From positions 1 to 64,000 of the forward strand of contig JAOAIX010000006.1 of the NCBI GenBank assembly GCA_026414485.1: DNA of 64,000 bases, written 5' to 3'. Position 1 is the stretch's first letter, and each line of letters begins with the position of its first letter. Origin of the DNA: Candidatus Bathyarchaeota archaeon. Lineage in GTDB: Archaea > Thermoproteota > Bathyarchaeia > Bathyarchaeales > Bathycorpusculaceae. This document shows positions 1 to 64,000 of the stretch, piece after piece. Made by a program: the position numbers and the translations under genes. Below the pieces are notes generated by a model, which saw only the letters and a list, made by a program, of their open reading frames with translations, did no database searches and was not told the DNA's origin.

Positions 1-19
1 AGATGTGTATAAGAGACAG
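1..19 (+). other. Nextera/Tn5 mosaic-end adapter remnant
   Basis: The first 19 bases, AGATGTGTATAAGAGACAG, are identical to the Tn5 mosaic end used in Nextera libraries. This is untrimmed library sequence at a contig end. The genomic sequence begins at about base 20, in the middle of a gene. Confidence 0.97.
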
Positions 20-334
20 GTCTAGAGCAAGCCTTGCATTCATGACCAGTCGTTCCATCTTGCGAACTTCAGCTAATTCATTAGCGTAAATGTTAGCGTG
101 AGCTGTGTCATGTTTAGCGTAGGCGTCCACGATCTTAGCGAACAAAGCTTTGTCTTTTTGGCTGAACCGGTCATTAGCTTGATCCAAGCGACTGATTTGC
201 AACTCCAGCTTCTTTATCGCGTAGTCTAAACGTGGCTTTAAGGGCTGCTGTGGTCTTGCGACTTCTCGAATTGTGTCTACAAACGACCTTTCTTCTCTTC
301 TGCTTTCCCATTTCTTAGTGAAGTGTTCCGACAT
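20..334 (-). CDS. cdvB: ESCRT-III/CdvB-family protein, 3' end missing
   Basis: Reading the minus strand from ATG at 334 gives 105 codons without a stop until the adapter. The translation has a short basic, charged N-terminus (MSEHFTKKWESRREER), a proline-containing linker with PLKPRLDYA, then a long amphipathic helical stretch with KKLELQISRLD and ANELAEVRKMERLV. That pattern is typical of Snf7/CdvB (ESCRT-III) proteins of TACK and Asgard archaea, which polymerise on membranes during division and vesicle release. A Shine-Dalgarno-like GGGATGG lies just upstream of the ATG. Only the first helical hairpin is present, because the contig starts here. CdvA and CdvC/Vps4 partners are not visible. 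Family call is from motif recognition, not a search. Confidence 0.82.
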
Positions 335-521
335 GTTACCATCCCTGAGAACTCACATTAGTCCTTTCCATACTTATGCATTATTAACATCCATAAATCA
401 TGCATGTATATACGTTAGCGCATCTAAGGTTCTTTGCGCTGAAAACAATAACTAAACATAACTCATGCGCTATGAACTAATAGACAAAAAAATGATGAAA
501 TACGCGTGACTCTAAAACTAT

Positions 522-1373
522 TTAACCTATACTTCCCGCTAGATAAGCCAATAAACCCACAATAAACAACAGCAGCACAGTATTTTTGATCTTTCGCGCT
601 TTTTCACGAGAATAATCTCTCAGCAACATTATGGCACAAACCACTAACCCTGCATCCGTCACCAACACAAACGGGATAAACCAAATGGAAACCAACCCTA
701 AAACCCAAGGAACTGGCGTTAAAGCTACTGCTAAAACATAAAATCCTGCAGCGGTAAACGCCGCAGTTTTTTCGCCGTAACGTACGGCTAAAGTCTTCAC
801 CTTCCCTGCACGGTCACCTACTACATCTACTATGCCTTTGGTAATTTCTCTACCAGTATTTGACAAAAAAGCCATCAAAGCAAAAAACAACACATTCAAT
901 CCCACTGTATTCACCACAGTGATGCTTCCGTAAATGAAGGGGGTGGCCACGCAAGCACTTACCAAAAAGTTACCTAGTAATCCACTTCGTTTTCCCACAG
1001 TCAGGTAAATAGTGACGATTATCCAAGAAATAACCGCCACAAACAGACACCACAGACTTACTAAGTAGGCTAAAGTAAACCCTACCGCAGATAGCACTGC
1101 CACAAACGCCACTGCCTCTTTTGGACTCACTGCGCCGCTGGGTATAGGTCGGGCCGGCTCGTTGATGGCATCAATAACGCGATCATAGTAATCATTTATA
1201 GCCATAGCAGCTGCACACAAAGTAAACCCTGTGAAAAAACCAAACACTAAACTGAGCCAACTATTGCCTAAAGCTCCAGCTTTGGCAAGAACTGCTCCAA
1301 CACAGACTGCAACCCCCATCATGACGCAGTTCAAGGGGCGCATAAGACGAATAAACCCGCCTAGTTTTCTCAT
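522..1373 (-). CDS. UbiA prenyltransferase, digeranylgeranylglyceryl phosphate synthase
   Basis: Integral membrane prenyltransferase of 283 residues with about eight to nine hydrophobic segments. The first aspartate-rich motif, NDYYDRVIDAINEPARPIPS, is at residues 60-79, and the second, DVVGDRAGKVKT, is near 183-194. These bind Mg-diphosphate. The run NEPARPIPSG after the first motif is characteristic of the archaeal enzyme that adds the second geranylgeranyl chain to GGGP in ether-lipid synthesis. A quinone/heme-type UbiA is less likely but cannot be excluded without a tree. It pairs functionally with the geranylgeranyl reductase at 25888. It stands alone, transcribed away from the DUF454 gene. 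Confidence 0.85.
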   Translation of the reverse strand: MRKLGGFIRLMRPLNCVMMGVAVCVGAVLAKAGALGNSWLSLVFGFFTGFTLCAAAMAINDYYDRVIDAINEPARPIPSGAVSPKEAVAFVAVLSAVGFTLAYLVSLWCLFVAVISWIIVTIYLTVGKRSGLLGNFLVSACVATPFIYGSITVVNTVGLNVLFFALMAFLSNTGREITKGIVDVVGDRAGKVKTLAVRYGEKTAAFTAAGFYVLAVALTPVPWVLGLVSIWFIPFVLVTDAGLVVCAIMLLRDYSREKARKIKNTVLLLFIVGLLAYLAGSIG

Positions 1374-1385
1374 ATCCTCAACCTT

Positions 1386-1526
1386 GTGTCCGTGGCTTTA
1401 AATGTGATTGCGAGTTATAAAAATTCGCTGATCAACACTGTAAAGGGAGCGGTGAATTTCCTATTTGCTATCAAGAACCTGAAAGCAGTGCCGCCCATAG
1501 AAGATAGCGTTTACAAATTCTCCTAA
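1386..1526 (+). CDS. possible small ORF or gene remnant
   Basis: A short open frame from GTG 1386 (or GTG 1392) to TAA 1524-1526 encodes about 44-46 residues. It includes the stretch INTVKGAVNFLFAIKNLK and ends with PPIEDSVYKFS. The composition looks protein-like, and the C-terminal stretch vaguely recalls the N-terminal leader of amidase-signature enzymes, but nothing downstream continues such a gene. It could be a small protein, a decayed 5' end, or chance. There is no clear Shine-Dalgarno. Confidence 0.2.
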   Translation: MSVALNVIASYKNSLINTVKGAVNFLFAIKNLKAVPPIEDSVYKFS

Positions 1527-1601
1527 CGCATCAAAAACTTGGCATAACCGTTAAGCAGAGAGCTTTTAAGAAAGCTTAGTGTCTAAAAATTAGAATATCA
1601 A

Positions 1602-2027
1602 ATGAACAAAAGCGTTTCCACTACGTCATGCAAAGACACAAAAAGGCAACAGCACAGAATAGTTAGGTTATTTTTGATTGTTGTGGGAACAATTTGTCTC
1701 ATAATAGGTGCCATAGGTATGGTTGTTCCACTTTTGCCTACGACGCCTTTTCTGTTGCTAGCTACCGCATGTTACTGCCGAAGCTCCACACGTTTATATA
1801 ATTGGCTTCTTAACAACCGCTGGTTTGGCACCTACATAAAAAACTACCGCGAAGGCAAAGGTATACCATTAAAAACTAAGGTTGTGGCTTTAATCGTACT
1901 TTGGATTGGGATTTTTTATTCAATGTTTTTCGTCGTTAACATGCTTGTAGTGCAACTGGTTTTGCTGGTTATCGCTGTCGCCGTTAGTTTACACATTTTA
2001 AAAGTACCCACCCTCAAGAAAAAATAG
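1602..2027 (+). CDS. DUF454 (YbaN) family inner-membrane protein
   Basis: A 141-residue membrane protein. After a basic N-terminal tail of about 22 residues come a hydrophobic segment with the motif GAIGMVVPLLPTTPFLLLA, a cytosolic stretch with NWLLNNRWFGTYIKNYREGKGI, and a closing hydrophobic pair. The PLLPTTPF and NNRWFG..I.NY..G.GIP motifs define DUF454. The family's function is unknown. The start is ATG 1602, about 200 bp from the divergent prenyltransferase. No operon partner is evident. Confidence 0.85.
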   Translation: MNKSVSTTSCKDTKRQQHRIVRLFLIVVGTICLIIGAIGMVVPLLPTTPFLLLATACYCRSSTRLYNWLLNNRWFGTYIKNYREGKGIPLKTKVVALIVLWIGIFYSMFFVVNMLVVQLVLLVIAVAVSLHILKVPTLKKK

Positions 2028-2109
2028 TATTTCTAGATTTTCACAACGTTTTACCGGTTAAACTTCTTTTTACTTGCTATTGGAAAGTTTATTATGTCCA
2101 AATTAGATA

Positions 2110-3432
2110 GTGATGTCAAGTTTATGGGTGAAGCTTTTGAGTAAAGAATACGCACCATTAGTTGGCGATAATTATACTCCAGAAAAAATTCGCGTAATAA
2201 TTCCCGTTGGTGGAAAAGCTACACGTCTTCTTCCTTTGACAGCTGAAACAAGCAAAGCATGTCTTCGTATGCTCAACAGGCCACTAGTGGAGTTTTCACT
2301 TTTATCCCTTGCAAATCAAGGTATACGCCATTTTATATTTGGTGTGAAGGGCTATACTAATTATCGCGATCTTTATGATTACTTTGAATCTGGCTACGGT
2401 TTTAGTGTGCGCTACAACATCAAGCCACGTATACACATAAAATATCAACCCAACCAAGATGACGTGGGCAGTGCAGATTCCGCGAGAATAAACATGGAAT
2501 ACTACGAAGTTAATAACCTCGTTTTTGCGGTTCAGGGTGACAATATCTTTGACATTAATGTCAAAGACCTAGTACGCTTTCATCGAGAAAAATGTGCCAT
2601 TATGACTATTGTGCTTCGGGAAGTGCAAAGCATAGAAGGGTTAGGTATCGCAGACATCGACAAAAACAACCGCATTCGCTGTTTTGTTGAGAAACCTCTA
2701 GCAAAAGATGCGCCAAGCAACCTTGCTAACACAGGGTTGTATATGATTTCACCTGAAATTAAAAAAGTTTTCAAAGAAAAAGGTGTAAAAGATATAGTTG
2801 AAAACAAGAACCGCTTAGATTTCGGTTACGATTTCATACCTTATTTGACGCAGACAGACCGCCCTGTTTACGGTTATACGTTAAAAGGTAACTGGTTTGA
2901 TGTAGGTACTCCAAAAAATTACTTAGAAGCCATGAAAAACCTACTACACGGCGGCTTTAGCATGCTTACCGACTTCGGCGGTCGTATAAGTCCTGAAGCT
3001 AAGATCTGGGTTCAAGGAGAAAGCAACGACGCTGAAAAACGACGCCAAGAGATTATTAAGAAAATCAAAGCTGGTAAAATAGATATCGAAGGCGCGGTTC
3101 TCATTGGTAGGCACTGTGAGATAGACGACGGTGTCCGTATAGTGAACTCTTGCATTGACAATTATACACGAATCGGCAAAGGTACAGTCATAGAAAATAG
3201 CGCTGTTATGGATCGTGTAACAATAGAAGAAAACGCTGAGATCCGGGACAGCATAATTGGTAGACACACAAAGATACGATCTACAAATCGAAAGCAAACC
3301 ATTATACGCGAAGTTTCAGTGGTGGCTGACGACGTAACCATAGAGGAGGGCAGCACTTTAACTGCATCCAAAATCTACCCACATCAGCATGTTCGTGGAG
3401 ACTTTAACCAGCAAACCTTGATGTCAAACTGA
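2110..3432 (+). CDS. sugar-phosphate nucleotidyltransferase with left-handed beta-helix domain
   Basis: The 440-residue protein has an N-terminal NTP_transferase domain. It begins with the nucleotide-binding loop IPVGGKATRLLPLTAETSKA (about residues 31-50) and carries QGDN as the metal-binding aspartate region, then EKP and GNWFDVGTP motifs. The C-terminal 150 residues contain hexapeptide-like repeats (IGRHCEIDDGVRIVNSCI and following), a left-handed beta helix. This architecture matches archaeal glucose-1-phosphate thymidylyl/uridylyl- or mannose-1-phosphate guanylyltransferases; the exact sugar and nucleotide cannot be read. The start could be GTG 2110 or ATG 2113. It could supply activated sugars to the glycosyltransferases at 11739-20756. 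Confidence 0.85.
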   Translation: MMSSLWVKLLSKEYAPLVGDNYTPEKIRVIIPVGGKATRLLPLTAETSKACLRMLNRPLVEFSLLSLANQGIRHFIFGVKGYTNYRDLYDYFESGYGFSVRYNIKPRIHIKYQPNQDDVGSADSARINMEYYEVNNLVFAVQGDNIFDINVKDLVRFHREKCAIMTIVLREVQSIEGLGIADIDKNNRIRCFVEKPLAKDAPSNLANTGLYMISPEIKKVFKEKGVKDIVENKNRLDFGYDFIPYLTQTDRPVYGYTLKGNWFDVGTPKNYLEAMKNLLHGGFSMLTDFGGRISPEAKIWVQGESNDAEKRRQEIIKKIKAGKIDIEGAVLIGRHCEIDDGVRIVNSCIDNYTRIGKGTVIENSAVMDRVTIEENAEIRDSIIGRHTKIRSTNRKQTIIREVSVVADDVTIEEGSTLTASKIYPHQHVRGDFNQQTLMSN

Positions 3433-3437
3433 ATCTG

Positions 3438-3995
3438 TTAGGCTTTAAACCACTTAAAAATTAAATAATTTACTTCCCTTTTACTTAACTCCGGCACAGC
3501 TATGATGAAGCGTTTCCGCACAGTTGTTGCTAGCCTTCCTGCTTTGACGATTTCTGTGGCAGAGATGTCCGAGTTTGCAGTTTTCACTGAAACCATGTAG
3601 GGTGCATGTTCTACTCCTGGACCATATTTGTAAACCGCAAAGTCGCAACCAAATTTTATGCCTGGTGTTACTATCAAACCATTTTCGCGTAGGTCTTTGT
3701 AGACCACATATTTTTCTTCAAATTCTTCATAAAGTTGTTTAGCTTTACTCCGTAGTTTGGTTAAGGTGACCTTCGTTTTTTCTGGGTTCTCAAAAACCGA
3801 TATTGTACCTTTTTCTGTGAGGTAGACCCCCTCCATTAAATCTAAAATTAATGGAACACTGAACTCTGGAATTTTAGGTTTTGAGATGCCGATTGGTTTG
3901 CCGTAATAGCCCATCTTGTATAGTTCAGATCCTTCTTTTGGATCCCACACTACTAAGAAATTTTCAATCAGCTCTACATTTATTTTTTTAAGCAT
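3438..3995 (-). CDS. endA: tRNA-splicing endonuclease, homotetrameric type
   Basis: A 185-residue protein of the size of alpha4-type archaeal EndA, which cleaves bulge-helix-bulge motifs in intron-containing tRNAs. The C-terminal catalytic domain carries the expected triad: Tyr in FAVYKYGPG, His in EHAPYMV, and Lys in TTVRKRFI. The N-terminal domain includes GYYGKP and the LxLxEGVYL segment common to the family. It is the last gene of a minus-strand run downstream of glyS and the DUF47 gene, 21 bp from the latter, so probably co-transcribed. Confidence 0.9.
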   Translation of the reverse strand: MLKKINVELIENFLVVWDPKEGSELYKMGYYGKPIGISKPKIPEFSVPLILDLMEGVYLTEKGTISVFENPEKTKVTLTKLRSKAKQLYEEFEEKYVVYKDLRENGLIVTPGIKFGCDFAVYKYGPGVEHAPYMVSVKTANSDISATEIVKAGRLATTVRKRFIIAVPELSKREVNYLIFKWFKA

Positions 3996-4016
3996 TGGGA
4001 GTTTTTCGCCTTTTCT

Positions 4017-4676
4017 TTACATGACAAAGGAAATTACCCTAGCAGCGTCTGCTGCATCTTCGGCTTTGTCTGCTGAGTTCTCTAACAGTTGTAGTACATC
4101 TTTCATAATGAAAAGTGCAGGTAAATCTAGTTTACTACTTAGGATTTTTATGGCTAATGAGCGGTAGCGGTCATCTACTACTCTCTCTGCGATTTCAACA
4201 TCTTTAGCTTTTTCTAAGGTTTTTGCAGAGCCGTAGGTAAGAACCATCATGGTTTCGCGGAGTTTAAGCACCGTTTCAAGTACTGCGTCAGCAAGGCCTT
4301 GAAGTTCTTTGCGTATCTCTGCGGGTACCTGCCAGTTGTGTTCCATGAGTTGGACAAGATAAAATGCAATTCCTTCAGAAAAATCTGCAATTTCACTCGT
4401 AAGGTTCGTGAACCTTAAAAAGTCTTCTCGACTTAGGAGGATAGCACCTATTTCAGCTAGTTCTTGAGAGACCATCTGTCTCGCTTTAATAACTTCTTCT
4501 TCTCCTTTCTTGATTTCACTGAAAAGTTTTCTCGCTGCCTCCTTGTCTCCCTTGGCGAAGTGCTCAGTCATCTGGGGAATTTTTCTGGTGACCTCCAGCA
4601 CTTTACGTAAATTATCTTGACAAGCGTTCAATGCTTTACGTTTAACACGCTCTTCAGTTTCAGCTGGAAGTACCAA
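4017..4676 (-). CDS. DUF47/PhoU-like protein
   Basis: A 219-residue, wholly helical protein without hydrophobic segments. It fits the DUF47 family (PhoU-like three-helix bundle repeats), including the motifs EEVIKARQMVSQELAEIG, a central NLTSEIADFSEGIAFYL and the C-terminal LLENSADKAEDAADAARVI. Family members are often encoded beside PiT phosphate transporters and are thought to regulate phosphate uptake; no transporter is next to this one. The start appears to be TTG 4676, with GGATGTG upstream. It lies between glyS and endA on the same strand. Confidence 0.82.
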   Translation of the reverse strand: MVLPAETEERVKRKALNACQDNLRKVLEVTRKIPQMTEHFAKGDKEAARKLFSEIKKGEEEVIKARQMVSQELAEIGAILLSREDFLRFTNLTSEIADFSEGIAFYLVQLMEHNWQVPAEIRKELQGLADAVLETVLKLRETMMVLTYGSAKTLEKAKDVEIAERVVDDRYRSLAIKILSSKLDLPALFIMKDVLQLLENSADKAEDAADAARVISFVM

Positions 4677-4754
4677 CTATTTCACATCCATATTCAACGC
4701 TGTTTTCAATGATACCATGTAATATGCAGCTAAATTAAAAGCTAACCCTTAATT

Positions 4755-6509
4755 TTACACCAATTTACCGAGGTTCTCGAAGTTAATTTTTCCCTGAAAG
4801 TAAAGATGCATAAGTTGTGGCAAATCTTTAATTGGGCTTCTTACCTGTCGCCAGCTATCTCGGTCACGTATAGTTACGGTTTCGTCTCTAAGGGTGTCGT
4901 AATCCACGGTTATACCCAACGGTATACCTGCCTCGTCAGCTCTGGCGTACCGTCTACCTATGGAGCCTGTTTCATCATACTCCACGGTGAACCCTTCTCT
5001 AGTTAGCCTCTTCTGGAGTTCCAATGCCTTTGTATCTAACCCATCTTTGCTCATGAGCGGGTACACGCCAATTTGCGTGGGTGCGATGCAAGGGGGGAAC
5101 TTCATAACTACGCGATCATCTTTAATGCTGTAAGCATACTCTAACGCAACATAGAAAAGCCTGTCTGAACCAAAACTGGGTTCTACCACATGTGGAATAA
5201 ACCGTTTTCCTCTTTCCACAATTTTCTGACTGCAAATTTCTACATGCTCTGGCAAGATTTTATAGTTGCCTGCCATATAGTAACCATGCTTTTCGAAAGC
5301 GACCCTGATTATTTGTGGGTCTACTTTTGAGATTAGTTCTCCAACTTTGGCGGATTCTTTTTTGAAAACAGGCCCCAATTTTGCCATCAGAGGCTTTACT
5401 ATGACTTGCTCTGTTTCAACAGGAGTATCATATTCTTTGAAAACTCGCATATCTGCACCGCTGGCTTTCATGTGGCTACTTAAGTCGTAATCTGTGCGGT
5501 AGGCGTGACCTGAAACTTCTGTCCAACCATATCTGTCAAGGAGAACTTCTTGGTCAAAACTTTGACTTGAGTAATGTGCTTTTTCCCATGGAAGCTTCTC
5601 TATGAACCGTTGCTTTTCCTCTGGTACACCAATTTCAACTAGAAGTCTCTTTGCCATAGCCATAAAGAAAGCTTGCCACTCGGAACGTACTATTTTTCTG
5701 TCGAGTGCTTCATGTACAGTTACTTTAATTGTTTCTTCAGAATTTTTCAGTCTAGTTTCACCTAGCAGAATAGGTAAAACTTCGTTTTCTACATCCTTAA
5801 GAAGGTGGCAACAGGGTTTTTCAGGGTCAAAAAAGAATTCTAAATCGCAGATTGTGAACTCTCGTAGCCTAATTAAGCCTTGGCGAGGCGAAATTTCGTT
5901 TCTCAGTGCGTGACCGATTTGTATTACGCCGAATGGTAACTTCTCCCGTGCAACCGCGAAGAGACGGTTAAACTCTACAAATATGCCTTGGGCTGCTTCA
6001 GGTCTGCCATAGCCTGTTGCACCAGCGTACGGTCCAATTGTTGTTACAAACATTGTGAGGAACTGTTGAGGCGGATTGAAGTTTCCACCGCAATCAGGAC
6101 ATCTTATACCGTTTTCATCTATGGCAAATTTTATTTCATCTAGGCTCATTTTCTCTGCTGTAGCAGAAGAAATTTTCGCGTGTTCTTCCAACAGATGATC
6201 TGCACGGAAACGTTTGTTACACTTTATGCACTCCACCATTGGTTCCTTGAAGTTGGCTACGTGCCCTGACGCTTCAAATACTTTGCCAGGCGTGATTACA
6301 GAGGATTCCATTTCTAGAATCCCAACTTGCTTGACGAATATATCTCTGAGCTTGTTTTCGATGTTTTGTTTTAGTCGTGTACCCAGAGGACCATAAGCAA
6401 CAAAGCCGCCTGCGCCACCGTAAATTTCGTAGCTGTTCCAGAAGAAGCCTCGACGGCGTGCTATCTCATTTATGGCGGTGAACTTGCCGAGTTTTGATGT
6501 TTCTTCCAT
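4755..6509 (-). CDS. glyS: glycyl-tRNA synthetase, archaeal/eukaryal alpha2 type
   Basis: A class II synthetase of 584 residues charging tRNA-Gly. Motif 1 includes FWNSYEIYGGAGGFVAYGPL near residues 23-42. An inserted zinc ribbon has CIKCNKRF and CPDCGGNF pairs at about 96-143. Motif 2 is RNEISPRQGLIRLREFTICD, and motif 3 lies in EPSFGSDRLFYVALE. The C-terminal anticodon-binding domain contains PPCIAPTQIGVYPL. The length is normal for the family. It leads a minus-strand run with the DUF47 gene (78 bp downstream) and endA, and its promoter must lie in the 172-bp divergent gap shared with ino1. Confidence 0.97.
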   Translation of the reverse strand: MEETSKLGKFTAINEIARRRGFFWNSYEIYGGAGGFVAYGPLGTRLKQNIENKLRDIFVKQVGILEMESSVITPGKVFEASGHVANFKEPMVECIKCNKRFRADHLLEEHAKISSATAEKMSLDEIKFAIDENGIRCPDCGGNFNPPQQFLTMFVTTIGPYAGATGYGRPEAAQGIFVEFNRLFAVAREKLPFGVIQIGHALRNEISPRQGLIRLREFTICDLEFFFDPEKPCCHLLKDVENEVLPILLGETRLKNSEETIKVTVHEALDRKIVRSEWQAFFMAMAKRLLVEIGVPEEKQRFIEKLPWEKAHYSSQSFDQEVLLDRYGWTEVSGHAYRTDYDLSSHMKASGADMRVFKEYDTPVETEQVIVKPLMAKLGPVFKKESAKVGELISKVDPQIIRVAFEKHGYYMAGNYKILPEHVEICSQKIVERGKRFIPHVVEPSFGSDRLFYVALEYAYSIKDDRVVMKFPPCIAPTQIGVYPLMSKDGLDTKALELQKRLTREGFTVEYDETGSIGRRYARADEAGIPLGITVDYDTLRDETVTIRDRDSWRQVRSPIKDLPQLMHLYFQGKINFENLGKLV

Positions 6510-6645
6510 ATTTTATTCGAACCCTTTTTTTAGCTTACTGCTGCTTAGAAATTAAAGGTTGCTAGTAACCTCAACTGTTTTTTGTTGATTGCTTATTCCA
6601 TATTTTGTCTGTTAGTTTTTTGTATAGCTGACTGGCAGATTACCC

Positions 6646-6652
6646 TTTTATA
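6646..6652 (+). promoter_or_regulatory. box A (TATA) for inositol-1-phosphate synthase
   Basis: TTTTATA in a T-rich stretch lies about 36-40 bp upstream of the candidate GTG starts at 6682 and 6691. This places transcription start close to the coding sequence and predicts a very short leader. Confidence 0.5.
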
Positions 6653-6681
6653 CGTCAATTGTAAATAAATGCCCATACAAG

Positions 6682-7752
6682 GTGGCTATTGTGCCAAAGA
6701 CAAAAATTGCATTAATCGGTGTAGGAAACTGTGCTTCAGCTTTAGTCCAAGGACTCCAGTTTTACAGCAAAATCGAAAAAGAAAATGACTACGTTGGTTT
6801 ACGTTATCCCAGCTTGGGCGGTTTAACTCCCAAAGATTTGCAGATTGTTGCGGCCTTCGATATAGCTGAACACAAGGTTGGCAAAGATCTCTCAGAGGCA
6901 ATATTTGCCAAACCGAATAACGCTCCAAAAGTTGTTAAGGTACCCAAAACAGGAGTGATTGTGCAGAAGGGTCCTTTGCTGGATGGTGTGGGCGAGTCTA
7001 CTAGGCATCTAATTCAATTCAGCACGGCAAAGGAAGTTGATGTTGCTTCTGTTCTAAAGAAATCTGATGCGGAAATCGTAGTTAATTTGCTTCCCAGCGG
7101 GGCAACTAAGGCATCTGAATGGTACGCTGAGCAAGCTTTAACAGCTGAATGTGGGTTTGTGAATGCAACACCTACGTTTATAGCGAGCAATCCAGCGTGG
7201 ATGAAAAAGTTTACTGAAAAAGGTTTGCCGTTAGTTGGTGACGACCTTGTGGATCAGATTGGTTCAACAGCATTGCACAAAACATTGCTGCAGTTGCTTT
7301 CTAAGAGTGGCGCGAAAATTACTGAAACTTACCAACTAGACGTTGGTGGCGGTGCCGAGTCACTTGACACAATGGACAGAACGCGTGATGCAAAACGTGC
7401 TATAAAAACTCAGTCTGTAGCTTCGTCGCTGCCATATAAGGCTGAAGTGGTAGCCGGTTCCACTGATTATGTGGATTTTCTGCAGAACAAACGTGACAGC
7501 TATTTCTGGATAAGCGGTGTCTACTTTTGCAATGCACCTCTACGAATTGACCTCAAATTTTCCACCATAGATGCTCCTAATGCTGGTTCGGTGCTATTTG
7601 ATGTGTTACGTGCCATGAAATTAGCTTTAAACAGAAAGCACAAAGGTGCTGTAGAACCTTTATGTGCGTACGGCTTTAAGCATCCACCTAAAATGATGCC
7701 CCTCGAGGCTGCTGAAGAAGCTTTCAAAAAATTCGTGGATGAAAATTCTTAA
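6682..7752 (+). CDS. ino1: myo-inositol-1-phosphate synthase
   Basis: Converts glucose-6-phosphate to inositol-1-phosphate, the precursor of archaeal inositol phospholipids. The 356-residue sequence begins with a Rossmann loop, ALIGVGNCASALVQG, and has the family stretches VVNLLPSGATKASEWYAEQA, DDLVDQIGSTALHKTLLQLL, YQLDVGGGAESLDTMDR and KREIKTQ-like lysines. It ends with SVLFDVLRAMKLALNRKHKGAV. This is the compact archaeal/actinobacterial type. The start is GTG 6682 or GTG 6691; the latter has AAGGTGG five bases upstream. It is divergent from glyS and convergent with the following isomerase (5 bp between stops). Confidence 0.93.
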   Translation: MAIVPKTKIALIGVGNCASALVQGLQFYSKIEKENDYVGLRYPSLGGLTPKDLQIVAAFDIAEHKVGKDLSEAIFAKPNNAPKVVKVPKTGVIVQKGPLLDGVGESTRHLIQFSTAKEVDVASVLKKSDAEIVVNLLPSGATKASEWYAEQALTAECGFVNATPTFIASNPAWMKKFTEKGLPLVGDDLVDQIGSTALHKTLLQLLSKSGAKITETYQLDVGGGAESLDTMDRTRDAKRAIKTQSVASSLPYKAEVVAGSTDYVDFLQNKRDSYFWISGVYFCNAPLRIDLKFSTIDAPNAGSVLFDVLRAMKLALNRKHKGAVEPLCAYGFKHPPKMMPLEAAEEAFKKFVDENS

Positions 7753-7757
7753 TAACA

Positions 7758-8879
7758 TTAATTCGCGGCAAGTTTCTCTAGTTCACGAATTGTTTTCTCT
7801 TTTATTTTAGTACTTGATAGGTTCTCTTTTAAAATGTTAATCGACTTAACAGGCGTGGGGTCTATTTGGCGTAGCAGAGCCAAATACACACTAACAAAGT
7901 CACCCACCAAAGTTGTCGTCAATATTTTTGTGAGGTTATTTTTGCCCTGTGCCCAAACCTCGAACATCTTCAAAAGTGTGGAGCGGACAATGTTTTTGGT
8001 GTTTTCAATTCTGTTACGGATTTCCAAAGATTCATCTTTGTCCCTTATAAACACTACAGCATAGCCCTTGGAGAGAGTTGTAGGTTCTTCCCACCCTACA
8101 ATTTCGTTATGATTTAGTTCGCTAAAAACTTCCCATTTGGCTGGGATCTTCGAGTTTTCGTTAAACTGTTGTTTCCATCTCATTGAGACGCCTCTGTAAA
8201 TGCCAAAGCCATACACAACAGGTGCAGTTCTACTGAGATTTAGTGCAAGATTTTTAGTGAAGTTTTCTTTCAATGTTTTTTGAGGCTTATTTTCTTCACT
8301 TATTTTTTCTACCATTTCAATTGCTTCTGCAAGTTCCGCAGAAACACAAGGAACTACACAAAGTTTTTCTGTAAGCTTGAGGAGAGGCACAAAAAGATGA
8401 GGTAAAGCAGCACGAGGAGGCATCCCTGCTGGAACCTGAAGGTAAGGAATACTTAGGTTTTGAGCGAATTTAATCAAGTTACCCCCTGAGCTTATGCAGT
8501 AAACCATGCACTTACGCTTTATCGCGTCGAGAAAGGCGCTAAGCGTTTCTTCAGTGTCACCAGAATAACTCACTGTAATTACCAGAGTTTTTTCGTTTGC
8601 GTAAGCAGGTAATCTATAGTCTTTGCTGACTTCTATGGGAAGTGAAGCTTTGTCTTTAGTGTAGTCTTTTAGAAGTTCCCCACCAATTCCAGAACCACCC
8701 ATACCCGCCACAATTATACTCTCAGGCATTGAGTAGTTAACCTTAATTTTTTCTGAGTTTTTCACTGATTCTTTGTAATGCTGAGCAGCATTTACGCAAA
8801 ACTGAAGCATATTATGTCTATCGATTTTACTTAATGCATCAAGACTGTCCAAATTGTTTTTCGTCAATTGCTTCTCCAA
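7758..8879 (-). CDS. bifunctional phosphoglucose/phosphomannose isomerase
   Basis: A 373-residue protein of the archaeal PGI/PMI family, which interconverts glucose-6-P or mannose-6-P with fructose-6-P. A SIS domain starts with IIVAGMGGSGIGGELLKDY (about residues 55-73), followed by VITVSYSGDTEETLSAF and ISSGG. The second half carries the conserved ELNHNEIVGWE segment holding the catalytic histidine, and ends with a cysteine-poor helical tail. The start is TTG 8879. The product links glycolytic sugars to the nucleotide-sugar and inositol genes nearby. Confidence 0.92.
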   Translation of the reverse strand: MEKQLTKNNLDSLDALSKIDRHNMLQFCVNAAQHYKESVKNSEKIKVNYSMPESIIVAGMGGSGIGGELLKDYTKDKASLPIEVSKDYRLPAYANEKTLVITVSYSGDTEETLSAFLDAIKRKCMVYCISSGGNLIKFAQNLSIPYLQVPAGMPPRAALPHLFVPLLKLTEKLCVVPCVSAELAEAIEMVEKISEENKPQKTLKENFTKNLALNLSRTAPVVYGFGIYRGVSMRWKQQFNENSKIPAKWEVFSELNHNEIVGWEEPTTLSKGYAVVFIRDKDESLEIRNRIENTKNIVRSTLLKMFEVWAQGKNNLTKILTTTLVGDFVSVYLALLRQIDPTPVKSINILKENLSSTKIKEKTIRELEKLAAN

Positions 8880-8947
8880 ATCATAGTTGTATGCACGTTT
8901 ATATTTGATTTTTCACTCTTTATCTGGCGCAGAAGCACTTCAGCAGC

Positions 8948-8957
8948 TATATTTAAA
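8948..8957 (+). promoter_or_regulatory. box A for SPOUT methyltransferase gene
   Basis: TATATTTAAA lies about 13-22 bp upstream of ATG 8970, so the transcript would start at or near the ATG (a leaderless arrangement). It sits in the 90-bp divergent gap with the isomerase. Confidence 0.5.
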
Positions 8958-8969
8958 TGAGGATACACA

Positions 8970-9824
8970 ATGGCTAAAAAACATGTGATAGTAGCTTTTC
9001 CTGCATCTGTCATTTCAGACACGCCTCATCTTAGAGAGAAAACCGCTAAAATTGGTTATATCGGAAGAGCCGCTGCCATATTCAAAGTCAGTGAACTCAT
9101 AGTTTATGCCGATAACCCAAAAGTTAATCAACGAAAAGATATCGAGCTTATCGTAACTTGGCTCAATTACATGGATACACCTCAATACCTGCGCAAACGT
9201 CTCTTTGAACTTAAACCAGAGTTACAGTTTGCAGGCGTTTTGCCTCCATTGCGCACACCGCATCATCCGTTGCGGTGTTCATTGCGTGATTTGAAGGTGG
9301 GAGACTATCGTGAGGGTGTGGTCATCTCAAAAAACAAAGAAGGTGCATTAGTAGACGTTGGTATTGAGCGTCCAGTTCTGCTCCATAATTCACAGTTCGA
9401 AGTTAACAAGCGTTTAACTTTGAAGGTTGTTAAAATTGGCGAGACTGTTGAGGTTCAAAATGTTGACCGCGCTGAGGTTCCTCACTACTGGGGTTTCACT
9501 GTTGGGGTGGAGAATCGCTCTTTTAGGGCACTTTTAGAGAATCCAAGGTTCGATTTAGTGGTGGGTACCTCAAAATTTGCTGTCTCCTTCCAAGAAACCG
9601 TGCAGCCTCTACATGAAAGATGGGTGAAAGCAAAAACTGTTCTTTTGCTGTTTGGTTCACCGACACAGGGTTTGTTTGAAATTGCTAAAGCGGAACATTT
9701 GAACATTCATGATTATGTAGATTTCATGGTTAATACTTTGCCTGATCAAGGAACTGAAACAGTTCGTACCGAGGAAGCTGTTATAGCTACTTTAGCCATA
9801 TTTAATATGTACTTTGGTTTTTAA
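8970..9824 (+). CDS. SPOUT-class putative RNA methyltransferase (DUF171/COG2106)
   Basis: A 284-residue protein of the archaeal/eukaryal family related to human SPOUT1 (C9orf114). It opens with a SPOUT-type strand, HVIVAFPASVISDTPHLREK. An inserted OB-like segment contains GDYREGVVISKNKEGALVDV and PVLLHNSQ. The C-terminus carries the knot region LLLFGSPTQGLFEIAKAEHL followed by DYVDFMVNTLPDQGTETVRTEEAV, where SAM would bind. The RNA substrate is unknown. A TATATTTAAA box just upstream suggests a leaderless start at ATG 8970. The presenilin-like gene follows 27 bp later, possibly in the same transcript. Confidence 0.87.
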   Translation: MAKKHVIVAFPASVISDTPHLREKTAKIGYIGRAAAIFKVSELIVYADNPKVNQRKDIELIVTWLNYMDTPQYLRKRLFELKPELQFAGVLPPLRTPHHPLRCSLRDLKVGDYREGVVISKNKEGALVDVGIERPVLLHNSQFEVNKRLTLKVVKIGETVEVQNVDRAEVPHYWGFTVGVENRSFRALLENPRFDLVVGTSKFAVSFQETVQPLHERWVKAKTVLLLFGSPTQGLFEIAKAEHLNIHDYVDFMVNTLPDQGTETVRTEEAVIATLAIFNMYFGF

Positions 9825-9851
9825 TGTTTAAAAGTATGCTTGGGTTAATGT

Positions 9852-10886
9852 GTGCCCATGTATTTCGATGTACTGATGCCAACTATACTTTTCGTCGTCA
9901 CAGTTGTAGCCATGTTTTTGAGTAAACGAACCGAAACAAAGCTGAAGGCTACCATGGAAGAACGCGAATTCAAAAGCAGAGACACCGCGTTGATGGTAGG
10001 GTTAATTACTTTTGCGTTGTTCATTGTGATTTTCGTACCCAGTATGACAATTCTAGCTATTTTCTTGTTTTCTTATTGTTCCCTGCTGTTTACCGTTTCG
10101 TATGCCTTTTCAGATATGAAGAAAAAGCGTTTGATTCTTTATTGTAGTTTTTTTATTGTAGTAAGTGTAATAGCTATAATCACTATTTTTTTTGTATTTT
10201 CCCATAATAGTAATCTGTCAATGATTGGCACTTTGGCTTTCACAAGTTTAGCTTTGTGCTCTTTTTTAGCGTTAATGTATGCGTTGCGGAGTACTGAAGA
10301 CAAATACAAGTGGTACCTTGCAGTGTTGTCTCCCGCACTCTTTTTGCTTCTCTTTTTCTTCTTCAACGGTACTGTGTTGTGGTTTCCGTTTCTTTTAGAC
10401 GTTTATGGTATAACCTTTGCTTTGCTCATAGTAATGTACTTGAGTTCACTATTTAACTGGAAAACAGTATTCATGTTTGCAAGTTTGATAACTATATTAG
10501 ACATAATTCTCGTGTGGGTCACAGGAACTATGGTTCAAGCAGCAAACACAGTTTCGGCTTTGGGACTACCTGTTCTTGTGGCTTTTCCCACAATACCGCT
10601 TATCTCGGTAGATAATAGTATTTTGATTTTGAGACTTGGTTTAGGTGACTTCTTTTTTGCCGGGATCCTCGCAACGCAGACACTCAAAAAATTTGGCAAA
10701 AAAACTGCTTTAATCTCTATTTTGACAATGAGTATTTCTTTCGGAATTTTTGAGCTTATGCTGTTGAACCCTTCTGCTTTTGATGCCTTACCTGCAACCT
10801 TGCCAATTATTCTTGGTTGGCTTCCAGTTGCAGTAATTGCGATGTTTCTTGCTAAAAATAGAAACCTGCAAATTCTACATAATTAG
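9852..10886 (+). CDS. presenilin/signal-peptide-peptidase-like intramembrane aspartyl protease
   Basis: A 344-residue protein with about nine hydrophobic segments. Three features fit the A22 presenilin/SPP fold (archaeal PSH, DUF1119). The first is an Asp in a transmembrane helix, ITILDIILVWVTGTMVQAA (D217), corresponding to the YDAxxVY..xHM segment. The second is the signature LGLGDFFFAGILA with GxGD at 263-266 (D266). The third is a PAL-like PATLP at 314-318. The Tyr of the YD motif is Leu here, and PALP is PATLP, so activity is inferred rather than certain. Archaeal homologues cleave membrane peptides, possibly remnant signal peptides. The start is GTG 9852 or ATG 9858. Confidence 0.75.
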   Translation: MPMYFDVLMPTILFVVTVVAMFLSKRTETKLKATMEEREFKSRDTALMVGLITFALFIVIFVPSMTILAIFLFSYCSLLFTVSYAFSDMKKKRLILYCSFFIVVSVIAIITIFFVFSHNSNLSMIGTLAFTSLALCSFLALMYALRSTEDKYKWYLAVLSPALFLLLFFFFNGTVLWFPFLLDVYGITFALLIVMYLSSLFNWKTVFMFASLITILDIILVWVTGTMVQAANTVSALGLPVLVAFPTIPLISVDNSILILRLGLGDFFFAGILATQTLKKFGKKTALISILTMSISFGIFELMLLNPSAFDALPATLPIILGWLPVAVIAMFLAKNRNLQILHN

Positions 10887-10993
10887 CAGGTGGAAGTTTA
10901 TAGAGGAGATGTTTTATTCTCACTTTTATTCTTAAAAAATAGACAAAAACACGTTGGAACTAAAAAACTGAAAAGATAAATTGGGGTGTTAAT

Positions 10994-11323
10994 TTACCCG
11001 AATAAGGCCCCTAATCCTTCAAGCGCTGCTTCTTCTTTGGCTTTTTCTTCTTCAGCTTTCTTCTTCTTGTCTTCCGCAGCGGCGGCAGCAGGTTTTTGCT
11101 CTGCCGGAGCGCCAGTAGTGGTAGTCGTTGGAGCGGCTGCCATCATAGTGGGAGCACTCTTAATTGCTTCATCGATGTTAACTTCGCTGAGTGAAGCGAC
11201 AAGTGCTTTGACTTGGACTGGATCAACTGTTATTCCTGCGGCTGTAAGAACATTCGTAACTGATTGTTCGTTTATTTCTTTTCCTGCCTTATGAAGGAGC
11301 ATCGCAGCGTAAATATTTTCCAT
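10994..11323 (-). CDS. rpl12: ribosomal protein P1 (L12, archaeal stalk)
   Basis: A 109-residue acidic stalk protein that recruits translation factors to the large subunit. The N-terminal helical dimerisation domain (residues 1-58) starts [21 protein letters not shown] hinge rich in Ala/Pro/Thr is followed by a charged run of [15 protein letters not shown] and the C-terminal factor-binding tail LGALFG. The start ATG 11323 is preceded by GAGGTG at good spacing. The usual L1/L10 neighbours are absent, so the gene stands alone behind an unusually long leader. Confidence 0.97.
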
Positions 11324-11738
11324 GTTCTTTTCACCTCGCTATTCGGGTATTTTAACTTTTTCAGTCTACACATAGCCGTTCCGTCTTGTGACGGACTATA
11401 CGGTGTGTTTAACTGTGAATTTGAAGTCTTTCTTGCCGTTAGGAAAAAGACCTAATGACTTATGAACCTTTCGACGTTGTGTGAATAGATTTTGGAAGAA
11501 ACGCTACTTTTCCAGCAACTTTGCTGTGGAAGATATTTCTCATGTGCAGTGGTAAAGTGGTTGTCACTTTTTCTTGCGACTTTATTTTTTGAAAATGAAA
11601 GCGTCGGTTCCGTATATAAAAACATGCACTGTAACTTGGTTTGTTGTTGGTATGTTGAAAAGTCAACCTACACTTTATGGATAATCCATATAGTGTTCAA
11701 TTTTAAATTTGTTAAAAAATAAAGCACAATCAGGAAAT
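11324..11738 (-). other. 415-bp gene-free stretch: long P1 leader with two hairpins
   Basis: No convincing coding frame lies here. Read on the minus strand, a consensus box A at 11613-11620 would start a transcript of roughly 260 nt before rpl12. That leader contains a GTCTTT...AAAGAC hairpin near 11424-11450 and a perfect TCCGTC-ACAA-GACGGA hairpin near 11379-11394, flanked by outer CCGT/ACGG. This could be an autoregulatory leader or a small RNA. I could not match it to a known RNA family. Confidence 0.4.
11613..11620 (-). promoter_or_regulatory. box A TTTATATA upstream of rpl12
   Basis: On the minus strand this is the exact archaeal consensus TTTATATA. Transcription would start about 25 bases on, near 11585-11590, giving a leader of roughly 260 nt to the rpl12 start codon. 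Confidence 0.5.
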
Positions 11739-14054
11739 TTACCTTGAAACACTCACATATGGATGATCCGTTTTAACTCCCAAAATCACATACTCTCTAT
11801 TTTTATAAACTAAGCTAACCCAACCCGAACTCAAAACACTAGTATCAAACCTTTCTTTACTGTAAACCATAAACCTGATGTAGCTGTCTTGAATGAACCC
11901 TGCGAAACTCCTGCTTTTCACATTAATCTGGTGTTCAAAATTTAAATCAAACAGCGAAAACATCTCTGTGTAATTCTTCACTTCAGGATAGCTGCTTTCA
12001 GTGAACGCTATAAATCTATACGACCATGAAATTGAATTGTTTGAGTTTAAACGGAAAAAGTTGTATTGTAGTCGAATTGCATCTATTTTGCCATTTGCCA
12101 AAGCGCCAACATTCCCCATGTCGGGTGTATCCACGAACTGCAAACCAACTGCAGCTTTATTTTGGGTATCATAAACGCCCACATATTTTCTTGATGTAAA
12201 GTTCTCTTTGAAAAAGTTAGTTGTTACCCATTCGTTAGGTGCAATTTTTGATGGGCTACTCCACGGATTTGACCATTCCAAAACATTTGGCACGTACGCT
12301 TTGTCAAACGAAAACTTTGGATCTAAGTACTCGCTCAAAAACAAACTGGCGTAGAGGAGATCCTCATTTAAAGCTGTCAACTGCCACGAAACCGTTACAG
12401 AATAAGTGTCATTCCAAACAAACAAACTTTTAGTTAACCTAAACGTCTCCGCTGAGTATTCTACTACAAAACGGTATGGGAAAGTCGAAGTGTCAAAAAC
12501 TACCGTTTGTCGGGTCAGGGACGACAATGGAAAAGTATGTAACACCAGATTTTGATCTCTGTAAGAAACAAATGATTCTTCGTCAGGGAAATAAGCAATC
12601 CGTTTCCAAACCATGTCAGACGATACGTAAATGTCTTCAGAACTGTTACGCCGACCCTCGTATTCTCTAATCATAGTTAACTTGTGTTCTACCTCGTAAG
12701 ACAAATCTAAAACACACTCAGCCACGACGTTCCACTCAACCACAGGGTCAGTTTCAGCAATGGTCTCTCTCCCTGAATAAAGCCCAAACCAGTGACCCGG
12801 ACTCTCTGCTGCTACAACTTTCGCTGCAGCATCAGAGTTTTGTCTAATCCAAGAACCTGCCTGATAAGCACCCAAATCAGAAAACGAATAAAACTCTATA
12901 GCTTCCCCTATTTTTCCTGTAACGGTATCAAACCGCCCCACAATAGCCACGACCATAAGCGTGGCTATTCCTACGGAGAGAGCTTTCATGGCAAACCTCT
13001 TCCATCGGAAATGGCCCTTAAAGTACACTGTGAGCATATTTTCTGTAAGCCACGAAAAGGTAACTGCCGCAAAAATAACCAAGGCAGGCATCATATAATG
13101 GACAAACCATTTAAAAGGCAAAAACAGCCCCACTAAGTAAGCTTGCGAAAGAAGTAATTGAACAATAAACGCCGACGTCAAAAGCACAAAGAAACTCAAC
13201 ATCTTTCTTTTTTGCAAATCAACAAAAGCGATAGCGATACCCCCAAAAGCAAAAATAAACAAAAACCCAAAATTCATCATAAATTCACTAAAACTCACCA
13301 AAGGAACCTGATACTGATAAAGCTTCATTTGAAAGAGAGCAAAAACTAAATCATCTAAATAGGGCAAAATAGGCAACACATAGTAAATTAAAACAGCCAT
13401 GGCTCCACCTAAAATCGCCACCATCAAAGCTTTGAAGTGTTGCCCTTTAGCTTTTGCTAAAGTAAAAACTATGAAGGGCGGTAAAATAAACACCGCCAAA
13501 AACAAAGCAAATTCATGTGACATTACCACAGAAAAAGCCAAAATGAAAGACAATAAAGTTAACCCCTTAGTTTTAATGGGCAATGCCAAATATAGAAACG
13601 TCAGCATCATGAATGCTAAAGCTAAAATGCTTGTGTAGCCTCCCCAAGAATTCACCTCGTAAAGTGGTACACAGAAAAGCATAAGCACCGTGGCCATAAC
13701 AGCTGTCTTTTTTCCGAAAAACTTGGCAGAAACTAGATAAACAGAAAAAATTAGAAGCCAATCAACCAAGGCTGTGAATGTTTTCATTAAAACCAATGTT
13801 TGCTCAATACTTGTTACGCCTGTGAAAGCCAACAAAGTATCCAACAACAAATGATAAAAAGGCGGAAAAAACGCAACTCCACTCAACGGAACCTTTTCCG
13901 TTTTCAAGTAAAACTGGGCACGTTCCAAATGAACTGCGGGATCATTTCCTAAAATCAACCCATTCGCTCCTAACAGGAAATAAAAAAGTACAAAAATTAA
14001 AGCAGAAAACATGCACACAAAAACTATTTCGAGTCTTTCGTGCTTTTTAGCCAA
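11739..14054 (-). CDS. GT-C-type membrane glycosyltransferase-like protein, paralogue 1
   Basis: A 771-residue protein. About residues 1-400 form a polytopic membrane domain of some 11-12 segments, and the remainder is an extracytoplasmic domain. The first outer loop has ILGNDPAVHLERAQFYL with D38, where GT-C enzymes carry their catalytic acidic residue. A loop motif NSWGGYTS, shared with the paralogues, lies near 135. The outer domain begins WIRQNSDAAAKVVAAESPGHW and is mostly beta-strand-like. This resembles archaeal relatives of STT3/PMT-type transferases that take lipid-linked sugars, but donor and acceptor are unknown. It lacks the WWDYG signature of true oligosaccharyltransferase STT3/AglB. 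It belongs to the glycan block with the genes at 14851, 17009 and 18432. Confidence 0.65.
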   Translation of the reverse strand: MAKKHERLEIVFVCMFSALIFVLFYFLLGANGLILGNDPAVHLERAQFYLKTEKVPLSGVAFFPPFYHLLLDTLLAFTGVTSIEQTLVLMKTFTALVDWLLIFSVYLVSAKFFGKKTAVMATVLMLFCVPLYEVNSWGGYTSILALAFMMLTFLYLALPIKTKGLTLLSFILAFSVVMSHEFALFLAVFILPPFIVFTLAKAKGQHFKALMVAILGGAMAVLIYYVLPILPYLDDLVFALFQMKLYQYQVPLVSFSEFMMNFGFLFIFAFGGIAIAFVDLQKRKMLSFFVLLTSAFIVQLLLSQAYLVGLFLPFKWFVHYMMPALVIFAAVTFSWLTENMLTVYFKGHFRWKRFAMKALSVGIATLMVVAIVGRFDTVTGKIGEAIEFYSFSDLGAYQAGSWIRQNSDAAAKVVAAESPGHWFGLYSGRETIAETDPVVEWNVVAECVLDLSYEVEHKLTMIREYEGRRNSSEDIYVSSDMVWKRIAYFPDEESFVSYRDQNLVLHTFPLSSLTRQTVVFDTSTFPYRFVVEYSAETFRLTKSLFVWNDTYSVTVSWQLTALNEDLLYASLFLSEYLDPKFSFDKAYVPNVLEWSNPWSSPSKIAPNEWVTTNFFKENFTSRKYVGVYDTQNKAAVGLQFVDTPDMGNVGALANGKIDAIRLQYNFFRLNSNNSISWSYRFIAFTESSYPEVKNYTEMFSLFDLNFEHQINVKSRSFAGFIQDSYIRFMVYSKERFDTSVLSSGWVSLVYKNREYVILGVKTDHPYVSVSR

Positions 14055-14219
14055 CCGGAGTTCTCCTGCTGAAGTTTATTTGTGTAATTGGACTAAAACA
14101 CTTTATTGTTAATAAACTCAAGCCAAGAAGTACCGTATAGTTCTTCTTACGTTTATGGATAAAGTGTTGATTCTGCTTCAAAGATAAATGCAAGTTTGCC
14201 TATACACTCAATTAAATGA

Positions 14220-14807
14220 GTGTCTAGTTTGAAGTTTCCCAAGAATACAAGAACTATAGCTGGTGTAGCGTGCGTTATCCTGTTGCTCTCTTTGTTTGCA
14301 ACCTTCCTAGTGAACTTGACAAATCAAAAATCTAACTCTCAAACAGGTTTTTTTAAAATTTATTCAATAAACGAACCTCTTTCCCTTCCTATCCAGCCTT
14401 GTTATTCTAACGGCAGTTACAGGATAACCAAAATTGTTTTACAAAAAGCTACTTTATGGTTTGACTCTAAATCAGACTCAGCAATATCTGAAAATTTTCA
14501 GGTTGATCAGAATGCGTTTCTATTTATGATCAACGGCACAATTAGGAACAATTATACGCCAGAAGAAATAATCACATCTTCACTTCAGGGTGTAAACTAC
14601 TGTACTGTTGGTTTAGACGTTCGTCTCTACGATACACAAGGAACTTTTGTAAATACACTTACTCGCGGTACTCCTCTACATGGCTTTGAATTAAAACTGA
14701 AGAGCGGAGAAGAAACTTATTTTGAAGTACCTTTTGTAACCTCAACAAGAGACGTTGCTTACTTTGAGATCTGCATCATTTACCTTGAGCCGTTACGTTT
14801 ATACTAA
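14220..14807 (+). CDS. secreted or membrane-anchored protein of unknown function
   Basis: A 195-residue protein. A short basic N-terminus is followed by one hydrophobic segment (about residues 12-32, including GVACVILLLSLFATFLVNL), then a polar domain predicted to face outside. It contains several potential N-glycosylation sequons (for example NLT, NGS, NGT, NYT). Two widely spaced cysteines, in QPCYSN and NYCTVG, could form a disulfide. I do not recognise a family. It is the only plus-strand gene within the glycan block, and the start appears to be GTG 14220. Confidence 0.6.
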   Translation: MSSLKFPKNTRTIAGVACVILLLSLFATFLVNLTNQKSNSQTGFFKIYSINEPLSLPIQPCYSNGSYRITKIVLQKATLWFDSKSDSAISENFQVDQNAFLFMINGTIRNNYTPEEIITSSLQGVNYCTVGLDVRLYDTQGTFVNTLTRGTPLHGFELKLKSGEETYFEVPFVTSTRDVAYFEICIIYLEPLRLY

Positions 14808-14850
14808 ATAAAACAGCCGCCGCTTCTTTTAAGTCCTTTTTATTGCTCTC

Positions 14851-16977
14851 TTATTTGGATACTTTGAATATTATCACATTTTTATTTTGGAATTCGGCAG
14901 TGAAATGTTCACTATCAGACAGAAACCTTTGGAGTTCACCATCGCGGTTTCTGTTCACCAACAAGTAGTCAATTTTCAACTCTCTAAGTAAGACATATGC
15001 ATCATAGAACTCAACTATTTGACCATCCTCCCCAGTGTTGGGTGTATTTACCTCTATCTTAAAGTGGACATAAAACTCTTCTTTTATTGGTCGAAAAATA
15101 TAATTGGCCACTGGCTCACAAATGCCAGGCTCGTCAAAGAAGACCTTTACGCCTTCCAGTTTACCATCAGTTTGTTGTATCTGACTCACAACTTTTACAT
15201 CTCCTGCCTCTGTCTTTCCTAATAAAGAAACACCGCCTTCACTGTTAACCTCGCAGTTTTGTGGCGATGTTTTAAATAGGCTCCAAAGATTAATTTTAAG
15301 CTGATTAATAGTTGAGTTTTTAGACACAACTCGGTACACCAAATGCACTGCAGATTCGCTTTTGTCCAGTGTTACGCTTCTCGTTACACTAAACTGAGAA
15401 TTTTCATAGGTTACAGTTATATTTGCGCCCGAATCGTGGTGTTGAACAGTTGATGTGTTATTTTGAGAGTAAAATGGTGCAATTGTTATGGTTCCTGGGG
15501 CATCTGTAGATTCCAAAAAAAGTTGATTTTTGAAGTCTGACAAAGTAAGCAACTTTTCGTATCTGTCTTTGGAATATCCCCAAATTTGAGGATTATTTAA
15601 CCCTGCAGGGTAAGATTCTGTCACCTTCACTTTTCCATTATCTACAACATAGGTGCCGGCAAATATGTTGTTTGTTGTCCTCACTTGGTCTCTCTCAAAC
15701 TGGAACGAATAGAATTCCAAGTCACCTGTGAACATGCATATCCTGTTTGCATAGCCTTCTACCCACCATGCATAAGAATTGCCACCGCCTCCAACATCTT
15801 CAGAGAATCCTGACGTTGCAAAAACCGAATTCGGAGGCGTTTGTGTTTTAATCCAGTTTAATGCCTGAATTTCGTCGTCTTTTATGAACTGATAAAAATT
15901 TGTTGCATCTCCAAACCTTTCACCCGCGACTGCTACAGATTGCACCGCCAACGTTATTGTAAATAAAGCTGCAAAAACCACTATGGCTGTTTTTTTGACT
16001 TGTCTTATGTCTGAGATCACATTGCCTAGAGAAATGCTGAAACAAAGCAAAATCGGAATAGGCAAAAAATAAAGCCAGCGCAGAGGTTGAACTGTGATGA
16101 GGAAAAGAGTTAGGGGTGCCAAGAAAAGGCTGCTGATAAGTAACCCTTTGCTTTTGTTTACTTTTAAACATTCGGCCAACGCGAAAACGCCTGCTATGGT
16201 GGCAGCGATTATTACAAAAAACTTTGCGAAGGTCAATAACGATTCTGCAATTTGGGCATCGCCAAACTGTAATTCCAAGAGTCGAAAGGTGACAATTTCT
16301 TTTGACGAGTTTCTGAAGAAGGTAATATAAAAAGGGACATACGGCAAACTGAACACGACTACCGATAGTGGCAAATAAAATACGCTTTTGATTTTTCTTT
16401 TAATTACTTTTTTATCCAGTTTTATAAACGCTGCATATAAGATTACAAAAAATGTCAGAGATCCAAAGGCAAAAATCGCCACTAACATGTGTGTACCCAC
16501 GACTAAACTGAGAAAAAACCCTGAGATCATCAAGTTTTTGGCGGATTCTTTGCCCATTGCCTCAAATATAAAAAACAGAGCTGTCAGAAGAAACGAAAAC
16601 GCAAGAAAATTTGGGTTCCCTCCCCAACTGATCATTTCGGTGTAACTAATAAAAAAAGCAAAAATTGCCGTGGAAATTTCGGCTGCCAAGTAACTACCTG
16701 AAAGCTTTTTTGTTAACATAAAAAAGGGAAAAATTATAATGGAAAAAACTGTGGCGGCTGCAACTTTAAGGGCAGTGAACTCGTCAAATACCATAGTTAA
16801 TAAATCTAGAAAAACAAAAAACACGGGTTGGTGTCTCAATCCCAGTCCCCTCAAATCGTTTCCTTGAAGAATGTCGACTTGTGTAAGGTAGTTCCCGTAA
16901 TCCGCGCCTGGCGGAGCAGTCTCCATGTTTAACATTGTAAAATTTATGGTGAACGTTACAGCAAATAAAATCACCAT
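14851..16977 (-). CDS. GT-C-type membrane glycosyltransferase-like protein, paralogue 2
   Basis: A protein of 708 residues from ATG 16977 with the same plan as the neighbours: a polytopic membrane half and an outer half. The first loop has APPGADYGNYL (D26). The loop motif ISWGGNPNF matches WGGYPN and WGGYTS of the paralogues. The outer domain begins WIKTQTPPNSVFATSGF, and the protein ends with YLLVNRNRDGELQRF and an IFKVSK tail. From ATG 16977 the chain starts inside the first membrane helix. The open frame continues 14 codons upstream (LKNNKIPPSLLVLP) to CTG 17019 without a canonical start, and this extension has the basic flank expected of the true N-terminus. It lies 31 bp after the GT4 gene and is probably coupled to it. 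Confidence 0.65.
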   Translation of the reverse strand: MVILFAVTFTINFTMLNMETAPPGADYGNYLTQVDILQGNDLRGLGLRHQPVFFVFLDLLTMVFDEFTALKVAAATVFSIIIFPFFMLTKKLSGSYLAAEISTAIFAFFISYTEMISWGGNPNFLAFSFLLTALFFIFEAMGKESAKNLMISGFFLSLVVGTHMLVAIFAFGSLTFFVILYAAFIKLDKKVIKRKIKSVFYLPLSVVVFSLPYVPFYITFFRNSSKEIVTFRLLELQFGDAQIAESLLTFAKFFVIIAATIAGVFALAECLKVNKSKGLLISSLFLAPLTLFLITVQPLRWLYFLPIPILLCFSISLGNVISDIRQVKKTAIVVFAALFTITLAVQSVAVAGERFGDATNFYQFIKDDEIQALNWIKTQTPPNSVFATSGFSEDVGGGGNSYAWWVEGYANRICMFTGDLEFYSFQFERDQVRTTNNIFAGTYVVDNGKVKVTESYPAGLNNPQIWGYSKDRYEKLLTLSDFKNQLFLESTDAPGTITIAPFYSQNNTSTVQHHDSGANITVTYENSQFSVTRSVTLDKSESAVHLVYRVVSKNSTINQLKINLWSLFKTSPQNCEVNSEGGVSLLGKTEAGDVKVVSQIQQTDGKLEGVKVFFDEPGICEPVANYIFRPIKEEFYVHFKIEVNTPNTGEDGQIVEFYDAYVLLRELKIDYLLVNRNRDGELQRFLSDSEHFTAEFQNKNVIIFKVSK

Positions 16978-17008
16978 CGGAAGTACAAGTAACGAGGGGG
17001 GTATTTTG

Positions 17009-18118
17009 TTATTTTTCAGGATTATTCACGACCGTCTGAAAGAAAGTTTCCATTTGATTAGCTATAGTATTCCATTCATGTTTTTTAGCAGTATTCAAGG
17101 CGTGATTACTTAATTTTTGCCATCTTGGTGGATCGTTGAAAAGTTGAATTATCGCGGAAGCAATGGCTTTTTCGTTTGGTTGGACTAAAACGCCACAGTC
17201 GAGTTGACAAAGTTCTTTGGCAGCGTTGTTTGGGTAATCTAAGGTAATAAATGGTACTCCTGCCGCCATAGCCTCCATAGATGAAATACCTGAACCCTCT
17301 CTTTCGCTGGGTAATACAAACATCCACGCTGTCTTTACTAACTCAATCATTTGTTTTTCAGGTAAGAATCCGTGTATAAAGCAGTTTTCGATGCCTTTTG
17401 CCTTGTTTTTGATTGATTGAATGCATAAACCTGAACCTATAATGTGTAGTTCAGCTTGAGGGATCTTTTTTTTGACTTCTCTGAAAGCGTCAATAAGTAA
17501 TTCAACACGCTTATGTGGTACCAGACGACCAACATAAATTATCCTGCCCCAAATTTTTTTGTTGTCTCCCCCAAACTTTGCTGTGTCTACCCCATTTGTT
17601 ATTAAAACAATCTTTTCAGGGTTAATTTTTAAGTTATTTATGAGTCTTTGTTTTGTAAATTCAGAAACGGCCACATGATAATCACCTACTTTTCTGAGTA
17701 ACTTCTGCATTATGATCGCTCTTAAGGGTCTGTCCCACACTTCACACCATTCTTGAATCAAGGGAGTAGCCACAGGTTTTACAAAAATTGAGTGAAGCAT
17801 CGGCCATTGGTTTGAGTAGTATAATTCAAAATCAGTTTTCCGTAGACGCCTAAATGATGACAACGAGTATCGTAGAATTCCCTCCAATGAACGGAAGCTG
17901 TCTTGAGAAATATAACTCTGGGAGTGGGAATATCTATGAACTTTTATTCCTTCAATAACTTCTTCTGTGGGCAAATCGTCATCGTATTGTATCGTGAAAA
18001 CGTGCACGTCATGGTTTTTTGCTGCTAAACGGCGTGTAATTTCGTAAAACCGTTTTTCGCAACCTCCTATGTGCGGATAGAAAAATTCGGTTAAAAACGC
18101 TATTTTCAGGCGTCTCAT
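17009..18118 (-). CDS. GT4-family glycosyltransferase
   Basis: A 369-residue GT-B fold enzyme. The N-terminal acceptor domain has the typical GT4 opening KIAFLTEFFYPHIGGCEKRF. The C-terminal donor domain has IIYVGRLVPHKRVELLIDA, then GSGLC and the EX7E signature in SEREGSGISSMEAMAAG. Such enzymes use nucleotide-sugars (UDP- or GDP-linked) on the cytoplasmic face, so it could build the lipid-linked sugar used by the GT-C neighbours. The start ATG 18118 overlaps the stop of a possible 29-codon upstream ORF in an ATGA arrangement. Confidence 0.9.
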   Translation of the reverse strand: MRRLKIAFLTEFFYPHIGGCEKRFYEITRRLAAKNHDVHVFTIQYDDDLPTEEVIEGIKVHRYSHSQSYISQDSFRSLEGILRYSLSSFRRLRKTDFELYYSNQWPMLHSIFVKPVATPLIQEWCEVWDRPLRAIIMQKLLRKVGDYHVAVSEFTKQRLINNLKINPEKIVLITNGVDTAKFGGDNKKIWGRIIYVGRLVPHKRVELLIDAFREVKKKIPQAELHIIGSGLCIQSIKNKAKGIENCFIHGFLPEKQMIELVKTAWMFVLPSEREGSGISSMEAMAAGVPFITLDYPNNAAKELCQLDCGVLVQPNEKAIASAIIQLFNDPPRWQKLSNHALNTAKKHEWNTIANQMETFFQTVVNNPEK

Positions 18119-18204
18119 ATAGTAACAATCCCCAAAGAAGCAACAGCAGCTTCATTTGTATTATTATAGTCGTCAATTTCGCCTTTATATTCGTCATCAG
18201 TCAT
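18115..18204 (-). CDS. possible 29-residue upstream ORF coupled to the GT4 gene
   Basis: ATG 18204 opens 29 codons (begins MTDDEYKGEIDDYNNTNEAA) and ends in TGA at 18117-18115, which overlaps the ATG of the glycosyltransferase (ATGA). AAGGAAG lies a few bases before its ATG, and an AT-rich ATATATAAAA promoter-like sequence lies further upstream near 18275-18285. The acidic composition differs from random AT-rich sequence. It may be a small protein, a leader peptide or chance. Confidence 0.35.
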   Translation of the reverse strand: MTDDEYKGEIDDYNNTNEAAVASLGIVTI

Positions 18205-18431
18205 GTGTTACTTCCTTCAGTAATAATAGCTTCAATAGGGCCTGCGTTTTAGTGACATCAGATAATGGTGACGTTTTATATATGTTATTTCTGTATATTC
18301 TCCTGAGGACTGTTACTTTGAATTTTATGCGGAATTGCTTCTTCTGTTTTAAAATAACACATTTCTGTGGCAAGCTACCTTCAATTGAGTTGCTATTTTA
18401 GACTAAACCTACATTAGATCTTTTCAAATTA
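18205..18431. other. gene-free gap between GT4 leader ORF and GT-C paralogue 3
   Basis: Apart from the promoter-like ATATATAAAA on the minus strand near 18275-18285, I see no coding frame, RNA gene or repeat in this AT-rich gap. Confidence 0.4.
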
Positions 18432-20756
18432 TTATTTGGAAATTCTAAATACTGCCACTTCGTTATTGATGAATACTAAGTGAAAGTTTGGGTCATTGGC
18501 AAATCTGGGTAAAGCTTCTTGGTCTCGTAAAGCGATGTAGTCAACGTCATACGTAACTATCGCCTGTTGATAATCAAAAATTTCAAGGGGTGGTGCATCT
18601 TCTTTTTTTTCTAAGTACCCGTTTGTACTGTTGATAATCATTTGGCTGTATACGGCGTTTTGTTCCTTCTCAGTTAAATTGCTTTCAGGGTTTTTTGGAT
18701 ACTGATAGATTCCTACGTAAAAATTCAGTTCTGAGTTTTTTTTAGCATTCAAGTTATAAAGTAATTCTAAACCTGCTAAATTGTCTTTGGTGAGTGGTGT
18801 TGTTATGGGTTGTCCCTTGGTAAAAATTATTTGCCCCACAACTTTCATGTTGACGTCCACAAATGCAGCAACACGGCCATTTTCTTCTTCCATAAATTTT
18901 CCTTTGGCGTGTAGGATGTAGTGTATAGTGTCAAAACTTACTGTTGGGTTGTCTGTTTTAATTATTTGAGTTACATTTGCAAAACGTATCCCTTTATAAA
19001 CCGTAATTTGTTGTGTGAAATTAAATAAGCTGTTTCCTCTTACTATGTGAATGGTTCCCCACTCACTGTTATTGAGGATATAAGCCTCTTTCACAGGTAC
19101 GTCCACTAACTTAATTATTTCAACTTTATCGTTGTTTCTTAGAGTAACTTTTATTTCGTCATTGCTAAAATGGAAAACTGAGTAAGGAAAATATGAGTTG
19201 TTCAACTTAGCAAGAAAAATTGGGTTATGCCTACCGATGTAGGGACCATCGTCCCGAACTTGAATCAAGCCATTATCCAGCAGAAAATCAGTATCTAAAA
19301 TATGACGGGCTGCTTGTGCAGGTTCAAATTCCCGCGTGTTAGTTAGATATTGTGGGTCCACCGCGCTTATGGTTGAACGCTGGGAAAAACCTGAAAACCA
19401 CCAACCAAACTGTGCATCAGTGAGGAATACCGAATTTACAGGAGTGTTCTGCTTAGCCCACTGAACTACTTCAAATTTTGGTTTGTCCATAAGTTGATAG
19501 AACCTCTGTATTTCAATTCCTTTTGGTGCTGTCAAGAATATTGGCACTGTTAAGAAAGCGAAAATTACAAATGTAAGCACAAATATTGTTAAAATGTTTT
19601 TTCGAACTACATGTTGCCATATCGTTCGCAGTGTTTTGTTTGGATTATCTCTAATCTTTGGTAGGTTATTTGCAATTAAGACAAGCTTCGTTGCGACTTT
19701 GGTGAAAAACAAGGCACCATGATCAATAGCTAGTCCAATTAGAGTTATAACAGGTAATATTACAAAGTATAGAAACCTGTTGTAATCAGTATACAATCCC
19801 ACTAAGTACAACTGTGTACATACTGCTGGGATAAGTGTCCAAACTGCAAAAAGAAGAGCGGGAAAACTGAGCATTTTCCCTCGGTAGTGCTTAGAGAAGA
19901 GAAAGAATAAAAAGAAACAGACAAACAGAGGAATCACAAGGTCTAGCGGTAGAACTTTTGTAGATAAAATAGCTTCACGGATTCCCAAAACACTTCCTGT
20001 AAAAGTTCCTGCGTTTGCTCCCCGACCCAAATATACTGGGGTTACTTCCACTAAAAAGGGCAGAACTATGCTGGCTCCCAAAACTATTGTTGAAAGCCAA
20101 CCCAAAACATTACTTCTTTTTGTATTCAGTTTTTTGGCAAAGATTAAGCCGAGGAGGACAACGCTGCAAACAATCGTTACGTAAATAACCGCGCTAAGTG
20201 AGTGACTTAGGAAAATTGCTCCCGCCACAATTGTATTAACCGCAAAAAACGGCGCCAGCGTGAACTTGTCTTTTTCCAAAAACACGTAGAAAGCTAAAGG
20301 AATAAGCATAAGTGTTACGACGTTTGGGTAACCTCCCCACATCAACATCTCCACGTCAAACCTTGAAACCGCAACTAAAAACGCGATTATGAGCGCTGCG
20401 GATTCGCTCCATGCCCTGCGCACTAATAAAAAAGAAACCAAAACTATGAGCGACGAGAAAAAAGAAACTACCAGTGCATGGACAGTATAATCAGAAACGC
20501 CTGTTAACAAAATCAAATACAAAACAAAGATGTGATATCCTGGAAATGTTACTGATGTACCGCCTCCCATGTGAAAATAGTTCCACAAAAAATTCGTTTT
20601 ACCTTCCTGTTGCGTGATCGAATAAATAATACTGTTGTGTAGTCCAATATCAGCGCCTGGCGGAAAACCTTCCCTTAACATCAATATTGCCCGAAGTAAA
20701 AAAGCAAAAGCGAAGATTAGAAGCAATAAAACATAACTTCTTGTGAATCTAAACAT
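18432..20756 (-). CDS. GT-C-type membrane glycosyltransferase-like protein, paralogue 3
   Basis: 774 residues from ATG 20756, chosen because GGAAGG lies six bases upstream and a TATTTAAA box at 20817-20825 would start the mRNA downstream of the longer ORF's ATG (20816). The N-terminal membrane half has GFPPGADIGLHNSII with D36 in the first outer loop and MLMWGGYPNVVTL further on. The outer half begins WAKQNTPVNSVFLTDAQFGW and ends YIALRDQEALPRF...VFRISK. These landmarks align with the other two paralogues. Role inferred: transfer of lipid-linked sugars outside the cell, possibly S-layer or lipid glycans. Substrate unknown. Confidence 0.65.
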   Translation of the reverse strand: MFRFTRSYVLLLLIFAFAFLLRAILMLREGFPPGADIGLHNSIIYSITQQEGKTNFLWNYFHMGGGTSVTFPGYHIFVLYLILLTGVSDYTVHALVVSFFSSLIVLVSFLLVRRAWSESAALIIAFLVAVSRFDVEMLMWGGYPNVVTLMLIPLAFYVFLEKDKFTLAPFFAVNTIVAGAIFLSHSLSAVIYVTIVCSVVLLGLIFAKKLNTKRSNVLGWLSTIVLGASIVLPFLVEVTPVYLGRGANAGTFTGSVLGIREAILSTKVLPLDLVIPLFVCFFLFFLFSKHYRGKMLSFPALLFAVWTLIPAVCTQLYLVGLYTDYNRFLYFVILPVITLIGLAIDHGALFFTKVATKLVLIANNLPKIRDNPNKTLRTIWQHVVRKNILTIFVLTFVIFAFLTVPIFLTAPKGIEIQRFYQLMDKPKFEVVQWAKQNTPVNSVFLTDAQFGWWFSGFSQRSTISAVDPQYLTNTREFEPAQAARHILDTDFLLDNGLIQVRDDGPYIGRHNPIFLAKLNNSYFPYSVFHFSNDEIKVTLRNNDKVEIIKLVDVPVKEAYILNNSEWGTIHIVRGNSLFNFTQQITVYKGIRFANVTQIIKTDNPTVSFDTIHYILHAKGKFMEEENGRVAAFVDVNMKVVGQIIFTKGQPITTPLTKDNLAGLELLYNLNAKKNSELNFYVGIYQYPKNPESNLTEKEQNAVYSQMIINSTNGYLEKKEDAPPLEIFDYQQAIVTYDVDYIALRDQEALPRFANDPNFHLVFINNEVAVFRISK

Positions 20757-20833
20757 TAAGTGCCTTCCTTTGCCATCAGACGACATGACTTTTAAGGAGT
20801 TAATTTGTGAAGTCAAAGTTTAAATAGCTATTC

Positions 20834-20843
20834 AAATATAAAA
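20834..20843 (+). promoter_or_regulatory. box A for the corrinoid protein/mtrH operon
   Basis: AAATATAAAA lies about 45 bp upstream of ATG 20884, which predicts transcription start near 20865. An AGGTG Shine-Dalgarno at 20871-20875 then selects ATG 20884 over the upstream GTG 20875. Confidence 0.5.
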
Positions 20844-20883
20844 ACCGAGGGTATAAAAAACATCCCAAAAAGGTGTGTTTGAA

Positions 20884-21306
20884 ATGTCTTGGCTAAAATC
20901 TATGATGGAAAAAGAACCACCAGAACCAACGAACCCAATAGGCACAGTTGTCATCGGTAACATCGAACCAGATATGCATGACACAGCGAAAGAAGCAGTT
21001 CGGAAAGCACTGAAGCGCGCCGGCTTCAAAACTATCGACGCAGGCAAGAGTGCAGCTGTAGATGTCTTTATTCAGAAAATTAAAGAAAGCAACGCAAACC
21101 TATTGGCCCTATCAGTGAATACCGTTCCAGCTAAAAACAACCTGCCAAAACTTGTTGAAGCTCTGAAAGCTGCAGGCTTAGACAAAATTAAAATAATCAT
21201 GGGCGGCGCGGCAGTCAAGAAAGAAGACGCAGATGCAATTGGTGCACTTTTCGGCAAGAACAAAGAAGAGGCTCCTGAAATCGCAAAGAAAGCTCTAGGC
21301 AAATAA
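20884..21306 (+). CDS. small corrinoid (B12)-binding methyl-carrier protein
   Basis: 140 residues from ATG 20884. It is a single B12-binding Rossmann domain with the Co-ligating motif DMHDTA at 30-35 (His32). The usual DxHxxG glycine is Ala35. LLALSVNT (Ser77) and IIMGGAAV (Gly107-108) hold the nucleotide loop. The helical cap domain seen in MtaC/MtmC-type corrinoid proteins is missing, and there is no membrane anchor as in MtrA. The mtrH-like gene begins 23 bp later, so the two proteins probably form a methyltransferase pair moving a methyl group between a donor, cobalamin and tetrahydromethanopterin. Confidence 0.85.
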   Translation: MSWLKSMMEKEPPEPTNPIGTVVIGNIEPDMHDTAKEAVRKALKRAGFKTIDAGKSAAVDVFIQKIKESNANLLALSVNTVPAKNNLPKLVEALKAAGLDKIKIIMGGAAVKKEDADAIGALFGKNKEEAPEIAKKALGK

Positions 21307-21329
21307 ATTTTACTTCGGATGAAACTCAT

Positions 21330-22238
21330 ATGAATCGATTCAAAACTGAACAGAAAATATACGAAATTGGGAAAGTAAAAGTTGGCGGTCAACCAGGCGA
21401 GAACCCCACTTTTCTTATAGGTTCAATTTTCTGGCTTGGCCAGAAGATGGTTCAAGACGCAAATAAAGGAATTTTTGATGTTAAAGAAGCAGAAAAGATA
21501 ATCAACACAATGCACACTCAAAGCGACCTGACCGGTGTTCCCTTTGCTTTCGACATTGTTGGAACAACTGAAGAAGCTTTTGGCAAATATATTGACTTTG
21601 TTGCAACACACAGCGATGCTCCTATGATGTTAGATGCAATGAGCCCGAAGGCGCGTATGGCAGCAGCTGACTTAGCAAAAAAAATGGGCCTTTCTGACAG
21701 ATGCCTCTACAACTCAGTTTACAAAGGTGTAACTGATGTTGAGTTGGCTAAACTGAAAGAAAGCGGCATTAAAATGTCAATAGTACTAGCAGATAATCCC
21801 AAAGACGGTAGCTTGCAGGGCAAAATGACTGTTATCGAGGAAGCTTTGGCACTTGCCAACAAAGGTGGTATAACTAAACCCTTAATTGACACCTCAATTC
21901 CAGCGTTTGCTCCAGACATGGGTACCGCTGTAAGAGCTATACCTATCATGAAAGAAAAATATGGTCACCCTGTGGGTCTAGGCAGCGGCAACGTTGTCAC
22001 AACAATGGGTTGGGTGAAAGCCCATGTTGCAAAAGAATTCCGCAAAGGTTGCGTAACTGCTACCAACGCTATAATGCAGACAATGGGCGCAAACTGGCTG
22101 ATGATTGGTCCTGCTGAGCAAGCAGAATGGGTTTTCCCAGCAGTTGCAGTTGTTGACACATATATTGCGTCTGCCGCCGCTGACTTAGACACTAAGCCGC
22201 TAAGCGAAGAGCACCCAATATTCAAAATGTTCCTTTAA
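21330..22238 (+). CDS. mtrH: MtrH-family methyltetrahydromethanopterin:corrinoid methyltransferase
   Basis: A 302-residue TIM-barrel protein of the MtrH family. In methanogens MtrH moves methyl between H4MPT and the corrinoid of MtrA. Landmarks are the opening FKTEQKIYEIGKVKVGGQPG, then NPTFLIGSIFW, DVKEAEKIINTM, PMMLDAMSPKARMAAADLAK and GLGSGNVVTTMGWVKAHVAKE. No mtrA-G genes are present, so it is not part of a membrane Na+-pumping Mtr complex here. Its partner is the corrinoid protein 23 bp upstream. Solo MtrH with a corrinoid gene is known from Bathyarchaeia, where methyl transfer from methylated compounds has been proposed. A T-rich terminator follows. Confidence 0.9.
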   Translation: MNRFKTEQKIYEIGKVKVGGQPGENPTFLIGSIFWLGQKMVQDANKGIFDVKEAEKIINTMHTQSDLTGVPFAFDIVGTTEEAFGKYIDFVATHSDAPMMLDAMSPKARMAAADLAKKMGLSDRCLYNSVYKGVTDVELAKLKESGIKMSIVLADNPKDGSLQGKMTVIEEALALANKGGITKPLIDTSIPAFAPDMGTAVRAIPIMKEKYGHPVGLGSGNVVTTMGWVKAHVAKEFRKGCVTATNAIMQTMGANWLMIGPAEQAEWVFPAVAVVDTYIASAAADLDTKPLSEEHPIFKMFL

Positions 22239-22245
22239 TTCTCCA

Positions 22246-22258
22246 TTTTTTATTTTTT
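22246..22258 (+). terminator. T-rich terminator after mtrH
   Basis: Two runs of six T residues separated by one A lie just after the mtrH stop. This is the usual form of archaeal intrinsic termination. Confidence 0.5.
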
Positions 22259-22296
22259 GTAATTCATCTTTAGTTATCTGTGGGATTTAGATAAAA

Positions 22297-22674
22297 GTGC
22301 AACCTGCTAAATGGTTCGGCGTAATTGTTCTGTACACAGCTGCAACGTTGCTTTGCTTCTATCTAATCCCTAGTAGTTCTGGACTGCTATTTTTTAGGTA
22401 TTTTTTTGGCTTCACGTTTGTAGTGTTTGTTCCTGGTTATTGTTTTGTAAATTTATTATTTGACGACGGCAAACTTGACGTTGTGGAAACACTGGTTTTA
22501 TCCGTCGCTTTGAGTTTCAGCATTGTGGGGATTTCAGCTTTGTTTATTGGACTCTCACCAATCGGTTTAAAAGTTGATACTATTGTTATTTCTTTAAGTG
22601 GGATTGTAGTTTTTTTTGCTGTTTTAGCGTTTTTGCGAAAAATAAAAATCCTTACTCAACTTCCCAAAAGGTAA
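22297..22674 (+). CDS. DUF1616-like membrane protein
   Basis: A 125-residue protein with four hydrophobic segments. The stretch FRYFFGFTFVVFVPGYCFVNLLF followed by LDVVETLVLSVALSFSIV is typical of the N-terminal membrane region of DUF1616 proteins (PGY motif, then the LDxxERLxLS-like element). Longer family members carry an extracellular C-terminal domain that is absent here. Function is unknown. The start appears to be GTG 22297. It may be a compact stand-alone member or a truncated one. Confidence 0.65.
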   Translation: MQPAKWFGVIVLYTAATLLCFYLIPSSSGLLFFRYFFGFTFVVFVPGYCFVNLLFDDGKLDVVETLVLSVALSFSIVGISALFIGLSPIGLKVDTIVISLSGIVVFFAVLAFLRKIKILTQLPKR

Positions 22675-22873
22675 TGCCACCTGTCTGGTTTAAGCTTAAG
22701 ATGTGTTTTGGTTTAACGCGGTTTTCTCCGCAGGCATAAATCACGTGTGACTCAGACTGAGATTCCATGAGAAAATCTATGAATAATAAAAATGTAAAAA
22801 TCCAAAATAGAACATAGCAGATATAAGTAAGTCTAACAATTAAAAATCGCATCAAACCGAGATGAAACATCAA

Positions 22874-23059
22874 ATGACTGAAAAAGCAGTACTTTCACTT
22901 GTAACCTGTACAAGCTGTGGCAAACCCATACCACCAAGCAGTGAAGCCACAAAATTTCTCTGTCCGAATTGCGGAGAAATCCAAATTAAACGATGTGGTA
23001 AATGCCGTAAATTTGGGCGCCCCTACAAGTGTCCAAAATGTGGCTTCACAGGACCATAA
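22874..23059 (+). CDS. zinc-ribbon protein (COG2888 type)
   Basis: 61 residues from ATG 22874, chosen over ATG 22862 because GAGATG precedes it at about 8 bases. It has four CxxC pairs, CTSC, CPNC, CGKC and CPKC, which form two zinc knuckles. This small archaeal zinc-ribbon protein is commonly encoded immediately before aEF-1beta, as here (12 bp), and is thought to bind RNA or associate with translation. A GATATAAG box near 22819 probably drives both genes. Confidence 0.88.
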
Positions 23060-23071
23060 AGAGGGAAAAGA

Positions 23072-23347
23072 ATGGGCACCGTCATAGTTACCTATAAAAT
23101 CTTTCCCGAAGACATTATGGAAACGTTTGATGATCTGAAAAAAGAAATTCAAACAAAACTTCCTAAAACATCTGAAATTTCAGGGTATGGTGAAGAACCA
23201 GTGGCGTTCGGACTCAAAGCGCTTTTAGTTCAGGTTCGTTTTCCCGAGGAAGAGTCAGGACTCGTTGATACTCTTGAGCAAGCTCTTGGAACTCTAAAAG
23301 GCGTCAGTCAAGTCCAAACCCTGATGGTTCGCAGAAGTAGTAGATAG
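23072..23347 (+). CDS. ef1b: translation elongation factor aEF-1beta
   Basis: A 91-residue guanine-nucleotide exchange factor for aEF-1alpha. The ferredoxin-like fold is marked by MGTVIVTYKIFPED, the central GYGEEPVAFGLKALLVQVRFPEE and the C-terminal TLKGVSQVQTLMVRR. The length is standard for archaea. It follows the zinc-ribbon gene by 12 bp in a conserved archaeal pair. Confidence 0.95.
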   Translation: MGTVIVTYKIFPEDIMETFDDLKKEIQTKLPKTSEISGYGEEPVAFGLKALLVQVRFPEEESGLVDTLEQALGTLKGVSQVQTLMVRRSSR

Positions 23348-23372
23348 AGCTTAAGTTTTTCCCTCTCAAACC

Positions 23373-23380
23373 TTTATATA
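23373..23380 (+). promoter_or_regulatory. box A TTTATATA for cdc48
   Basis: An exact consensus box lies about 50 bp upstream of ATG 23431. Transcription start near 23405 would give a leader of roughly 25 nt for the Cdc48 gene. Confidence 0.65.
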
Positions 23381-23430
23381 CCTTTAGAAACTTCCATTCC
23401 CCATCACAGTAATGGTAGGATGGTTCTAGC

Positions 23431-25611
23431 ATGAGTGAGAATCGTGAAGTCCAATTACGCGCAGGCGACGCACGGCAGCGTGATGTTGGACGTGGCATCG
23501 CCCGTATAGATCAAAGGACCATGCAAAAACTTGGTATAAGCGCAGGTGACGTTATTGAAATCGTCGCAAAACGTACAACTTCAGCCATTGCGTGGCCAGC
23601 GTATAGCGAAGATCAAAATCGAGATATCATACGCATAGACGGTTACACCCGTAAAAATGCGGGTGCTGCCATTAACGAATATGTTATTGTGCGAGCAGCA
23701 AAGGTCAAAACTGCCCTTAGTATAACGTTGGCGCCTGTTGATATGCGCCTTAATGTCGACGAAGACTTCACTAATTTTGTTAAAAATCGGCTAATGGAGC
23801 GTACCCTCGTTGAAGGGGATACCACCTTGGTTATGATGCTCGGACACGCCATCCCATTCACCGTTAGCAAAACTCGTCCTCATGGCATAGTTAAGGTTAC
23901 CGCCGAAACGAGACTAACTATACTTAATGAACCTGCACCTGAAGCAAAAGGTCTACCCAGAACGACTTATGAAGACATAGGTGGGCTTCATGAAGAAATT
24001 CAGCGCGTCCGTGAAATGGTTGAACTTCCACTGAGACATCCTGAACTTTTCCAACGTTTAGGCATTGAACCACCAAAAGGTGTCCTTTTACATGGTCCTC
24101 CTGGTTGTGGTAAAACTTTGCTAGCCCGTGCAGTAGCTAATGAGTCGGAAGCGAATTTTTACTCAATAAACGGGCCTGAAATAATGAGTAAATTCTACGG
24201 CGAATCCGAAGCCCGGCTCAGAGAAATTTTCCAGCAGGCACAGCAGAACGCACCAAGCATTATATTTATTGACGAACTTGACGCTATAGCACCCAAACGT
24301 GAAGAAGTGACAGGTGAAGTCGAACGTCGCGTTGTTGCCCAGCTTCTTGCTCTCATGGATGGGCTTTCAGGTAGAGGAAACGTCATAGTAATAGGGGCGA
24401 CCAACCGCCCAGGCGCGTTAGACCAAGCGCTTAGGCGTCCAGGTCGATTTGACCGAGAAATTGAAATAGCTGTACCTGATAAACAAGGCAGATACGAAGT
24501 TATTCAGATTCATACTCGCGGTATGCCGTTGGCAACTGATGTTGACCTCAAAAAACTAGCCGAGATGACTCATGGATATACAGGCGCCGACTTGTCAGCT
24601 TTATGTAGAGAAACCGCTATGAAAGCTCTCCGACGTTATCTCCCACAAATAAACCTAGAAGAAGAACGTATACCTCCTGAAGTGCTGGAAAAGATGGAAA
24701 TTAAAATGGACGACTTTGTCAATGCCTACAAAGAAGTTACCCCAACAGCTATGCGAGAAGTTTACATAGAAGTTGCCACGGTGCATTGGGGCGATATAGG
24801 CGGTCTAGAACCAGTTAAACAGCACCTACGAGAGGCAGTAGAGTGGCCAATGAAACAGCCTGAAATATTCAAACGCTTAGGCATAAAACCGCCAAAAGGT
24901 ATCCTACTTTATGGTCCTCCTGGTTGTGGTAAAACTCTGCTAGCCCGTGCTGTTGCAACTGAAAGCGACGCTAACTTCATATCCATTAAAGGTCCTGAAG
25001 TTTTCAGCAAATGGGTTGGTGAATCTGAAAAAGCTATACGAGAAGTTTTCCGGAAGGCTCGAATGGCTGCGCCCGCGGTTATTTTCTTTGACGAGATAGA
25101 TTCTTTGACGCCTCAGAGAGGTTCAGCTACCGGTGATAGTGGTGTATCGGAGCGGGTTATCAGTCAACTATTGACTGAAATGGATGGAATCTTATCTTTA
25201 CAGGATATAGTGGTTATAGCCGCTACAAATCGGCCCAACCTAATCGACCCCGCAATATTGAGACCTGGTCGATTTGACAGGCTAATTTATGTTCCCGAAC
25301 CTGACGAGCAAAGTAGACTTCAGATACTAAAACTATATACCGCAAATATGCCTCTGGCGAAGGACGTGGATTTGAATCAGATTGTGTTGGCTACCAAGTA
25401 TTATTCAGGTGCTGACTTAGAGAATCTATGCCGTGAAGCTGCAATGCATGCTTTGCGCCGAGACATAAACGCTTCAGAAGTTTCCATGAAAGATTTCCAA
25501 GATGCCCTAAAAGAAGTTGGGCCCTCAGTTACTCCTGATATGGAGAAGTGGTACAAGAGTTTCATGCAGCAGATACGCCAAGTTCAAAAACCAGCCACTC
25601 CAGTGGCTTAA
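23431..25611 (+). CDS. cdc48: Cdc48/VCP-type tandem AAA+ ATPase
   Basis: A 726-residue unfoldase that works with the proteasome or on protein complexes. The N domain (1-180) has a double-psi barrel with [21 protein letters not shown]1 has Walker A GPPGCGKT near residue 222 and Walker [11 protein letters not shown]2 has GPPGCGKT near 495 and VIFFDEIDS, with arginine fingers RRPGRFD and LRPGRFD. The SRH sequences are intact in both rings. A 40-base DNA stretch at the two Walker A sites differs at one position only. A 77-codon gene follows 15 bp after the stop. Confidence 0.97.
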
Positions 25612-25626
25612 GAGGAGTAAACTAAC

Positions 25627-25860
25627 TTGCCCTTACCTTCAAAAACGTGGAAAACGCGTCCTACATATTTTGTCTTACTTGAACTACTAACAAAGAAAGG
25701 CGACATGAGTGAAACTGACTTGTTCAATGCTTTGCAGGGGGAATTCGAAGACTTGGGCTACAAAGATTTCAATCAACTTTTGCTAAACTTGGAGGTGGCA
25801 GGCAAAATTCGTACAACCTCATTGGCACGTGGAAAAAAGCGGATAGGGCTCGTTCAGTAA
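25627..25860 (+). CDS. small winged-helix-like protein of unknown function
   Basis: A 77-residue protein starting at TTG 25627, with AGAGGAG about ten bases upstream. The pattern YFVLLELLTKKGDMSETDLFNAL, then a second helix and a C-terminal GKIRTTSLARGKKRIGLV hairpin looks like a winged helix. I do not recognise the family. It lies 15 bp after cdc48 and 27 bp before the geranylgeranyl reductase, so all three may be co-transcribed. Confidence 0.7.
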   Translation: MPLPSKTWKTRPTYFVLLELLTKKGDMSETDLFNALQGEFEDLGYKDFNQLLLNLEVAGKIRTTSLARGKKRIGLVQ

Positions 25861-25887
25861 CCCCTTTTATACAAGGGGACGAATAAC

Positions 25888-27108
25888 TTGCAGAGTACCG
25901 TCGTTATTGTCGGTGGCGGACCTGCAGGCTCTTTTGCTGCCTATGAACTTGCCAAAAGAGGTGTTGATGTTTCTGTTTTTGAAGAACATTCCCAGATAGG
26001 GGTTCCCTCTCATTGTGCGGGTCATTTAAGCATAAAGAGCCTGAAAAATTTAGGGCTTTATCCTTTGCCAAAAGGTGTTTTGGAAAATGAATTTTCAGGT
26101 GTCAACTTTTATTCGTCAAATGGTACAAAATTTGCTGTTTGTCTTTCTAAACCTGTGACTTGCGCTGTTAACCGTGAGTTATTTGACAAATATTTGGCAG
26201 AGAAAGCACAAGCTGCGGGCGCAAAATATTTTTTTGGTTCCCATGTTTCTTCCCTTATAGTTGAGGACGACTACGTCAAAGGGATACATGTAATTAATCG
26301 CGAACGGTTGAAAGTTCCTGTAGAAGCAAAAGTTGTAATCGATGCAGAGGGGATTTCCGCGCGCCTTCTAAGGCAAGTGGGCTTATCTCCATTTAGTCGT
26401 GATAGTCTGGTTTATGCAGTAGAGGCTGAAGTGGAAAATGTCCGCAATGTTGAAGAGAACGCAGTTGAAGTTTATATGGGCAGCAACTATGCACCTGGTT
26501 TTTACGCATGGCTTATTCCACGGTTGGATGGAACAGCAAAACTTGGTTTAGCAGTAAAAAAAGGTAGTCCTAAAGACTTTTTAGAGAGGTTATTGCGTAA
26601 ACATCCTGTAGCTTCAAATCAGTTGCGCGATGCTAAGTTTTTGCGTGTAAATTTTCATGCAATACCTATAGGTGGCCTCATTAAGAAAGCCTATGGGAAT
26701 GGTTTTTTGGCAGTAGGCGATTGTGCATCTCAAGTAAAACCCACTACGGGCGGCGGAGTTATTTTTGGTGTAAGTTGTGCAAGGATTGCTGCTGAAGTTG
26801 CCAGTCAAGCCTTAAAAATAGGCGATGTCTCCGCAACTTCCCTAAAATTATACATGAAGCGTGTTCAAGGCGCATTTGGATTTGATTCTCAGATAATGTT
26901 GAGGCTTCGAAATTTTTTCAATACCCTTTCAGATGAACAATTGGACAACGTTCTCCGATTTGCTACGAAAACAGGTTTCGCCTCAGCTTTACGAAATATA
27001 GAGGAAATTGATTTTCAGGGACACACTTTGATTAATGTGTTTATGAAGCCATCAGCTTATGCTACGTTAGTTTACCTTGCTTACCTGTATATGTCTGCAA
27101 ACGCTTAA
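25888..27108 (+). CDS. geranylgeranyl reductase-family flavoprotein
   Basis: 406 residues. The N-terminal FAD-binding Rossmann motif is VVIVGGGPAGSFAAYELAKR, followed by the family-typical SHCAGHLS segment. FLAVGDCASQVKPTTGGGVIFG near 270 forms the second FAD site. The archaeal enzymes hydrogenate the isoprenoid chains of membrane lipids. The start is TTG 25888. Together with the prenyltransferase at 522 it belongs to ether-lipid synthesis. A related digeranylgeranylglycerophospholipid reductase or another flavoprotein oxidoreductase is the main alternative. Confidence 0.87.
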   Translation: MQSTVVIVGGGPAGSFAAYELAKRGVDVSVFEEHSQIGVPSHCAGHLSIKSLKNLGLYPLPKGVLENEFSGVNFYSSNGTKFAVCLSKPVTCAVNRELFDKYLAEKAQAAGAKYFFGSHVSSLIVEDDYVKGIHVINRERLKVPVEAKVVIDAEGISARLLRQVGLSPFSRDSLVYAVEAEVENVRNVEENAVEVYMGSNYAPGFYAWLIPRLDGTAKLGLAVKKGSPKDFLERLLRKHPVASNQLRDAKFLRVNFHAIPIGGLIKKAYGNGFLAVGDCASQVKPTTGGGVIFGVSCARIAAEVASQALKIGDVSATSLKLYMKRVQGAFGFDSQIMLRLRNFFNTLSDEQLDNVLRFATKTGFASALRNIEEIDFQGHTLINVFMKPSAYATLVYLAYLYMSANA

Positions 27109-27151
27109 AACATTGAAAAACTAAACATAGCGGCTGGGAGGCAAACGGGTA

Positions 27152-27514
27152 ATGGATCACTTTGAGTATAAACAGGTTCTTGTGTTTCGTGCTGATCTTA
27201 AAATGAGCAAAGGAAAAATTGCAGCACAAGCTGGGCACGCTGCTGTTTCTTCAGCTCAAGTTGCTTATAGACTCCACAAGAAATGGTGGGAGGCTTGGTT
27301 CAATGAAGGTCAACGCAAAATTGCCGTTAAGGTTCCTACCGAGAGGGAGCTTGCAGAACTGGAAGCTGCGGCAGATGAAATGGGTTTGCCCCATTCTTTG
27401 ATTGTAGATAAAGGTTTGACCGAGGTTCCTGAAGGTACAGTGACTTGCTTAGGGATCGGTCCAGCTCCTGAGGCGAAAATTGACAAATTAACAGGCAAGC
27501 TGCCTTTGTTGTAG
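27152..27514 (+). CDS. pth: peptidyl-tRNA hydrolase, Pth2 type
   Basis: A 120-residue archaeal/eukaryal Pth2 that releases peptides from dropped-off peptidyl-tRNA. It has the classic opening KQVLVFRADLKMSKGKIAAQ, then GHAAVSSA, and VDKGLTEVPEGTVTCLGIGP near the C-terminus. The length is standard. TruD follows 19 bp after the stop, suggesting co-transcription of tRNA-related genes. Confidence 0.96.
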   Translation: MDHFEYKQVLVFRADLKMSKGKIAAQAGHAAVSSAQVAYRLHKKWWEAWFNEGQRKIAVKVPTERELAELEAAADEMGLPHSLIVDKGLTEVPEGTVTCLGIGPAPEAKIDKLTGKLPLL

Positions 27515-27533
27515 AGAGGAAGGCTTTCAAGGC

Positions 27534-28907
27534 TTGTTGATTCCAAAAATTGATCAGAAAATAGGTATAGAAGTTTATGTTGCCTCAACTTTGGGTATCG
27601 GCGGGGTCATTCGACGTAATATAGATGATTTTGTGGTTGAAGAAGTTTTAGTGGATGCCTCTAAAGCTAAAATAGATGCCGCCGAAGGCAAACCGCCTCT
27701 GGGTGCCACCGACGTTAAACAACGTTTTTTGCTTTGTATACTAGTAAAACGAAACTGGGATACGCTAATTGCAGTTAAAAAGGTGGCAAAAGAATTAGGT
27801 ATTGAACCGTCACGAATACAAATTGCAGGAATAAAAGACGCCAAAGCTGTTACTTCTCAATACCTCACAATAGACGGCGTTTCAATTGAAGATGCCTTAA
27901 AAGTCCAGTTTAAAGATTTGAAGTTGCTACCTGTCGGCTATTTTCATCAGCCCTTGTCAGCTTATTTTTTGTTAGGTAACTGTTTCACAATACACATCAG
28001 AAATATTAGTCACTCAAAAGCCACAGTAGAAAACCGTATAAATACTACGATGGCGGAGATAGAGAACATAGGTGGCATTCCTAACTTTTATGGACATCAG
28101 CGCTTTGGTACAACGCGATCAATAACTCATCTTGTAGGTAAAGCTTTGGTTCAAGGTAACCTTAAGAAGGCGGCTATGATTTTTTTAGCAAATCCCAGTT
28201 CCAATGAACATCCATTGTCTAGACAAGCTCGTGCTGATCTACAAAGTAGCCAAAATTTCAAACAAGCTTTGCAGCGTTTTCCGCTGCAACTTCGTTATGA
28301 GCGTATTATGCTTTCGCATTTAGTTGAGCATCAGGATGATTTTTTGGGTGCATTTAGACGATTACCCCTTAAACTGCGTATGCTTTTTGTACAGGCTTAT
28401 CAGTCTTTCTTATTTAACCGTTTTTTGAGTGCTCGAATAAAAAGTGGTTTTTCACTGAGTGAGGCTGAAGTTGGAGATTACGTGGTGAATGTAGAACGCT
28501 CAGGGCTTCCAATGGTGAGAACTGGTCGAATTGTTGATTCTGCATCTTTACGATCGATTAACGATTTAATCAACTCGGGTAAAATGCGAGTGGCGCTGCC
28601 GATCCTTGGTTTTAAACAGAAGCTTTCTGAGGGGGTATCAGGTGAATTGCAATTAAATATTTTAGAAGAGGAAGGAGTTGAACTGCAGAATTTCAAAGTT
28701 GACGTTTTACCTGAGGTTAATTCAAAAGGAGAGTTGCGCGCGATTATTTCTCCAGTGAAATTCTCCTCATACAAAGTTTCAGCGGACATGGTTGCTGAGA
28801 AGAGGAAACAGGTAAGTTTAGAGTTTATGCTTCCTCGTGGTTCTTACGCAACTGTACTTCTGAGGGAGATAATGAAGACGCGTAACCCTATAAAAGCAGG
28901 TTTTTAA
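27534..28907 (+). CDS. truD: tRNA pseudouridine synthase TruD
   Basis: A 457-residue pseudouridine synthase for tRNA position 13 (archaeal TruD/Pus7). The catalytic Asp is D102 in AGIKDAKAVTSQY. The conserved YGHQRFGTTR motif is near 185, and a TRUD insertion domain occupies the C-terminal half. RRNIDDFVVEEV at the N-terminus is also characteristic. The start is TTG 27534. It lies in a run with pth2 and ends 7 bp before the convergent NMN adenylyltransferase gene. Confidence 0.95.
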   Translation: MLIPKIDQKIGIEVYVASTLGIGGVIRRNIDDFVVEEVLVDASKAKIDAAEGKPPLGATDVKQRFLLCILVKRNWDTLIAVKKVAKELGIEPSRIQIAGIKDAKAVTSQYLTIDGVSIEDALKVQFKDLKLLPVGYFHQPLSAYFLLGNCFTIHIRNISHSKATVENRINTTMAEIENIGGIPNFYGHQRFGTTRSITHLVGKALVQGNLKKAAMIFLANPSSNEHPLSRQARADLQSSQNFKQALQRFPLQLRYERIMLSHLVEHQDDFLGAFRRLPLKLRMLFVQAYQSFLFNRFLSARIKSGFSLSEAEVGDYVVNVERSGLPMVRTGRIVDSASLRSINDLINSGKMRVALPILGFKQKLSEGVSGELQLNILEEEGVELQNFKVDVLPEVNSKGELRAIISPVKFSSYKVSADMVAEKRKQVSLEFMLPRGSYATVLLREIMKTRNPIKAGF

Positions 28908-28914
28908 TTCCTGA

Positions 28915-29439
28915 TCAGATCTTGTCTGTCCTGTGTAGGTCACGAAGTCTATTTACGCCGTCAATTTCCATAATGAAGTTTGCAACGCTTTTTGGTACAA
29001 GTGTTCTCCAGTTTTCGTCTAATAGTATTTTTTCGCGAACTGCTGTTGACGAGTAAATTTGTCTCTCAAATAAGGGGATATTTTTCACTTTGTAGCCTGC
29101 TTCCATGAAAAGTCTTCTCGTTAGAGGCTCATTAGAGTAGACGATTTGGAATTTTGGAGTGTAGCCTTCAACAGCGGAGACCCACATCATATGCAAGTGT
29201 ACATCTGGAACAGGAACCACCCATATTCTAGTAAAATCAACTTTGGCTTCTTCTAAAGCACTTCGAATCATGACAAGTCTCTCTCCAGCCGTGAAAGGGT
29301 TGTGAATGTTATGGCTATATTGAGAGCTACCTATAACTATGACAATTTCCTCCACTTCCTTTAGAATACTTTGTATGGCATCTAAATGACCTAGATGGAA
29401 TGGTTGGAATCTGCCAACGTAAAGACCGCGCGTAGGCAT
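28915..29439 (-). CDS. nicotinamide-nucleotide adenylyltransferase
   Basis: A 174-residue archaeal NadM-type NMNAT making NAD from NMN and ATP. It has GLYVGRFQPFHLGHLDAI with the HxGH motif at the N-terminus and the YSSTAVREKI (ISSTxxR) motif in the C-terminal half. NPFTAGERLVMIRSAL in between is typical of the family. It fits with the aspartate dehydrogenase at 51536, which could feed NAD synthesis. It is encoded on the minus strand, downstream of the APC permease (42 bp). Confidence 0.95.
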   Translation of the reverse strand: MPTRGLYVGRFQPFHLGHLDAIQSILKEVEEIVIVIGSSQYSHNIHNPFTAGERLVMIRSALEEAKVDFTRIWVVPVPDVHLHMMWVSAVEGYTPKFQIVYSNEPLTRRLFMEAGYKVKNIPLFERQIYSSTAVREKILLDENWRTLVPKSVANFIMEIDGVNRLRDLHRTDKI

Positions 29440-29481
29440 AATTTACACCCAATAGCTTTTGGTGAACTGTAGCTGCTTTTA

Positions 29482-30795
29482 TTATTTGTGATTAGGAATC
29501 AAGCTTGCTTTGGACTTTTTTTGTTTATTTTTCAATTTTTTTCTCATGTAGTAGTAAACTGTCCCGATTACTAAAAATATGGTGCCTGCAACCCATGCTG
29601 AAGTGGCGATGGTGCAAACAACAACCATTAGAATCAGGCATGTAAATAATCCAAGGAATGACAAGATTTTTGGGTAGAGACGCTTTTTGTTTTTTAATTT
29701 AGTTGCTGAGATATTGGCAAAACAGTACGTAAATAGAAGTGTAAATGTACTAACTGTAACAACCTCTCTGAGATCTACTAAAAGAACCAGCAAAACCATA
29801 ATTGTACCTACAATCCAAATTGAGATATAAGGAGTTCCGAACCGTTGGTGTACCTTACACATTGAAGTGGGTAGGTCTTTTTGTCTAGCCATGGAAAATG
29901 CCATGCGTGAAACTCCTAATACTGCCGTTAATAGAACACTAGCAGTTGCAACTAAAGCACCTGCTGAAACTATTTGTTGCGCCCAAGGGTTTCCTGTGGA
30001 TCCAATGGCTAATGTTAATGGTGATTCTGACCCTTTTAGGGCATTTGATCCAACAAGACCAACTGCTACGAGACCAACAAATATGTAAATTATGGTAGAA
30101 ATTGCAAGCGACAAGAGAATGGCTTTTGGAACAGTTTGCTTAGCATTTTTGACTTCCTCACCGATGACTGCTACTCTAGCAAATCCGCCGTAAGCAAAGA
30201 ACATGAAGTAGGTTCCAAATAGTACTTCTTTTTGTAGTGGTAGAAACGGCTCAAAGTTTGTTGTTTTGACGAAAAATATTCCGTAAATTACGAAGAAGAC
30301 TAAAATAAAAAGTTTGATTAACACTAGGAAATTATTTAGTATTGCTGATTTTCGGACACCTGCGTAGTTTAGAGCTGTAAAAAACAAACAGACAATTGCT
30401 GCTAAGATCTTAGGGGGTGCAATAGGAAGAGTTTCAGTGAAGTAATATGCAAAACCTAAGCTTACTGCTGCTCCGCCAAAAGTGTTGCTTACAAGCCACA
30501 TCCATCCTGTAAGGAACCCTGTAAATGGTGAAACAAGGCGCCGCGTATATTCGTATACACTGCCTTCGACAGGTTGCCATGCTGAGAGCTCTGCGAAACT
30601 CAGTGCAGTAAGCGATGCAATAACAGCTGCAATTAAAATGGAGATTACAACTGCAGAGCCTGCTATTCCCGCTGCAATACCTGTGACAACGAATATTCCG
30701 CCCCCTATTATAGCGCCTATGCTTATAGCGGTGGCGTCCAGAAGGCTTAATGTTGGTTTTAACTGCTTCTGTTCATCTTTTGTCAATATATTCAC
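29482..30795 (-). CDS. APC-superfamily amino-acid permease
   Basis: A 437-residue protein with about 12 transmembrane helices. TM1 has the substrate-site signature SIGAIIGGGIFVVTGIAAG. Further segments include SFAELSAWQPVEGSVYEYTRR (loop after TM2) and FFAYGGFARVAVIGEEVKNA (TM6 region), both hallmarks of the amino-acid/polyamine/organocation superfamily. Substrate cannot be read. A basic lysine-rich tail ends the protein. The NMNAT gene lies 42 bp downstream and may share its transcript. Confidence 0.92.
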   Translation of the reverse strand: MNILTKDEQKQLKPTLSLLDATAISIGAIIGGGIFVVTGIAAGIAGSAVVISILIAAVIASLTALSFAELSAWQPVEGSVYEYTRRLVSPFTGFLTGWMWLVSNTFGGAAVSLGFAYYFTETLPIAPPKILAAIVCLFFTALNYAGVRKSAILNNFLVLIKLFILVFFVIYGIFFVKTTNFEPFLPLQKEVLFGTYFMFFAYGGFARVAVIGEEVKNAKQTVPKAILLSLAISTIIYIFVGLVAVGLVGSNALKGSESPLTLAIGSTGNPWAQQIVSAGALVATASVLLTAVLGVSRMAFSMARQKDLPTSMCKVHQRFGTPYISIWIVGTIMVLLVLLVDLREVVTVSTFTLLFTYCFANISATKLKNKKRLYPKILSFLGLFTCLILMVVVCTIATSAWVAGTIFLVIGTVYYYMRKKLKNKQKKSKASLIPNHK

Positions 30796-30967
30796 GTGAG
30801 GTTAATGTAGGATTATGGTTGTTTGGATTTATGTTGTTTTTGGGTAACTTTATTGAGTTGCCTGAGAACAAAAATAATTAACTAAATATCTAGTTTACAT
30901 TTTACCCCTCTGAGTGCTACAATATCTTTTTTAGGCTTAGCCTTTACACTTATCGCCGTGCATTAAG

Positions 30968-31996
30968 ATGTCCACAACAGCTAATTGGGTTCCCACAGAC
31001 GGTGATACTTTCGTAACCAAGGAAGGTTTTATATTCAACACACTAGGATATGAACATCCGCTAGGTGTTGTGTTTGCATTTCTCAAATACATTCCAGCAG
31101 AATACCAGAAGCTCTTTAATGTGGAGATGCTGGAGCGCACTTGGAGTTTTGGCGGCAAGCAGCTTTTCCGAGCTGAGAAACTCTACACCGCAGAAAACTA
31201 CAAGTCTTTTGTGGAGACTTTTCGCAAAAACTTCCCAGAATATCTTTACTATTGCTATTTACGGCACAAAGAGCTCATCAGTGTTCCTGTTAATCGCATA
31301 GAAAAAGTTTTCGTACCAAAAGAGCGACTCCAATATCTAATGGGTTTGGAGAAGCGGGACCGCATCCAAACTTTAGCGTTGGAACTTGTTGAATTAATTT
31401 CTAAAGAGTCAAACGTCAATATGCAGGATCTAGGCATTCACGGCTCCATAGCTTTAGGTATGCACAGTGAAGAAAGCGACATAGACTTTGTTGTTTTAGG
31501 CTCCAAAAACTTCCGCAAAGTTGAAGCAACCATAGACCGTCTTGTAGAGGCGGGAACGTTGCGTTATCTATTCAGCAATCGTCTAGATAGGGCTCGAAAA
31601 TTCAAGGGTAAATACAAAGACAAAATCTGGATGTACACAGCTACCCGAAAGCCTGAGGAGTTTCCTCCTCCCTACGGCACTTTAAGATTTTCAGTTATGC
31701 ATCCAGTAAAGTTTGAATGCATCATAAGTGATGACTCTGAAGCCATCTTTCGCCCAGCTATATACAAATTCACCAACTACAAACCTCTAGATAAAAAATC
31801 CGAACTATCTGCTGATCGTCTTCCTGTTTCAATAATATCTAACATCGGTTGCTATCGAAACGTAGCTCGAAACGGTGACCGCGTCAAAGTTTCAGGGGTT
31901 CTTGAACGTGTAGAATCAAACAAAACAGGCGAAGTTTTCTACCAAGTCGTGGTAGGTACAGCAACTACGGAGGAAGAATACATTTGTCCTCTGTGA
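30968..31996 (+). CDS. pol-beta-type nucleotidyltransferase, paralogue 1
   Basis: A 342-residue uncharacterised archaeal protein. The N-terminal domain (1-100) starts [20 protein letters not shown]. The central nucleotidyltransferase core has [11 protein letters not shown] and [11 protein letters not shown] (G159-S160, D171, D173), the GS...DxD signature. A likely third carboxylate lies in [13 protein letters not shown]. The C-terminal segment [13 protein letters not shown]...EVFYQVVVG looks like an OB-type barrel. It overlaps the start of paralogue 2 by 13 bp. No substrate is known. It might transfer a nucleotide or a CitG-derived prosthetic group; see the CitG-like gene at 34174. Confidence 0.85.
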
Positions 31997-33072
31997 AGTT
32001 GAGAGATCGGGACAGCATAGTCACCAAAGAAGGCTTAATTTTCCGTGTGTTTGGTTACAGTCATCCATCAAACGCCTACATATGCGATGCAGAATATGCT
32101 TCGTCTGAAATCTTCAAATCTTCTGACCCGCGTGCTCCCAGAGATGGCGCGGGCAAAAGCAACCTTTTCTACAAATTTTATGACGACGAAGGCTGGAAAT
32201 TCATCCACAAAAACTATCCACGATATGCAATTACGCATGAGATGCTTGGAGTCACTGTATTAGGCGTAAATCGGGCTTACATATCAGAAGTGCGTGAGCC
32301 TTCAGTACGACTAAAGGAGCTTGTTGCTGTGGAGCCCGCAGACAAGCTACATGCTGCCACACTACGAGTATTAAATGTCTCACTTAAGCGGTCGGGTTTA
32401 TCCGTTGACAACTTTGGGGTGTTTGGTTCTATACTTCATGGTTTTCATCATCCTGATTACTCGGATATTGACCTGATTATTTACGGTAGAAGGCAAATCG
32501 AGAAAATGCGGCAAGCCCTTGAGGTTCTTTACGCAGAACATGATTCAGGTTTCAGAAACGAATTTGAAACTGATGCTGCAATAGCCGGAAAAAAATGGCG
32601 TTTCAAGAATTTTACTCCAAAAGAGTTTTTGTGGCACCAGAAGCGCAAATTTATCTACGCCTTATACGACGACAAAGCACAAAGCGGGCGTGTCATCAAA
32701 GCTGAGTTTGAGCCAGTCAAAAAATGGAAAGAAATCAAAAACGAATATAACCCACAAACCAAAATTGTGCCCAAAGATTGGGTACGAATCAAAGCACGAA
32801 TAACAGAGGATGTTGACGCACCTTTTATTCCCTCTGTTTACAGTATAGAACCACTTGAAGTACTAAGTGGCTCAAGAACTGTGTTGGAAGCCACACGTGT
32901 GATATCCTACCTGGAAGAGTTCAGGCAACAAGTGCAAAAAGACGAAACCGTGATAGTTGAAGGTAATCTAGAAGAAGTTGTCTCGACAAAAGGTAGTTTC
33001 CATCAAATAGCTCTGACTTATTGCCCACGTTACTACGAGCAAACTCTCAAAGTTGCAAATCTAACTTTTTGA
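31984..33072 (+). CDS. pol-beta-type nucleotidyltransferase, paralogue 2
   Basis: A 362-residue paralogue of the preceding gene with the same layout. N-terminal [20 protein letters not shown] is followed by the catalytic core [20 protein letters not shown] (G148-S149, D161, D163) and a C-terminal OB-like segment with [11 protein letters not shown]. The start is TTG 31984 or GTG 31993, inside the end of paralogue 1, with GGAGGAAG upstream, so translation is coupled. Its 3' end overlaps the convergent paralogue 3 by 12 bp. Function unknown. Confidence 0.85.
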
Positions 33073-34080
33073 TAACACCATATAATCCGATGGTTTATTG
33101 CCAATAATTACTCTGTAGTATTCGTGCATATTTCGCTTATCTGTGACATGTTCAATTTTACCTTGCGCCGTTATTTTCTCGCCAATCTTTGCTTGTTCAC
33201 AGAATCTACCGCGAAAACTAGTAATCTCAGATATGCCCTCCTTTTTTGGTCCCTCCAAAACTTTGACATCACCTATCTGGTATCTACACGGGGTGAAAAG
33301 CGCCTCAGAATCATCTTTGATGGTTGCTGCTAATTTGACGTGGCCTGCATCCTCGTAGTAAACATCACCATATTGTTCATCAGCTTCATTCCAGTCCTTC
33401 ACAAAACGCACAAAATAGTCCACGTCACTGTACATGCCTTGGAATGCTTTACGCATTTCAACCTTCACGAAGTCCTCGAAGTCCATATAAGTATCTTTTG
33501 AACGAAAATCAAACAACTTCTGTAGTTCAACCGTAGTGTATGGCCTGAACTGTGAAGCACTATTTTTCAGTAATTCTTGTAGTGCAAAATAAGCCTTGCG
33601 GCAATTTGTAGTACCGTACACAAGTGGGTCAATGTCGCTTTTAAAAGTGAACAACCCCGCCATTATTGAACCTGAAATGCCTATGCTGCTCCACGGAATA
33701 TCGGCAGCTTCTTTGAGCGCTTCAGCTAACATCACAGCTTTACGCTCCAAATCTTCCAGTTTGCTAGCTGTGCGCAATTTAGCAAGCCTCTCAATTGGGT
33801 CAAAACGCTCCACTATGATGTCAACTGGAACCTCGCAAAGAGTCGAGCCAAACACGGGATCATAAACAATAAACTGTGGCGCGTGCTTCTGCAGATACTG
33901 AAAACGCTCTGAAAGGTTGTACACTTTACCATAAAAGTTGTCCCCCCTACCGCGGTTTCCCTCAGGCGAGGGTATGTAGCGAGGAAAAGCGATAACTTTG
34001 TTTGGAGGATGCACCAACCCTTTAACATCAAAGATTATGTTATCTTTAGTCTTGATGAGGTCGCCTTCTCGTACACGCAC
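33061..34080 (-). CDS. pol-beta-type nucleotidyltransferase, paralogue 3
   Basis: The open frame extends to ATG 34158 (365 residues). I prefer GTG 34080 (339 residues) because the paralogues begin just before the GDxxxTKxxxIF segment, and because a TTTATTA box near 34128-34135 would place transcription start around 34105. The catalytic core is IGISGSIMAGLFTFKSDIDP (DxD at 149 and 151 from GTG 34080). A Pro follows the second Asp, unlike the hydrophobic residue in the other two. The C-terminal GEKITAQGKIEHV segment matches the OB-like ends of the paralogues. It is divergent from the CitG-like gene and overlaps paralogue 2 convergently. Confidence 0.82.
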   Translation of the reverse strand: MRVREGDLIKTKDNIIFDVKGLVHPPNKVIAFPRYIPSPEGNRGRGDNFYGKVYNLSERFQYLQKHAPQFIVYDPVFGSTLCEVPVDIIVERFDPIERLAKLRTASKLEDLERKAVMLAEALKEAADIPWSSIGISGSIMAGLFTFKSDIDPLVYGTTNCRKAYFALQELLKNSASQFRPYTTVELQKLFDFRSKDTYMDFEDFVKVEMRKAFQGMYSDVDYFVRFVKDWNEADEQYGDVYYEDAGHVKLAATIKDDSEALFTPCRYQIGDVKVLEGPKKEGISEITSFRGRFCEQAKIGEKITAQGKIEHVTDKRNMHEYYRVIIGNKPSDYMVLSKS

Positions 34081-34173
34081 AATAAACACCAATGAGCTTC
34101 TAACCGCCTTAGCACCCAACACAACGCTAATAAACTTTTTCAACGGTACATCCAACATCGGTGTCAGAAATTA

Positions 34174-35124
34174 ATGCCTGCTGTTGACAAAGCCAAACAC
34201 GTCTCTCAATGTCTACAACTTGCCATCCTCCTCGAAGTAAGCACAAACAAACCAGGTAACGTAAACTTCAATGTAGGCTTTGCAGATACTCGCTCCGAAC
34301 ATTTTCTTGCTTCAGCCGTGGCAGCAGCTCCCGCTTTTGAGGATGCAACAAAACGTGGCATACAAATCTCAAGTAAAAAACTCCCACTCAGCAAGGCAGG
34401 AATAGGTGAAATAATTAAAAACTGCGTAACAGACATAAAGGCATGGCAAAGTGGCGGCAACACACTTCTTGGAACGGTTATGTTGCTTGTTCCCATAGCA
34501 GTAGCCGCAGGCATGACCAACACAAAAAACGACTTCCTTTTTAATATAGACAAGCTGCGGCAAAACTTAAAAATCGCTGTTGAAGCCACCACTGCCCAAG
34601 ATGCCGTTAACCTCTACGAGGCCGTAAACATAGCGAACCCAAGTGGACTTAACACTTTAACAGAACTTGACGTCAATAATCCACAATCTAAACAACAACT
34701 CATCAAAGAAGACATTTCACTTTTTAAAGTTTTTCAGATAGGTGCTTCATACGATGACATCTGCTACGAGTGGGTCAACAACTATCCAGTAACGTTCACC
34801 CAAGCCTACCCTTATTTACTGCAGACGCTCAAAACAAAAGGTGACTTAAATAGAGCTATCGTTCATACATTCCTCAAAGTCCTCGCCGAACATCCCGACA
34901 CCTTTATAGCACGAAAAGTAGGCAAACAAAAAGCCCAGGAAATCTCACAAGACGCCCAAATAGCTCTCGAACAAGGGGGATTGGAAACGCTTGCAGGTAG
35001 AAAAGCAATAAACGATTTAGACCAAAAACTTCGCAGTTCAGGAAATCGCCTAAATCCTGGTACCACCGCTGATATAATTGCGGCCACATTGTCGCTGTGT
35101 ACCCTAAGCGGTTTTAGACCGTAA
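34174..35124 (+). CDS. CitG/MdcB-like triphosphoribosyl-dephospho-CoA synthase family protein
   Basis: A 316-residue helical protein of the ATP:dephospho-CoA triphosphoribosyl transferase family. N-terminal LAILLEVSTNKPGNVNFNVG matches the E-(V/A)-xxxPKPGxV motif. Mid-protein there are GGNTLLGTVMLLVPIA and YEAVNIANPSGLN; the C-terminus has GGLETLAGRKAINDLDQKLR and NPGTTADIIAA. Bacterial CitG makes the precursor of the citrate-lyase/malonate-decarboxylase prosthetic group. Archaeal members have no established role, and no lyase subunits are seen here. It is divergent from paralogue 3 of the nucleotidyltransferases, and its 3' end overlaps mobA by 21 bp. Confidence 0.85.
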   Translation: MPAVDKAKHVSQCLQLAILLEVSTNKPGNVNFNVGFADTRSEHFLASAVAAAPAFEDATKRGIQISSKKLPLSKAGIGEIIKNCVTDIKAWQSGGNTLLGTVMLLVPIAVAAGMTNTKNDFLFNIDKLRQNLKIAVEATTAQDAVNLYEAVNIANPSGLNTLTELDVNNPQSKQQLIKEDISLFKVFQIGASYDDICYEWVNNYPVTFTQAYPYLLQTLKTKGDLNRAIVHTFLKVLAEHPDTFIARKVGKQKAQEISQDAQIALEQGGLETLAGRKAINDLDQKLRSSGNRLNPGTTADIIAATLSLCTLSGFRP

Positions 35125-36159
35125 CTCAGCAAGGCGCAATTCGCACCACAATTTATCAGAACGTGCTCGCTTGGCCAGAAACACGCACCCACATTTCTCA
35201 TAAACTCGTGCTTCAAACTCGTAGTTTTCGGCGGCTTTTCGAAGTGCTTCTTTTACAGCGCATGCATATTCCGCTTCATTTTGCTTCATTAAACTGTCTA
35301 AAGAACTTTTGACTTCATTTTCCCTGCTTAAGGCTGCCCAAAAAAACATTTTTTTTCTCTCAAAAACAGTTGCACACAAAGAAAACCTGGTAGCTGCTTC
35401 GGAAAACTTGCCCTCCTGGAAAAACGCTGCTGCTTCCTTAAGCTGATTCAGTTCTACAACAGGTAGCGAACCCAAATCTGTCCTGTGGTTCATTTTCACT
35501 GGTCCGTCAACACATCGCGGCTGTAGTTTCACCAAATCTTCTCGAGAATTAATATTAACAAAACTTTTCAACTCAGGATCAATTCTCATAATTTCTCCAA
35601 CTATGGCTACAAAATTAGCTTTTAAAGCGCCCCGTATTACATCGTCTGACCGTTGCCGTTTTAAGCTACAAAGTGTCTCCACAATTTCTAACGCGCTATC
35701 TTTTTTGAGAACCATGTTGAGCGTTTCCAATCTCCCGTTAGGCCAAACAGGAACCACCACCAGAGAGTCTCTTATCTCTTCAAACATATACTCTATAATG
35801 GCAGGTTGCGCAAGGGGCATATCAGCAGGAAGTGTAACGCATAACTCTGCATCTATCGCTTTCAGACCAGTATAGATAGCTATTAGTGGTCCACCTAAAC
35901 GATCAATTTTTTCATCAACAACTACTTTGATGTTTTCTATGCTGTTTTCCGATAGAATTTTCACATATTGTGTCTTGCGTGCTTCATCATTAACACATAC
36001 CACAACATCATCAACAACTTTGCCCAAGTTTCTTAGTACATGAATAACTAACGGTTTCTCTGCAAGCTTTGCAAGGGCTTTATCTTGCCACTCTTCATTT
36101 TTTTCCTGAAATCGTTCTGCTCTCCCCCCCGCAAGTACAATTCCCGCCCGTTTAATCAT
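35104..36159 (-). CDS. mobA: MobA-like molybdenum-cofactor guanylyltransferase with helical C-terminal extension
   Basis: 351 residues. The first ~200 form a MobA/NTP-transferase domain, starting IVLAGGRAERFQEKNEEW, with LPADMPLA and NINSREDL. MobA adds GMP or CMP to molybdopterin for Mo/W enzymes. The last ~120 residues are alanine- and charge-rich helices (LNQLKEAAAFFQEGKFSEAA, then FEARVYEKCGCVFLAKRARS) that look like a TPR-type hairpin array and are not part of standard MobA (about 190-200 residues). It is divergent from fdhD, and both would serve a bis-pterin enzyme such as FwdB. A MobA-like transferase with another substrate remains possible. Confidence 0.8.
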   Translation of the reverse strand: MIKRAGIVLAGGRAERFQEKNEEWQDKALAKLAEKPLVIHVLRNLGKVVDDVVVCVNDEARKTQYVKILSENSIENIKVVVDEKIDRLGGPLIAIYTGLKAIDAELCVTLPADMPLAQPAIIEYMFEEIRDSLVVVPVWPNGRLETLNMVLKKDSALEIVETLCSLKRQRSDDVIRGALKANFVAIVGEIMRIDPELKSFVNINSREDLVKLQPRCVDGPVKMNHRTDLGSLPVVELNQLKEAAAFFQEGKFSEAATRFSLCATVFERKKMFFWAALSRENEVKSSLDSLMKQNEAEYACAVKEALRKAAENYEFEARVYEKCGCVFLAKRARSDKLWCELRLAELRSKTA

Positions 36160-36287
36160 GTAACGTGTGCCCTCACAATAATTGACTTTTCAAAGTTACT
36201 GATGAGTTTTCACTTAACTTATTTTGGATTTCCGTTAAATATTCTAAAGAGTGCATCTCACAACAGTTAATATCATACATCTGCCTT

Positions 36288-36298
36288 TGAAATATAAA
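36288..36298 (+). promoter_or_regulatory. box A for fdhD
   Basis: AAATATAAAAG about 35-40 bp upstream of TTG 36330, within the 170-bp divergent gap shared with mobA. Confidence 0.45.
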
Positions 36299-36329
36299 AG
36301 GTAAAAACAAAAATAGCGGGCACTTACCA

Positions 36330-37118
36330 TTGTCTAGACAAGTCAAAATTAAAAAACTCAGCTTGTTTACAGGTAAAACAGAAGATACCACTGATTATGT
36401 CGCTGAAGAAAAACCTCTGCATTTGTTTGTGAACACTACCTTTTGGGCAACAATTCTCTGCTCTCCAACATCTCTCAGGGAACTAGCAGTAGGCCACCTG
36501 CTCTCCGAGGGAGTACTTAAATCAACTCAAGAAGTTACAGATGTAATTCTTAAAGAGGCAGATGGTATTTGCTACGTTAAACTGAAACCAACTGTTGAGG
36601 TGGCGGATCGAGTGCGACTCTCTAGGCTTCACACTCGTGTAATTCCTTCAGCATGTGGTAGTGGCTCTCCTTACCAATTTACCGGAAGAACCCCAAAAGT
36701 CGACTCACCTCTTATTGTTAGCGCCCAAATAATTTTCAATAGTGTTAATCAGTTGAACTTCAGAGCTGAAGGTTTCAGGCAAACAGGTGGTCTTCACGTC
36801 GCAGCGATCTATAAAGCTGATGGTTCAATGATTGCGTTAGCTGAGGACGTCGGCAGGCACAACGCAGTTGATAAAGTCATTGGTATGGTAGCCCTTAAGC
36901 AGGGTAATTTTAGTGAATATTTTTTAGCTTTAAGCGGACGTATATCAGGGGATGTAGTTTTTAAGGCCGCAAAAGTGGGGTTGCCAATAGTGGCTTCTTT
37001 GTCAGCAGCGCTTTCTTCAGGAATTGATATGGCTGAAACAACCAACTTGACATTGGTTGGATTTGTACGAGGAAAACGAATGAACATTTACTCAGCTCCA
37101 GAGAGAATAACTGTTTAG
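36330..37118 (+). CDS. fdhD: FdhD-like sulfurtransferase for Mo/W-pterin enzymes
   Basis: A 262-residue protein. FdhD passes sulfur from a cysteine desulfurase to the molybdenum cofactor of formate-dehydrogenase-type enzymes. Conserved stretches are LREL(A)VGHLLSEG near 49-61, the cysteine loop IPSACGSGSPYQF (C109), and GGLHVAAIY...EDVGRHNAVDKVIG. The second cysteine of the usual CxxC pair is absent (CGSG). The start is TTG 36330. It is divergent from mobA and near fwdB, the only bis-pterin enzyme in the window, so FwdB is a plausible client. Confidence 0.92.
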   Translation: MSRQVKIKKLSLFTGKTEDTTDYVAEEKPLHLFVNTTFWATILCSPTSLRELAVGHLLSEGVLKSTQEVTDVILKEADGICYVKLKPTVEVADRVRLSRLHTRVIPSACGSGSPYQFTGRTPKVDSPLIVSAQIIFNSVNQLNFRAEGFRQTGGLHVAAIYKADGSMIALAEDVGRHNAVDKVIGMVALKQGNFSEYFLALSGRISGDVVFKAAKVGLPIVASLSAALSSGIDMAETTNLTLVGFVRGKRMNIYSAPERITV

Positions 37119-37202
37119 TTGCCCGCTTCAAACAATCAATTTGTTAAAAAAAGTTGTTTAGAATCTTCCTATGTCTTTATTCATTAAGAATTTGGCGAAT
37201 GC

Positions 37203-37637
37203 TTACTCTTTGAATTTTTCTAGTACTATTGCAGGGCAGATTTTTTTAACCCCGTCTATTGCTCCAATTTTTTCAGACAAAAGTTTTGTAAGTTCTCTTC
37301 CATCTTTTGTCCAAATTTCTGTCATTATCATATGGTCGCCCGTTGAAGTAGCAACACTTTTTATTTCTTTTACTTCGCAAAGTTTCTGAGCAACTTCAAG
37401 CAATTTTGTAGGTTCAACATCTATGCCTACAATGGAAACACTGTTTACGCCAAACTTTGCAGGGTCTACTTGAACTGTGAATTTTTTAATTATGCCTTTT
37501 TCTTGTAGAGCTACTACTCTTTTCCTTATTGCTGATTCACTTAACTTCAGTTTTTTGGCAACTTCATTAAAAGATTGCCTGCTGTTTTGTTCGAGCATTT
37601 GGATGATTTTTCTGTCGTAATCGTCTATGTTTGACAT
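37203..37637 (-). CDS. Lrp/AsnC-family transcriptional regulator
   Basis: 144 residues. The N-terminal helix-turn-helix spans DDYDRKIIQMLEQNSRQSFN to KRVVALQEKGIIKKF, and the C-terminal RAM domain has VSIVGIDVEPTKL and the GDHMIMTEIW stretch. Such proteins sense amino acids or redox metabolites. It is divergent from the peroxiredoxin gene across 111 bp that must contain both promoters, so control of itself and of the peroxiredoxin is plausible. Confidence 0.94.
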   Translation of the reverse strand: MSNIDDYDRKIIQMLEQNSRQSFNEVAKKLKLSESAIRKRVVALQEKGIIKKFTVQVDPAKFGVNSVSIVGIDVEPTKLLEVAQKLCEVKEIKSVATSTGDHMIMTEIWTKDGRELTKLLSEKIGAIDGVKKICPAIVLEKFKE

Positions 37638-37748
37638 GATTTCGTTCCCAATTCAGTACTTTTTTAAGAGTTTTTATGCTAATTTATGCCGATAAGTAAA
37701 TATTAAACGACCCAATATAAGTTTTTTTTATTACTAAATCATAATTAA

Positions 37749-38423
37749 ATGGTGTGGAATATGGAAGAAAAATGTGAGCAAATTTTTCCTAAAATAGGTG
37801 AGACAGCTCCAGATTTTGAAGCTGTAACTACTCAAGGTACAATAAGACTTTCTGATTTTAAAGGCAAGTGGGTTATATTATTTTCTCATCCAGCTGACTT
37901 TACTCCTGTTTGCACAACTGAGTTTGTAGCTTTCGCTAAAATAAACGACGAATTGAAAAAACGCAATGTCCAACTGATGGGTTTAAGCATCGATAGTGTC
38001 TATTCCCACATTGCTTGGTTGCGTCGAATCAAGGAAAAACTAGGTGTCGAAATTCCTTTCCCTGTGATCGGGGACATAGATATGAAAGTTGCCAAGCTTT
38101 TTGGGATGATACATGCTGGAGAAAGCACAACCGCCGCTATAAGGTGTGTTTTCTTCATAGACCAGGATATGATTCTAAGAGCTATGGTTTACTATCCCCT
38201 GAACGTTGGTCGCAATATGGAGGAGATTCTTCGTTTAATAATTGCTTTGCAAACAGCAGACATACACAAGGTTGCAACGCCGGCTAACTGGCGCCCAGGA
38301 GACAAAGTCATTGTCCCACCGCCAAGCACAATGGAAGCGGCTGAGAAGCGTTCAACCGAAGGATTTGAATACATTGATTGGTTCTTGTGCAAAAAAGAGT
38401 TGGCGACTCCTGATTATGTGTAA
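37749..38423 (+). CDS. peroxiredoxin, archaeal Prx6-like
   Basis: A 224-residue thiol peroxidase removing peroxides. The peroxidatic Cys is C55 in HPADFTPVCTTE. FPVIGDIDMKVAKLFGM and AIRCVFFIDQDMILRAMVYY follow, and the extended C-terminal arm ends WFLCKKEL (C214), a possible resolving cysteine as in archaeal decameric enzymes. The start is ATG 37749 or ATG 37761. The Rieske gene lies 24 bp downstream, and the Lrp regulator is divergent. It makes sense as oxygen defence for an anaerobe. Confidence 0.95.
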   Translation: MVWNMEEKCEQIFPKIGETAPDFEAVTTQGTIRLSDFKGKWVILFSHPADFTPVCTTEFVAFAKINDELKKRNVQLMGLSIDSVYSHIAWLRRIKEKLGVEIPFPVIGDIDMKVAKLFGMIHAGESTTAAIRCVFFIDQDMILRAMVYYPLNVGRNMEEILRLIIALQTADIHKVATPANWRPGDKVIVPPPSTMEAAEKRSTEGFEYIDWFLCKKELATPDYV

Positions 38424-38447
38424 TATTAACTAATCGAGGTTTCGTGT

Positions 38448-38771
38448 ATGAGTGAAGATAGTTTTATTTTGGTGTCAAACGAAAACGAATTGAAAAATGG
38501 TTCAATGAAGCTTTTCAACGTGGCCGGCAAAAACATTCTTTTGGCAAGGTTTAACGATCAAATTTACGGTATTTCAAATCGCTGTCCTCACATGGGTTGT
38601 TCTCTGGCAAATGGAAAACTCAACGCGTACATAGTCACTTGCCCATGTCACGGCTGGAGCTTTGATGTACGTACTGGTCAGAATCAACGGTCTAAGGACA
38701 TAAATATTCAGGTGTACCAGTGTAAACTTCAAGATGGAAAAATCTACGTTAACATACCGGACGTCATATGA
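38448..38771 (+). CDS. Rieske-type [2Fe-2S] ferredoxin
   Basis: A 107-residue single Rieske domain, soluble, with both ligand boxes intact: CPHMGC (C46, H48) and CPCHGW (C65, H68). The fold opening is LKNGSMKLFNVAGKNILLAR. It resembles ferredoxin subunits of dioxygenase or nitrite-reductase type, here without an oxygenase partner. Because it follows the peroxiredoxin by 24 bp, a role as electron carrier in oxidative-stress defence is a reasonable inference, but its reductase is not visible. Confidence 0.93.
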   Translation: MSEDSFILVSNENELKNGSMKLFNVAGKNILLARFNDQIYGISNRCPHMGCSLANGKLNAYIVTCPCHGWSFDVRTGQNQRSKDINIQVYQCKLQDGKIYVNIPDVI

Positions 38772-38875
38772 TAAAAAAGTAATAGCCAGCAGGACAAGGG
38801 CGCAAAACAATGCTTTTTCTCTTTTTCCAAACATGCGTTAGTTGGTGTTGCATTTTGTGCTTCTCTGAACTTAAT

Positions 38876-38887
38876 CTTAAATATTAG
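38876..38887 (+). promoter_or_regulatory. box A for the fwdDBAC-mch operon
   Basis: CTTAAATATTAG lies about 30-40 bp upstream of ATG 38916, which predicts transcription start near 38908-38912 and a very short leader. No other strong promoter is seen before mch ends. Confidence 0.5.
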
Positions 38888-38915
38888 CACTGAAATTCTA
38901 TTGGTAAGGTTGGAC

Positions 38916-39320
38916 ATGATGATGCAGCAAAAGTTGCGCGTAACTTTGATTACTGGCCGAACAATAGAACAAGGCGTAGGTAAAGAGTATGGTAAATCCT
39001 CACCTGAATATTATGAAGCCTGCTCAATGGTTTACATGGACGCAGAGGATATGAAAAAGCTGGGCATAAAAACAGGTGCTCATGTTTTGGTAAGAACCCC
39101 TCAAGGTTCGGTTGTTTTAAGAGCTGTTAAATATCCTCGTAGCGCCACGCCGGGATTAATTTATATCCCTTATGGGCCTTGGGCAAATGTGGTGGTTGAC
39201 GACTCAACTACTAGTATTGGTATGCCCACCTTCAAAGGAACGCCTGCAGAAGTTGAAGCTGCACCTGACCAACCTGTTTTGAGTATAGAGGAACTTTTGA
39301 AAAAAGAGTTTGGGAGGTAA
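38916..39320 (+). CDS. fwdD: formylmethanofuran dehydrogenase subunit D
   Basis: About 134 residues, starting at one of three consecutive ATGs from 38916. It is a molybdopterin-dinucleotide-binding barrel with VTLITGRTIEQGVGKEYGK at the N-terminus, LGIKTGAHVLVRTPQGSVVL in the middle and GLIYIPYGPWANVVVDDSTTS near the end. It covers the pterin cofactor held by FwdB. It is the first gene of a five-gene set, fwdD-B-A-C-mch. Confidence 0.93.
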   Translation: MMMQQKLRVTLITGRTIEQGVGKEYGKSSPEYYEACSMVYMDAEDMKKLGIKTGAHVLVRTPQGSVVLRAVKYPRSATPGLIYIPYGPWANVVVDDSTTSIGMPTFKGTPAEVEAAPDQPVLSIEELLKKEFGR

Positions 39321-39326
39321 AATAAA

Positions 39327-40796
39327 TTGTCTGTTATTAACGCCGTAACCTGTCCAATATGTGGCTGCTTATGCGACGACATAGAAGTTACAGTTGTTAA
39401 CAACGAAGTTGTTAAAGTAAAGAATGGTTGCGCGGTCTGTGAAGCCAAATACATGGGCTATAAAAGTGAACACAGAATCCGTCAACCTTTGGTTCGCAAA
39501 GAAGGTAAGCTTGTACCTGTATCTATGGATGAAGCCATTCATAAAGCAGCTGAGATACTGGCAAACGCCAATTATCCCGTCTTGTACGGTTGGAGTTCAA
39601 CCAACTGTGAAGCGCAACGAGTTGGTGTTGAGCTAGCTGAGGAAGTTGGTGGTGTACTTGACAACACCGCAGTAGTCTGTCACGGGCCATCCCTTATGGG
39701 TACTCAAGAAGTTGGTATCCCAACATCCACGTTAGGGCAGATTCGACACCGAGCTGATTTGATTATTTATTGGGGCTGTGATCCATGGAGTGCACATCCA
39801 CGTCACCTCGAAAGATACACCACTTTCACAGAAGGTCGCTTTGAAGACAGCGAATGGAAATCTTACATAAATAAAGTCAAAGCAGTTGCAGGCAAAAAGA
39901 AGTTGCTTAGCGCACAAAGAGTAGAACCGCATAAGAAACCACATGAAACTGTTGCTGAATCCCTGATTTTCAATAAACCTCCTGAAACTCTGCAAAAAGA
40001 AGGGCGTAAACTCATAGTTGTCGATGTAAGAAAGAGCATGACTGCTGAAATGGCTGATTACTTCATTCAGGTTCAACCGGGCAAAGATTACGAACTGATG
40101 CAAGCAATCCGTGCTTTAATTAAAGATGAAGAATTAGACGTTGAACAAGTTGCAGGCGTTCCGGTTGACTACCTCCGAGAAGTTGTTGATGCCCTTATAA
40201 GCTGTAAATTTGGCGTCATATTCTTCGGCATGGGTCTCACACAATCTGCTGGAAAATTCAGAAACATAGAAGTTGCCATATCGCTTATACGGGATCTAAA
40301 CTCACGAACAAAGTTTCTCATCATGCCTATGCGAGGGCACTTCAATGTCAGCGGAGCTAACATTGTCTCTGCTTGGCAAACCGGTTATGCTTTTGGTGTT
40401 GACTTTTCATTAGGTTATCCTCGTTATAATCCTGGTGAGACAACTTCTATGGACGTTCTTCTACGTGGTGAATCTGACGCTACTCTAGTTATTGCTGCTG
40501 ACCCAGGTGCTACTTTCCCAAAAAAAGCAATCCAGCACATGGTAAAACATCCTTTGATTGTAATTGATCCACACCTAAATGCGACGGCTATGTTGGGCGA
40601 CGTTGTCATCCCTTCAGCTTTTGTTGGGATTGAAGTCAGCGGAACCGCCTATCGCATGGACAATGTTCCTTTGCCATTAAAGAAAGTTGTTGAACCTCCC
40701 GAAGGTATTCTTACAGACGAGGAAATTCTTAAAAAAATTCTTGAAGAAGTCCGAATTATTAAATCAAAACGTGATGAAAAAACGGAGGCTCCCTAA
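39327..40796 (+). CDS. fwdB: formylmethanofuran dehydrogenase subunit B (catalytic, Mo/W)
   Basis: A 489-residue bis-pterin subunit reducing CO2 to formate before transfer to methanofuran. The N-terminal cysteines (CPICGCLC, CAVC; C9, C12, C16, C38 as candidates) bind a [4Fe-4S] cluster. The metal-ligating residue is C118 in NTAVVCHGPSLMG, so this is the cysteine, not selenocysteine, form. The start is TTG 39327 with GGGAGGT upstream. Its stop overlaps the fwdA ATG (TAATG). The electron-carrying subunits FwdF/G are not in the window. Confidence 0.96.
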   Translation: MSVINAVTCPICGCLCDDIEVTVVNNEVVKVKNGCAVCEAKYMGYKSEHRIRQPLVRKEGKLVPVSMDEAIHKAAEILANANYPVLYGWSSTNCEAQRVGVELAEEVGGVLDNTAVVCHGPSLMGTQEVGIPTSTLGQIRHRADLIIYWGCDPWSAHPRHLERYTTFTEGRFEDSEWKSYINKVKAVAGKKKLLSAQRVEPHKKPHETVAESLIFNKPPETLQKEGRKLIVVDVRKSMTAEMADYFIQVQPGKDYELMQAIRALIKDEELDVEQVAGVPVDYLREVVDALISCKFGVIFFGMGLTQSAGKFRNIEVAISLIRDLNSRTKFLIMPMRGHFNVSGANIVSAWQTGYAFGVDFSLGYPRYNPGETTSMDVLLRGESDATLVIAADPGATFPKKAIQHMVKHPLIVIDPHLNATAMLGDVVIPSAFVGIEVSGTAYRMDNVPLPLKKVVEPPEGILTDEEILKKILEEVRIIKSKRDEKTEAP

Positions 40797-42490
40797 TGAC
40801 TGAAATTCTGATAAAAAATGGTTTCGTCTTTGATCCTTTAAACAAGATTAATGGCGAAAAAATGGACATTGCTATAAAGAATGGAAAAATTGTTGAAAGC
40901 GTTAACGAGCAAAAAGCCAAAAAAATTGACGCTGCTGGTTTGACGGTGATGCCTGGTGGCGTTGATATTCATACACACATAGCAGGTGGAGAAGTAAATA
41001 CTGGTCGCATGATTAGACCTGAAGATCACGTTAAAGACGTTGTAAGCAAGACTTCCATAACGCGTTCGGGTACTGGTTATTCTATTCCTTCCACGTTTGT
41101 TACTGGTTACCGCTACGCAAAAATGGGCTACACTACTGTTATGAATCCGTCTATGGCTCCTTTAGGTGCAAAACATACACACGAAGAATTAAACGATATA
41201 CCTCTTTTAGATAAAGCCACTTTTCCTTTGCTTGGAGATTGGTGGTTCGTTCTCGAACATCTTCAAAGGGGCGATTTGGAAGGTTGTGCAAGGCATGTTG
41301 CATGGATGCTGGAAACCACAAAGGGTTACGCCATAAAAATTGTAAATCCTGGCGGTTTAGAGTCTTGGGGTTTCGGGCGTAACGTTCACAGTATAGACGA
41401 TACGGTTCCCAATTTTGACATTACCCCCAGAGATATTATGTGTGGTCTCGCTAAAGTGAACAAAATGCTTAATCTACCCCACTCTATCCATTTACACACT
41501 AACAATCTTGGAATTCCAGGCAATTATGTTACTACGCTGGAAACCATGAAGGCCCTCGAAAATGTACCCACAGATGGCAGACCTACTTGTCACATCACAC
41601 ACTTGCAATTCAGCAGCTTCGCGGGCGACAACTGGGGCAACATGAAATCTGCCGCAGAAGAAATTTCCAAGTACATAAACAACCACAACCACATAACCTT
41701 CGATATGGGGCAAATAGTCTTTACCGATACTACAACAATGACTGCTGATGGTCCATTTGAGTTTACGCTTTACCAGTTGAGTGGGCATAAATGGGTTAAC
41801 ACTGATGTTGAAACTGAAACAAGTGGTGGTATCATTCCAATGCATTACAAGCGCACAAGCGCAGTTAACGCCTTACAATGGTCAATTGGGTTAGAGCTTG
41901 CATTGTTAGTCGAGGACCCGTGGAAAGTTTTTATGACGACTGACCATCCGAATGCAGGGCCATTTTTTGCTTATCCAAAAATTATGGCATGGCTAATTAG
42001 CAAAAAAGCAAGGATGGCTACATTGGCGAAGTGCCATAAGAAAGCCCAAAAGAGAAGTCTACTTCCCTCAGTTAAACGTGAATTGAGCCTATACGAACTT
42101 GCTATAGTAACTCGTGCAGGTCAAGCAAAAGCTCTAGGCCTCAAAAACAAAGGTCACTTAGGCGTGGGTGCAGACGCGGATATAGCCATCTACGATATAA
42201 ACCCTGAAAAAATTGACGTAGCTAAAAAGTACAAAACTGCCCGCAAAGCCTTCGGTAACGCAGCCTATACAATCAAAGATGGTAAAATCGTGGTCAAAGA
42301 TGGAGAAGTTGTACAGCATACTGATGGCAAAACTATGTGGCTTGATGTGAAAACTGCGGAGCAATTAAAGGTTGATGAAGAAATGAAACTCAAGTTCAAA
42401 AAGTACTGGACAGTTGAATATGAAAACTACCCTGTGTATGACCACTACGTTAAAGTTCCTGAAATAATAAGTGTGAAGGCGAGCGTTTAA
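40796..42490 (+). CDS. fwdA: formylmethanofuran dehydrogenase subunit A (amidohydrolase)
   Basis: A 564-residue binuclear-metal amidohydrolase that condenses formate with methanofuran. It has the HxH metal site VDIHTHIAGGEVNTGR (H59, H61), a candidate carboxylated lysine in YAIKIVNPGG (K181), HLHTNNLG and HITHLQFSS for further ligands, and the Asp of FMTTDHPNAGPF. ATG 40796 overlaps the fwdB stop; CGGAGG lies upstream. The product works with FwdB through an internal formate tunnel. Confidence 0.96.
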   Translation: MTEILIKNGFVFDPLNKINGEKMDIAIKNGKIVESVNEQKAKKIDAAGLTVMPGGVDIHTHIAGGEVNTGRMIRPEDHVKDVVSKTSITRSGTGYSIPSTFVTGYRYAKMGYTTVMNPSMAPLGAKHTHEELNDIPLLDKATFPLLGDWWFVLEHLQRGDLEGCARHVAWMLETTKGYAIKIVNPGGLESWGFGRNVHSIDDTVPNFDITPRDIMCGLAKVNKMLNLPHSIHLHTNNLGIPGNYVTTLETMKALENVPTDGRPTCHITHLQFSSFAGDNWGNMKSAAEEISKYINNHNHITFDMGQIVFTDTTTMTADGPFEFTLYQLSGHKWVNTDVETETSGGIIPMHYKRTSAVNALQWSIGLELALLVEDPWKVFMTTDHPNAGPFFAYPKIMAWLISKKARMATLAKCHKKAQKRSLLPSVKRELSLYELAIVTRAGQAKALGLKNKGHLGVGADADIAIYDINPEKIDVAKKYKTARKAFGNAAYTIKDGKIVVKDGEVVQHTDGKTMWLDVKTAEQLKVDEEMKLKFKKYWTVEYENYPVYDHYVKVPEIISVKASV

Positions 42491-42491
42491 A

Positions 42492-43307
42492 ATGATAGTC
42501 TTAACTCCTCTCAAAAAATTTCAGTTTCCTATTCATGCTGAATGCATAAATCCTGATGTTTTTCAAGGTAAATCTGTGGAGGAAATTGCTTCTCTACAGG
42601 TGTGGGAAGGTAATAGACAAAAGAAACTTGGGGACATTTTCAAAATTGAAGCAACTACTCATGAAACACCTAACATAACAATCAATGGTGATGTGAGTGA
42701 GGTTCGCCGTATAGGTCAAGGGATGAAAAATGGCGAAATCGTAATTAACGGTGATGCAGGTATGCACACAGGCGAAAAAATGGCGGGTGGCAAAATTACT
42801 ATAAACGGTAATGCAGGTGGTTGGACAGGTAGCTCGATGAAAAAAGGTCTAATTGAAATTCATGGCAACGCAAGCGACTATTTGGCTTCGCCTTATCGTG
42901 GAAGTACAGAAGGTATGCGCGGCGGCAAAATTGTCGTCGATGGAAACGTGGGTAGTGATTCAGGCTCCCACCTGCGTGGTGGGCTAATCAAAATTAAAGG
43001 TAGCGCCGGTCCTTTTCTTGGTTTTCATATGAGTGATGGAACTATCCATGTAGAAAAGAACGCAGCAAGCCGGCTTGGAGCAAACATGACTGGCGGCAAA
43101 ATCGTAGTTTCAGGAAGTGTAGATGAACTCATGCCTACTTTCACTATAGACAGCATAAAGCCAAAAGTAAAAATTGACGACACTGAAACAGCGCAGGGTC
43201 CATTTTACGTTTTTTTGGGGGATTTAGCAGAGAAAGGCAACGGCAAACTCTTCATATCAAAAGCCAATAATGCCCAACTTGGGCCAATATACGAAAAGTA
43301 TCTATAA
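42492..43307 (+). CDS. fwdC: formylmethanofuran dehydrogenase subunit C
   Basis: A 271-residue beta-helical subunit related to the GltS C-terminal (GXGXG) domain. It is built from repeated glycine motifs such as NGDVSEVRRIGQGMKNGEIV, NGDAGMHTGEKMAGGKI and DGNVGSDSGSHLRGGLIKIK. It provides structural scaffolding around FwdA and FwdB. It starts 2 bp after fwdA and ends 14 bp before mch, so it is in the same operon. Confidence 0.95.
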   Translation: MIVLTPLKKFQFPIHAECINPDVFQGKSVEEIASLQVWEGNRQKKLGDIFKIEATTHETPNITINGDVSEVRRIGQGMKNGEIVINGDAGMHTGEKMAGGKITINGNAGGWTGSSMKKGLIEIHGNASDYLASPYRGSTEGMRGGKIVVDGNVGSDSGSHLRGGLIKIKGSAGPFLGFHMSDGTIHVEKNAASRLGANMTGGKIVVSGSVDELMPTFTIDSIKPKVKIDDTETAQGPFYVFLGDLAEKGNGKLFISKANNAQLGPIYEKYL

Positions 43308-43321
43308 GGTGAACAAAGAGC

Positions 43322-44287
43322 TTGCCTAAAGTCTTAAGTGTAAACCGATTGGCACGGGCACTTTCTGAGAAATTTTTGAGCAACCCTGATTTCTACAATG
43401 TTTATTGTACAAAAACTAGTACAGGTGCAACCATAATAGATGCAGGTGTCAAATCAAGAGGAGGCTTTCAAGCTGGGAAACTACTCACCGAACTTTGCTT
43501 GGGGGGCATAGGCAAAGTCCAATTAGACTTCAAAACTTATGGAGAGCTAACTTTTCCATCTGTAACTGTCTCTACAGACCACCCTGCGATTGCAACTTTA
43601 GGTTCACAGTTTGCTGGATGGCGTATAAAAGAGCCTGATGGCTCCATAGCCATAGGTTCAGGTCCTGCTCGGGCATTAGCGCTCAAGCCTAAAGATGTTT
43701 ACGAGGAAATCGACTACAGAGACTCATCAGACTGTGCTGTTTTAACTTTGGAGAGCAATTGCTTACCATCTGACGCTCTTATTGAAAAGGTTACAACCAC
43801 TTGCAACATTAAAGCTGAAAACTTAATTGTAGTTGTAGCTCCAACCGCAAGTATTGCTGGTCTAACACAGGTAACAGGTAGAGTTGTAGAAGTGGGTATT
43901 CATAAACTGCGCACATTAGGTTTAAGTCCAAACCTCATCAAGTACGCCTGCGGTTATGCTCCCATTCCTCCTGCAGGTAAAGACTTTGAAGTTGCTATGG
44001 CGCGAACTAATGATGCTATACTCTATGGTGGAACAGTCTATTGCACTGTTGAATACGATGACGAAACAGCGCTACAAAAAATTGTAAATCAGGCACCATC
44101 TAAAATGTCCAAAGACTATGGTAAGCCTTTTCTGCAGATTTTCCGCGAAGCCGATCGTGACTTCTATAAAATAGACCACAACCTCTTTGCGCCTGCTATC
44201 CTCATTGTGAACAACGCAAGAACAGGTAATGTGTTTAAAGCAGGAGAAAATAATCCTACAGTTCTTGCGGAATCTTTGGGGCTTTAA
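43322..44287 (+). CDS. mch: methenyltetrahydromethanopterin cyclohydrolase
   Basis: A 321-residue enzyme that interconverts N5-formyl- and methenyl-H4MPT. The landmarks are SVNRLARALSEKFLSNPD, GLTQVTGRVVEVGIHKLRTL and YACGYAPIPPAGKDFEVAMA, plus the C-terminal DRDFYKIDHNLFAPA. The start is TTG 43322 with AGGTGA nine bases upstream. It closes the fwd operon. The formyltransferase (ftr), mtd and mer genes that connect it to Fwd and MtrH are not in the window. Confidence 0.96.
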   Translation: MPKVLSVNRLARALSEKFLSNPDFYNVYCTKTSTGATIIDAGVKSRGGFQAGKLLTELCLGGIGKVQLDFKTYGELTFPSVTVSTDHPAIATLGSQFAGWRIKEPDGSIAIGSGPARALALKPKDVYEEIDYRDSSDCAVLTLESNCLPSDALIEKVTTTCNIKAENLIVVVAPTASIAGLTQVTGRVVEVGIHKLRTLGLSPNLIKYACGYAPIPPAGKDFEVAMARTNDAILYGGTVYCTVEYDDETALQKIVNQAPSKMSKDYGKPFLQIFREADRDFYKIDHNLFAPAILIVNNARTGNVFKAGENNPTVLAESLGL

Positions 44288-44292
44288 TTCGC

Positions 44293-44310
44293 TTTTTTGT
44301 TTTCTTATTT
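44293..44310 (+). terminator. T-rich terminator after mch
   Basis: A T-dominated tract directly after the mch stop lies between convergent genes. It probably ends the fwdDBAC-mch transcript. Confidence 0.45.
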
Positions 44311-44902
44311 AAAGTTTGAGGTTCTTTTTTACTGCGTTTGCTACTATATGTCCTATGGGAACAGTATAGAGCGCAAGTGTCGAATTGAACAACGCTATAA
44401 GAGGAGTAGCTGCTAATATTGCCGTTTCAGGCATAGCATAACCGATTGGTGGTTCGTATCTCAGTACTGCATAATTCACGATAGCCATTAACCCCGTCCT
44501 AAGCGCCACACCTAAGATTGTGGCAGTGGCTATTTGTATTGTCTGTTTTTTTAATGTTGCATTCGGTGTTTTAATTGAATTATTTTTGAGAGTTAATAGT
44601 CTGTAAGAAACATAAATCCCGAGCAACATTGACAACACTGCAAGTAGGTTATAAAAGGGTCCTGTAATTAGTGCCCCTGGGAAAACTACTATCAAAATTG
44701 TCATGTTCATAAACGCAATGGCAACTGCTGATCTAAGGTTGATTAGTGCAAAGGCAGTTACAATGGGAATTTCCCATATTTGGTAATATAAGAAAGGCGC
44801 GTAGGGTGCAGGGATTGCTATTCCTGTAAAAACTGGGTTAAGCGCTACGGTAACTGCTGCAAGAGCTATTATCAGTGTAAGTTTTTTGGTATCTACATTC
44901 AT
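44309..44902 (-). CDS. ECF transporter substrate-binding (S) component
   Basis: 197 residues with five to six membrane segments. The opening TKKLTLIIALAAVTVALNPV matches the N-terminal helix of ECF S components, and the C-terminal LRYEPPIGYAMPETAILAAT then helix pattern fits RibU/QueT-type proteins. The vitamin transported cannot be read. No EcfA/EcfT genes are adjacent, so it would share an energising module encoded elsewhere. A 12-bp palindrome sits 31 bp upstream of its start, next to a TTAAATAAT box, suggesting a repressor-controlled leaderless gene. Confidence 0.72.
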   Translation of the reverse strand: MNVDTKKLTLIIALAAVTVALNPVFTGIAIPAPYAPFLYYQIWEIPIVTAFALINLRSAVAIAFMNMTILIVVFPGALITGPFYNLLAVLSMLLGIYVSYRLLTLKNNSIKTPNATLKKQTIQIATATILGVALRTGLMAIVNYAVLRYEPPIGYAMPETAILAATPLIALFNSTLALYTVPIGHIVANAVKKNLKL

Positions 44903-44932
44903 AGGCTTAATCTACCAAGTTTAATTATTTAA

Positions 44933-44954
44933 GAGTAGCTACTCAAATTCGAGT
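44933..44954. promoter_or_regulatory. palindromic operator candidate
   Basis: GAGTAGCTACTC (44933-44944) is a perfect 12-bp palindrome, and its ACTC arm is repeated as an inverted GAGT at 44951-44954 across AAATTC. It lies directly upstream of the TATA-like sequence of the ECF gene in a 112-bp divergent gap. It is a plausible dimeric repressor site. Confidence 0.45.
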
Positions 44955-45014
44955 AAATGATTTCAGGTTTAAAAGCTAAATAAAGGGTGTAAGCATATGT
45001 TTCAACCGTGAAAA

Positions 45015-46256
45015 ATGTTGCATCAATTTCAGTTCTCGGTCAGCGAAGTAAAAGCTTGGCTTGAAAAAGAAACAAACCCCACATTATTCCCAATACAAAC
45101 CCAAGCTCAAAAACACATCGCTAACATGCATATTGGATTGCAGAATCTTTTAGATGCCAGTAAAATGCTTCTCGATAATAGTCAATCAGAAATTGACAGG
45201 CGAAACATGAAAGTTTATAACCGTGCCCGCGCCCTCAATAAGCTAGCGCTTCTTTTTATTGAACGAATAAAAAAATTGAAAACTCCAGAGGATATTTCAT
45301 ATGAGAACCTTAACAGTTTTGCTCAGGACATACAAAAAGCTTTAGCTGTTACCGAAATTGACATCAAAAACTGGTTTCAACATATATCTCCCTTCTTCAT
45401 CATGGATCGCCGAAAATTCCTCTCAGTTTACGAGAAAACAAAACTGATTTTTGGTGACTTCAACAATTTTTTAACGAGAGATTACATAAAAACAAAAGGC
45501 TTGCAACAGACCTTCCAGCTAATTGACGAGTTAGAGGCTTTAGAAAAACAATTAACTCTTGCTGAAGGACAGAAAACTAATCTAAAAAATGAACGGTTGA
45601 GCCTCGGACAAGAGATAGCTACTATAGAACAGCAGATTCACAGTTTCGCAACTCAAATCAACCTTTATCAACTAACCCAAACTAACGCCGAAATTGAAAG
45701 TTTGAACAACATGTTAAAACAGGAACTGCGGCACTTACAAAAACCATTCATAAAAATGCAAGCTCTCTCCGTTGGTGGTAGTGGTTTAACGTCTAATGAA
45801 CTTAAAAGAGTTGCTTTATACTTAGAGAACCCCTTTGAAGCTATTATAACAGAAGAAGTCGGTTTACCTGCACTGAAGGAGCTTTTGCAGAAACTTTTAT
45901 CGTTACTTAGGCAAGATGCACTGCGGCTGAAGTCTGATAAAGCCCGTAAAGCTGAACAAGCAATCACTGAAATATTAAAACATGATTCGTTGGAGATTTT
46001 ACATCGTAAATGTGTTGAGGTTGCTACTCGTAAGCGGCAACTTGAACGCTCAACGGCACTGGAAGAAGCCCAACGTCAGTTGTCTTTGCTTCAGCAACAA
46101 AAAGATCAGTTGCAGGCTCGGTGTGTAAATCTTGAGACTGATGAAGTTGCTAAAGAGAAAACGTGTATTGATTTGAGGGAAAAAGTTCGTAGCTACAAAA
46201 AGGCAATTGAAACCAACATACTCAACTATCTGGGCAAACAAGTGCAACTATCTTAG
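45015..46256 (+). CDS. coiled-coil protein of unknown function
   Basis: A 413-residue cytosolic protein, almost entirely helical. Residues about 165-225 and 320-405 are strong coiled-coil segments (for example QTFQLIDELEALEKQLTLAE and EEAQRQLSLLQQQKDQLQAR), flanking a more globular middle with FIKMQALSVGGSGLTSNELK. The N-terminal ~160 residues are also helical (VKAWLEKETNPTLFP). I do not recognise a family. It could be a structural or cytoskeletal factor. It is divergent from the ECF gene; an ATAAAGG promoter-like sequence lies about 35 bp upstream of ATG 45015. Confidence 0.75.
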   Translation: MLHQFQFSVSEVKAWLEKETNPTLFPIQTQAQKHIANMHIGLQNLLDASKMLLDNSQSEIDRRNMKVYNRARALNKLALLFIERIKKLKTPEDISYENLNSFAQDIQKALAVTEIDIKNWFQHISPFFIMDRRKFLSVYEKTKLIFGDFNNFLTRDYIKTKGLQQTFQLIDELEALEKQLTLAEGQKTNLKNERLSLGQEIATIEQQIHSFATQINLYQLTQTNAEIESLNNMLKQELRHLQKPFIKMQALSVGGSGLTSNELKRVALYLENPFEAIITEEVGLPALKELLQKLLSLLRQDALRLKSDKARKAEQAITEILKHDSLEILHRKCVEVATRKRQLERSTALEEAQRQLSLLQQQKDQLQARCVNLETDEVAKEKTCIDLREKVRSYKKAIETNILNYLGKQVQLS

Positions 46257-46333
46257 TTTGTGCTTCTGCCCCTCGGAAACTTTAAGAGTCTAGTAATGAA
46301 GCTTTTTGGCAAGTAACCACGGGATGAATTCGC

Positions 46334-47227
46334 GTGAGGATCGGAATTGCAACTCGCAACATGGCAGCTTGGAGTAGCACCCAAGTACGAGAAGCGCTAT
46401 CCAGACGAGGAATACCATATGTCTGTTTCACTTTTCCTAAACTGGTTTCCCAGATCGGACACAAACCATACTTCCGAGTTAAGGATGTGAACTTGCAGAA
46501 TGTGAATTTGCTGGAAGACCTCGACGCCTTAATTATCCGTCCCATTGGGAGGGGCAGCCTAGAAGAATTAGTTTTCCGTATGGATATGCTCTACAAACTC
46601 GAACGCGAAGGATTTTATGTGTTGAACCCTGCGGAAGCAATAGAGCACTGTGTCGACAAATACGACATACTCGCCATCCTAGAGGATAATGGTGTACCCG
46701 TGCCACGTACTTTCGCCACTGAAAGTGTAAACGAGGCAGTAGCGGCTTTTGAAGAATTAGGTGGTGATGTAGTTGTTAAACCCATATTTGGCTCCAGGGG
46801 AATCGGTGCAACTAGGGTTGTGGATAAGGAAATTGCCAATACGGTCTTTAAAGCTATTGCTTTTCAACATGGCGTCATTTATCTACAAGAGTTTGTTCCT
46901 CATGGGCACAGTGACATTCGTGCTTTTGTAATTGATAACCATGTTATTGCGGCGATGCGTCGTGTTGCTGAGGGTTGGAAAACCAACTATAGTCAAGGTG
47001 CGCGACCTGCACCAACAACGTTGAGTAAAGAGTTTGAGGATTTAGCTGTGAAAGCGGCGAAGGCGGTGGGCTGTAAAGTTGCAGGTGTTGATATCCTTGA
47101 GGGTCCTAATGGTCCAAAAATTTGTGATGTGAACAGCCAACCTGGCTGGAAAGGTTTACAAATGGTGACGAAGGTTAACATTGCTGAGGAAATTGTAAAG
47201 TTTTTGCTTTTGGAGCTGAAAAAATAG
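46334..47227 (+). CDS. mptN: RimK-type ATP-grasp ligase, likely tetrahydromethanopterin:glutamate ligase
   Basis: A 297-residue ATP-grasp enzyme. The N-terminal IRPIGRGSLEELVFRMDMLY and the VDKYDILAILEDNGVPVPRT region resemble MptN (H4MPT:alpha-L-glutamate ligase, forming tetrahydrosarcinapterin). ATP-grasp elements are VVVKPIFGSRGIGATRV, YLQEFVPHGHSDIRAFVI and GVDILEGP...KICDVNSQPG. The alternatives are CofF (F420 glutamate ligase) and LysX, which share the fold. The H4MPT enzymes nearby favour MptN by context. The start is GTG 46334 with GGGATGA upstream. Confidence 0.75.
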   Translation: MRIGIATRNMAAWSSTQVREALSRRGIPYVCFTFPKLVSQIGHKPYFRVKDVNLQNVNLLEDLDALIIRPIGRGSLEELVFRMDMLYKLEREGFYVLNPAEAIEHCVDKYDILAILEDNGVPVPRTFATESVNEAVAAFEELGGDVVVKPIFGSRGIGATRVVDKEIANTVFKAIAFQHGVIYLQEFVPHGHSDIRAFVIDNHVIAAMRRVAEGWKTNYSQGARPAPTTLSKEFEDLAVKAAKAVGCKVAGVDILEGPNGPKICDVNSQPGWKGLQMVTKVNIAEEIVKFLLLELKK

Positions 47228-47240
47228 GGGTGATGGCTCC

Positions 47241-47260
47241 TTTTGTGTTTTCTATTTTTT
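47241..47260 (+). terminator. T-rich terminator after the MptN-like gene
   Basis: A T-rich tract 14 bp after the stop of the plus-strand gene runs into the 3' end of the convergent PurM-like gene. Confidence 0.4.
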
Positions 47261-48253
47261 GTTGGCCACAATCTCAGCGTAAGGGTCATGAGCGATTCTA
47301 GGGAACGGTTTATCCTTTAGGTTTTTTATTAACACCCTCTTTTTATCTGTAGTGAATGTTCCCACAAATCTGTAATCTACACCTAACTTATGTAGAGTCT
47401 CTTGAACTTCATCTTTTGCGTCAGCTGCAACAGCAGCCAAAAGTGTGCCTGTAGACGACATTGCTAGTACCTGCCAATCTGAAAGTCCGAAGTACCTTTG
47501 TAGTTTCTGAATTTCTGTATTGACCGGCAGTTTTTCCGATTCTATTCTGAAACCCAAATTTGCCGCGTCAGCGAATTCGTTGAGTGCGGTCACTAATCCG
47601 CCTTCTGTTACATCGTGCATTGCATGTACGCCCTTGATTTCTGCGAGTTGAAGCGCTTCTTGAACACAACTTTGGACAGCAAAATGATTAATTATATTTC
47701 TTGTAACTTGTGTTCCAAACAATTTCTTTGATAACTTTTTATGTGTCAAAGCGAAGTTAACCAGTGTTTCGTAGCCTAAGATTTTGGTGCAGAGTATAAG
47801 GTCACCTGTTTCGGCTTTTGCGGGAGTGCGAAGCTTTTCAGGTTTTACCGTGCCATAGATTGTGCAAACTCCAATAATGTCGTTTAAACTGGTGTATGTA
47901 GCTGTGTGCCCTGCAACAATAGCAATTTCAAGTTCGTCTGCAGCGTGGCATGCTTGTTTCATGACTTTTTGGAAAACTTCCGCTGTAGTTCCTAGTGGTG
48001 CCAGAAGGTTGATGGTGCAGAACGCAGGCTTTGCCCCAAACAATGCAACATCAGAGGCAGTGTAGTTAATGAGTAGCCAGCCGAACCATTCTTTTGGGAC
48101 GCCGGTGCATGGGTCAGTGGAAACTACAACGTATTTGTCATCTAACAGGTGAACCCCTGAATCATAGCCTAACTGGGGGTGCACAAGTGTAGTTTGAGCT
48201 TTTTTAATACACATCAGAAGTTTTTGTAGTTCTTTTTGGGTGAGTTTTCCCAT
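47252..48253 (-). CDS. PurM/HypE-like (AIR synthase-related) protein under TPP control
   Basis: A 333-residue protein of the AIR-synthase superfamily, whose members (PurM, HypE, ThiL, SelD) use ATP to activate oxygen or phosphorylate substrates. GYDSGVHLLDDKYVVVSTDP corresponds to the DDAAV..TD metal/ATP region, ASDVALFGAKP to the second motif, and MHDVTEGGLVTALNEFA to the C-terminal HDxT(E)GG motif. It starts 15 bp after thiT, with AGAGGA upstream, so both are behind the TPP riboswitch. This suggests a thiamine role such as ThiL-like phosphorylation, although the overall sequence is closer to HypE-like archaeal proteins. True assignment is open. Confidence 0.8.
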   Translation of the reverse strand: MGKLTQKELQKLLMCIKKAQTTLVHPQLGYDSGVHLLDDKYVVVSTDPCTGVPKEWFGWLLINYTASDVALFGAKPAFCTINLLAPLGTTAEVFQKVMKQACHAADELEIAIVAGHTATYTSLNDIIGVCTIYGTVKPEKLRTPAKAETGDLILCTKILGYETLVNFALTHKKLSKKLFGTQVTRNIINHFAVQSCVQEALQLAEIKGVHAMHDVTEGGLVTALNEFADAANLGFRIESEKLPVNTEIQKLQRYFGLSDWQVLAMSSTGTLLAAVAADAKDEVQETLHKLGVDYRFVGTFTTDKKRVLIKNLKDKPFPRIAHDPYAEIVANKK

Positions 48254-48268
48254 AATTAATGTCCTCTT

Positions 48269-48799
48269 TTAGAGGTGTCTCTGGAGTGCTTTGCTCTTTT
48301 GTAATAGGAAAATCAGTAATCCGCTTATCATGAGTTCAGGGAGCAGGTAACTACCGTTATAAACTGCTGAGTATATGTAGGGGTTCAGTTCAGGGACATA
48401 GAGAGGTGCCCAGTAGGCTACGCCTGAAATGAAGTGTAGAATAAATCGTCCTGTGATGCCAATTGTGGAGCCGAGGAGCGGTTGTTTTTTGAACGCCCCT
48501 GCAACGCCTAGTACTCCAAAAGCCAGTTGATAGTCAAGTAGCATTTGGATTGGATCTATGAAGTAGGGCAAAACTGCAAATTGTATGGTACCATGGATGA
48601 AGCCGCCGATAAATCCAATTTTTGTGCCCCGTCTGAGGGAAAGCCAGATGATAGGCACCATCGAACCTGCAGTTATTGAACCTCCTTGTGGCAAGGTGTA
48701 GACAACTATGAAACTAAGTGCGGTTGCCAATGCCACAAAGATGGCAATTTCAGATAGAATTTTTGTTGAAAAAAACTTGGGTTGATTTGGTTTTTTCAT
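48269..48799 (-). CDS. thiT: ThiT-like thiamine transporter (ECF S component)
   Basis: 176 residues from ATG 48799. The open frame extends to 48961, but those extra 54 codons read through the TPP riboswitch and are not protein. About six membrane helices begin SEIAIFVALATALSFIVVY, followed by LPQGGSITAGSMVPIIWLSL (the family's QGGS and PI motifs). A membrane loop has GFIHGTIQFAV, and TGRFILHFISGVAYWAPLYV is the second half. ThiT binds thiamine for an ECF module. The riboswitch and the fold agree. No strong Shine-Dalgarno precedes the ATG; GGAGG of the riboswitch is about 25 bases away. Confidence 0.88.
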   Translation of the reverse strand: MKKPNQPKFFSTKILSEIAIFVALATALSFIVVYTLPQGGSITAGSMVPIIWLSLRRGTKIGFIGGFIHGTIQFAVLPYFIDPIQMLLDYQLAFGVLGVAGAFKKQPLLGSTIGITGRFILHFISGVAYWAPLYVPELNPYIYSAVYNGSYLLPELMISGLLIFLLQKSKALQRHL

Positions 48800-48820
48800 T
48801 ATTTCTGTTTGGTTTATGTT

Positions 48821-48918
48821 TTGTCCCTCCGCCAGTATTATCTGGTTCAGGTTCATTGGGTCGACAGCCATTAGCTGTCCTCTCAGCCGGGTCATTTTCC
48901 CAGCTCCCCATTTTGACC
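48821..48918 (-). promoter_or_regulatory. TPP riboswitch (THI element) upstream of thiT
   Basis: Read on the minus strand: GGGGAGC, GGCTGAGAGG, a variable ACAGC..GCTGT hairpin, GACCC, TGAACCTGA, CCAGATAAT and CTGGCGGAGGGA. These are the conserved THI-box blocks in order and at the right spacing, including the pyrimidine-sensor CTGAGA and the pyrophosphate-sensor side. It lies 22 bp before the thiT ATG, with an AT-rich promoter-like stretch just upstream near 48945-48955. It is expected to switch off thiT and the PurM-like gene when thiamine diphosphate is abundant. Confidence 0.93.
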
Positions 48919-49058
48919 TTACAAATTTAGTTACTGTTTTCGGTAATATTAATTTTCCCAAAGTTAACCTTTTGAGTTAGCTATGTTAGGTTGGGGATAA
49001 TGTTTTTAGGTGGTTTTCTAAACTTTTACAGCAATCAAACTATCGAGGAACAGACGGT

Positions 49059-51539
49059 ATGCAGCCTCTGCCAAAAGAATACAACTTCATCGAAATTGAG
49101 CGTAAATGGCAACAAAGATGGGAAGAAATGGGCATTTACCGCTATGATTGGAGCGATATGAAGCGACCAGTTTTTAGCATAGACACTCCTCCGCCTTACC
49201 CATCAGGCGAGCTTCACATGGGTAATGTTCTGAACTGGACCTATTTTGATATAGTAGCACGATACAAGCGTATGCGTGGCTATAATGTACTCTTCCCGCA
49301 GGGTTGGGACTGCCATGGACTTGGTATAGAAATTCAGGTAGAAAAACTTCATAATATACGTAAACGCGATGTGCCGCCTGAACAGTTTCGTAAATTATGT
49401 AGTGAATTGGTTGAGAAATATATTGGTATGATGAAGGAAGGGATTCTCAAGTTAGGGTGCAGTATAGATTGGACTACAGAGTACCGTACTATGGATCCTG
49501 ATTACTGGCGGCGCACACAGCTGAGTTTTATCTTGCTGTATAGGAAAGGTTTCATGTATCAGGGTACTCATCCAGTCAATTGGTGTCCACGTTGCGAAAC
49601 TGCCATAGCTGATGCTGAAGTGGACTACGAAAAACGTGAAGGTACACTTTACTACATACGTTATCCGTTAGAGAATAGCACTGAGTATCTGTTGATTGCT
49701 ACTTCCCGTCCAGAATTTATTCCTGCATGTGTAGCGGTTGAAGTGAATCCCAAGGATGAGCGCTTCAACAAATACATTGGCAAAAACATCGTTGTTCCAA
49801 TAGTCAATCGTAAGGTTCCAATTATAGCCGAAGAAACTGTGGATCCTACATTTGGCACAGGTGTAGTGCAAATTTGTACGTATGGCGACAAAGAAGACGT
49901 AAAAACCGTCATGAAACACAAACTCCCCATTGTTACGCTTCTGACTGAGAATGGTCGAATAAACGAGAATGGTGGCAAATATGTGGGTTTAACCATAAAT
50001 CAAGCCCGTGCAGCCATTGTTGAAGATCTCGCAGCCGCTGGGTTGCTGGAGAAAACTGAAAAAATCACGCAAGAAGTAGGTCGATGCGACCGATGTAAAG
50101 CGCACATTGAAATTTTGGAGCGTAAACAATGGTTCATGAAAACCCGCGTCTTAACGGATGTTGTGGAGAAAACTGCTAACGAAGTTGTCTGGTATCCTGA
50201 TTACATGAAATCTCGCCTTGTTGATTGGGCCAAATCGCTCGACTGGGACTGGGTTATTAGCCGCCAAAGACTCTTCGCCACACCCATTCCAGTGTGGTAT
50301 TGCAAAAAATGCGGTGAACTAATCCTCGCTAAAGAAGACTGGGTTCCAATCGATCCTAAAATGGAAAATCCACGTATAGATAAATGTCCAAAATGCGACT
50401 CAACAGAATTCATAGGTGAACGCGACGTTTTTGACACTTGGATGGACAGCTCCATAACCTGTGCAGTTCATGCTGGTTGGCCCGATCGCCAAGATTGGAA
50501 ACGTCTCTTTCCTGCGGATATGCATCCATCCGGAATAGATATAATCAGAACATGGGCGTACTATCTTATGGTGAGACACTTAGCACTATTTAACGAGAAG
50601 CCCTACAAGAGCTGTCTTATCAATGGTATGGTACTAGGCGCTGACGGCAGAAAAATGAGTAAGTCTCTCAAAAACTATGTTGCCGCTCCTGATGTGCTCA
50701 ACAAAAACGGTGCAGACGCGACCAGGCAGTGGGCGGCATGTGGTGGTGCTACAGGTTCAGATATACCCTACCGGACTCCAGACGTCGAATATGGTAGACG
50801 TTTTCTGGTTAAGCTGTGGAATGTTTCAGCTTTCGTCAGCAAACTCTTACACAACTACGTGCCAAGCGACATAGAGAAAGTCGAGCTTCAACCTCTCGAC
50901 AAGTGGCTCCTTAGTAAAACCGAATCTCTGACAAAAAAAGTCACAGACGCCATGGAAAAATGTCAATTCAACATTGCCGTGGAGGAAATTCGTAACTTCA
51001 CATGGCACGTCTTCTGCGATGCCTATGTGGAAGCAGTCAAAGACAGACTTTACCGACCTGAAGTGCACGGTGAAACCAAAAAATTAGCTGCGCAGCAGAC
51101 TCTCTACAAAGTTCTCTTCAAAATTCTTCAACTTCTGGCGCCTGTAGTGCCTCATGTAACTGAGGAAATCTACCAAGCCCTTTACGCGGGTAGTAAAGGA
51201 TACAAAAGTATCCAACTGTCTCCGTGGCCGGAGTATCTAGAGGAATGGGTGGATGAAAACGCTGAAAAACGAGGTGACTTAGTGGTGGAACTTATAAGTG
51301 AAGTGCGCCGAGAAAAAGCAGAAAGACGCCTCTCTCTAAACGCGCCCATAAGGCATCTTATTGTTTATGCGGGAGACAATTCTGCTGCAGAAGCCATAGA
51401 AGAAGCCAAAACCGACGTGGTAGGCGCACTCAAAGTGAATAATTTGACTGTGTTACCCCAGTCAGGCAGCGGCAGACCTCTCATCCAGTTTTCTGCAGTA
51501 AATTTCATAGCCGAATATGGGGAGTCAACAAAAAAATGA
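49059..51539 (+). CDS. valS: valyl-tRNA synthetase
   Basis: A class Ia synthetase of 826 residues. The HIGH motif lies in PPPYPSGELHMGNVLNW (residues 44-60), and the KMSKS motif in GADGRKMSKSLKNY near 533. The editing domain CP1 lies between, with YLLIATSRPEFIPACVAVEV. Zinc-ribbon-like cysteines appear in CPRC, CDRC and CPKC pairs. The first-domain GWDCHG loop and DTWMDSS segment assign it to the Val branch rather than Ile or Leu. The start is ATG 49059. It overlaps nadX by 4 bp at the stop. Confidence 0.95.
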   Translation: MQPLPKEYNFIEIERKWQQRWEEMGIYRYDWSDMKRPVFSIDTPPPYPSGELHMGNVLNWTYFDIVARYKRMRGYNVLFPQGWDCHGLGIEIQVEKLHNIRKRDVPPEQFRKLCSELVEKYIGMMKEGILKLGCSIDWTTEYRTMDPDYWRRTQLSFILLYRKGFMYQGTHPVNWCPRCETAIADAEVDYEKREGTLYYIRYPLENSTEYLLIATSRPEFIPACVAVEVNPKDERFNKYIGKNIVVPIVNRKVPIIAEETVDPTFGTGVVQICTYGDKEDVKTVMKHKLPIVTLLTENGRINENGGKYVGLTINQARAAIVEDLAAAGLLEKTEKITQEVGRCDRCKAHIEILERKQWFMKTRVLTDVVEKTANEVVWYPDYMKSRLVDWAKSLDWDWVISRQRLFATPIPVWYCKKCGELILAKEDWVPIDPKMENPRIDKCPKCDSTEFIGERDVFDTWMDSSITCAVHAGWPDRQDWKRLFPADMHPSGIDIIRTWAYYLMVRHLALFNEKPYKSCLINGMVLGADGRKMSKSLKNYVAAPDVLNKNGADATRQWAACGGATGSDIPYRTPDVEYGRRFLVKLWNVSAFVSKLLHNYVPSDIEKVELQPLDKWLLSKTESLTKKVTDAMEKCQFNIAVEEIRNFTWHVFCDAYVEAVKDRLYRPEVHGETKKLAAQQTLYKVLFKILQLLAPVVPHVTEEIYQALYAGSKGYKSIQLSPWPEYLEEWVDENAEKRGDLVVELISEVRREKAERRLSLNAPIRHLIVYAGDNSAAEAIEEAKTDVVGALKVNNLTVLPQSGSGRPLIQFSAVNFIAEYGESTKK

Positions 51540-52270
51540 GAGCTGTAGGATTAATTGGCTGTGGCGCCATCGGTACTGTTTTAGCGGAGGCAATTGAGCG
51601 TAGAATTGTAGTGTGTGATGAACTTATACTCTTCGACCTAGATAAAGTAAAGGCGGAACGGCTCAAAAATTCTCTTGCTTTTCCAACCACAATAGTTTCC
51701 AGTTTTGAAGATTTGCTCAAACTTAACCCCGTCATAATCGTGGAGGCTGCCTCACAAGATGCTGCCAAAACATATGTTCCCAGAATAGTTGCTGCGGGTA
51801 TAAATGTAATTGTCATGAGTTCAGGCGCCCTCTTAGACTTAAATTTAGACCTGACGAAGGTACATGTGCCCTCAGGAGCTATAGGTGGCATAGACTCCAT
51901 AACTAGCGCATTGTTAGCAGGCGAAGTGGAGGTAGCTCTTACCACTACAAAAAACCCAAAAGCACTAGAAACCCAAGACAAAAAACCTAAAGTGATATAC
52001 GAAGGTGAAGCCCGAGAAGCAGCGCGACTATTTCCAAGGGAGATGAACGTCGCTGCAACATTAGCCTTAGTGGTTAAACCTGCAAAAGTCAAAGTCACAG
52101 TTATAGCAGACCCCAACACGAGAAGGAACACTCACAAAATCACCGTAAAATGGCAATTTGGCGAGATGCTTCTACAATTCGCAAACGACCCTCACCCTGA
52201 CAACCCAAGAACTAGTGCGCTTGCCGCATGGTCAGCTATAAAACTTCTTCAAAATCTTCTCAAACAATAG
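51536..52270 (+). CDS. nadX: L-aspartate dehydrogenase
   Basis: A 244-residue protein with the NAD(P)-binding motif GLIGCGAIGTVLAEAIE, then VEAASQDAAKTYVPRIVAAG and VIVMSSGALLD. The catalytic region follows VPSGAIGGIDSI, and the C-terminal DPHPDNPRTSALAAWSAIKL holds the conserved histidine. The enzyme makes iminoaspartate for quinolinate and NAD synthesis. ATG 51536 overlaps the end of valS (ATGA), so translation may be coupled. NadA and NadC are not in the window. Confidence 0.92.
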   Translation: MRAVGLIGCGAIGTVLAEAIERRIVVCDELILFDLDKVKAERLKNSLAFPTTIVSSFEDLLKLNPVIIVEAASQDAAKTYVPRIVAAGINVIVMSSGALLDLNLDLTKVHVPSGAIGGIDSITSALLAGEVEVALTTTKNPKALETQDKKPKVIYEGEAREAARLFPREMNVAATLALVVKPAKVKVTVIADPNTRRNTHKITVKWQFGEMLLQFANDPHPDNPRTSALAAWSAIKLLQNLLKQ

Positions 52271-52462
52271 TTGTCTCTGTTTATACAATACAAGTACTAT
52301 ATCTTTTATAATAAAATTGTATCAGCTCTATTCGTTGCTCTGCAGTGTAAAAAAGCATAGTATAGTGATTGGCTGACTAAGCCCTGATTTTTGAGATCAA
52401 CTGTGAAATAAATAATTGAGGCTTGGCTGAAATTGCGATTCTGTCTTTCCATGGATGACAAA

Positions 52463-53440
52463 TTAAAACCAAACAACTGCTCTCAAAGCTAAAACAGAGG
52501 CTACCACAATAACTCCAAACAGAGCAGACGTTAAAACCATGATTCTCCATGCCTCTATTATGTGGTTCGGAGAAAGCTGACCTTTATCGCCCAGTGTGTA
52601 GTGTCCCTCTTTCTCTAATTGGACATTTAAAGCTCCTGCCATGGCTGATATTGTCCAGCCGGCATTTGGGCTAACAGTCTTGTTTTTATCCCGCTGTAAA
52701 ACAGACAACCCCTTCTTCCAATTTGCACCTAACACGGCGGCAGAAATAATCATTAACACTGCTGTAAATCGTGCAGAAATAAAATTAGCTGCGGTGTCCA
52801 TTTTTGCTGAAAACCATCCGATGTTCCTATGTTCTTCATCTTTGTAACCAACCATAGAATCCAACGTGTTCACAACTCGAAATGCAAAGGCTCCGGGTAC
52901 TCCAAAAAGAGCAAAGAAGAGAAGTGGCGACGTAACTCCGTCTGTGGTGCTTTCTGCAATAGATTCAACTGTTGCTGAAAGCACATGTTGCTCGTCCAAC
53001 TTCTTTGGATCACGTCTAACAATATAGGGTAGCCATTGTTTTGCTCCTTCTAAATCCTTCATTTTTAGAGCGTTAGCAATTGGCATTGTGTATTTCAACA
53101 TGCATTTAACAGCAAATGTGCTTTTTAAGAAAACTGCAGCGACTATTATGTAAATTAACCAACCAAAAATTGGTACTTGCCTCAGAGATAAAAGTAGCAA
53201 CCCAATAGGCAAGGTGAAAAGCGCTACAACACCTAGGCAAAGCAGAACGCCGTTAATTTTTTCGATTCGGGAGTTGGTGCTTTTTAGTTGCGGTTTAGCC
53301 CAAGCAATTACTTTACCCATCCACACCGTTGGATGTATACTGTCGGGGATTTCTCCAAAAATTACGTCAATCAAGAGGGCTACTGCTAAAATTAAAATTT
53401 GCTCCACAAAGAATGCCGTATCAAAAAGTACCATTAACAC
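52463..53440 (-). CDS. cbiB: adenosylcobinamide-phosphate synthase
   Basis: A 325-residue membrane protein of the CbiB/CobD(Pseudomonas) family that attaches aminopropanol phosphate to cobyric acid. Landmarks are LLIDVIFGEIPDSIHPTVWMGKVI at the N-terminus, SATVESIAESTTDGVTSPLLFFAL in the middle, VVNTLDSMVGYKDEEHRNIGWFSAKMD and a C-terminal PNAGWTISAMAGAL. The start is GTG 53440 or ATG 53434, directly behind the CobD stop, so the two are coupled. Confidence 0.95.
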   Translation of the reverse strand: MLMVLFDTAFFVEQILILAVALLIDVIFGEIPDSIHPTVWMGKVIAWAKPQLKSTNSRIEKINGVLLCLGVVALFTLPIGLLLLSLRQVPIFGWLIYIIVAAVFLKSTFAVKCMLKYTMPIANALKMKDLEGAKQWLPYIVRRDPKKLDEQHVLSATVESIAESTTDGVTSPLLFFALFGVPGAFAFRVVNTLDSMVGYKDEEHRNIGWFSAKMDTAANFISARFTAVLMIISAAVLGANWKKGLSVLQRDKNKTVSPNAGWTISAMAGALNVQLEKEGHYTLGDKGQLSPNHIIEAWRIMVLTSALFGVIVVASVLALRAVVWF

Positions 53441-54580
53441 TCATGCCTTTGTTTGTAAGGATTTTTTCAATGCTCCAATTAATTTCTCGTTTTCTGAGCG
53501 CGTTTTAACTGCAATCCGAATATAGTACTTGTCAAGTCCAGCGAAAGAACTGCAATCTCTAATCAGCACGCCATATGTTAGCAGTTTTTCCTTAAGTTGT
53601 GCTGCCGAAAAACCACAGTTGTGTATGTCTATGAAAAAGAAATTTGCGTCGGGTGGATAAACCTTAAACCCCTCAAATTTTTCTAACTCCCTCATCAAGA
53701 AAGATTTTTCCTCTTTAACCAAAGCTAACGATTTGCGCAGGTGTTCTTCGTCAGATAAAGCCGCCATCGCCGCAATTTGACCCAAACAGTTAAGGTTCCA
53801 AGGTATTTTTGCCTTCACCAAAATCTCCACGATTTCTTTTGAGGCAACACCGTAACCAACTCTAAGTCCGGTTAAACCATGAAGCTTAGTGAAAGACCTT
53901 AACACAAACAGATTGGGAAACTCCTCAACCCTATTAATAAGTGAAAGCTTAGAACTTTCGTCAACAAACTCCAAGAAATCTTCGTCCAGAAAAACTAAGA
54001 CGTCCTTTTCAAAAGCGTTTTCCACAATTTTCAGTAAATCCTCAGTTTTTGTAAGTAAACTCGTTGGATTGTTAGGGTTGCATAAAAAAATAATTTTAAC
54101 CTTTTCACCCATATTTGAAATAACGAGGTCAGAGTCTAGGAGGAAATCTTTGCCCAAACGAACATATTTCACTTTTTTTCCTGCTCGGAGAACTGCCTTT
54201 TCGTACTCTCCAAAACTTGGAGCTCCAACTAAAGCAATATTTCCACGCTGTAAAAACGCTTCAGCAAACAAATAGATCAATTCGGTTGAACCATTGCCTA
54301 TGATGATGTTCTCTTTGCTAAGACTTCCATAATGTCGTGCGATGGTTTCACGTAAAATAGTAGAGTTTGAATCAGGATAACGCGAAATTAACCCCAAATT
54401 CTCCTTTATTGCCTCAAGGACTTTAACTGAGGCACCCAACGGATTCACGCTGGAACTGAAATCTGATATCTCGTTACTGATCAAACCAGCCTTTGCTTTT
54501 GCTTCAAAAACATCTGCGCCGTGTACACATGGCTTAAAATTCCTAAAGCGTAAACTTGCCATTTTTGAAGCAGACTTCAC
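53441..54580 (-). CDS. cobD: L-threonine-O-3-phosphate decarboxylase (CobD-type PLP enzyme)
   Basis: A 379-residue fold-type-I PLP enzyme related to HisC. The opening KPCVHGADVFEAKAK then DFSSSVNPLG is the CobD signature. IIFLCNPNNPTSL and FLDEDFLEFVDE form the PLP pocket, and the Schiff-base lysine is in LRSFTKLHGLTGLRVGYG. It makes aminopropanol phosphate, the substrate of the adjacent cbiB. The open frame reaches GTG 54616; I chose GTG 54580 because GGTGGAGTGGA precedes it. ATG 54562 is also possible. Confidence 0.88.
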   Translation of the reverse strand: MKSASKMASLRFRNFKPCVHGADVFEAKAKAGLISNEISDFSSSVNPLGASVKVLEAIKENLGLISRYPDSNSTILRETIARHYGSLSKENIIIGNGSTELIYLFAEAFLQRGNIALVGAPSFGEYEKAVLRAGKKVKYVRLGKDFLLDSDLVISNMGEKVKIIFLCNPNNPTSLLTKTEDLLKIVENAFEKDVLVFLDEDFLEFVDESSKLSLINRVEEFPNLFVLRSFTKLHGLTGLRVGYGVASKEIVEILVKAKIPWNLNCLGQIAAMAALSDEEHLRKSLALVKEEKSFLMRELEKFEGFKVYPPDANFFFIDIHNCGFSAAQLKEKLLTYGVLIRDCSSFAGLDKYYIRIAVKTRSENEKLIGALKKSLQTKA

Positions 54581-54657
54581 GTAACATCCACTCCACCATA
54601 GTAAATAAACCACCACGTGTAGGCCGTAGAGGTTTGCTTGTTGAATGGGTGGAAGAT

Positions 54658-54665
54658 GATATAAA
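54658..54665 (-). promoter_or_regulatory. box A for cobD-cbiB
   Basis: TTTATATC on the minus strand places transcription start near 54632. A second TTTATAGG lies about 25 bp further upstream. Confidence 0.4.
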
Positions 54666-54737
54666 TGTTAGGTTGGATTGTCCATCCTATAAATGATGGG
54701 CTTCGCGATATGGCACACTTATTACACAACGAGCTGG

Positions 54738-55565
54738 TTAGTTGCAGTTCCAGTGTTTTGCTAATGAATTTATTGCTTCATCAAACAATTGTGTTTGTGG
54801 TGTCAATTCTACCTTTAGACCAAATTTCATAGCGGTTTCAGCTGTTACCGGCCCAATAGCTACAATAGTAATTTTCTCATTTAGAAGGTCTCGTAGTTCC
54901 TCTACAGAAATATAGTCGCTGAACATATTGAAAAGGTTTTTTACACTTAACGCACTGCCAAAAATTAGAGCATGGATATTGCCGTTGCGGGCATCTTGAA
55001 GAAATTTTTCTTTGATTTTTTTATCAGTCGGAACAGATGATTCATAAACGTAAATTTCTCTTACTATAGCACCTCTCTCTTTTAGCTTCTCTTTCAGTAC
55101 AGGGTTGGCAGCTGATGTACGGGGAATAAAAATTGTTTTGTTAGTTATATCCAAAGACTTCAAATTTGCCACAATGCTCTCAGATGTGTACTGAGCAGGA
55201 ATCAAGTTTACCTTTATACCGTTGGCCTTGAGTTCTTCTGCTGTTCTTGGACCTACTGCGATCACAAAAGACTTTTGAATCTCCTGTTTGAGTGTATCTA
55301 ACATTTTTAGTTTTTCAGCTATCTTCAGTAGATGCTTTACGCCATTTACGCTCATGAAAATTATGTAGTCTACTCTACCCGCTTCCAGTTCTCGGAGAAA
55401 GTTATTGACAGGCGATAAATCTGAGACATCTCTGATTTCTATGGTTGGTATGAAGTAGGGTACGCCACCTTTTTGCCGAATTATTTCCGCGGTTTCCTCT
55501 GTTTGAGCTTGGGGACGAGTTATAGCAATTATTTTTTCTTTCAACGATAACGTTTCTCGAACCAT
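54738..55565 (-). CDS. hemD: uroporphyrinogen-III synthase
   Basis: A 275-residue two-domain HemD that cyclises hydroxymethylbilane to uroporphyrinogen III. The family is weakly conserved. It has AITRPQAQTEETAEIIRQKG at the start, the central DYIIFMSVNGVKHLL, VGPRTAEELKANGI and the closing VAIGPVTAETAMKFGLKVEL. The start overlaps the cobA stop by 25 bp. It is the last gene of the minus-strand tetrapyrrole operon. Confidence 0.9.
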   Translation of the reverse strand: MVRETLSLKEKIIAITRPQAQTEETAEIIRQKGGVPYFIPTIEIRDVSDLSPVNNFLRELEAGRVDYIIFMSVNGVKHLLKIAEKLKMLDTLKQEIQKSFVIAVGPRTAEELKANGIKVNLIPAQYTSESIVANLKSLDITNKTIFIPRTSAANPVLKEKLKERGAIVREIYVYESSVPTDKKIKEKFLQDARNGNIHALIFGSALSVKNLFNMFSDYISVEELRDLLNEKITIVAIGPVTAETAMKFGLKVELTPQTQLFDEAINSLAKHWNCN

Positions 55566-56296
55566 CTTAGTTTCCTTCCTAACTTTACAACCTCACCTAT
55601 GACAATCACAACGGGCGGCTGTATTTTTTTTGCTTGTGCTTCTTTTACGATTGAACCCAAATTGTTGATGATGACACGTTGTCGTTTCGTTGTTCCTTGT
55701 TCAATCATGGCTACAGGAACTTTTGGGTCTAAACCGCCTGCAACCAGTTTAGCTACAATACCTTCCAAAGATTCCACACCCATCAAAACGACAACTGTGT
55801 CTACTGTACCTGCAATTTTAGTCCAATCAATAGGTCTCTCTGAGTTTCCTGCTCGGTGGCCTGTTACGACTGCTACAGACGCCGCATATTTACGGTGAGT
55901 TAGCGGTATGCCAGCATATGCAGGAACCGCAATTGCTGAAGTAATGCCTGGTACCACCTCAAACTTAACGCCGCTTTCTACTAATGCTTCTGCTTCTTCA
56001 CCACCTCTGCCAAAAATAAACGGATCTCCCCCTTTCAACCTAATTACATCTTCTCCTTCAAGAGCTAATTTGACGAGAAGTTCTGTGATTTTTTCCTGTG
56101 TGATCACGTGCTTTCCCGTTCGCTTTCCTACATAGATTTTTTTTGCTTCTTCAGGGATAAGTTTCAGAATATCTGAGCTGACCAGTCTGTCATAGACCAC
56201 TACTTTTGCATTTTTCAAAAGCTCTGCTGCTTTAACAGTAAGTAGTTGAGGATCTCCTGGACCTGCACCAACAAGAAACACTTTACCTGTTGCCAT
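55541..56296 (-). CDS. cobA: uroporphyrinogen-III C-methyltransferase (SUMT)
   Basis: A 251-residue SAM-dependent methyltransferase making precorrin-2. The family opening is KVFLVGAGPGDPQLLTVKAA, then GGDPFIFGRGGEEAEAL and the VPGITSAIAVPAYAGIPLTH loop. VVLMGVES and MIEQGTTKRQR complete it. The start ATG 56296 was chosen because GGAG lies eight bases upstream; a longer frame reaches TTG 56320. It overlaps hemC and hemD, consistent with a coupled operon. Confidence 0.96.
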   Translation of the reverse strand: MATGKVFLVGAGPGDPQLLTVKAAELLKNAKVVVYDRLVSSDILKLIPEEAKKIYVGKRTGKHVITQEKITELLVKLALEGEDVIRLKGGDPFIFGRGGEEAEALVESGVKFEVVPGITSAIAVPAYAGIPLTHRKYAASVAVVTGHRAGNSERPIDWTKIAGTVDTVVVLMGVESLEGIVAKLVAGGLDPKVPVAMIEQGTTKRQRVIINNLGSIVKEAQAKKIQPPVVIVIGEVVKLGRKLRWFEKRYR

Positions 56297-57215
56297 ATTT
56301 TTTTCTCCATTCTTCTTCAATTTGTTTTGCTCCTTGCATTAGCAGTTTATGTGCCACTTTCTTTCCTAATTCTTTTGCTTCAGTGAGTGAACCGTCGGCG
56401 AAAGCGGAAATCCTGCTTTTGCCATCCAGAGTAAACATAATGCCTTGAAGCGACAGGTAATTATCGCTGGCTTTTCCAATTGCGCCGATAGGGACACGGC
56501 AGCCTCCCTCAAGTTGTAGCATCAAACTTCTCTCAGCAGTTACTTCTGCTCTCGTTTGAGGGTGATCCATGATTTGCAGTAACTTTTGAATTTTTGTGTT
56601 GTCTTTTCTTGTAATTATCGCTAAGGCTCCTTGTGCAGGGGCTGAAGGAAATTCCTCTAGCGAAAAACGCTCTGTGATTAGTTTTTCTAGTCCCATCCTT
56701 TGGAGGCCTGCTTCAGCTACAATGATGCCATCAAAATCTTCGTTTTTCGCCTTTTTAATTCTAGTATCAAGATTGCCTCGTATTGGTACTACCTCTAAGT
56801 CTGGTCGAAGAAATTTTATCTGAGCTAACCGTCTTAAGCTACCTGTGCCGATTATTGCGCCTTTTGGTAGGGCTTTAAGTGGTAAGTTATTTTTTGAGAT
56901 GAGCACATCATTTGGTGATGCACGTTTAGGCACTGCTGCTATTATGGTACCTTCAGTTTCCACTGTCGGGACATCTTTTAAGCTGGAAACTGCAAAGTCA
57001 ATTTCTCCTTTTATAAGTGCGTGATCAATTTCTTTTTCAAAGATTCCTTGTCTGTCTATGGCAAAAAGCGGTTGGGTATTTTCAGTGTCTCCAAGAGTTT
57101 TTATCACCTTAATTTTAAACTCAACATTTGAGTATAGCCTTTTGAGTTCTTGCAAAAACTTTTCAGTTTGGGCGAGAGCAAGTTTACTGCCTCTTGTGCC
57201 AACTGTCAAAATCAT
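56283..57215 (-). CDS. hemC: porphobilinogen deaminase
   Basis: About 310 residues polymerising four porphobilinogens to hydroxymethylbilane. It has GTRGSKLALAQTEKFL at the start, HALIKGEIDFAVSSLKDVPT, GTGSLRRLAQIKFLRPDLEV and IRGNLDTRIKK. The cofactor-binding cysteine is in LEGGCRVPIGAIG. The start is ATG 57215 (AGGA upstream); TTG 57221 is possible. It overlaps the hemL stop and the cobA start. Confidence 0.97.
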   Translation of the reverse strand: MILTVGTRGSKLALAQTEKFLQELKRLYSNVEFKIKVIKTLGDTENTQPLFAIDRQGIFEKEIDHALIKGEIDFAVSSLKDVPTVETEGTIIAAVPKRASPNDVLISKNNLPLKALPKGAIIGTGSLRRLAQIKFLRPDLEVVPIRGNLDTRIKKAKNEDFDGIIVAEAGLQRMGLEKLITERFSLEEFPSAPAQGALAIITRKDNTKIQKLLQIMDHPQTRAEVTAERSLMLQLEGGCRVPIGAIGKASDNYLSLQGIMFTLDGKSRISAFADGSLTEAKELGKKVAHKLLMQGAKQIEEEWRKKYGNR

Positions 57216-57217
57216 GT

Positions 57218-58531
57218 TCAAACATTCCTGTTTACTGTGGATGCTAAACGCAAAGCATTATCAAAAGCGTTTATAGTATACTTTAGATCCCCTTCATCAT
57301 GGGCAACTGACACGAAACACGTCTCAAACTGAGACGGTGGTATAAAAATGCCTTGTCTAAGTAATTCTTGGAAGTAGGCTTGAAATTTTTGTGTGTCTGA
57401 ATGCTTGGCGCTTGCATAGTCATGAACTGGTTGTGGTGTGAAGAATATTTGGAACATAGATGCTATACTGTAAACTTGTGCTTCTAAATGGTGATTTGAA
57501 GCTAGATCTGAGAGCGCTTTTTTGAGTTCTTGGCAGTTCTTTTCTAGCTTGGGATAAATTTCTTTTCCATTTTCATTTAGGATTTGCAAAATGGTTGAAG
57601 CTGCTTTTAATGAAACCGGGTTTCCGTTGAAAGTTCCTGCTTGATATACCTTACCGACTGGTGAAATATGCCGCATTATTTCCTTTTTACCTCCAAAAAC
57701 GGCAATGGGAAAACCGCCACCTAGCACTTTCCCCAATGTCGTCATATCAGGTTTTATGTTATAATATTCTTGAGCCCCTCCAAGTGATAGTCTAAAACCC
57801 GTGATTATCTCATCAAAAATAAGAACTATGCCATATTCTCTGGTTAATTTTCTCAGAGAATTCAAATATTCCTTCTTCGGAAGAATTAGCCCAATATTGC
57901 CCATCACCGGCTCAATAATCACCGCAGCTATTTCATTTCCTTCTTGTTTAACTATTTTCTCTAGTGCTTCGATGTTGTTGTAAGGTAAAACTATAGTGTT
58001 ACGTGTGGTTTCCTCGGGAATTCCGAGAGATGTGGGTGTTCCAAAAGTAGTAGCGCCTGAACCCGCACTTACTAACACGCTGTCATGTGCACCATGAAAA
58101 CACCCTTCAAATTTGACTATTTTTTTTCGTCCAGTAAAACCTCTCGCTACTCTTAGTGCATGCATAGTCGCTTCAGTGCCCGAGTTAACGGTGCGTAGCA
58201 TCTCTATGCAGGGCAAAATTTTGCTTATCTGTGATGCAACTTTTATTTCTAGTTCAGTGGGTGCGCCGTAGATGGTGCCTTTAGAAAGTTGCTCTTCAAC
58301 GGCATAACATACATTTTTGTTTGCGTGCCCAAGTAGTAATGCTCCATATGCCATGCAATAATCTAGATAGGTTTTGCCGTCTACACTCAGAAGTTTGGAG
58401 CCCTGAGCCGCCTCAACAAAAAAAGGATACGGTGTGAAAGCACGTACAGGGCTATTCACTCCTCCTGGAATCACATTCTTGGCTTTTTCAAACAGGTCTT
58501 TTGATTTTGCTTTCAAGTTGTGTTTAGCCAT
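57218..58531 (-). CDS. hemL: glutamate-1-semialdehyde 2,1-aminomutase
   Basis: A 437-residue PLP enzyme making 5-aminolevulinate. VIPGGVNSPVRAFTPYPFFV opens the protein. TVNSGTEATMHALRVARGFT and FDEIITGFRLSLGGAQEYY bracket the PLP pocket, and the lysine is in TTLGKVLGGGFPIAVFGGK. The product acts together with HemA (61808) in the C5 pathway. It overlaps hemB by 19 bp. Confidence 0.97.
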   Translation of the reverse strand: MAKHNLKAKSKDLFEKAKNVIPGGVNSPVRAFTPYPFFVEAAQGSKLLSVDGKTYLDYCMAYGALLLGHANKNVCYAVEEQLSKGTIYGAPTELEIKVASQISKILPCIEMLRTVNSGTEATMHALRVARGFTGRKKIVKFEGCFHGAHDSVLVSAGSGATTFGTPTSLGIPEETTRNTIVLPYNNIEALEKIVKQEGNEIAAVIIEPVMGNIGLILPKKEYLNSLRKLTREYGIVLIFDEIITGFRLSLGGAQEYYNIKPDMTTLGKVLGGGFPIAVFGGKKEIMRHISPVGKVYQAGTFNGNPVSLKAASTILQILNENGKEIYPKLEKNCQELKKALSDLASNHHLEAQVYSIASMFQIFFTPQPVHDYASAKHSDTQKFQAYFQELLRQGIFIPPSQFETCFVSVAHDEGDLKYTINAFDNALRLASTVNRNV

Positions 58532-59493
58532 GATTTCACATCTTTAGCGAAATAAGTTATGATTAAATCAGCGCCAGCTCGCTTAATCCCGATTAGTGTT
58601 TCATAAATTGACACTCTTTCATCTATCCAGCCATTTTGGGCAGCTGCTTTAAGCATTGCATACTCACCGCTGACGTTGTAGGCTGCAAGAGGTACGTTGA
58701 ATTTTGCTTTGGCAGCATGAATTATGTCTAAATAAGCTATGGCTGGTTTAACCATCAATATGTCCGCTCCTTCGTCTAGGTCTAACTCCATCTCCCGTAG
58801 TGCTTCTCTGGAGTTTCTATAGTTGAGCTGGTAGGTTTTGCGGTTTCCAAATTGTGGTGTTGATTCTACTGCCTCTCTGAAGGGTCCATAAAAACTTGAA
58901 GCAAACTTGGCAGAGTACGCTAATATGGCTGTTTGTTCATATCCTGTATCATCTAAGCCTTCCCTTATTAGGCGGACTTGCCCATCCATCATGGCTGATG
59001 GCGCTACCATATCTGCACCTGCTTTTGCATGACTTATGGCAACTTTTTGCAGCACTTTTAACGTGAGGTCATTTTGAATTTTTCCGTCTTTTACTATACC
59101 GCAGTGACCATGAGTTGTGTATTCGCAAAGGCAAACATCACTTATTACTACAAGGGTATCGCCAAATTCTTTCTTTAAATTACGGATGGCTCTTTGGACA
59201 ATACCATTTTCAGAGAATGCCTCTGAACCCAGTTCATCTTTTTTTGAGGGCACGCCAAATAGAATTATCGATTTTACACCTTGTTCCAAAGTTTGTCTTG
59301 CTTCTTTTACAACTTGGTTAAGTGGTAGTCTATAATAGCCTGGCATAGACCTTATAGGTAGAGGATTTTTTGCTGATTCATCAACAAATATTGGATAAAC
59401 TAAATCAGTCGGATTAAGTTCAACCTCGTTTGTAATCTCCCGTAATGCTATTGTTGTACGGAGTCGTCTCATTCTTACTGAAGGAAAACTCAC
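58513..59493 (-). CDS. hemB: porphobilinogen synthase
   Basis: 326 residues. Condenses two 5-aminolevulinates. Landmarks are RMRRLRTTIALREITNEVEL, VISDVCLCEYTTHGHCGIV (with the metal-binding cysteines), GADMVAPSAMMDGQV, the active-site lysines in YSAKFASSFYGPFREA and MVKPAIAYLDII. The three-cysteine region suggests a zinc-dependent type. The open frame reaches 59529, but GTG 59493 has AGGAG ten bases upstream and gives the usual length. The 3' end overlaps hemL. Confidence 0.95.
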   Translation of the reverse strand: MSFPSVRMRRLRTTIALREITNEVELNPTDLVYPIFVDESAKNPLPIRSMPGYYRLPLNQVVKEARQTLEQGVKSIILFGVPSKKDELGSEAFSENGIVQRAIRNLKKEFGDTLVVISDVCLCEYTTHGHCGIVKDGKIQNDLTLKVLQKVAISHAKAGADMVAPSAMMDGQVRLIREGLDDTGYEQTAILAYSAKFASSFYGPFREAVESTPQFGNRKTYQLNYRNSREALREMELDLDEGADILMVKPAIAYLDIIHAAKAKFNVPLAAYNVSGEYAMLKAAAQNGWIDERVSIYETLIGIKRAGADLIITYFAKDVKSWLNTT

Positions 59494-59506
59494 GCTGTTT
59501 TTACTC

Positions 59507-60172
59507 CTAGAGTTTTTCGTTCCTCTCAAGATGTTTTTCTATAATTTGTTTTGCTCTCTCTTGTGCTTCTTGGAGTTTACCTTCCTTCAAAGCCTTTTTT
59601 ATTTCCAAATTTTCTACTATGCTGTAGAGTAGCTCCTTTCGGATCTTTTGTTCCTGAACTTTATGTCTGAGCGTCTTTCTGATGTGATTTTGAAGTTTAA
59701 CCTGTAATAAATCCTCATATGTGACTAAATTCTCGATTCTCCGTCGAAGAACACTTGCCATCACTGGGCTCTTGCCTCCTGTAGAAATACCAATTTGTAT
59801 ATCACCGACTTTTGTCACTGCTGGTAATGTAAAGTCGCTCTCCTCGGGATTGTCAGGCGCATAAACCATCCACCTTCTAGATTTTGAAAATTTGACCAGT
59901 TCTGCATTAAGCTGGTGATTATTGGTAACTGCTACTATTATATCGGGCTTTGGGTTAACGTTGCTCAAAAAAGTTACAGCACTTTGTACTTCTTCTTGGC
60001 GCAGTTTGATTCTATCTTTTTGAGCTAACTGTTTAATCTTCTCTGAGAAAGATTTGCTGACTACAAGAATAGACGCGCCGGCTTCAAGGAAATCTGTGGT
60101 TTTACGATAACCTTCGGCGCCACCGCCTATAATCACCACGTGTTTTCCAACAATTTTGAAATCTATCAGCAT
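59507..60172 (-). CDS. precorrin-2 dehydrogenase (Met8/CysG N-terminal type)
   Basis: A 221-residue protein. A Rossmann opening is GKHVVIIGGGAEGYRKTTDF, then IIVAVTNNHQLNAELV and the SDFTLPAVTKVGDIQIGISTGGKSP segment typical of precorrin-2 dehydrogenase/siroheme synthase. A helical C-terminal extension (about 150-221) is longer than the minimal enzyme. It oxidises precorrin-2 to sirohydrochlorin. It overlaps the stop of the upstream CobQ-like gene (ATG within ATGCTGA). Confidence 0.92.
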   Translation of the reverse strand: MLIDFKIVGKHVVIIGGGAEGYRKTTDFLEAGASILVVSKSFSEKIKQLAQKDRIKLRQEEVQSAVTFLSNVNPKPDIIVAVTNNHQLNAELVKFSKSRRWMVYAPDNPEESDFTLPAVTKVGDIQIGISTGGKSPVMASVLRRRIENLVTYEDLLQVKLQNHIRKTLRHKVQEQKIRKELLYSIVENLEIKKALKEGKLQEAQERAKQIIEKHLERNEKL

Positions 60173-61737
60173 TTTTCTTCTTTTCCACCTTTGAGGTTTT
60201 TGAACATAGACTCTTCAACGAGTGCATTTTTGAATTTCTCCGAGAAAACCAAATAATCCATAGTTTTTTTCTTGGTGGGCGTCGCAAGTGTGAGTATTTT
60301 CTCTATGTTCAAGTGTTGCTCAGCAATTTCAAGTGCTTTTGCTCCGAACTCTTCATATTTAATTTCAACTTCTGGAATTGTGCCTCGTCCCTCTACGTCG
60401 ACACGTGGAACTAACCCAACCAATTCGACTCCAGCATTCTTTAATGATCGCTGAAGGAAGTTTTGAATTTCGTTGGTAATGTAACTCATGCGAATTTTGT
60501 TGAAAATTACTCCTTTTACCTTCACTCCCAGTTTCTGACTCAACTTCACATAGTTTAATGTATTTACCAATGCGCTTTCTATGCCTTCTTTTTCGCAACC
60601 AGCAACAACAACTGTTGCCGCATCCAAAGTGGCAGCTACCTCTATGGTTGAACTTGGTTTTTTCGTCTTATTCATAAGCAACCCTGTGAAAGCACTCATA
60701 GCGCCTTCAACTATCAAAAAGTCATAATCTTTTCCTGCGTCAGCAACTGCATCAAAAATGGGTCTCCAACCGCTTTCCCCAATTTTAATCGAAGAGTACC
60801 CACGTATAGGCTCCTTTATAAGATAAAGTGCTGGTACCAAGTCACGTATGTCTCCACCTACTTTCAGCACGCCTACGTGGATTCCTCTTTTTTTTAGCGC
60901 TGCGGCCAAAGCGGTGACTATAAATGTTTTCCCTGAGCCACTACCCAAAGCAGTTAACAGTAAAAGGGGCACTTTTTGCAATTTTTTATTTTTTTTCTGG
61001 TTTTTGGTGTGGACATTTGTTGAAATTCCTATTTCCCTTTTAATTTCTTGTTGCAACTTCTTGTTTATTGCTCTTATTCTCTGTAGCTCAATAGGCTTTA
61101 TGTCAAGTGATTCAGTGATTCCTTCAATAATTATGGGATTTTGATCAAGCAAGGAATGTAAAAGTACACCAACAACATTGCCTTCTTTGTTGGCAACTCC
61201 TGAAACGAGTTTTTGCTCGTCTTTGCGGTAATTGAGTCTTTTTGTCTGAGAGACAAGCATCGATTTTGCACTTTTACCAACAGTTATGCTCCCATAAGTA
61301 TGACAATGAAAACCTAAAACTTCGGCACCCACTTTATTCGTCAAATAAGTTTTATCAACTACAGTCGCTTGAACGTGGTCTGTACAAATCAGTGGTTTAA
61401 ATTCAACGTCTAGCAATCCTAGTCCTTCACGGATAATAGGCGTTGCTGACAACCTCCCAATGTCTGTTCCTCTTGAAAGAATCTGAAAACCTGAACATAT
61501 TCCAAGCACAAATTTTCCTGCGTCTGCCATCTTCAAAATTTCTCGTGAAATTCCATCTCTTACAGTTTGGGACTCAACAAGGCTACCACCTGGGATTATC
61601 AGCATATCCAAAACTTCTGAACTAGGTTCGCCCGCAACGAGACCGTCTCCACAAACAATATCCGTAGGTAAATTACCAAAATTCTCAAAGCAGGGTAACG
61701 CTCCTGGTAAATACGCCAGTCCAATTCTATGTTTCAT
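60166..61737 (-). CDS. CobB/CobQ-like protein with amidotransferase before ATPase domain
   Basis: 523 residues. Residues 1-205 form a CobQ-type class I glutamine amidotransferase: nucleophile C81 in GICSGFQILS, LGFHCHTYG (H144, H146) in place of GYEIHMG, and VLLHSLLDQN (H194) in place of the YLHGxF motif. Residues 258-480 form a DTBS/CobB-type P-loop ATPase with GSGSGKT at 265-271 and FLIVEGAMSAFTG. CobQ, CobB and CfbB have these domains in the opposite order. Position, directly before the precorrin-2 dehydrogenase, suggests amidation of a tetrapyrrole or related acid. Start ATG 61737 has GGGAG upstream. Confidence 0.85.
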   Translation of the reverse strand: MKHRIGLAYLPGALPCFENFGNLPTDIVCGDGLVAGEPSSEVLDMLIIPGGSLVESQTVRDGISREILKMADAGKFVLGICSGFQILSRGTDIGRLSATPIIREGLGLLDVEFKPLICTDHVQATVVDKTYLTNKVGAEVLGFHCHTYGSITVGKSAKSMLVSQTKRLNYRKDEQKLVSGVANKEGNVVGVLLHSLLDQNPIIIEGITESLDIKPIELQRIRAINKKLQQEIKREIGISTNVHTKNQKKNKKLQKVPLLLLTALGSGSGKTFIVTALAAALKKRGIHVGVLKVGGDIRDLVPALYLIKEPIRGYSSIKIGESGWRPIFDAVADAGKDYDFLIVEGAMSAFTGLLMNKTKKPSSTIEVAATLDAATVVVAGCEKEGIESALVNTLNYVKLSQKLGVKVKGVIFNKIRMSYITNEIQNFLQRSLKNAGVELVGLVPRVDVEGRGTIPEVEIKYEEFGAKALEIAEQHLNIEKILTLATPTKKKTMDYLVFSEKFKNALVEESMFKNLKGGKEEKC

Positions 61738-61776
61738 TTCGCTCCCTGCAGCTCTTTTTGGTTAATTACAACAAAG

Positions 61777-61788
61777 CTTATATTTAAG
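61777..61788. promoter_or_regulatory. shared, near-palindromic box A between cobQ-like operon and hemA
   Basis: CTTATATTTAAG reads CTTAAATATAAG on the other strand, so it can act as a TATA element both ways in a 70-bp divergent gap. Rightward transcription would begin around the hemA ATG (leaderless), and leftward about 23 nt before the CobQ-like ATG. Confidence 0.55.
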
Positions 61789-61807
61789 GCGGTCGGTTTA
61801 TCCAACC

Positions 61808-63100
61808 ATGCGCCCCTTTGCCACGCCGCTTCAGCTAATTAATGTGCGATTGACGCATAAGACGGCAAATGTGCCATTGTTGGAGGCTGCCTCTTTTAAA
61901 GACAGAAAGCAGGCGTTAGTTGAGTTTTGTGGTTTAAGGGGGGTACACGAGTGTGTTCTTTTACAGACATGCAATCGTGTGGAACTCTACCTGATCAGCG
62001 AAGATGGTGTTACTACCGCTGAAGCAGTAAAAGATACTTTGATCCGTAAAGTAGGTGTCTTATCTTCAGAGATCTCTCGTGCTGTCGAGATATCTTTGAA
62101 TGAGGAGGCTTTACTGCATCTTCTTCGAGTTACTGCTGGTTTAGAATCCATGGTGATCGGTGAAGATCAAGTTATCACCCAAGTATGGGACGCTTATCTT
62201 GAGGCAGAAAATGCAAAAACTGCTGGTCCAGTTTTCAAACATTTATTCAAACGGGCAGTTAAAATTGGCAGGCGTGTCAGAAAAGAGACGGGTATCAATA
62301 AGGGGGCTGTATCAGTTGGTTCCGCAGCAGTTGAGTTAGCTGAATCTTTGCTGGGTACATTTAAAGAAAAGAAAATCCTTGTCATGGGCGCAGGCGAAAT
62401 GGGAACTTTGGTGGCTAAATCTCTATCCAAACGCTGTCTTAACCCCATTTTCATTGCTAATCGAACCTATGATCGTGCCGTTCGTTTAGCCACCGAACTT
62501 TCAGGTCGCGCAGTTAAATTTGATAAACTTGGTGAAGTTGTTGCTGACGCGGACGTTATAATTTGTTCAACTTCTGCTCCGCATTATTTGCTCACAAAGG
62601 AGCTGATGGTACAGCATGTCCGCTGCGGGCAAAAAGGTAAACACTTGATTGTTATTGATATTTCAAATCCTCGTAATGTGGAGGAGTCTGTGAGAGAAAT
62701 TGAAGGTGTGACACTCTACAATATTGATGACTTAAGTTTGATAACTGAGAAGAATAAGTTGAAGCGGCAAAAAAACGTTGAAAAAGCGCAGAAAATCATA
62801 GATGAAGAACTTGCTTTTCTGAGTCAAGAACTGAAAACTGAAACTGTGCGTGAAATAATTGCCAAACTTCTTTCCCGCGCTGAAAAAGCGCGGCAACGCG
62901 AACTTGAAAAAGCCCTGAGCATGATAGGTAACGTTGGAGAGAGAGAAAAAAAGATAATCAGCGATTTAACCTCTATCTTAATGAAACGAACTTTTGTTCC
63001 ACTTGTAGAGAATCTGCGTTTAGCCGCTAAGAATAATGATATTCAGACAATTGAGCACGCAATTAAATTGTTTAATGTTGCATCAGACAATCAAAGTTAA
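61808..63100 (+). CDS. hemA: glutamyl-tRNA reductase
   Basis: A 430-residue first enzyme of the C5 tetrapyrrole pathway. The catalytic cysteine is C55 in LLQTCNRVELY. MVIGEDQVITQVWDAYLEAE and the NADPH-binding VMGAGEMGTLVAKSL follow, and the C-terminal dimerisation helices end the protein. The start is ATG 61808, probably leaderless from the divergent box A. The CbiX-CbiC gene follows 11 bp later, so the two are probably co-transcribed. Confidence 0.96.
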   Translation: MRPFATPLQLINVRLTHKTANVPLLEAASFKDRKQALVEFCGLRGVHECVLLQTCNRVELYLISEDGVTTAEAVKDTLIRKVGVLSSEISRAVEISLNEEALLHLLRVTAGLESMVIGEDQVITQVWDAYLEAENAKTAGPVFKHLFKRAVKIGRRVRKETGINKGAVSVGSAAVELAESLLGTFKEKKILVMGAGEMGTLVAKSLSKRCLNPIFIANRTYDRAVRLATELSGRAVKFDKLGEVVADADVIICSTSAPHYLLTKELMVQHVRCGQKGKHLIVIDISNPRNVEESVREIEGVTLYNIDDLSLITEKNKLKRQKNVEKAQKIIDEELAFLSQELKTETVREIIAKLLSRAEKARQRELEKALSMIGNVGEREKKIISDLTSILMKRTFVPLVENLRLAAKNNDIQTIEHAIKLFNVASDNQS

Positions 63101-63111
63101 AGGCGAAGTTA

Positions 63112-64000
63112 ATGGAAGACAACGTTGGTTTAGTCATAATCGGTCACGGTAGCAAGCTTCCTCACAACCGAGAAAACCTTGAAAAATTAGCAGATATTTT
63201 ACGTCAAAGATCACAATTCAAAACAGTAGAAATTGCATTTATGGTACGAAACACTCCAACAATCCCTGAGGCAATTGAAGTCATCGCTAAAAGAGGCGTC
63301 AAAAAAATTGTTCTTGTTCCTGCTTTTCTGGCGGCAGGTGTTCACACAACACAAGAAATTCCTGAACTAATAGGCATGAAAGACAAGGAATTACAGTTAA
63401 CTGCTAAAGGAGTACAATTAATCTACGGCGAACCTCTTGGTTCAGATGAACGCATCGCAGATATAATAGCTGAGAAAGCTTTCAAAGCAATGGGCAAAGA
63501 CGTGTATGCCCCGGTTTGGTCTACAACTTCCGAAATTCCTGTAGCAGCAAACGAAATATACAAAAAAAGTTTACAGCTCATTAGACCAGCAATAAAAGAA
63601 ACTCTTGAAGGAATGCCTGAATCGCACATTTCTATAATTGAACGTGTTGTTCACACTACTGCTGATCCAGAATTTGCGAAACTTTTGTTCATCAGTCCCA
63701 CTGCAGTTGAGGCAGGTGTTAACGCTATTAAAGCAGGAGCAAAAGTTTTTACTGACGTGAAAATGGTGAAGGCAGGCATAAATGAGGCAAGGGTCAAGAA
63801 ATTCGGTGGAGAGATAATCAATTATGTTGACGATAAACGTGCCTTCAAATTTGCTCATGATAAATCAACCACTCGTTCTATTGCAGCGATGCGGCTAGCA
63901 GTTGAGGCTGGTTTGGATGGCTCAATTGTACTCATCGGAAATGCTCCGACAGCCGCTTTTGAATTAGTGAATGCAGTAAAACAAGGTTTAGCTAAACCTG
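63112..64000 (+). CDS. sirohydrochlorin cobaltochelatase/precorrin-8 methylmutase fusion (CbiX-CbiC), 3' end beyond window
   Basis: 296 complete codons and no stop before the window edge. Residues 1-120 are a short CbiX domain: VIIGHGSKLPHNRENLEKLA with the metal-binding His, and LVPAFLAAGVHTTQEIPELI with the second His. From about 165 onwards is a CbiC methylmutase: SHISIIERVVHTTADPEFAK, AGAKVFTDVKMVKAG and GSIVLIGNAPTAAFEL. So cobalt insertion and a late ring-rearrangement step are on one chain. The pathway implied is early-cobalt (anaerobic) cobalamin synthesis. It follows hemA by 11 bp. Confidence 0.93.
   Translation, partial: MEDNVGLVIIGHGSKLPHNRENLEKLADILRQRSQFKTVEIAFMVRNTPTIPEAIEVIAKRGVKKIVLVPAFLAAGVHTTQEIPELIGMKDKELQLTAKGVQLIYGEPLGSDERIADIIAEKAFKAMGKDVYAPVWSTTSEIPVAANEIYKKSLQLIRPAIKETLEGMPESHISIIERVVHTTADPEFAKLLFISPTAVEAGVNAIKAGAKVFTDVKMVKAGINEARVKKFGGEIINYVDDKRAFKFAHDKSTTRSIAAMRLAVEAGLDGSIVLIGNAPTAAFELVNAVKQGLAKP

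Follow-up and report, generated by a model that had tools for sequence, protein, structure and literature searches.

Which pathway is served by a CitG-family gene and three GS...DxD nucleotidyltransferases (NT1 to NT3) that lie together in the genome of a Candidatus Bathyarchaeota archaeon? The four open reading frames were found exactly where a preliminary description of this DNA had placed them, within the 64,000 nucleotides that were analysed as a whole (the window). Tetrahydromethanopterin (H4MPT) carries one-carbon units in methanogens, methane-oxidising archaea and many methylotrophs, and to our knowledge the genes for the last steps of its tail, the alpha-ribosylation and the formation of the phosphodiester to hydroxyglutarate, have never been assigned. 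CitG and the NT are two concrete candidates for these steps, and we put at about 0.6 the probability that CitG and NT3, which corresponds to the single homologue in Euryarchaeota, assemble the sugar-phosphate tail of H4MPT. Such a role would explain a misannotation that is widespread among archaea and methylotrophs, "triphosphoribosyl-dephospho-CoA synthase". The open-licence literature yielded nothing joining CitG or triphosphoribosyl with methanopterin and no mention of COG1665, COG2413, COG1767 or arCOG04238; proposals of this kind may have been made before, above all in the M. extorquens work of 2003-2005.

The CitG gene and the three nucleotidyltransferases

CitG (34174..35124, + strand) is the sole copy in the genome and matches PF01874 with an E-value of 1.8e-70 and 238 bits against a cut-off of 27, covering positions 2-283 of 284. 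Alignment with E. coli CitG and the CitGs of bacterial H4MPT islands revealed that the KPGN, N-T-x-x-G and NPGTTAD motifs are retained, and in the tree the protein clusters with the island CitGs, apart from that of E. coli. It scores below the NCBIfam CitG/MdcB equivalog cut-offs (49.6 versus 272, 56.8 versus 282 and 66.2 versus 280 bits), as do 27 of its relatives. Together with the reading frame, the Pfam match, motifs and tree led to its prediction as an alpha-ribosyl(-phosphate) transferase of H4MPT biosynthesis.

NT1 (30968..31996, + strand, orthologue group C) and NT2 (31984..33072, + strand, group D) stand in tandem with an overlap of 13 bases and were assigned by reading frame, PF01909, alignment and tree, while NT3 (33061..34158, - strand, group A), the CitG-linked copy, was assigned by reading frame, tree and structure model. 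NT3 and CitG are transcribed divergently with the two paralogues close by, an arrangement that had already been described and is confirmed here. These are the only NT copies in the genome. The ATG called for NT3 at 34158 is probably some 70-80 bases too early and the true start lies at about 34080-34089, as homologues start near there and the model shows disorder in its first ~26 residues.

The PF01909 score lies above the curated cut-off for NT1 and NT2 and beneath it for NT3 (E 0.018), but the three can be aligned from end to end with one another and with 60 relatives, and the G-S...S-D-x-D motif (G163, S164, D175 and D177) is invariant among the 63 aligned sequences. This palm motif places the NTs in the Pol-beta superfamily, and the palm itself is present in the confident NT3 model (mean pLDDT 93.4), which comprises a beta-rich N-terminal domain, the nucleotidyltransferase palm and, at the C-terminus, a barrel similar to the OB folds of SSB proteins (target-normalised TM 0.4-0.6). 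The unusual N-terminal domain and OB-like C-terminus that had been proposed from the sequence are thus both seen in the model. A structure search with the NT3 model returned no convincing PDB counterpart for the whole architecture, and assignment by whole fold to the tRNA/poly(A) nucleotidyltransferases was rejected, the top match being a poly(A) polymerase with an E-value of 0.019 and a query TM of 0.19. The NT sequence profile had no matches in the PDB, and no dedicated family was found in Pfam or NCBIfam. Assignment to the MntA-type antitoxins (type VII TA) was likewise rejected, as NT1 reached 15.2 bits against the NCBIfam cut-off of 60. The NTs gave no MdcG/CitX match in Pfam up to an E-value of 1, and comparison of NT3 with E. 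coli CitX gave no meaningful match (21.9 bits over 57 residues), which bears out the earlier view that the paralogues are not simple CitX or MdcG. The NTs appear to form a previously undescribed three-domain nucleotidyltransferase family.

Conservation of the CitG-NT pair

A conserved neighbourhood and co-occurrence had been set beforehand as the check on this association, and both were found. In 96 of the 111 related genomes where both genes could be placed, no more than 1.5 kb separates CitG from the NT3 orthologue; 88 of these close pairs are divergent and 8 are on the same strand. Among 250 Thermoproteota genomes, 118 carry CitG and NT, 8 only NT, 7 only CitG and 117 neither, counts that are uncorrected for shared ancestry. 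Outside the class, both genes occur in 80 of 200 genomes (66 of them with MptG too), and one full-length NT is present in 29 of 30 named euryarchaeal genomes, whereas three to five paralogues are found in Bathyarchaeia. Joint absence of CitG and NT was seen in several families in high-quality genomes, among them G044, G056, G147, G148 and G081. CitG and NT are a conserved archaeal system; their conservation is far above chance, with co-occurrence statistics that do not correct for shared ancestry.

Strict dependence of CitG and NT on MptG was considered and rejected, the relation being nested rather than strict in sets of 163 and 250 genomes. In Thermoproteota, CitG is present in 93 of 99 genomes with MptG and occurs without MptG in 32 others, and MptG went unrecognised in 79 of 129 CitG-bearing genomes of the order. 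Members of groups C and D (NT1/NT2) are found without CitG, as in genome G149, so that not all NTs depend on CitG. A distant NT homologue is carried on Streptomyces plasmids with no H4MPT context.

The H4MPT gene neighbourhood

Downstream in the window, all on the + strand, lie genes assigned by Pfam as FwdD-like (molybdopterin-dinucleotide-binding domain, 38901..39320, the FwdD name being taken from gene order), FwdB-like (molybdopterin oxidoreductase, 39327..40796), FwdA-like amidohydrolase (40796..42490) and FwdC-like (GXGXG, 42492..43307), followed by Mch, the methenyl-H4MPT cyclohydrolase (43322..44287; PF02289, E 2.9e-116), and an MptN-like H4MPT:alpha-L-glutamate ligase (46334..47227). 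The best NCBIfam match of the latter is NF040720 (E 5.9e-80), with 268 bits under an equivalog cut-off of 350. MptN ligates glutamate to the hydroxyglutarate end of the H4MPT tail, and the presence of the MptN-like gene counts for tail assembly since it acts on that end. The Fwd-Mch genes and the ligase gene stand 4-12 kb from CitG/NT, and this H4MPT context was absent from the preliminary description.

Elsewhere, the NT-CitG block adjoins Fwd-Mch in five other loci, NT group B adjoins Ftr in 11 loci, and the NT is two genes away from MptA/FolE2 in 8 Methanosarcinaceae loci. The Bathyarchaeia-like families f9 and f5 have the order DHPS-like (TIGR00284) - MptG - PTPS - DUF1464 - DmrX-like - MptE-like - DUF447 - CitG - NT, and in the Bathyarchaeota locus L176 it is DHPS-like - MptG - DUF447 - NT - CitG. 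DUF447 occurs in 73 of 80 named archaeal CitG loci (78 of these being euryarchaeal), almost always as the next gene, and in methanogens it is often followed by DmrX and a DHPS-like gene. This clustering with MptG, MptE, DmrX, DHPS-like, DUF447 and MptA puts CitG and NT among the H4MPT genes, and the link to this coenzyme is very probably real. NTs also adjoin t6A genes, Kae1/TsaD in four loci and Sua5 in three. Cdv/ESCRT, wHTH and MobB genes recur in the region as well, and an ECF S-component gene stands next to CitG.

Bacterial islands for dephospho-H4MPT show the order MptG - MtdB - ATP-grasp - mch - Orf5-like - CitG - fae, and the mch - Orf5-like - CitG - fae part agrees with the published Methylorubrum extorquens island mch-orf5-orf7-fae1 (PMC3615186). 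The NT is absent from the bacterial plasmids carrying such islands. Dephospho-H4MPT of M. extorquens is without the phosphate and hydroxyglutarate (PMC8141765), so that the missing NT is what would be expected if this enzyme attaches the phosphate-linked hydroxyglutarate.

A candidate route to the H4MPT tail

In the proposed route, the two-step chemistry of the citrate lyase/malonate decarboxylase prosthetic group would be redeployed on a pterin. MptG and the dihydropteroate-synthase-like (DHPS-like) protein would make the pterin-arylamine intermediate, and CitG would then move a 5-(tri)phosphoribosyl unit, for which ATP is the probable source, onto the free ribitol hydroxyl to give the alpha-ribofuranosyl glycoside. 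The 5'-triphosphate might serve NT3 as a nucleotide-like donor, with ribose-5-phosphate being linked through a phosphodiester to the (S)-2-hydroxyglutarate hydroxyl and PPi released, after which glutamate could be added by the MptN-like ligase. These exact reactions, drawn by analogy, are given slightly better than even odds. NT1 and NT2 probably act in the same C1-coenzyme metabolism.

Several observations count against this route. The phosphoribosyl donor in older cell-free work was reportedly PRPP, not ATP. Genomes with CitG and NT and no recognisable MptG would need import of a precursor or another enzyme, and the OB fold and poly(A)-polymerase-like palm of the NT, the t6A-adjacent NTs, the CitG-free NT1/NT2 groups and the Streptomyces plasmid homologue are further points of this kind. 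A broader scheme, tentative and on the unlikely side, takes CitG/NT as a general coenzyme-tail module, in which CitG would build the triphosphoribosyl donor on a pterin and different NTs would pass it to different acceptors, so that Bathyarchaeia would make methanopterin variants with undescribed tails, some lineages from an imported precursor.

Alternative explanations

It is rather unlikely that CitG acts in H4MPT biosynthesis while the NT activates another partner of the same pathway or branch, for instance by moving a nucleotide of ATP or CTP to hydroxyglutarate or ribose-5-phosphate or by serving methanofuran, F420 or, for the Fwd enzyme nearby, molybdopterin. The NT groups adjoin Fwd, Ftr, MobA/MobB-like and MptA genes and not CitG alone, and there are several paralogues per genome, of which groups C and D occur in CitG-less G149; however, CitG is the closest and most conserved partner and NT presence tracks it, the bacterial islands, serving a furan coenzyme too, are without NT, and the nucleotidyltransferase families for F420 and molybdopterin are already known (CofC/CofD and MobA). 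An RNA or tRNA substrate, for instance in connection with t6A, would make the proximity to CitG a matter of chance or shared regulation. The modelled palm comes nearest to poly(A) polymerases and the OB domain to SSB/RPA, with poor scores, and this combination would suit RNA, as would the NTs beside Kae1/TsaD or Sua5. A tRNA function should not, however, be missing from the CitG-less half of Thermoproteota (117/250 without both genes), and cases of linkage to CitG, MptG, MptA, Ftr, Fwd and Mch outnumber these by far, which makes this substrate improbable.

Shared ancestry in a compact housekeeping region could bring functionally unrelated genes together, as the recurrence there of the unrelated Cdv/ESCRT, wHTH and MobB genes and the lack of phylogenetic correction in the statistics would allow; the pair persists, though, in differing layouts (divergent, same strand, in the MptG-MptE-DmrX cluster and in bacteria), and its co-absence recurs across families, and this explanation is a very slim prospect. 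Hardly tenable is the synthesis of triphosphoribosyl-dephospho-CoA by CitG and its attachment by the NTs to an acyl-carrier-like protein. The retained CitG fold and motifs and the GS...DxD signature common to the NTs and MdcG, known from the family, speak for it, but a search of the genome, which is 92% complete, gave no match at E<=1 to the CitD/MdcC-type carrier PF06857, with a positive E. coli control, the equivalog scores of CitG are low, the NTs lack meaningful CitX/MdcG matches, and the neighbourhoods in two domains of life are those of H4MPT. Of the archaeal pathway suggested earlier, the building and transfer of a ribosyl-nucleotide-like group by CitG and GS...DxD enzymes together can be retained, whereas the part in which a dephospho-CoA-like group passes to an acyl carrier finds no support and yields to probable tail assembly on H4MPT.

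Comparison with known systems

The archaeal CitG belongs over its whole length to the same family as the triphosphoribosyl-dephospho-CoA synthases CitG/MdcB (PF01874) and shares their KPGN/KPGL, N-T-x-x-G and PGxxAD motifs, and it is predicted to carry out an alpha-ribosyl transfer with phosphates on C5. Different from true CitG/MdcB, it falls far short of the equivalog cut-offs and has no lyase, decarboxylase or carrier partner, and a branch of ~5 changes per column sets E. coli CitG apart from the H4MPT-linked clade. Orf7 of M. extorquens and its relatives, annotated as triphosphoribosyl-dephospho-CoA synthase, is the same gene as archaeal CitG and has a similar context, with MptG and DUF447 near mch - Orf5-like - CitG - fae; unlike in archaea, it is without an NT partner and the product lacks phosphate and hydroxyglutarate.

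MdcG belongs to the GS...DxD class, and the reaction proposed for NT3 would resemble that of CitX/MdcG in using a triphosphoribosyl donor, in hydroxyl attack and in phosphodiester formation with loss of PPi. The NTs are distinct in having three domains, and their acceptor would be a small hydroxy acid instead of a carrier protein. With the Pol-beta-like minimal nucleotidyltransferases (PF01909; MNT/MntA and the poly(A) polymerase palms) the NTs have the GS...DxD palm in common, from which they differ by the unique N-terminal beta domain and the C-terminal OB fold.

Identity and architecture of the four genes

The CitG-family gene (34174-35124, +) and the three GS...DxD nucleotidyltransferase (NT) genes, NT1 (30968-31996, +), NT2 (31984-33072, +) and NT3 (33061-34158, -, divergent from CitG), were all found at the positions assigned in the preliminary description, and this block holds every copy that the genome has of either family, three NTs and a single CitG. 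The start codon called for NT3, at 34158, probably lies too far upstream; its homologues begin near 34080-34089.

The Pfam profile PF01874 was matched by CitG over its full length, and this membership stays, while equivalog status with CitG/MdcB was ruled out. Its one solved relative by sequence is 3h9p ("putative triphosphoribosyl-dephospho-CoA synthase"); we infer that this protein comes from Archaeoglobus fulgidus, as Archaeoglobi account for the nearest loci retrieved with it (up to 79% identity).

The NTs are distant paralogues, NT1 and NT2 sharing 26% and 24% identity with NT3 in full-length alignment, and their GS...SDxD motif is invariant, also with 60 relatives added. The N-terminal domain and OB-like C-terminus previously ascribed to them were borne out by a confident AlphaFold2 model of NT3 (pLDDT 93.4; 63 sequences), featuring a beta-rich N-terminal domain, a palm and a C-terminal barrel. 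Using Foldseek, the C-terminus of the model retrieved SSB-type OB folds and the centre retrieved poly(A) polymerase palms, with no match to the whole architecture. The NTs are Pol-beta-superfamily enzymes that matched generic nucleotidyltransferase models only, with no Pfam or NCBIfam model of their own. Identification as CitX, MdcG or MntA was ruled out by family comparison.

Pairing and gene neighbourhoods in related genomes

NT genes were detected in 53 of the 61 close relatives, typically at three to five copies per genome. Of the 163 genomes of the order, 129 encode CitG, and 125 encode either an NT3 orthologue or a member of its sister group. Four orthologue groups were resolved in a tree of 79 NTs: group A (NT3 of the window), which goes with CitG; group B, which often adjoins the C1-transfer gene Ftr and of which family f1, that of the window, yielded no member; and groups C (NT1) and D (NT2), in most cases tandem genes that overlap. 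Pairing was counted by coordinates in the 111 genomes where both CitG and group A were placed. The two lie less than 1.5 kb apart in 96 (less than 150 bases in 49 of these), with 88 divergent and 8 same-strand pairs, and they are on different contigs in 6 further genomes, mostly fragmented assemblies.

Clustering of 40 neighbourhood regions placed the pair among genes for tetrahydromethanopterin (H4MPT) biosynthesis and C1 transfer. Families f9/g61 and f5 feature one long block of a DHPS-like gene (TIGR00284), MptG, PTPS, DUF1464, a DmrX-like gene, an MptE-like gene, DUF447, CitG and NT-A, ended by NT-B where the contig reaches that far. Its domains were confirmed by Pfam and NCBIfam in L066; the DmrX-like gene encodes a flavoprotein-ferredoxin whose best NCBIfam match, "dihydromethanopterin reductase", is below the cut-off, and the MptE-like gene is of the pyrophosphokinase type. 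In family f1, window included, the NT-NT-NT-CitG block adjoins FwdD-B-A-C-Mch, and in families f4, f6 and f7, NT-B lies beside Ftr in 11 loci (Ftr confirmed in L072). MptG of the window's genome is located on contig 33 with DUF447, a DHPS-like protein and an ECF S-component. Many of these archaea (L072-L104) also have a Cdv/ESCRT-like block (CdvC-type ATPase and neighbours) a few kb away from CitG.

Other archaea

A CitG-alignment scan of named genomes yielded 80 loci, two from Bathyarchaeota (L170, L176) and the rest mostly from Euryarchaeota. NT adjoins CitG in both bathyarchaeal loci, L176 reading DHPS-like, MptG, DUF447, NT, CitG; on the strength of these two, the window probably belongs in or near Bathyarchaeia. 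Of the 80 loci, 73 contain DUF447, in almost every case as the gene immediately following CitG, with DmrX and a DHPS-like gene next in many methanogens. One full-length NT was detected by profile search in 29 of 30 euryarchaeal genomes, and in eight Methanosarcinaceae it lies two genes away from MptA/FolE2 GTP cyclohydrolase (Pfam-confirmed in L196), which catalyses the opening step of pterin synthesis; CitG and NT are thus a pair even where they are not neighbours.

Among loci L123-L185, a conserved TIM-barrel-like protein of ~380 aa (cluster e2) is encoded directly upstream of CitG in 23, preceding CitG-DUF447 in Methanosarcinaceae and peat euryarchaea. Haloarchaea retain the CitG-DUF447 pair, for example on a Natrinema plasmid (L217:5004-6448), and in the Haloferax volcanii control genome CitG, MptG and Mch all matched above cut-off. 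Haloarchaea are described as using folate only (PMC8305020); a methanopterin-like tail in them may deserve a second look. NT genes also adjoin tRNA t6A biosynthesis genes, TsaD/Kae1 in L186, L187, L207 and L210 and Sua5 in L211-L213, and these neighbours, with the OB folds, mean that some NTs may act on RNA.

Co-occurrence and the MptG gap

Of 250 Thermoproteota genomes with a completeness of 90% or more, 118 carry both NT and CitG and 117 carry neither, leaving 8 with NT alone and 7 with CitG alone; these counts are uncorrected for shared ancestry. Co-absence recurs in several families, in high-quality genomes. Outside the window's class, both occur in 80 of 200 genomes and neither in 110, and 66 hold MptG too. 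CitG is present in 93 of 99 MptG-bearing genomes.

One weak point of the proposal that CitG and NT build the sugar-phosphate tail of H4MPT is the absence of MptG from many CitG/NT genomes. MptG exceeds the cut-off in just 53 of the 163 genomes of the order, whereas Mch does so in 140; a large number of them thus seem to rely on an H4MPT-like coenzyme and to retain CitG/NT in the absence of MptG. A membrane protein resembling an ECF S-component is encoded next to CitG or NT-A in 22 of 26 genomes without MptG versus 1 of 7 with it (Fisher p 0.001; hand-sampled genomes, loci L069-L104), and in the window's genome it (L105:12279-13058) adjoins MptG instead. The association is only suggestive, but would fit a protein that imports a methanopterin precursor. 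A second weak point is G149, which has groups C and D but no CitG. It is one of the f9 genomes (G143-G149, G056, G044) with Mch and no recognisable MptG, CitG or NT-A, and the C/D pair is all that it retains. G159 has five Mch-family matches, four of them divergent copies.

Proposed mechanism and comparison with known systems

In H4MPT, an alpha-ribofuranosyl 5-phosphate is carried on deoxyribitol and linked by a phosphodiester to 2-hydroxyglutarate. CitG would form the glycoside bond of this tail, and group A NT, or the single euryarchaeal NT, would form the phosphodiester bond. The proposal draws on the observed family membership, motif conservation, pairing, context and phyletic pattern, whereas the donor (ATP or PRPP), the acceptor, the order of steps and what groups B, C and D do are inferred. 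Hydroxyglutarate is likewise listed as an H4MPT component in PMC5695019, and the hydroxyglutarate end of the tail is the known substrate of MptN-type ligase (PMC8141765), an MptN-like form of which is also encoded in the window.

A plasmid search with archaeal CitG mainly matched H4MPT islands of Proteobacteria, where CitG sits between an Orf5-like gene (beside mch) and fae. As this agrees with the published order mch-orf5-orf7-fae (PMC3615186), Orf7 is very probably this CitG. Orf5, assigned to methylofuran glutamylation (PMC8141765), is therefore no competitor for the proposed role. NT matched none of the H4MPT-island plasmids, its plasmid matches being confined to Streptomyces. The coenzyme of M. 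extorquens is dephospho-H4MPT, without the phosphate and alpha-hydroxyglutaric acid (PMC8141765); CitG and ribose kept, with NT, phosphate and hydroxyglutarate missing, is the pattern predicted by the proposed division of labour. The Streptomyces gene is a distant full-length NT homologue on ~20 plasmids (e.g., S. goshikiensis L219:5001-6017). Its neighbours encode a phosphotransferase, two SAM methyltransferases and a member of the histidine phosphatase family, and no H4MPT gene was seen nearby.

A part for Orf7 in H4MPT metabolism is already implied by its published island; a joint archaeal system of CitG and a dedicated nucleotidyltransferase with divided labour was not found in a literature search of incomplete coverage. 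In the known system, CitG links the 5-triphosphoribosyl moiety of ATP to a hydroxyl of a ribose as an alpha-glycoside, releasing adenine; in the next step, catalysed by CitX/MdcG, the phosphoribosyl portion passes to a hydroxyl acceptor and PPi is released. The alpha-glycoside and phosphodiester bonds of the H4MPT tail are of the same kinds, and it is this match in chemistry that suggests CitG for the one and NT for the other.
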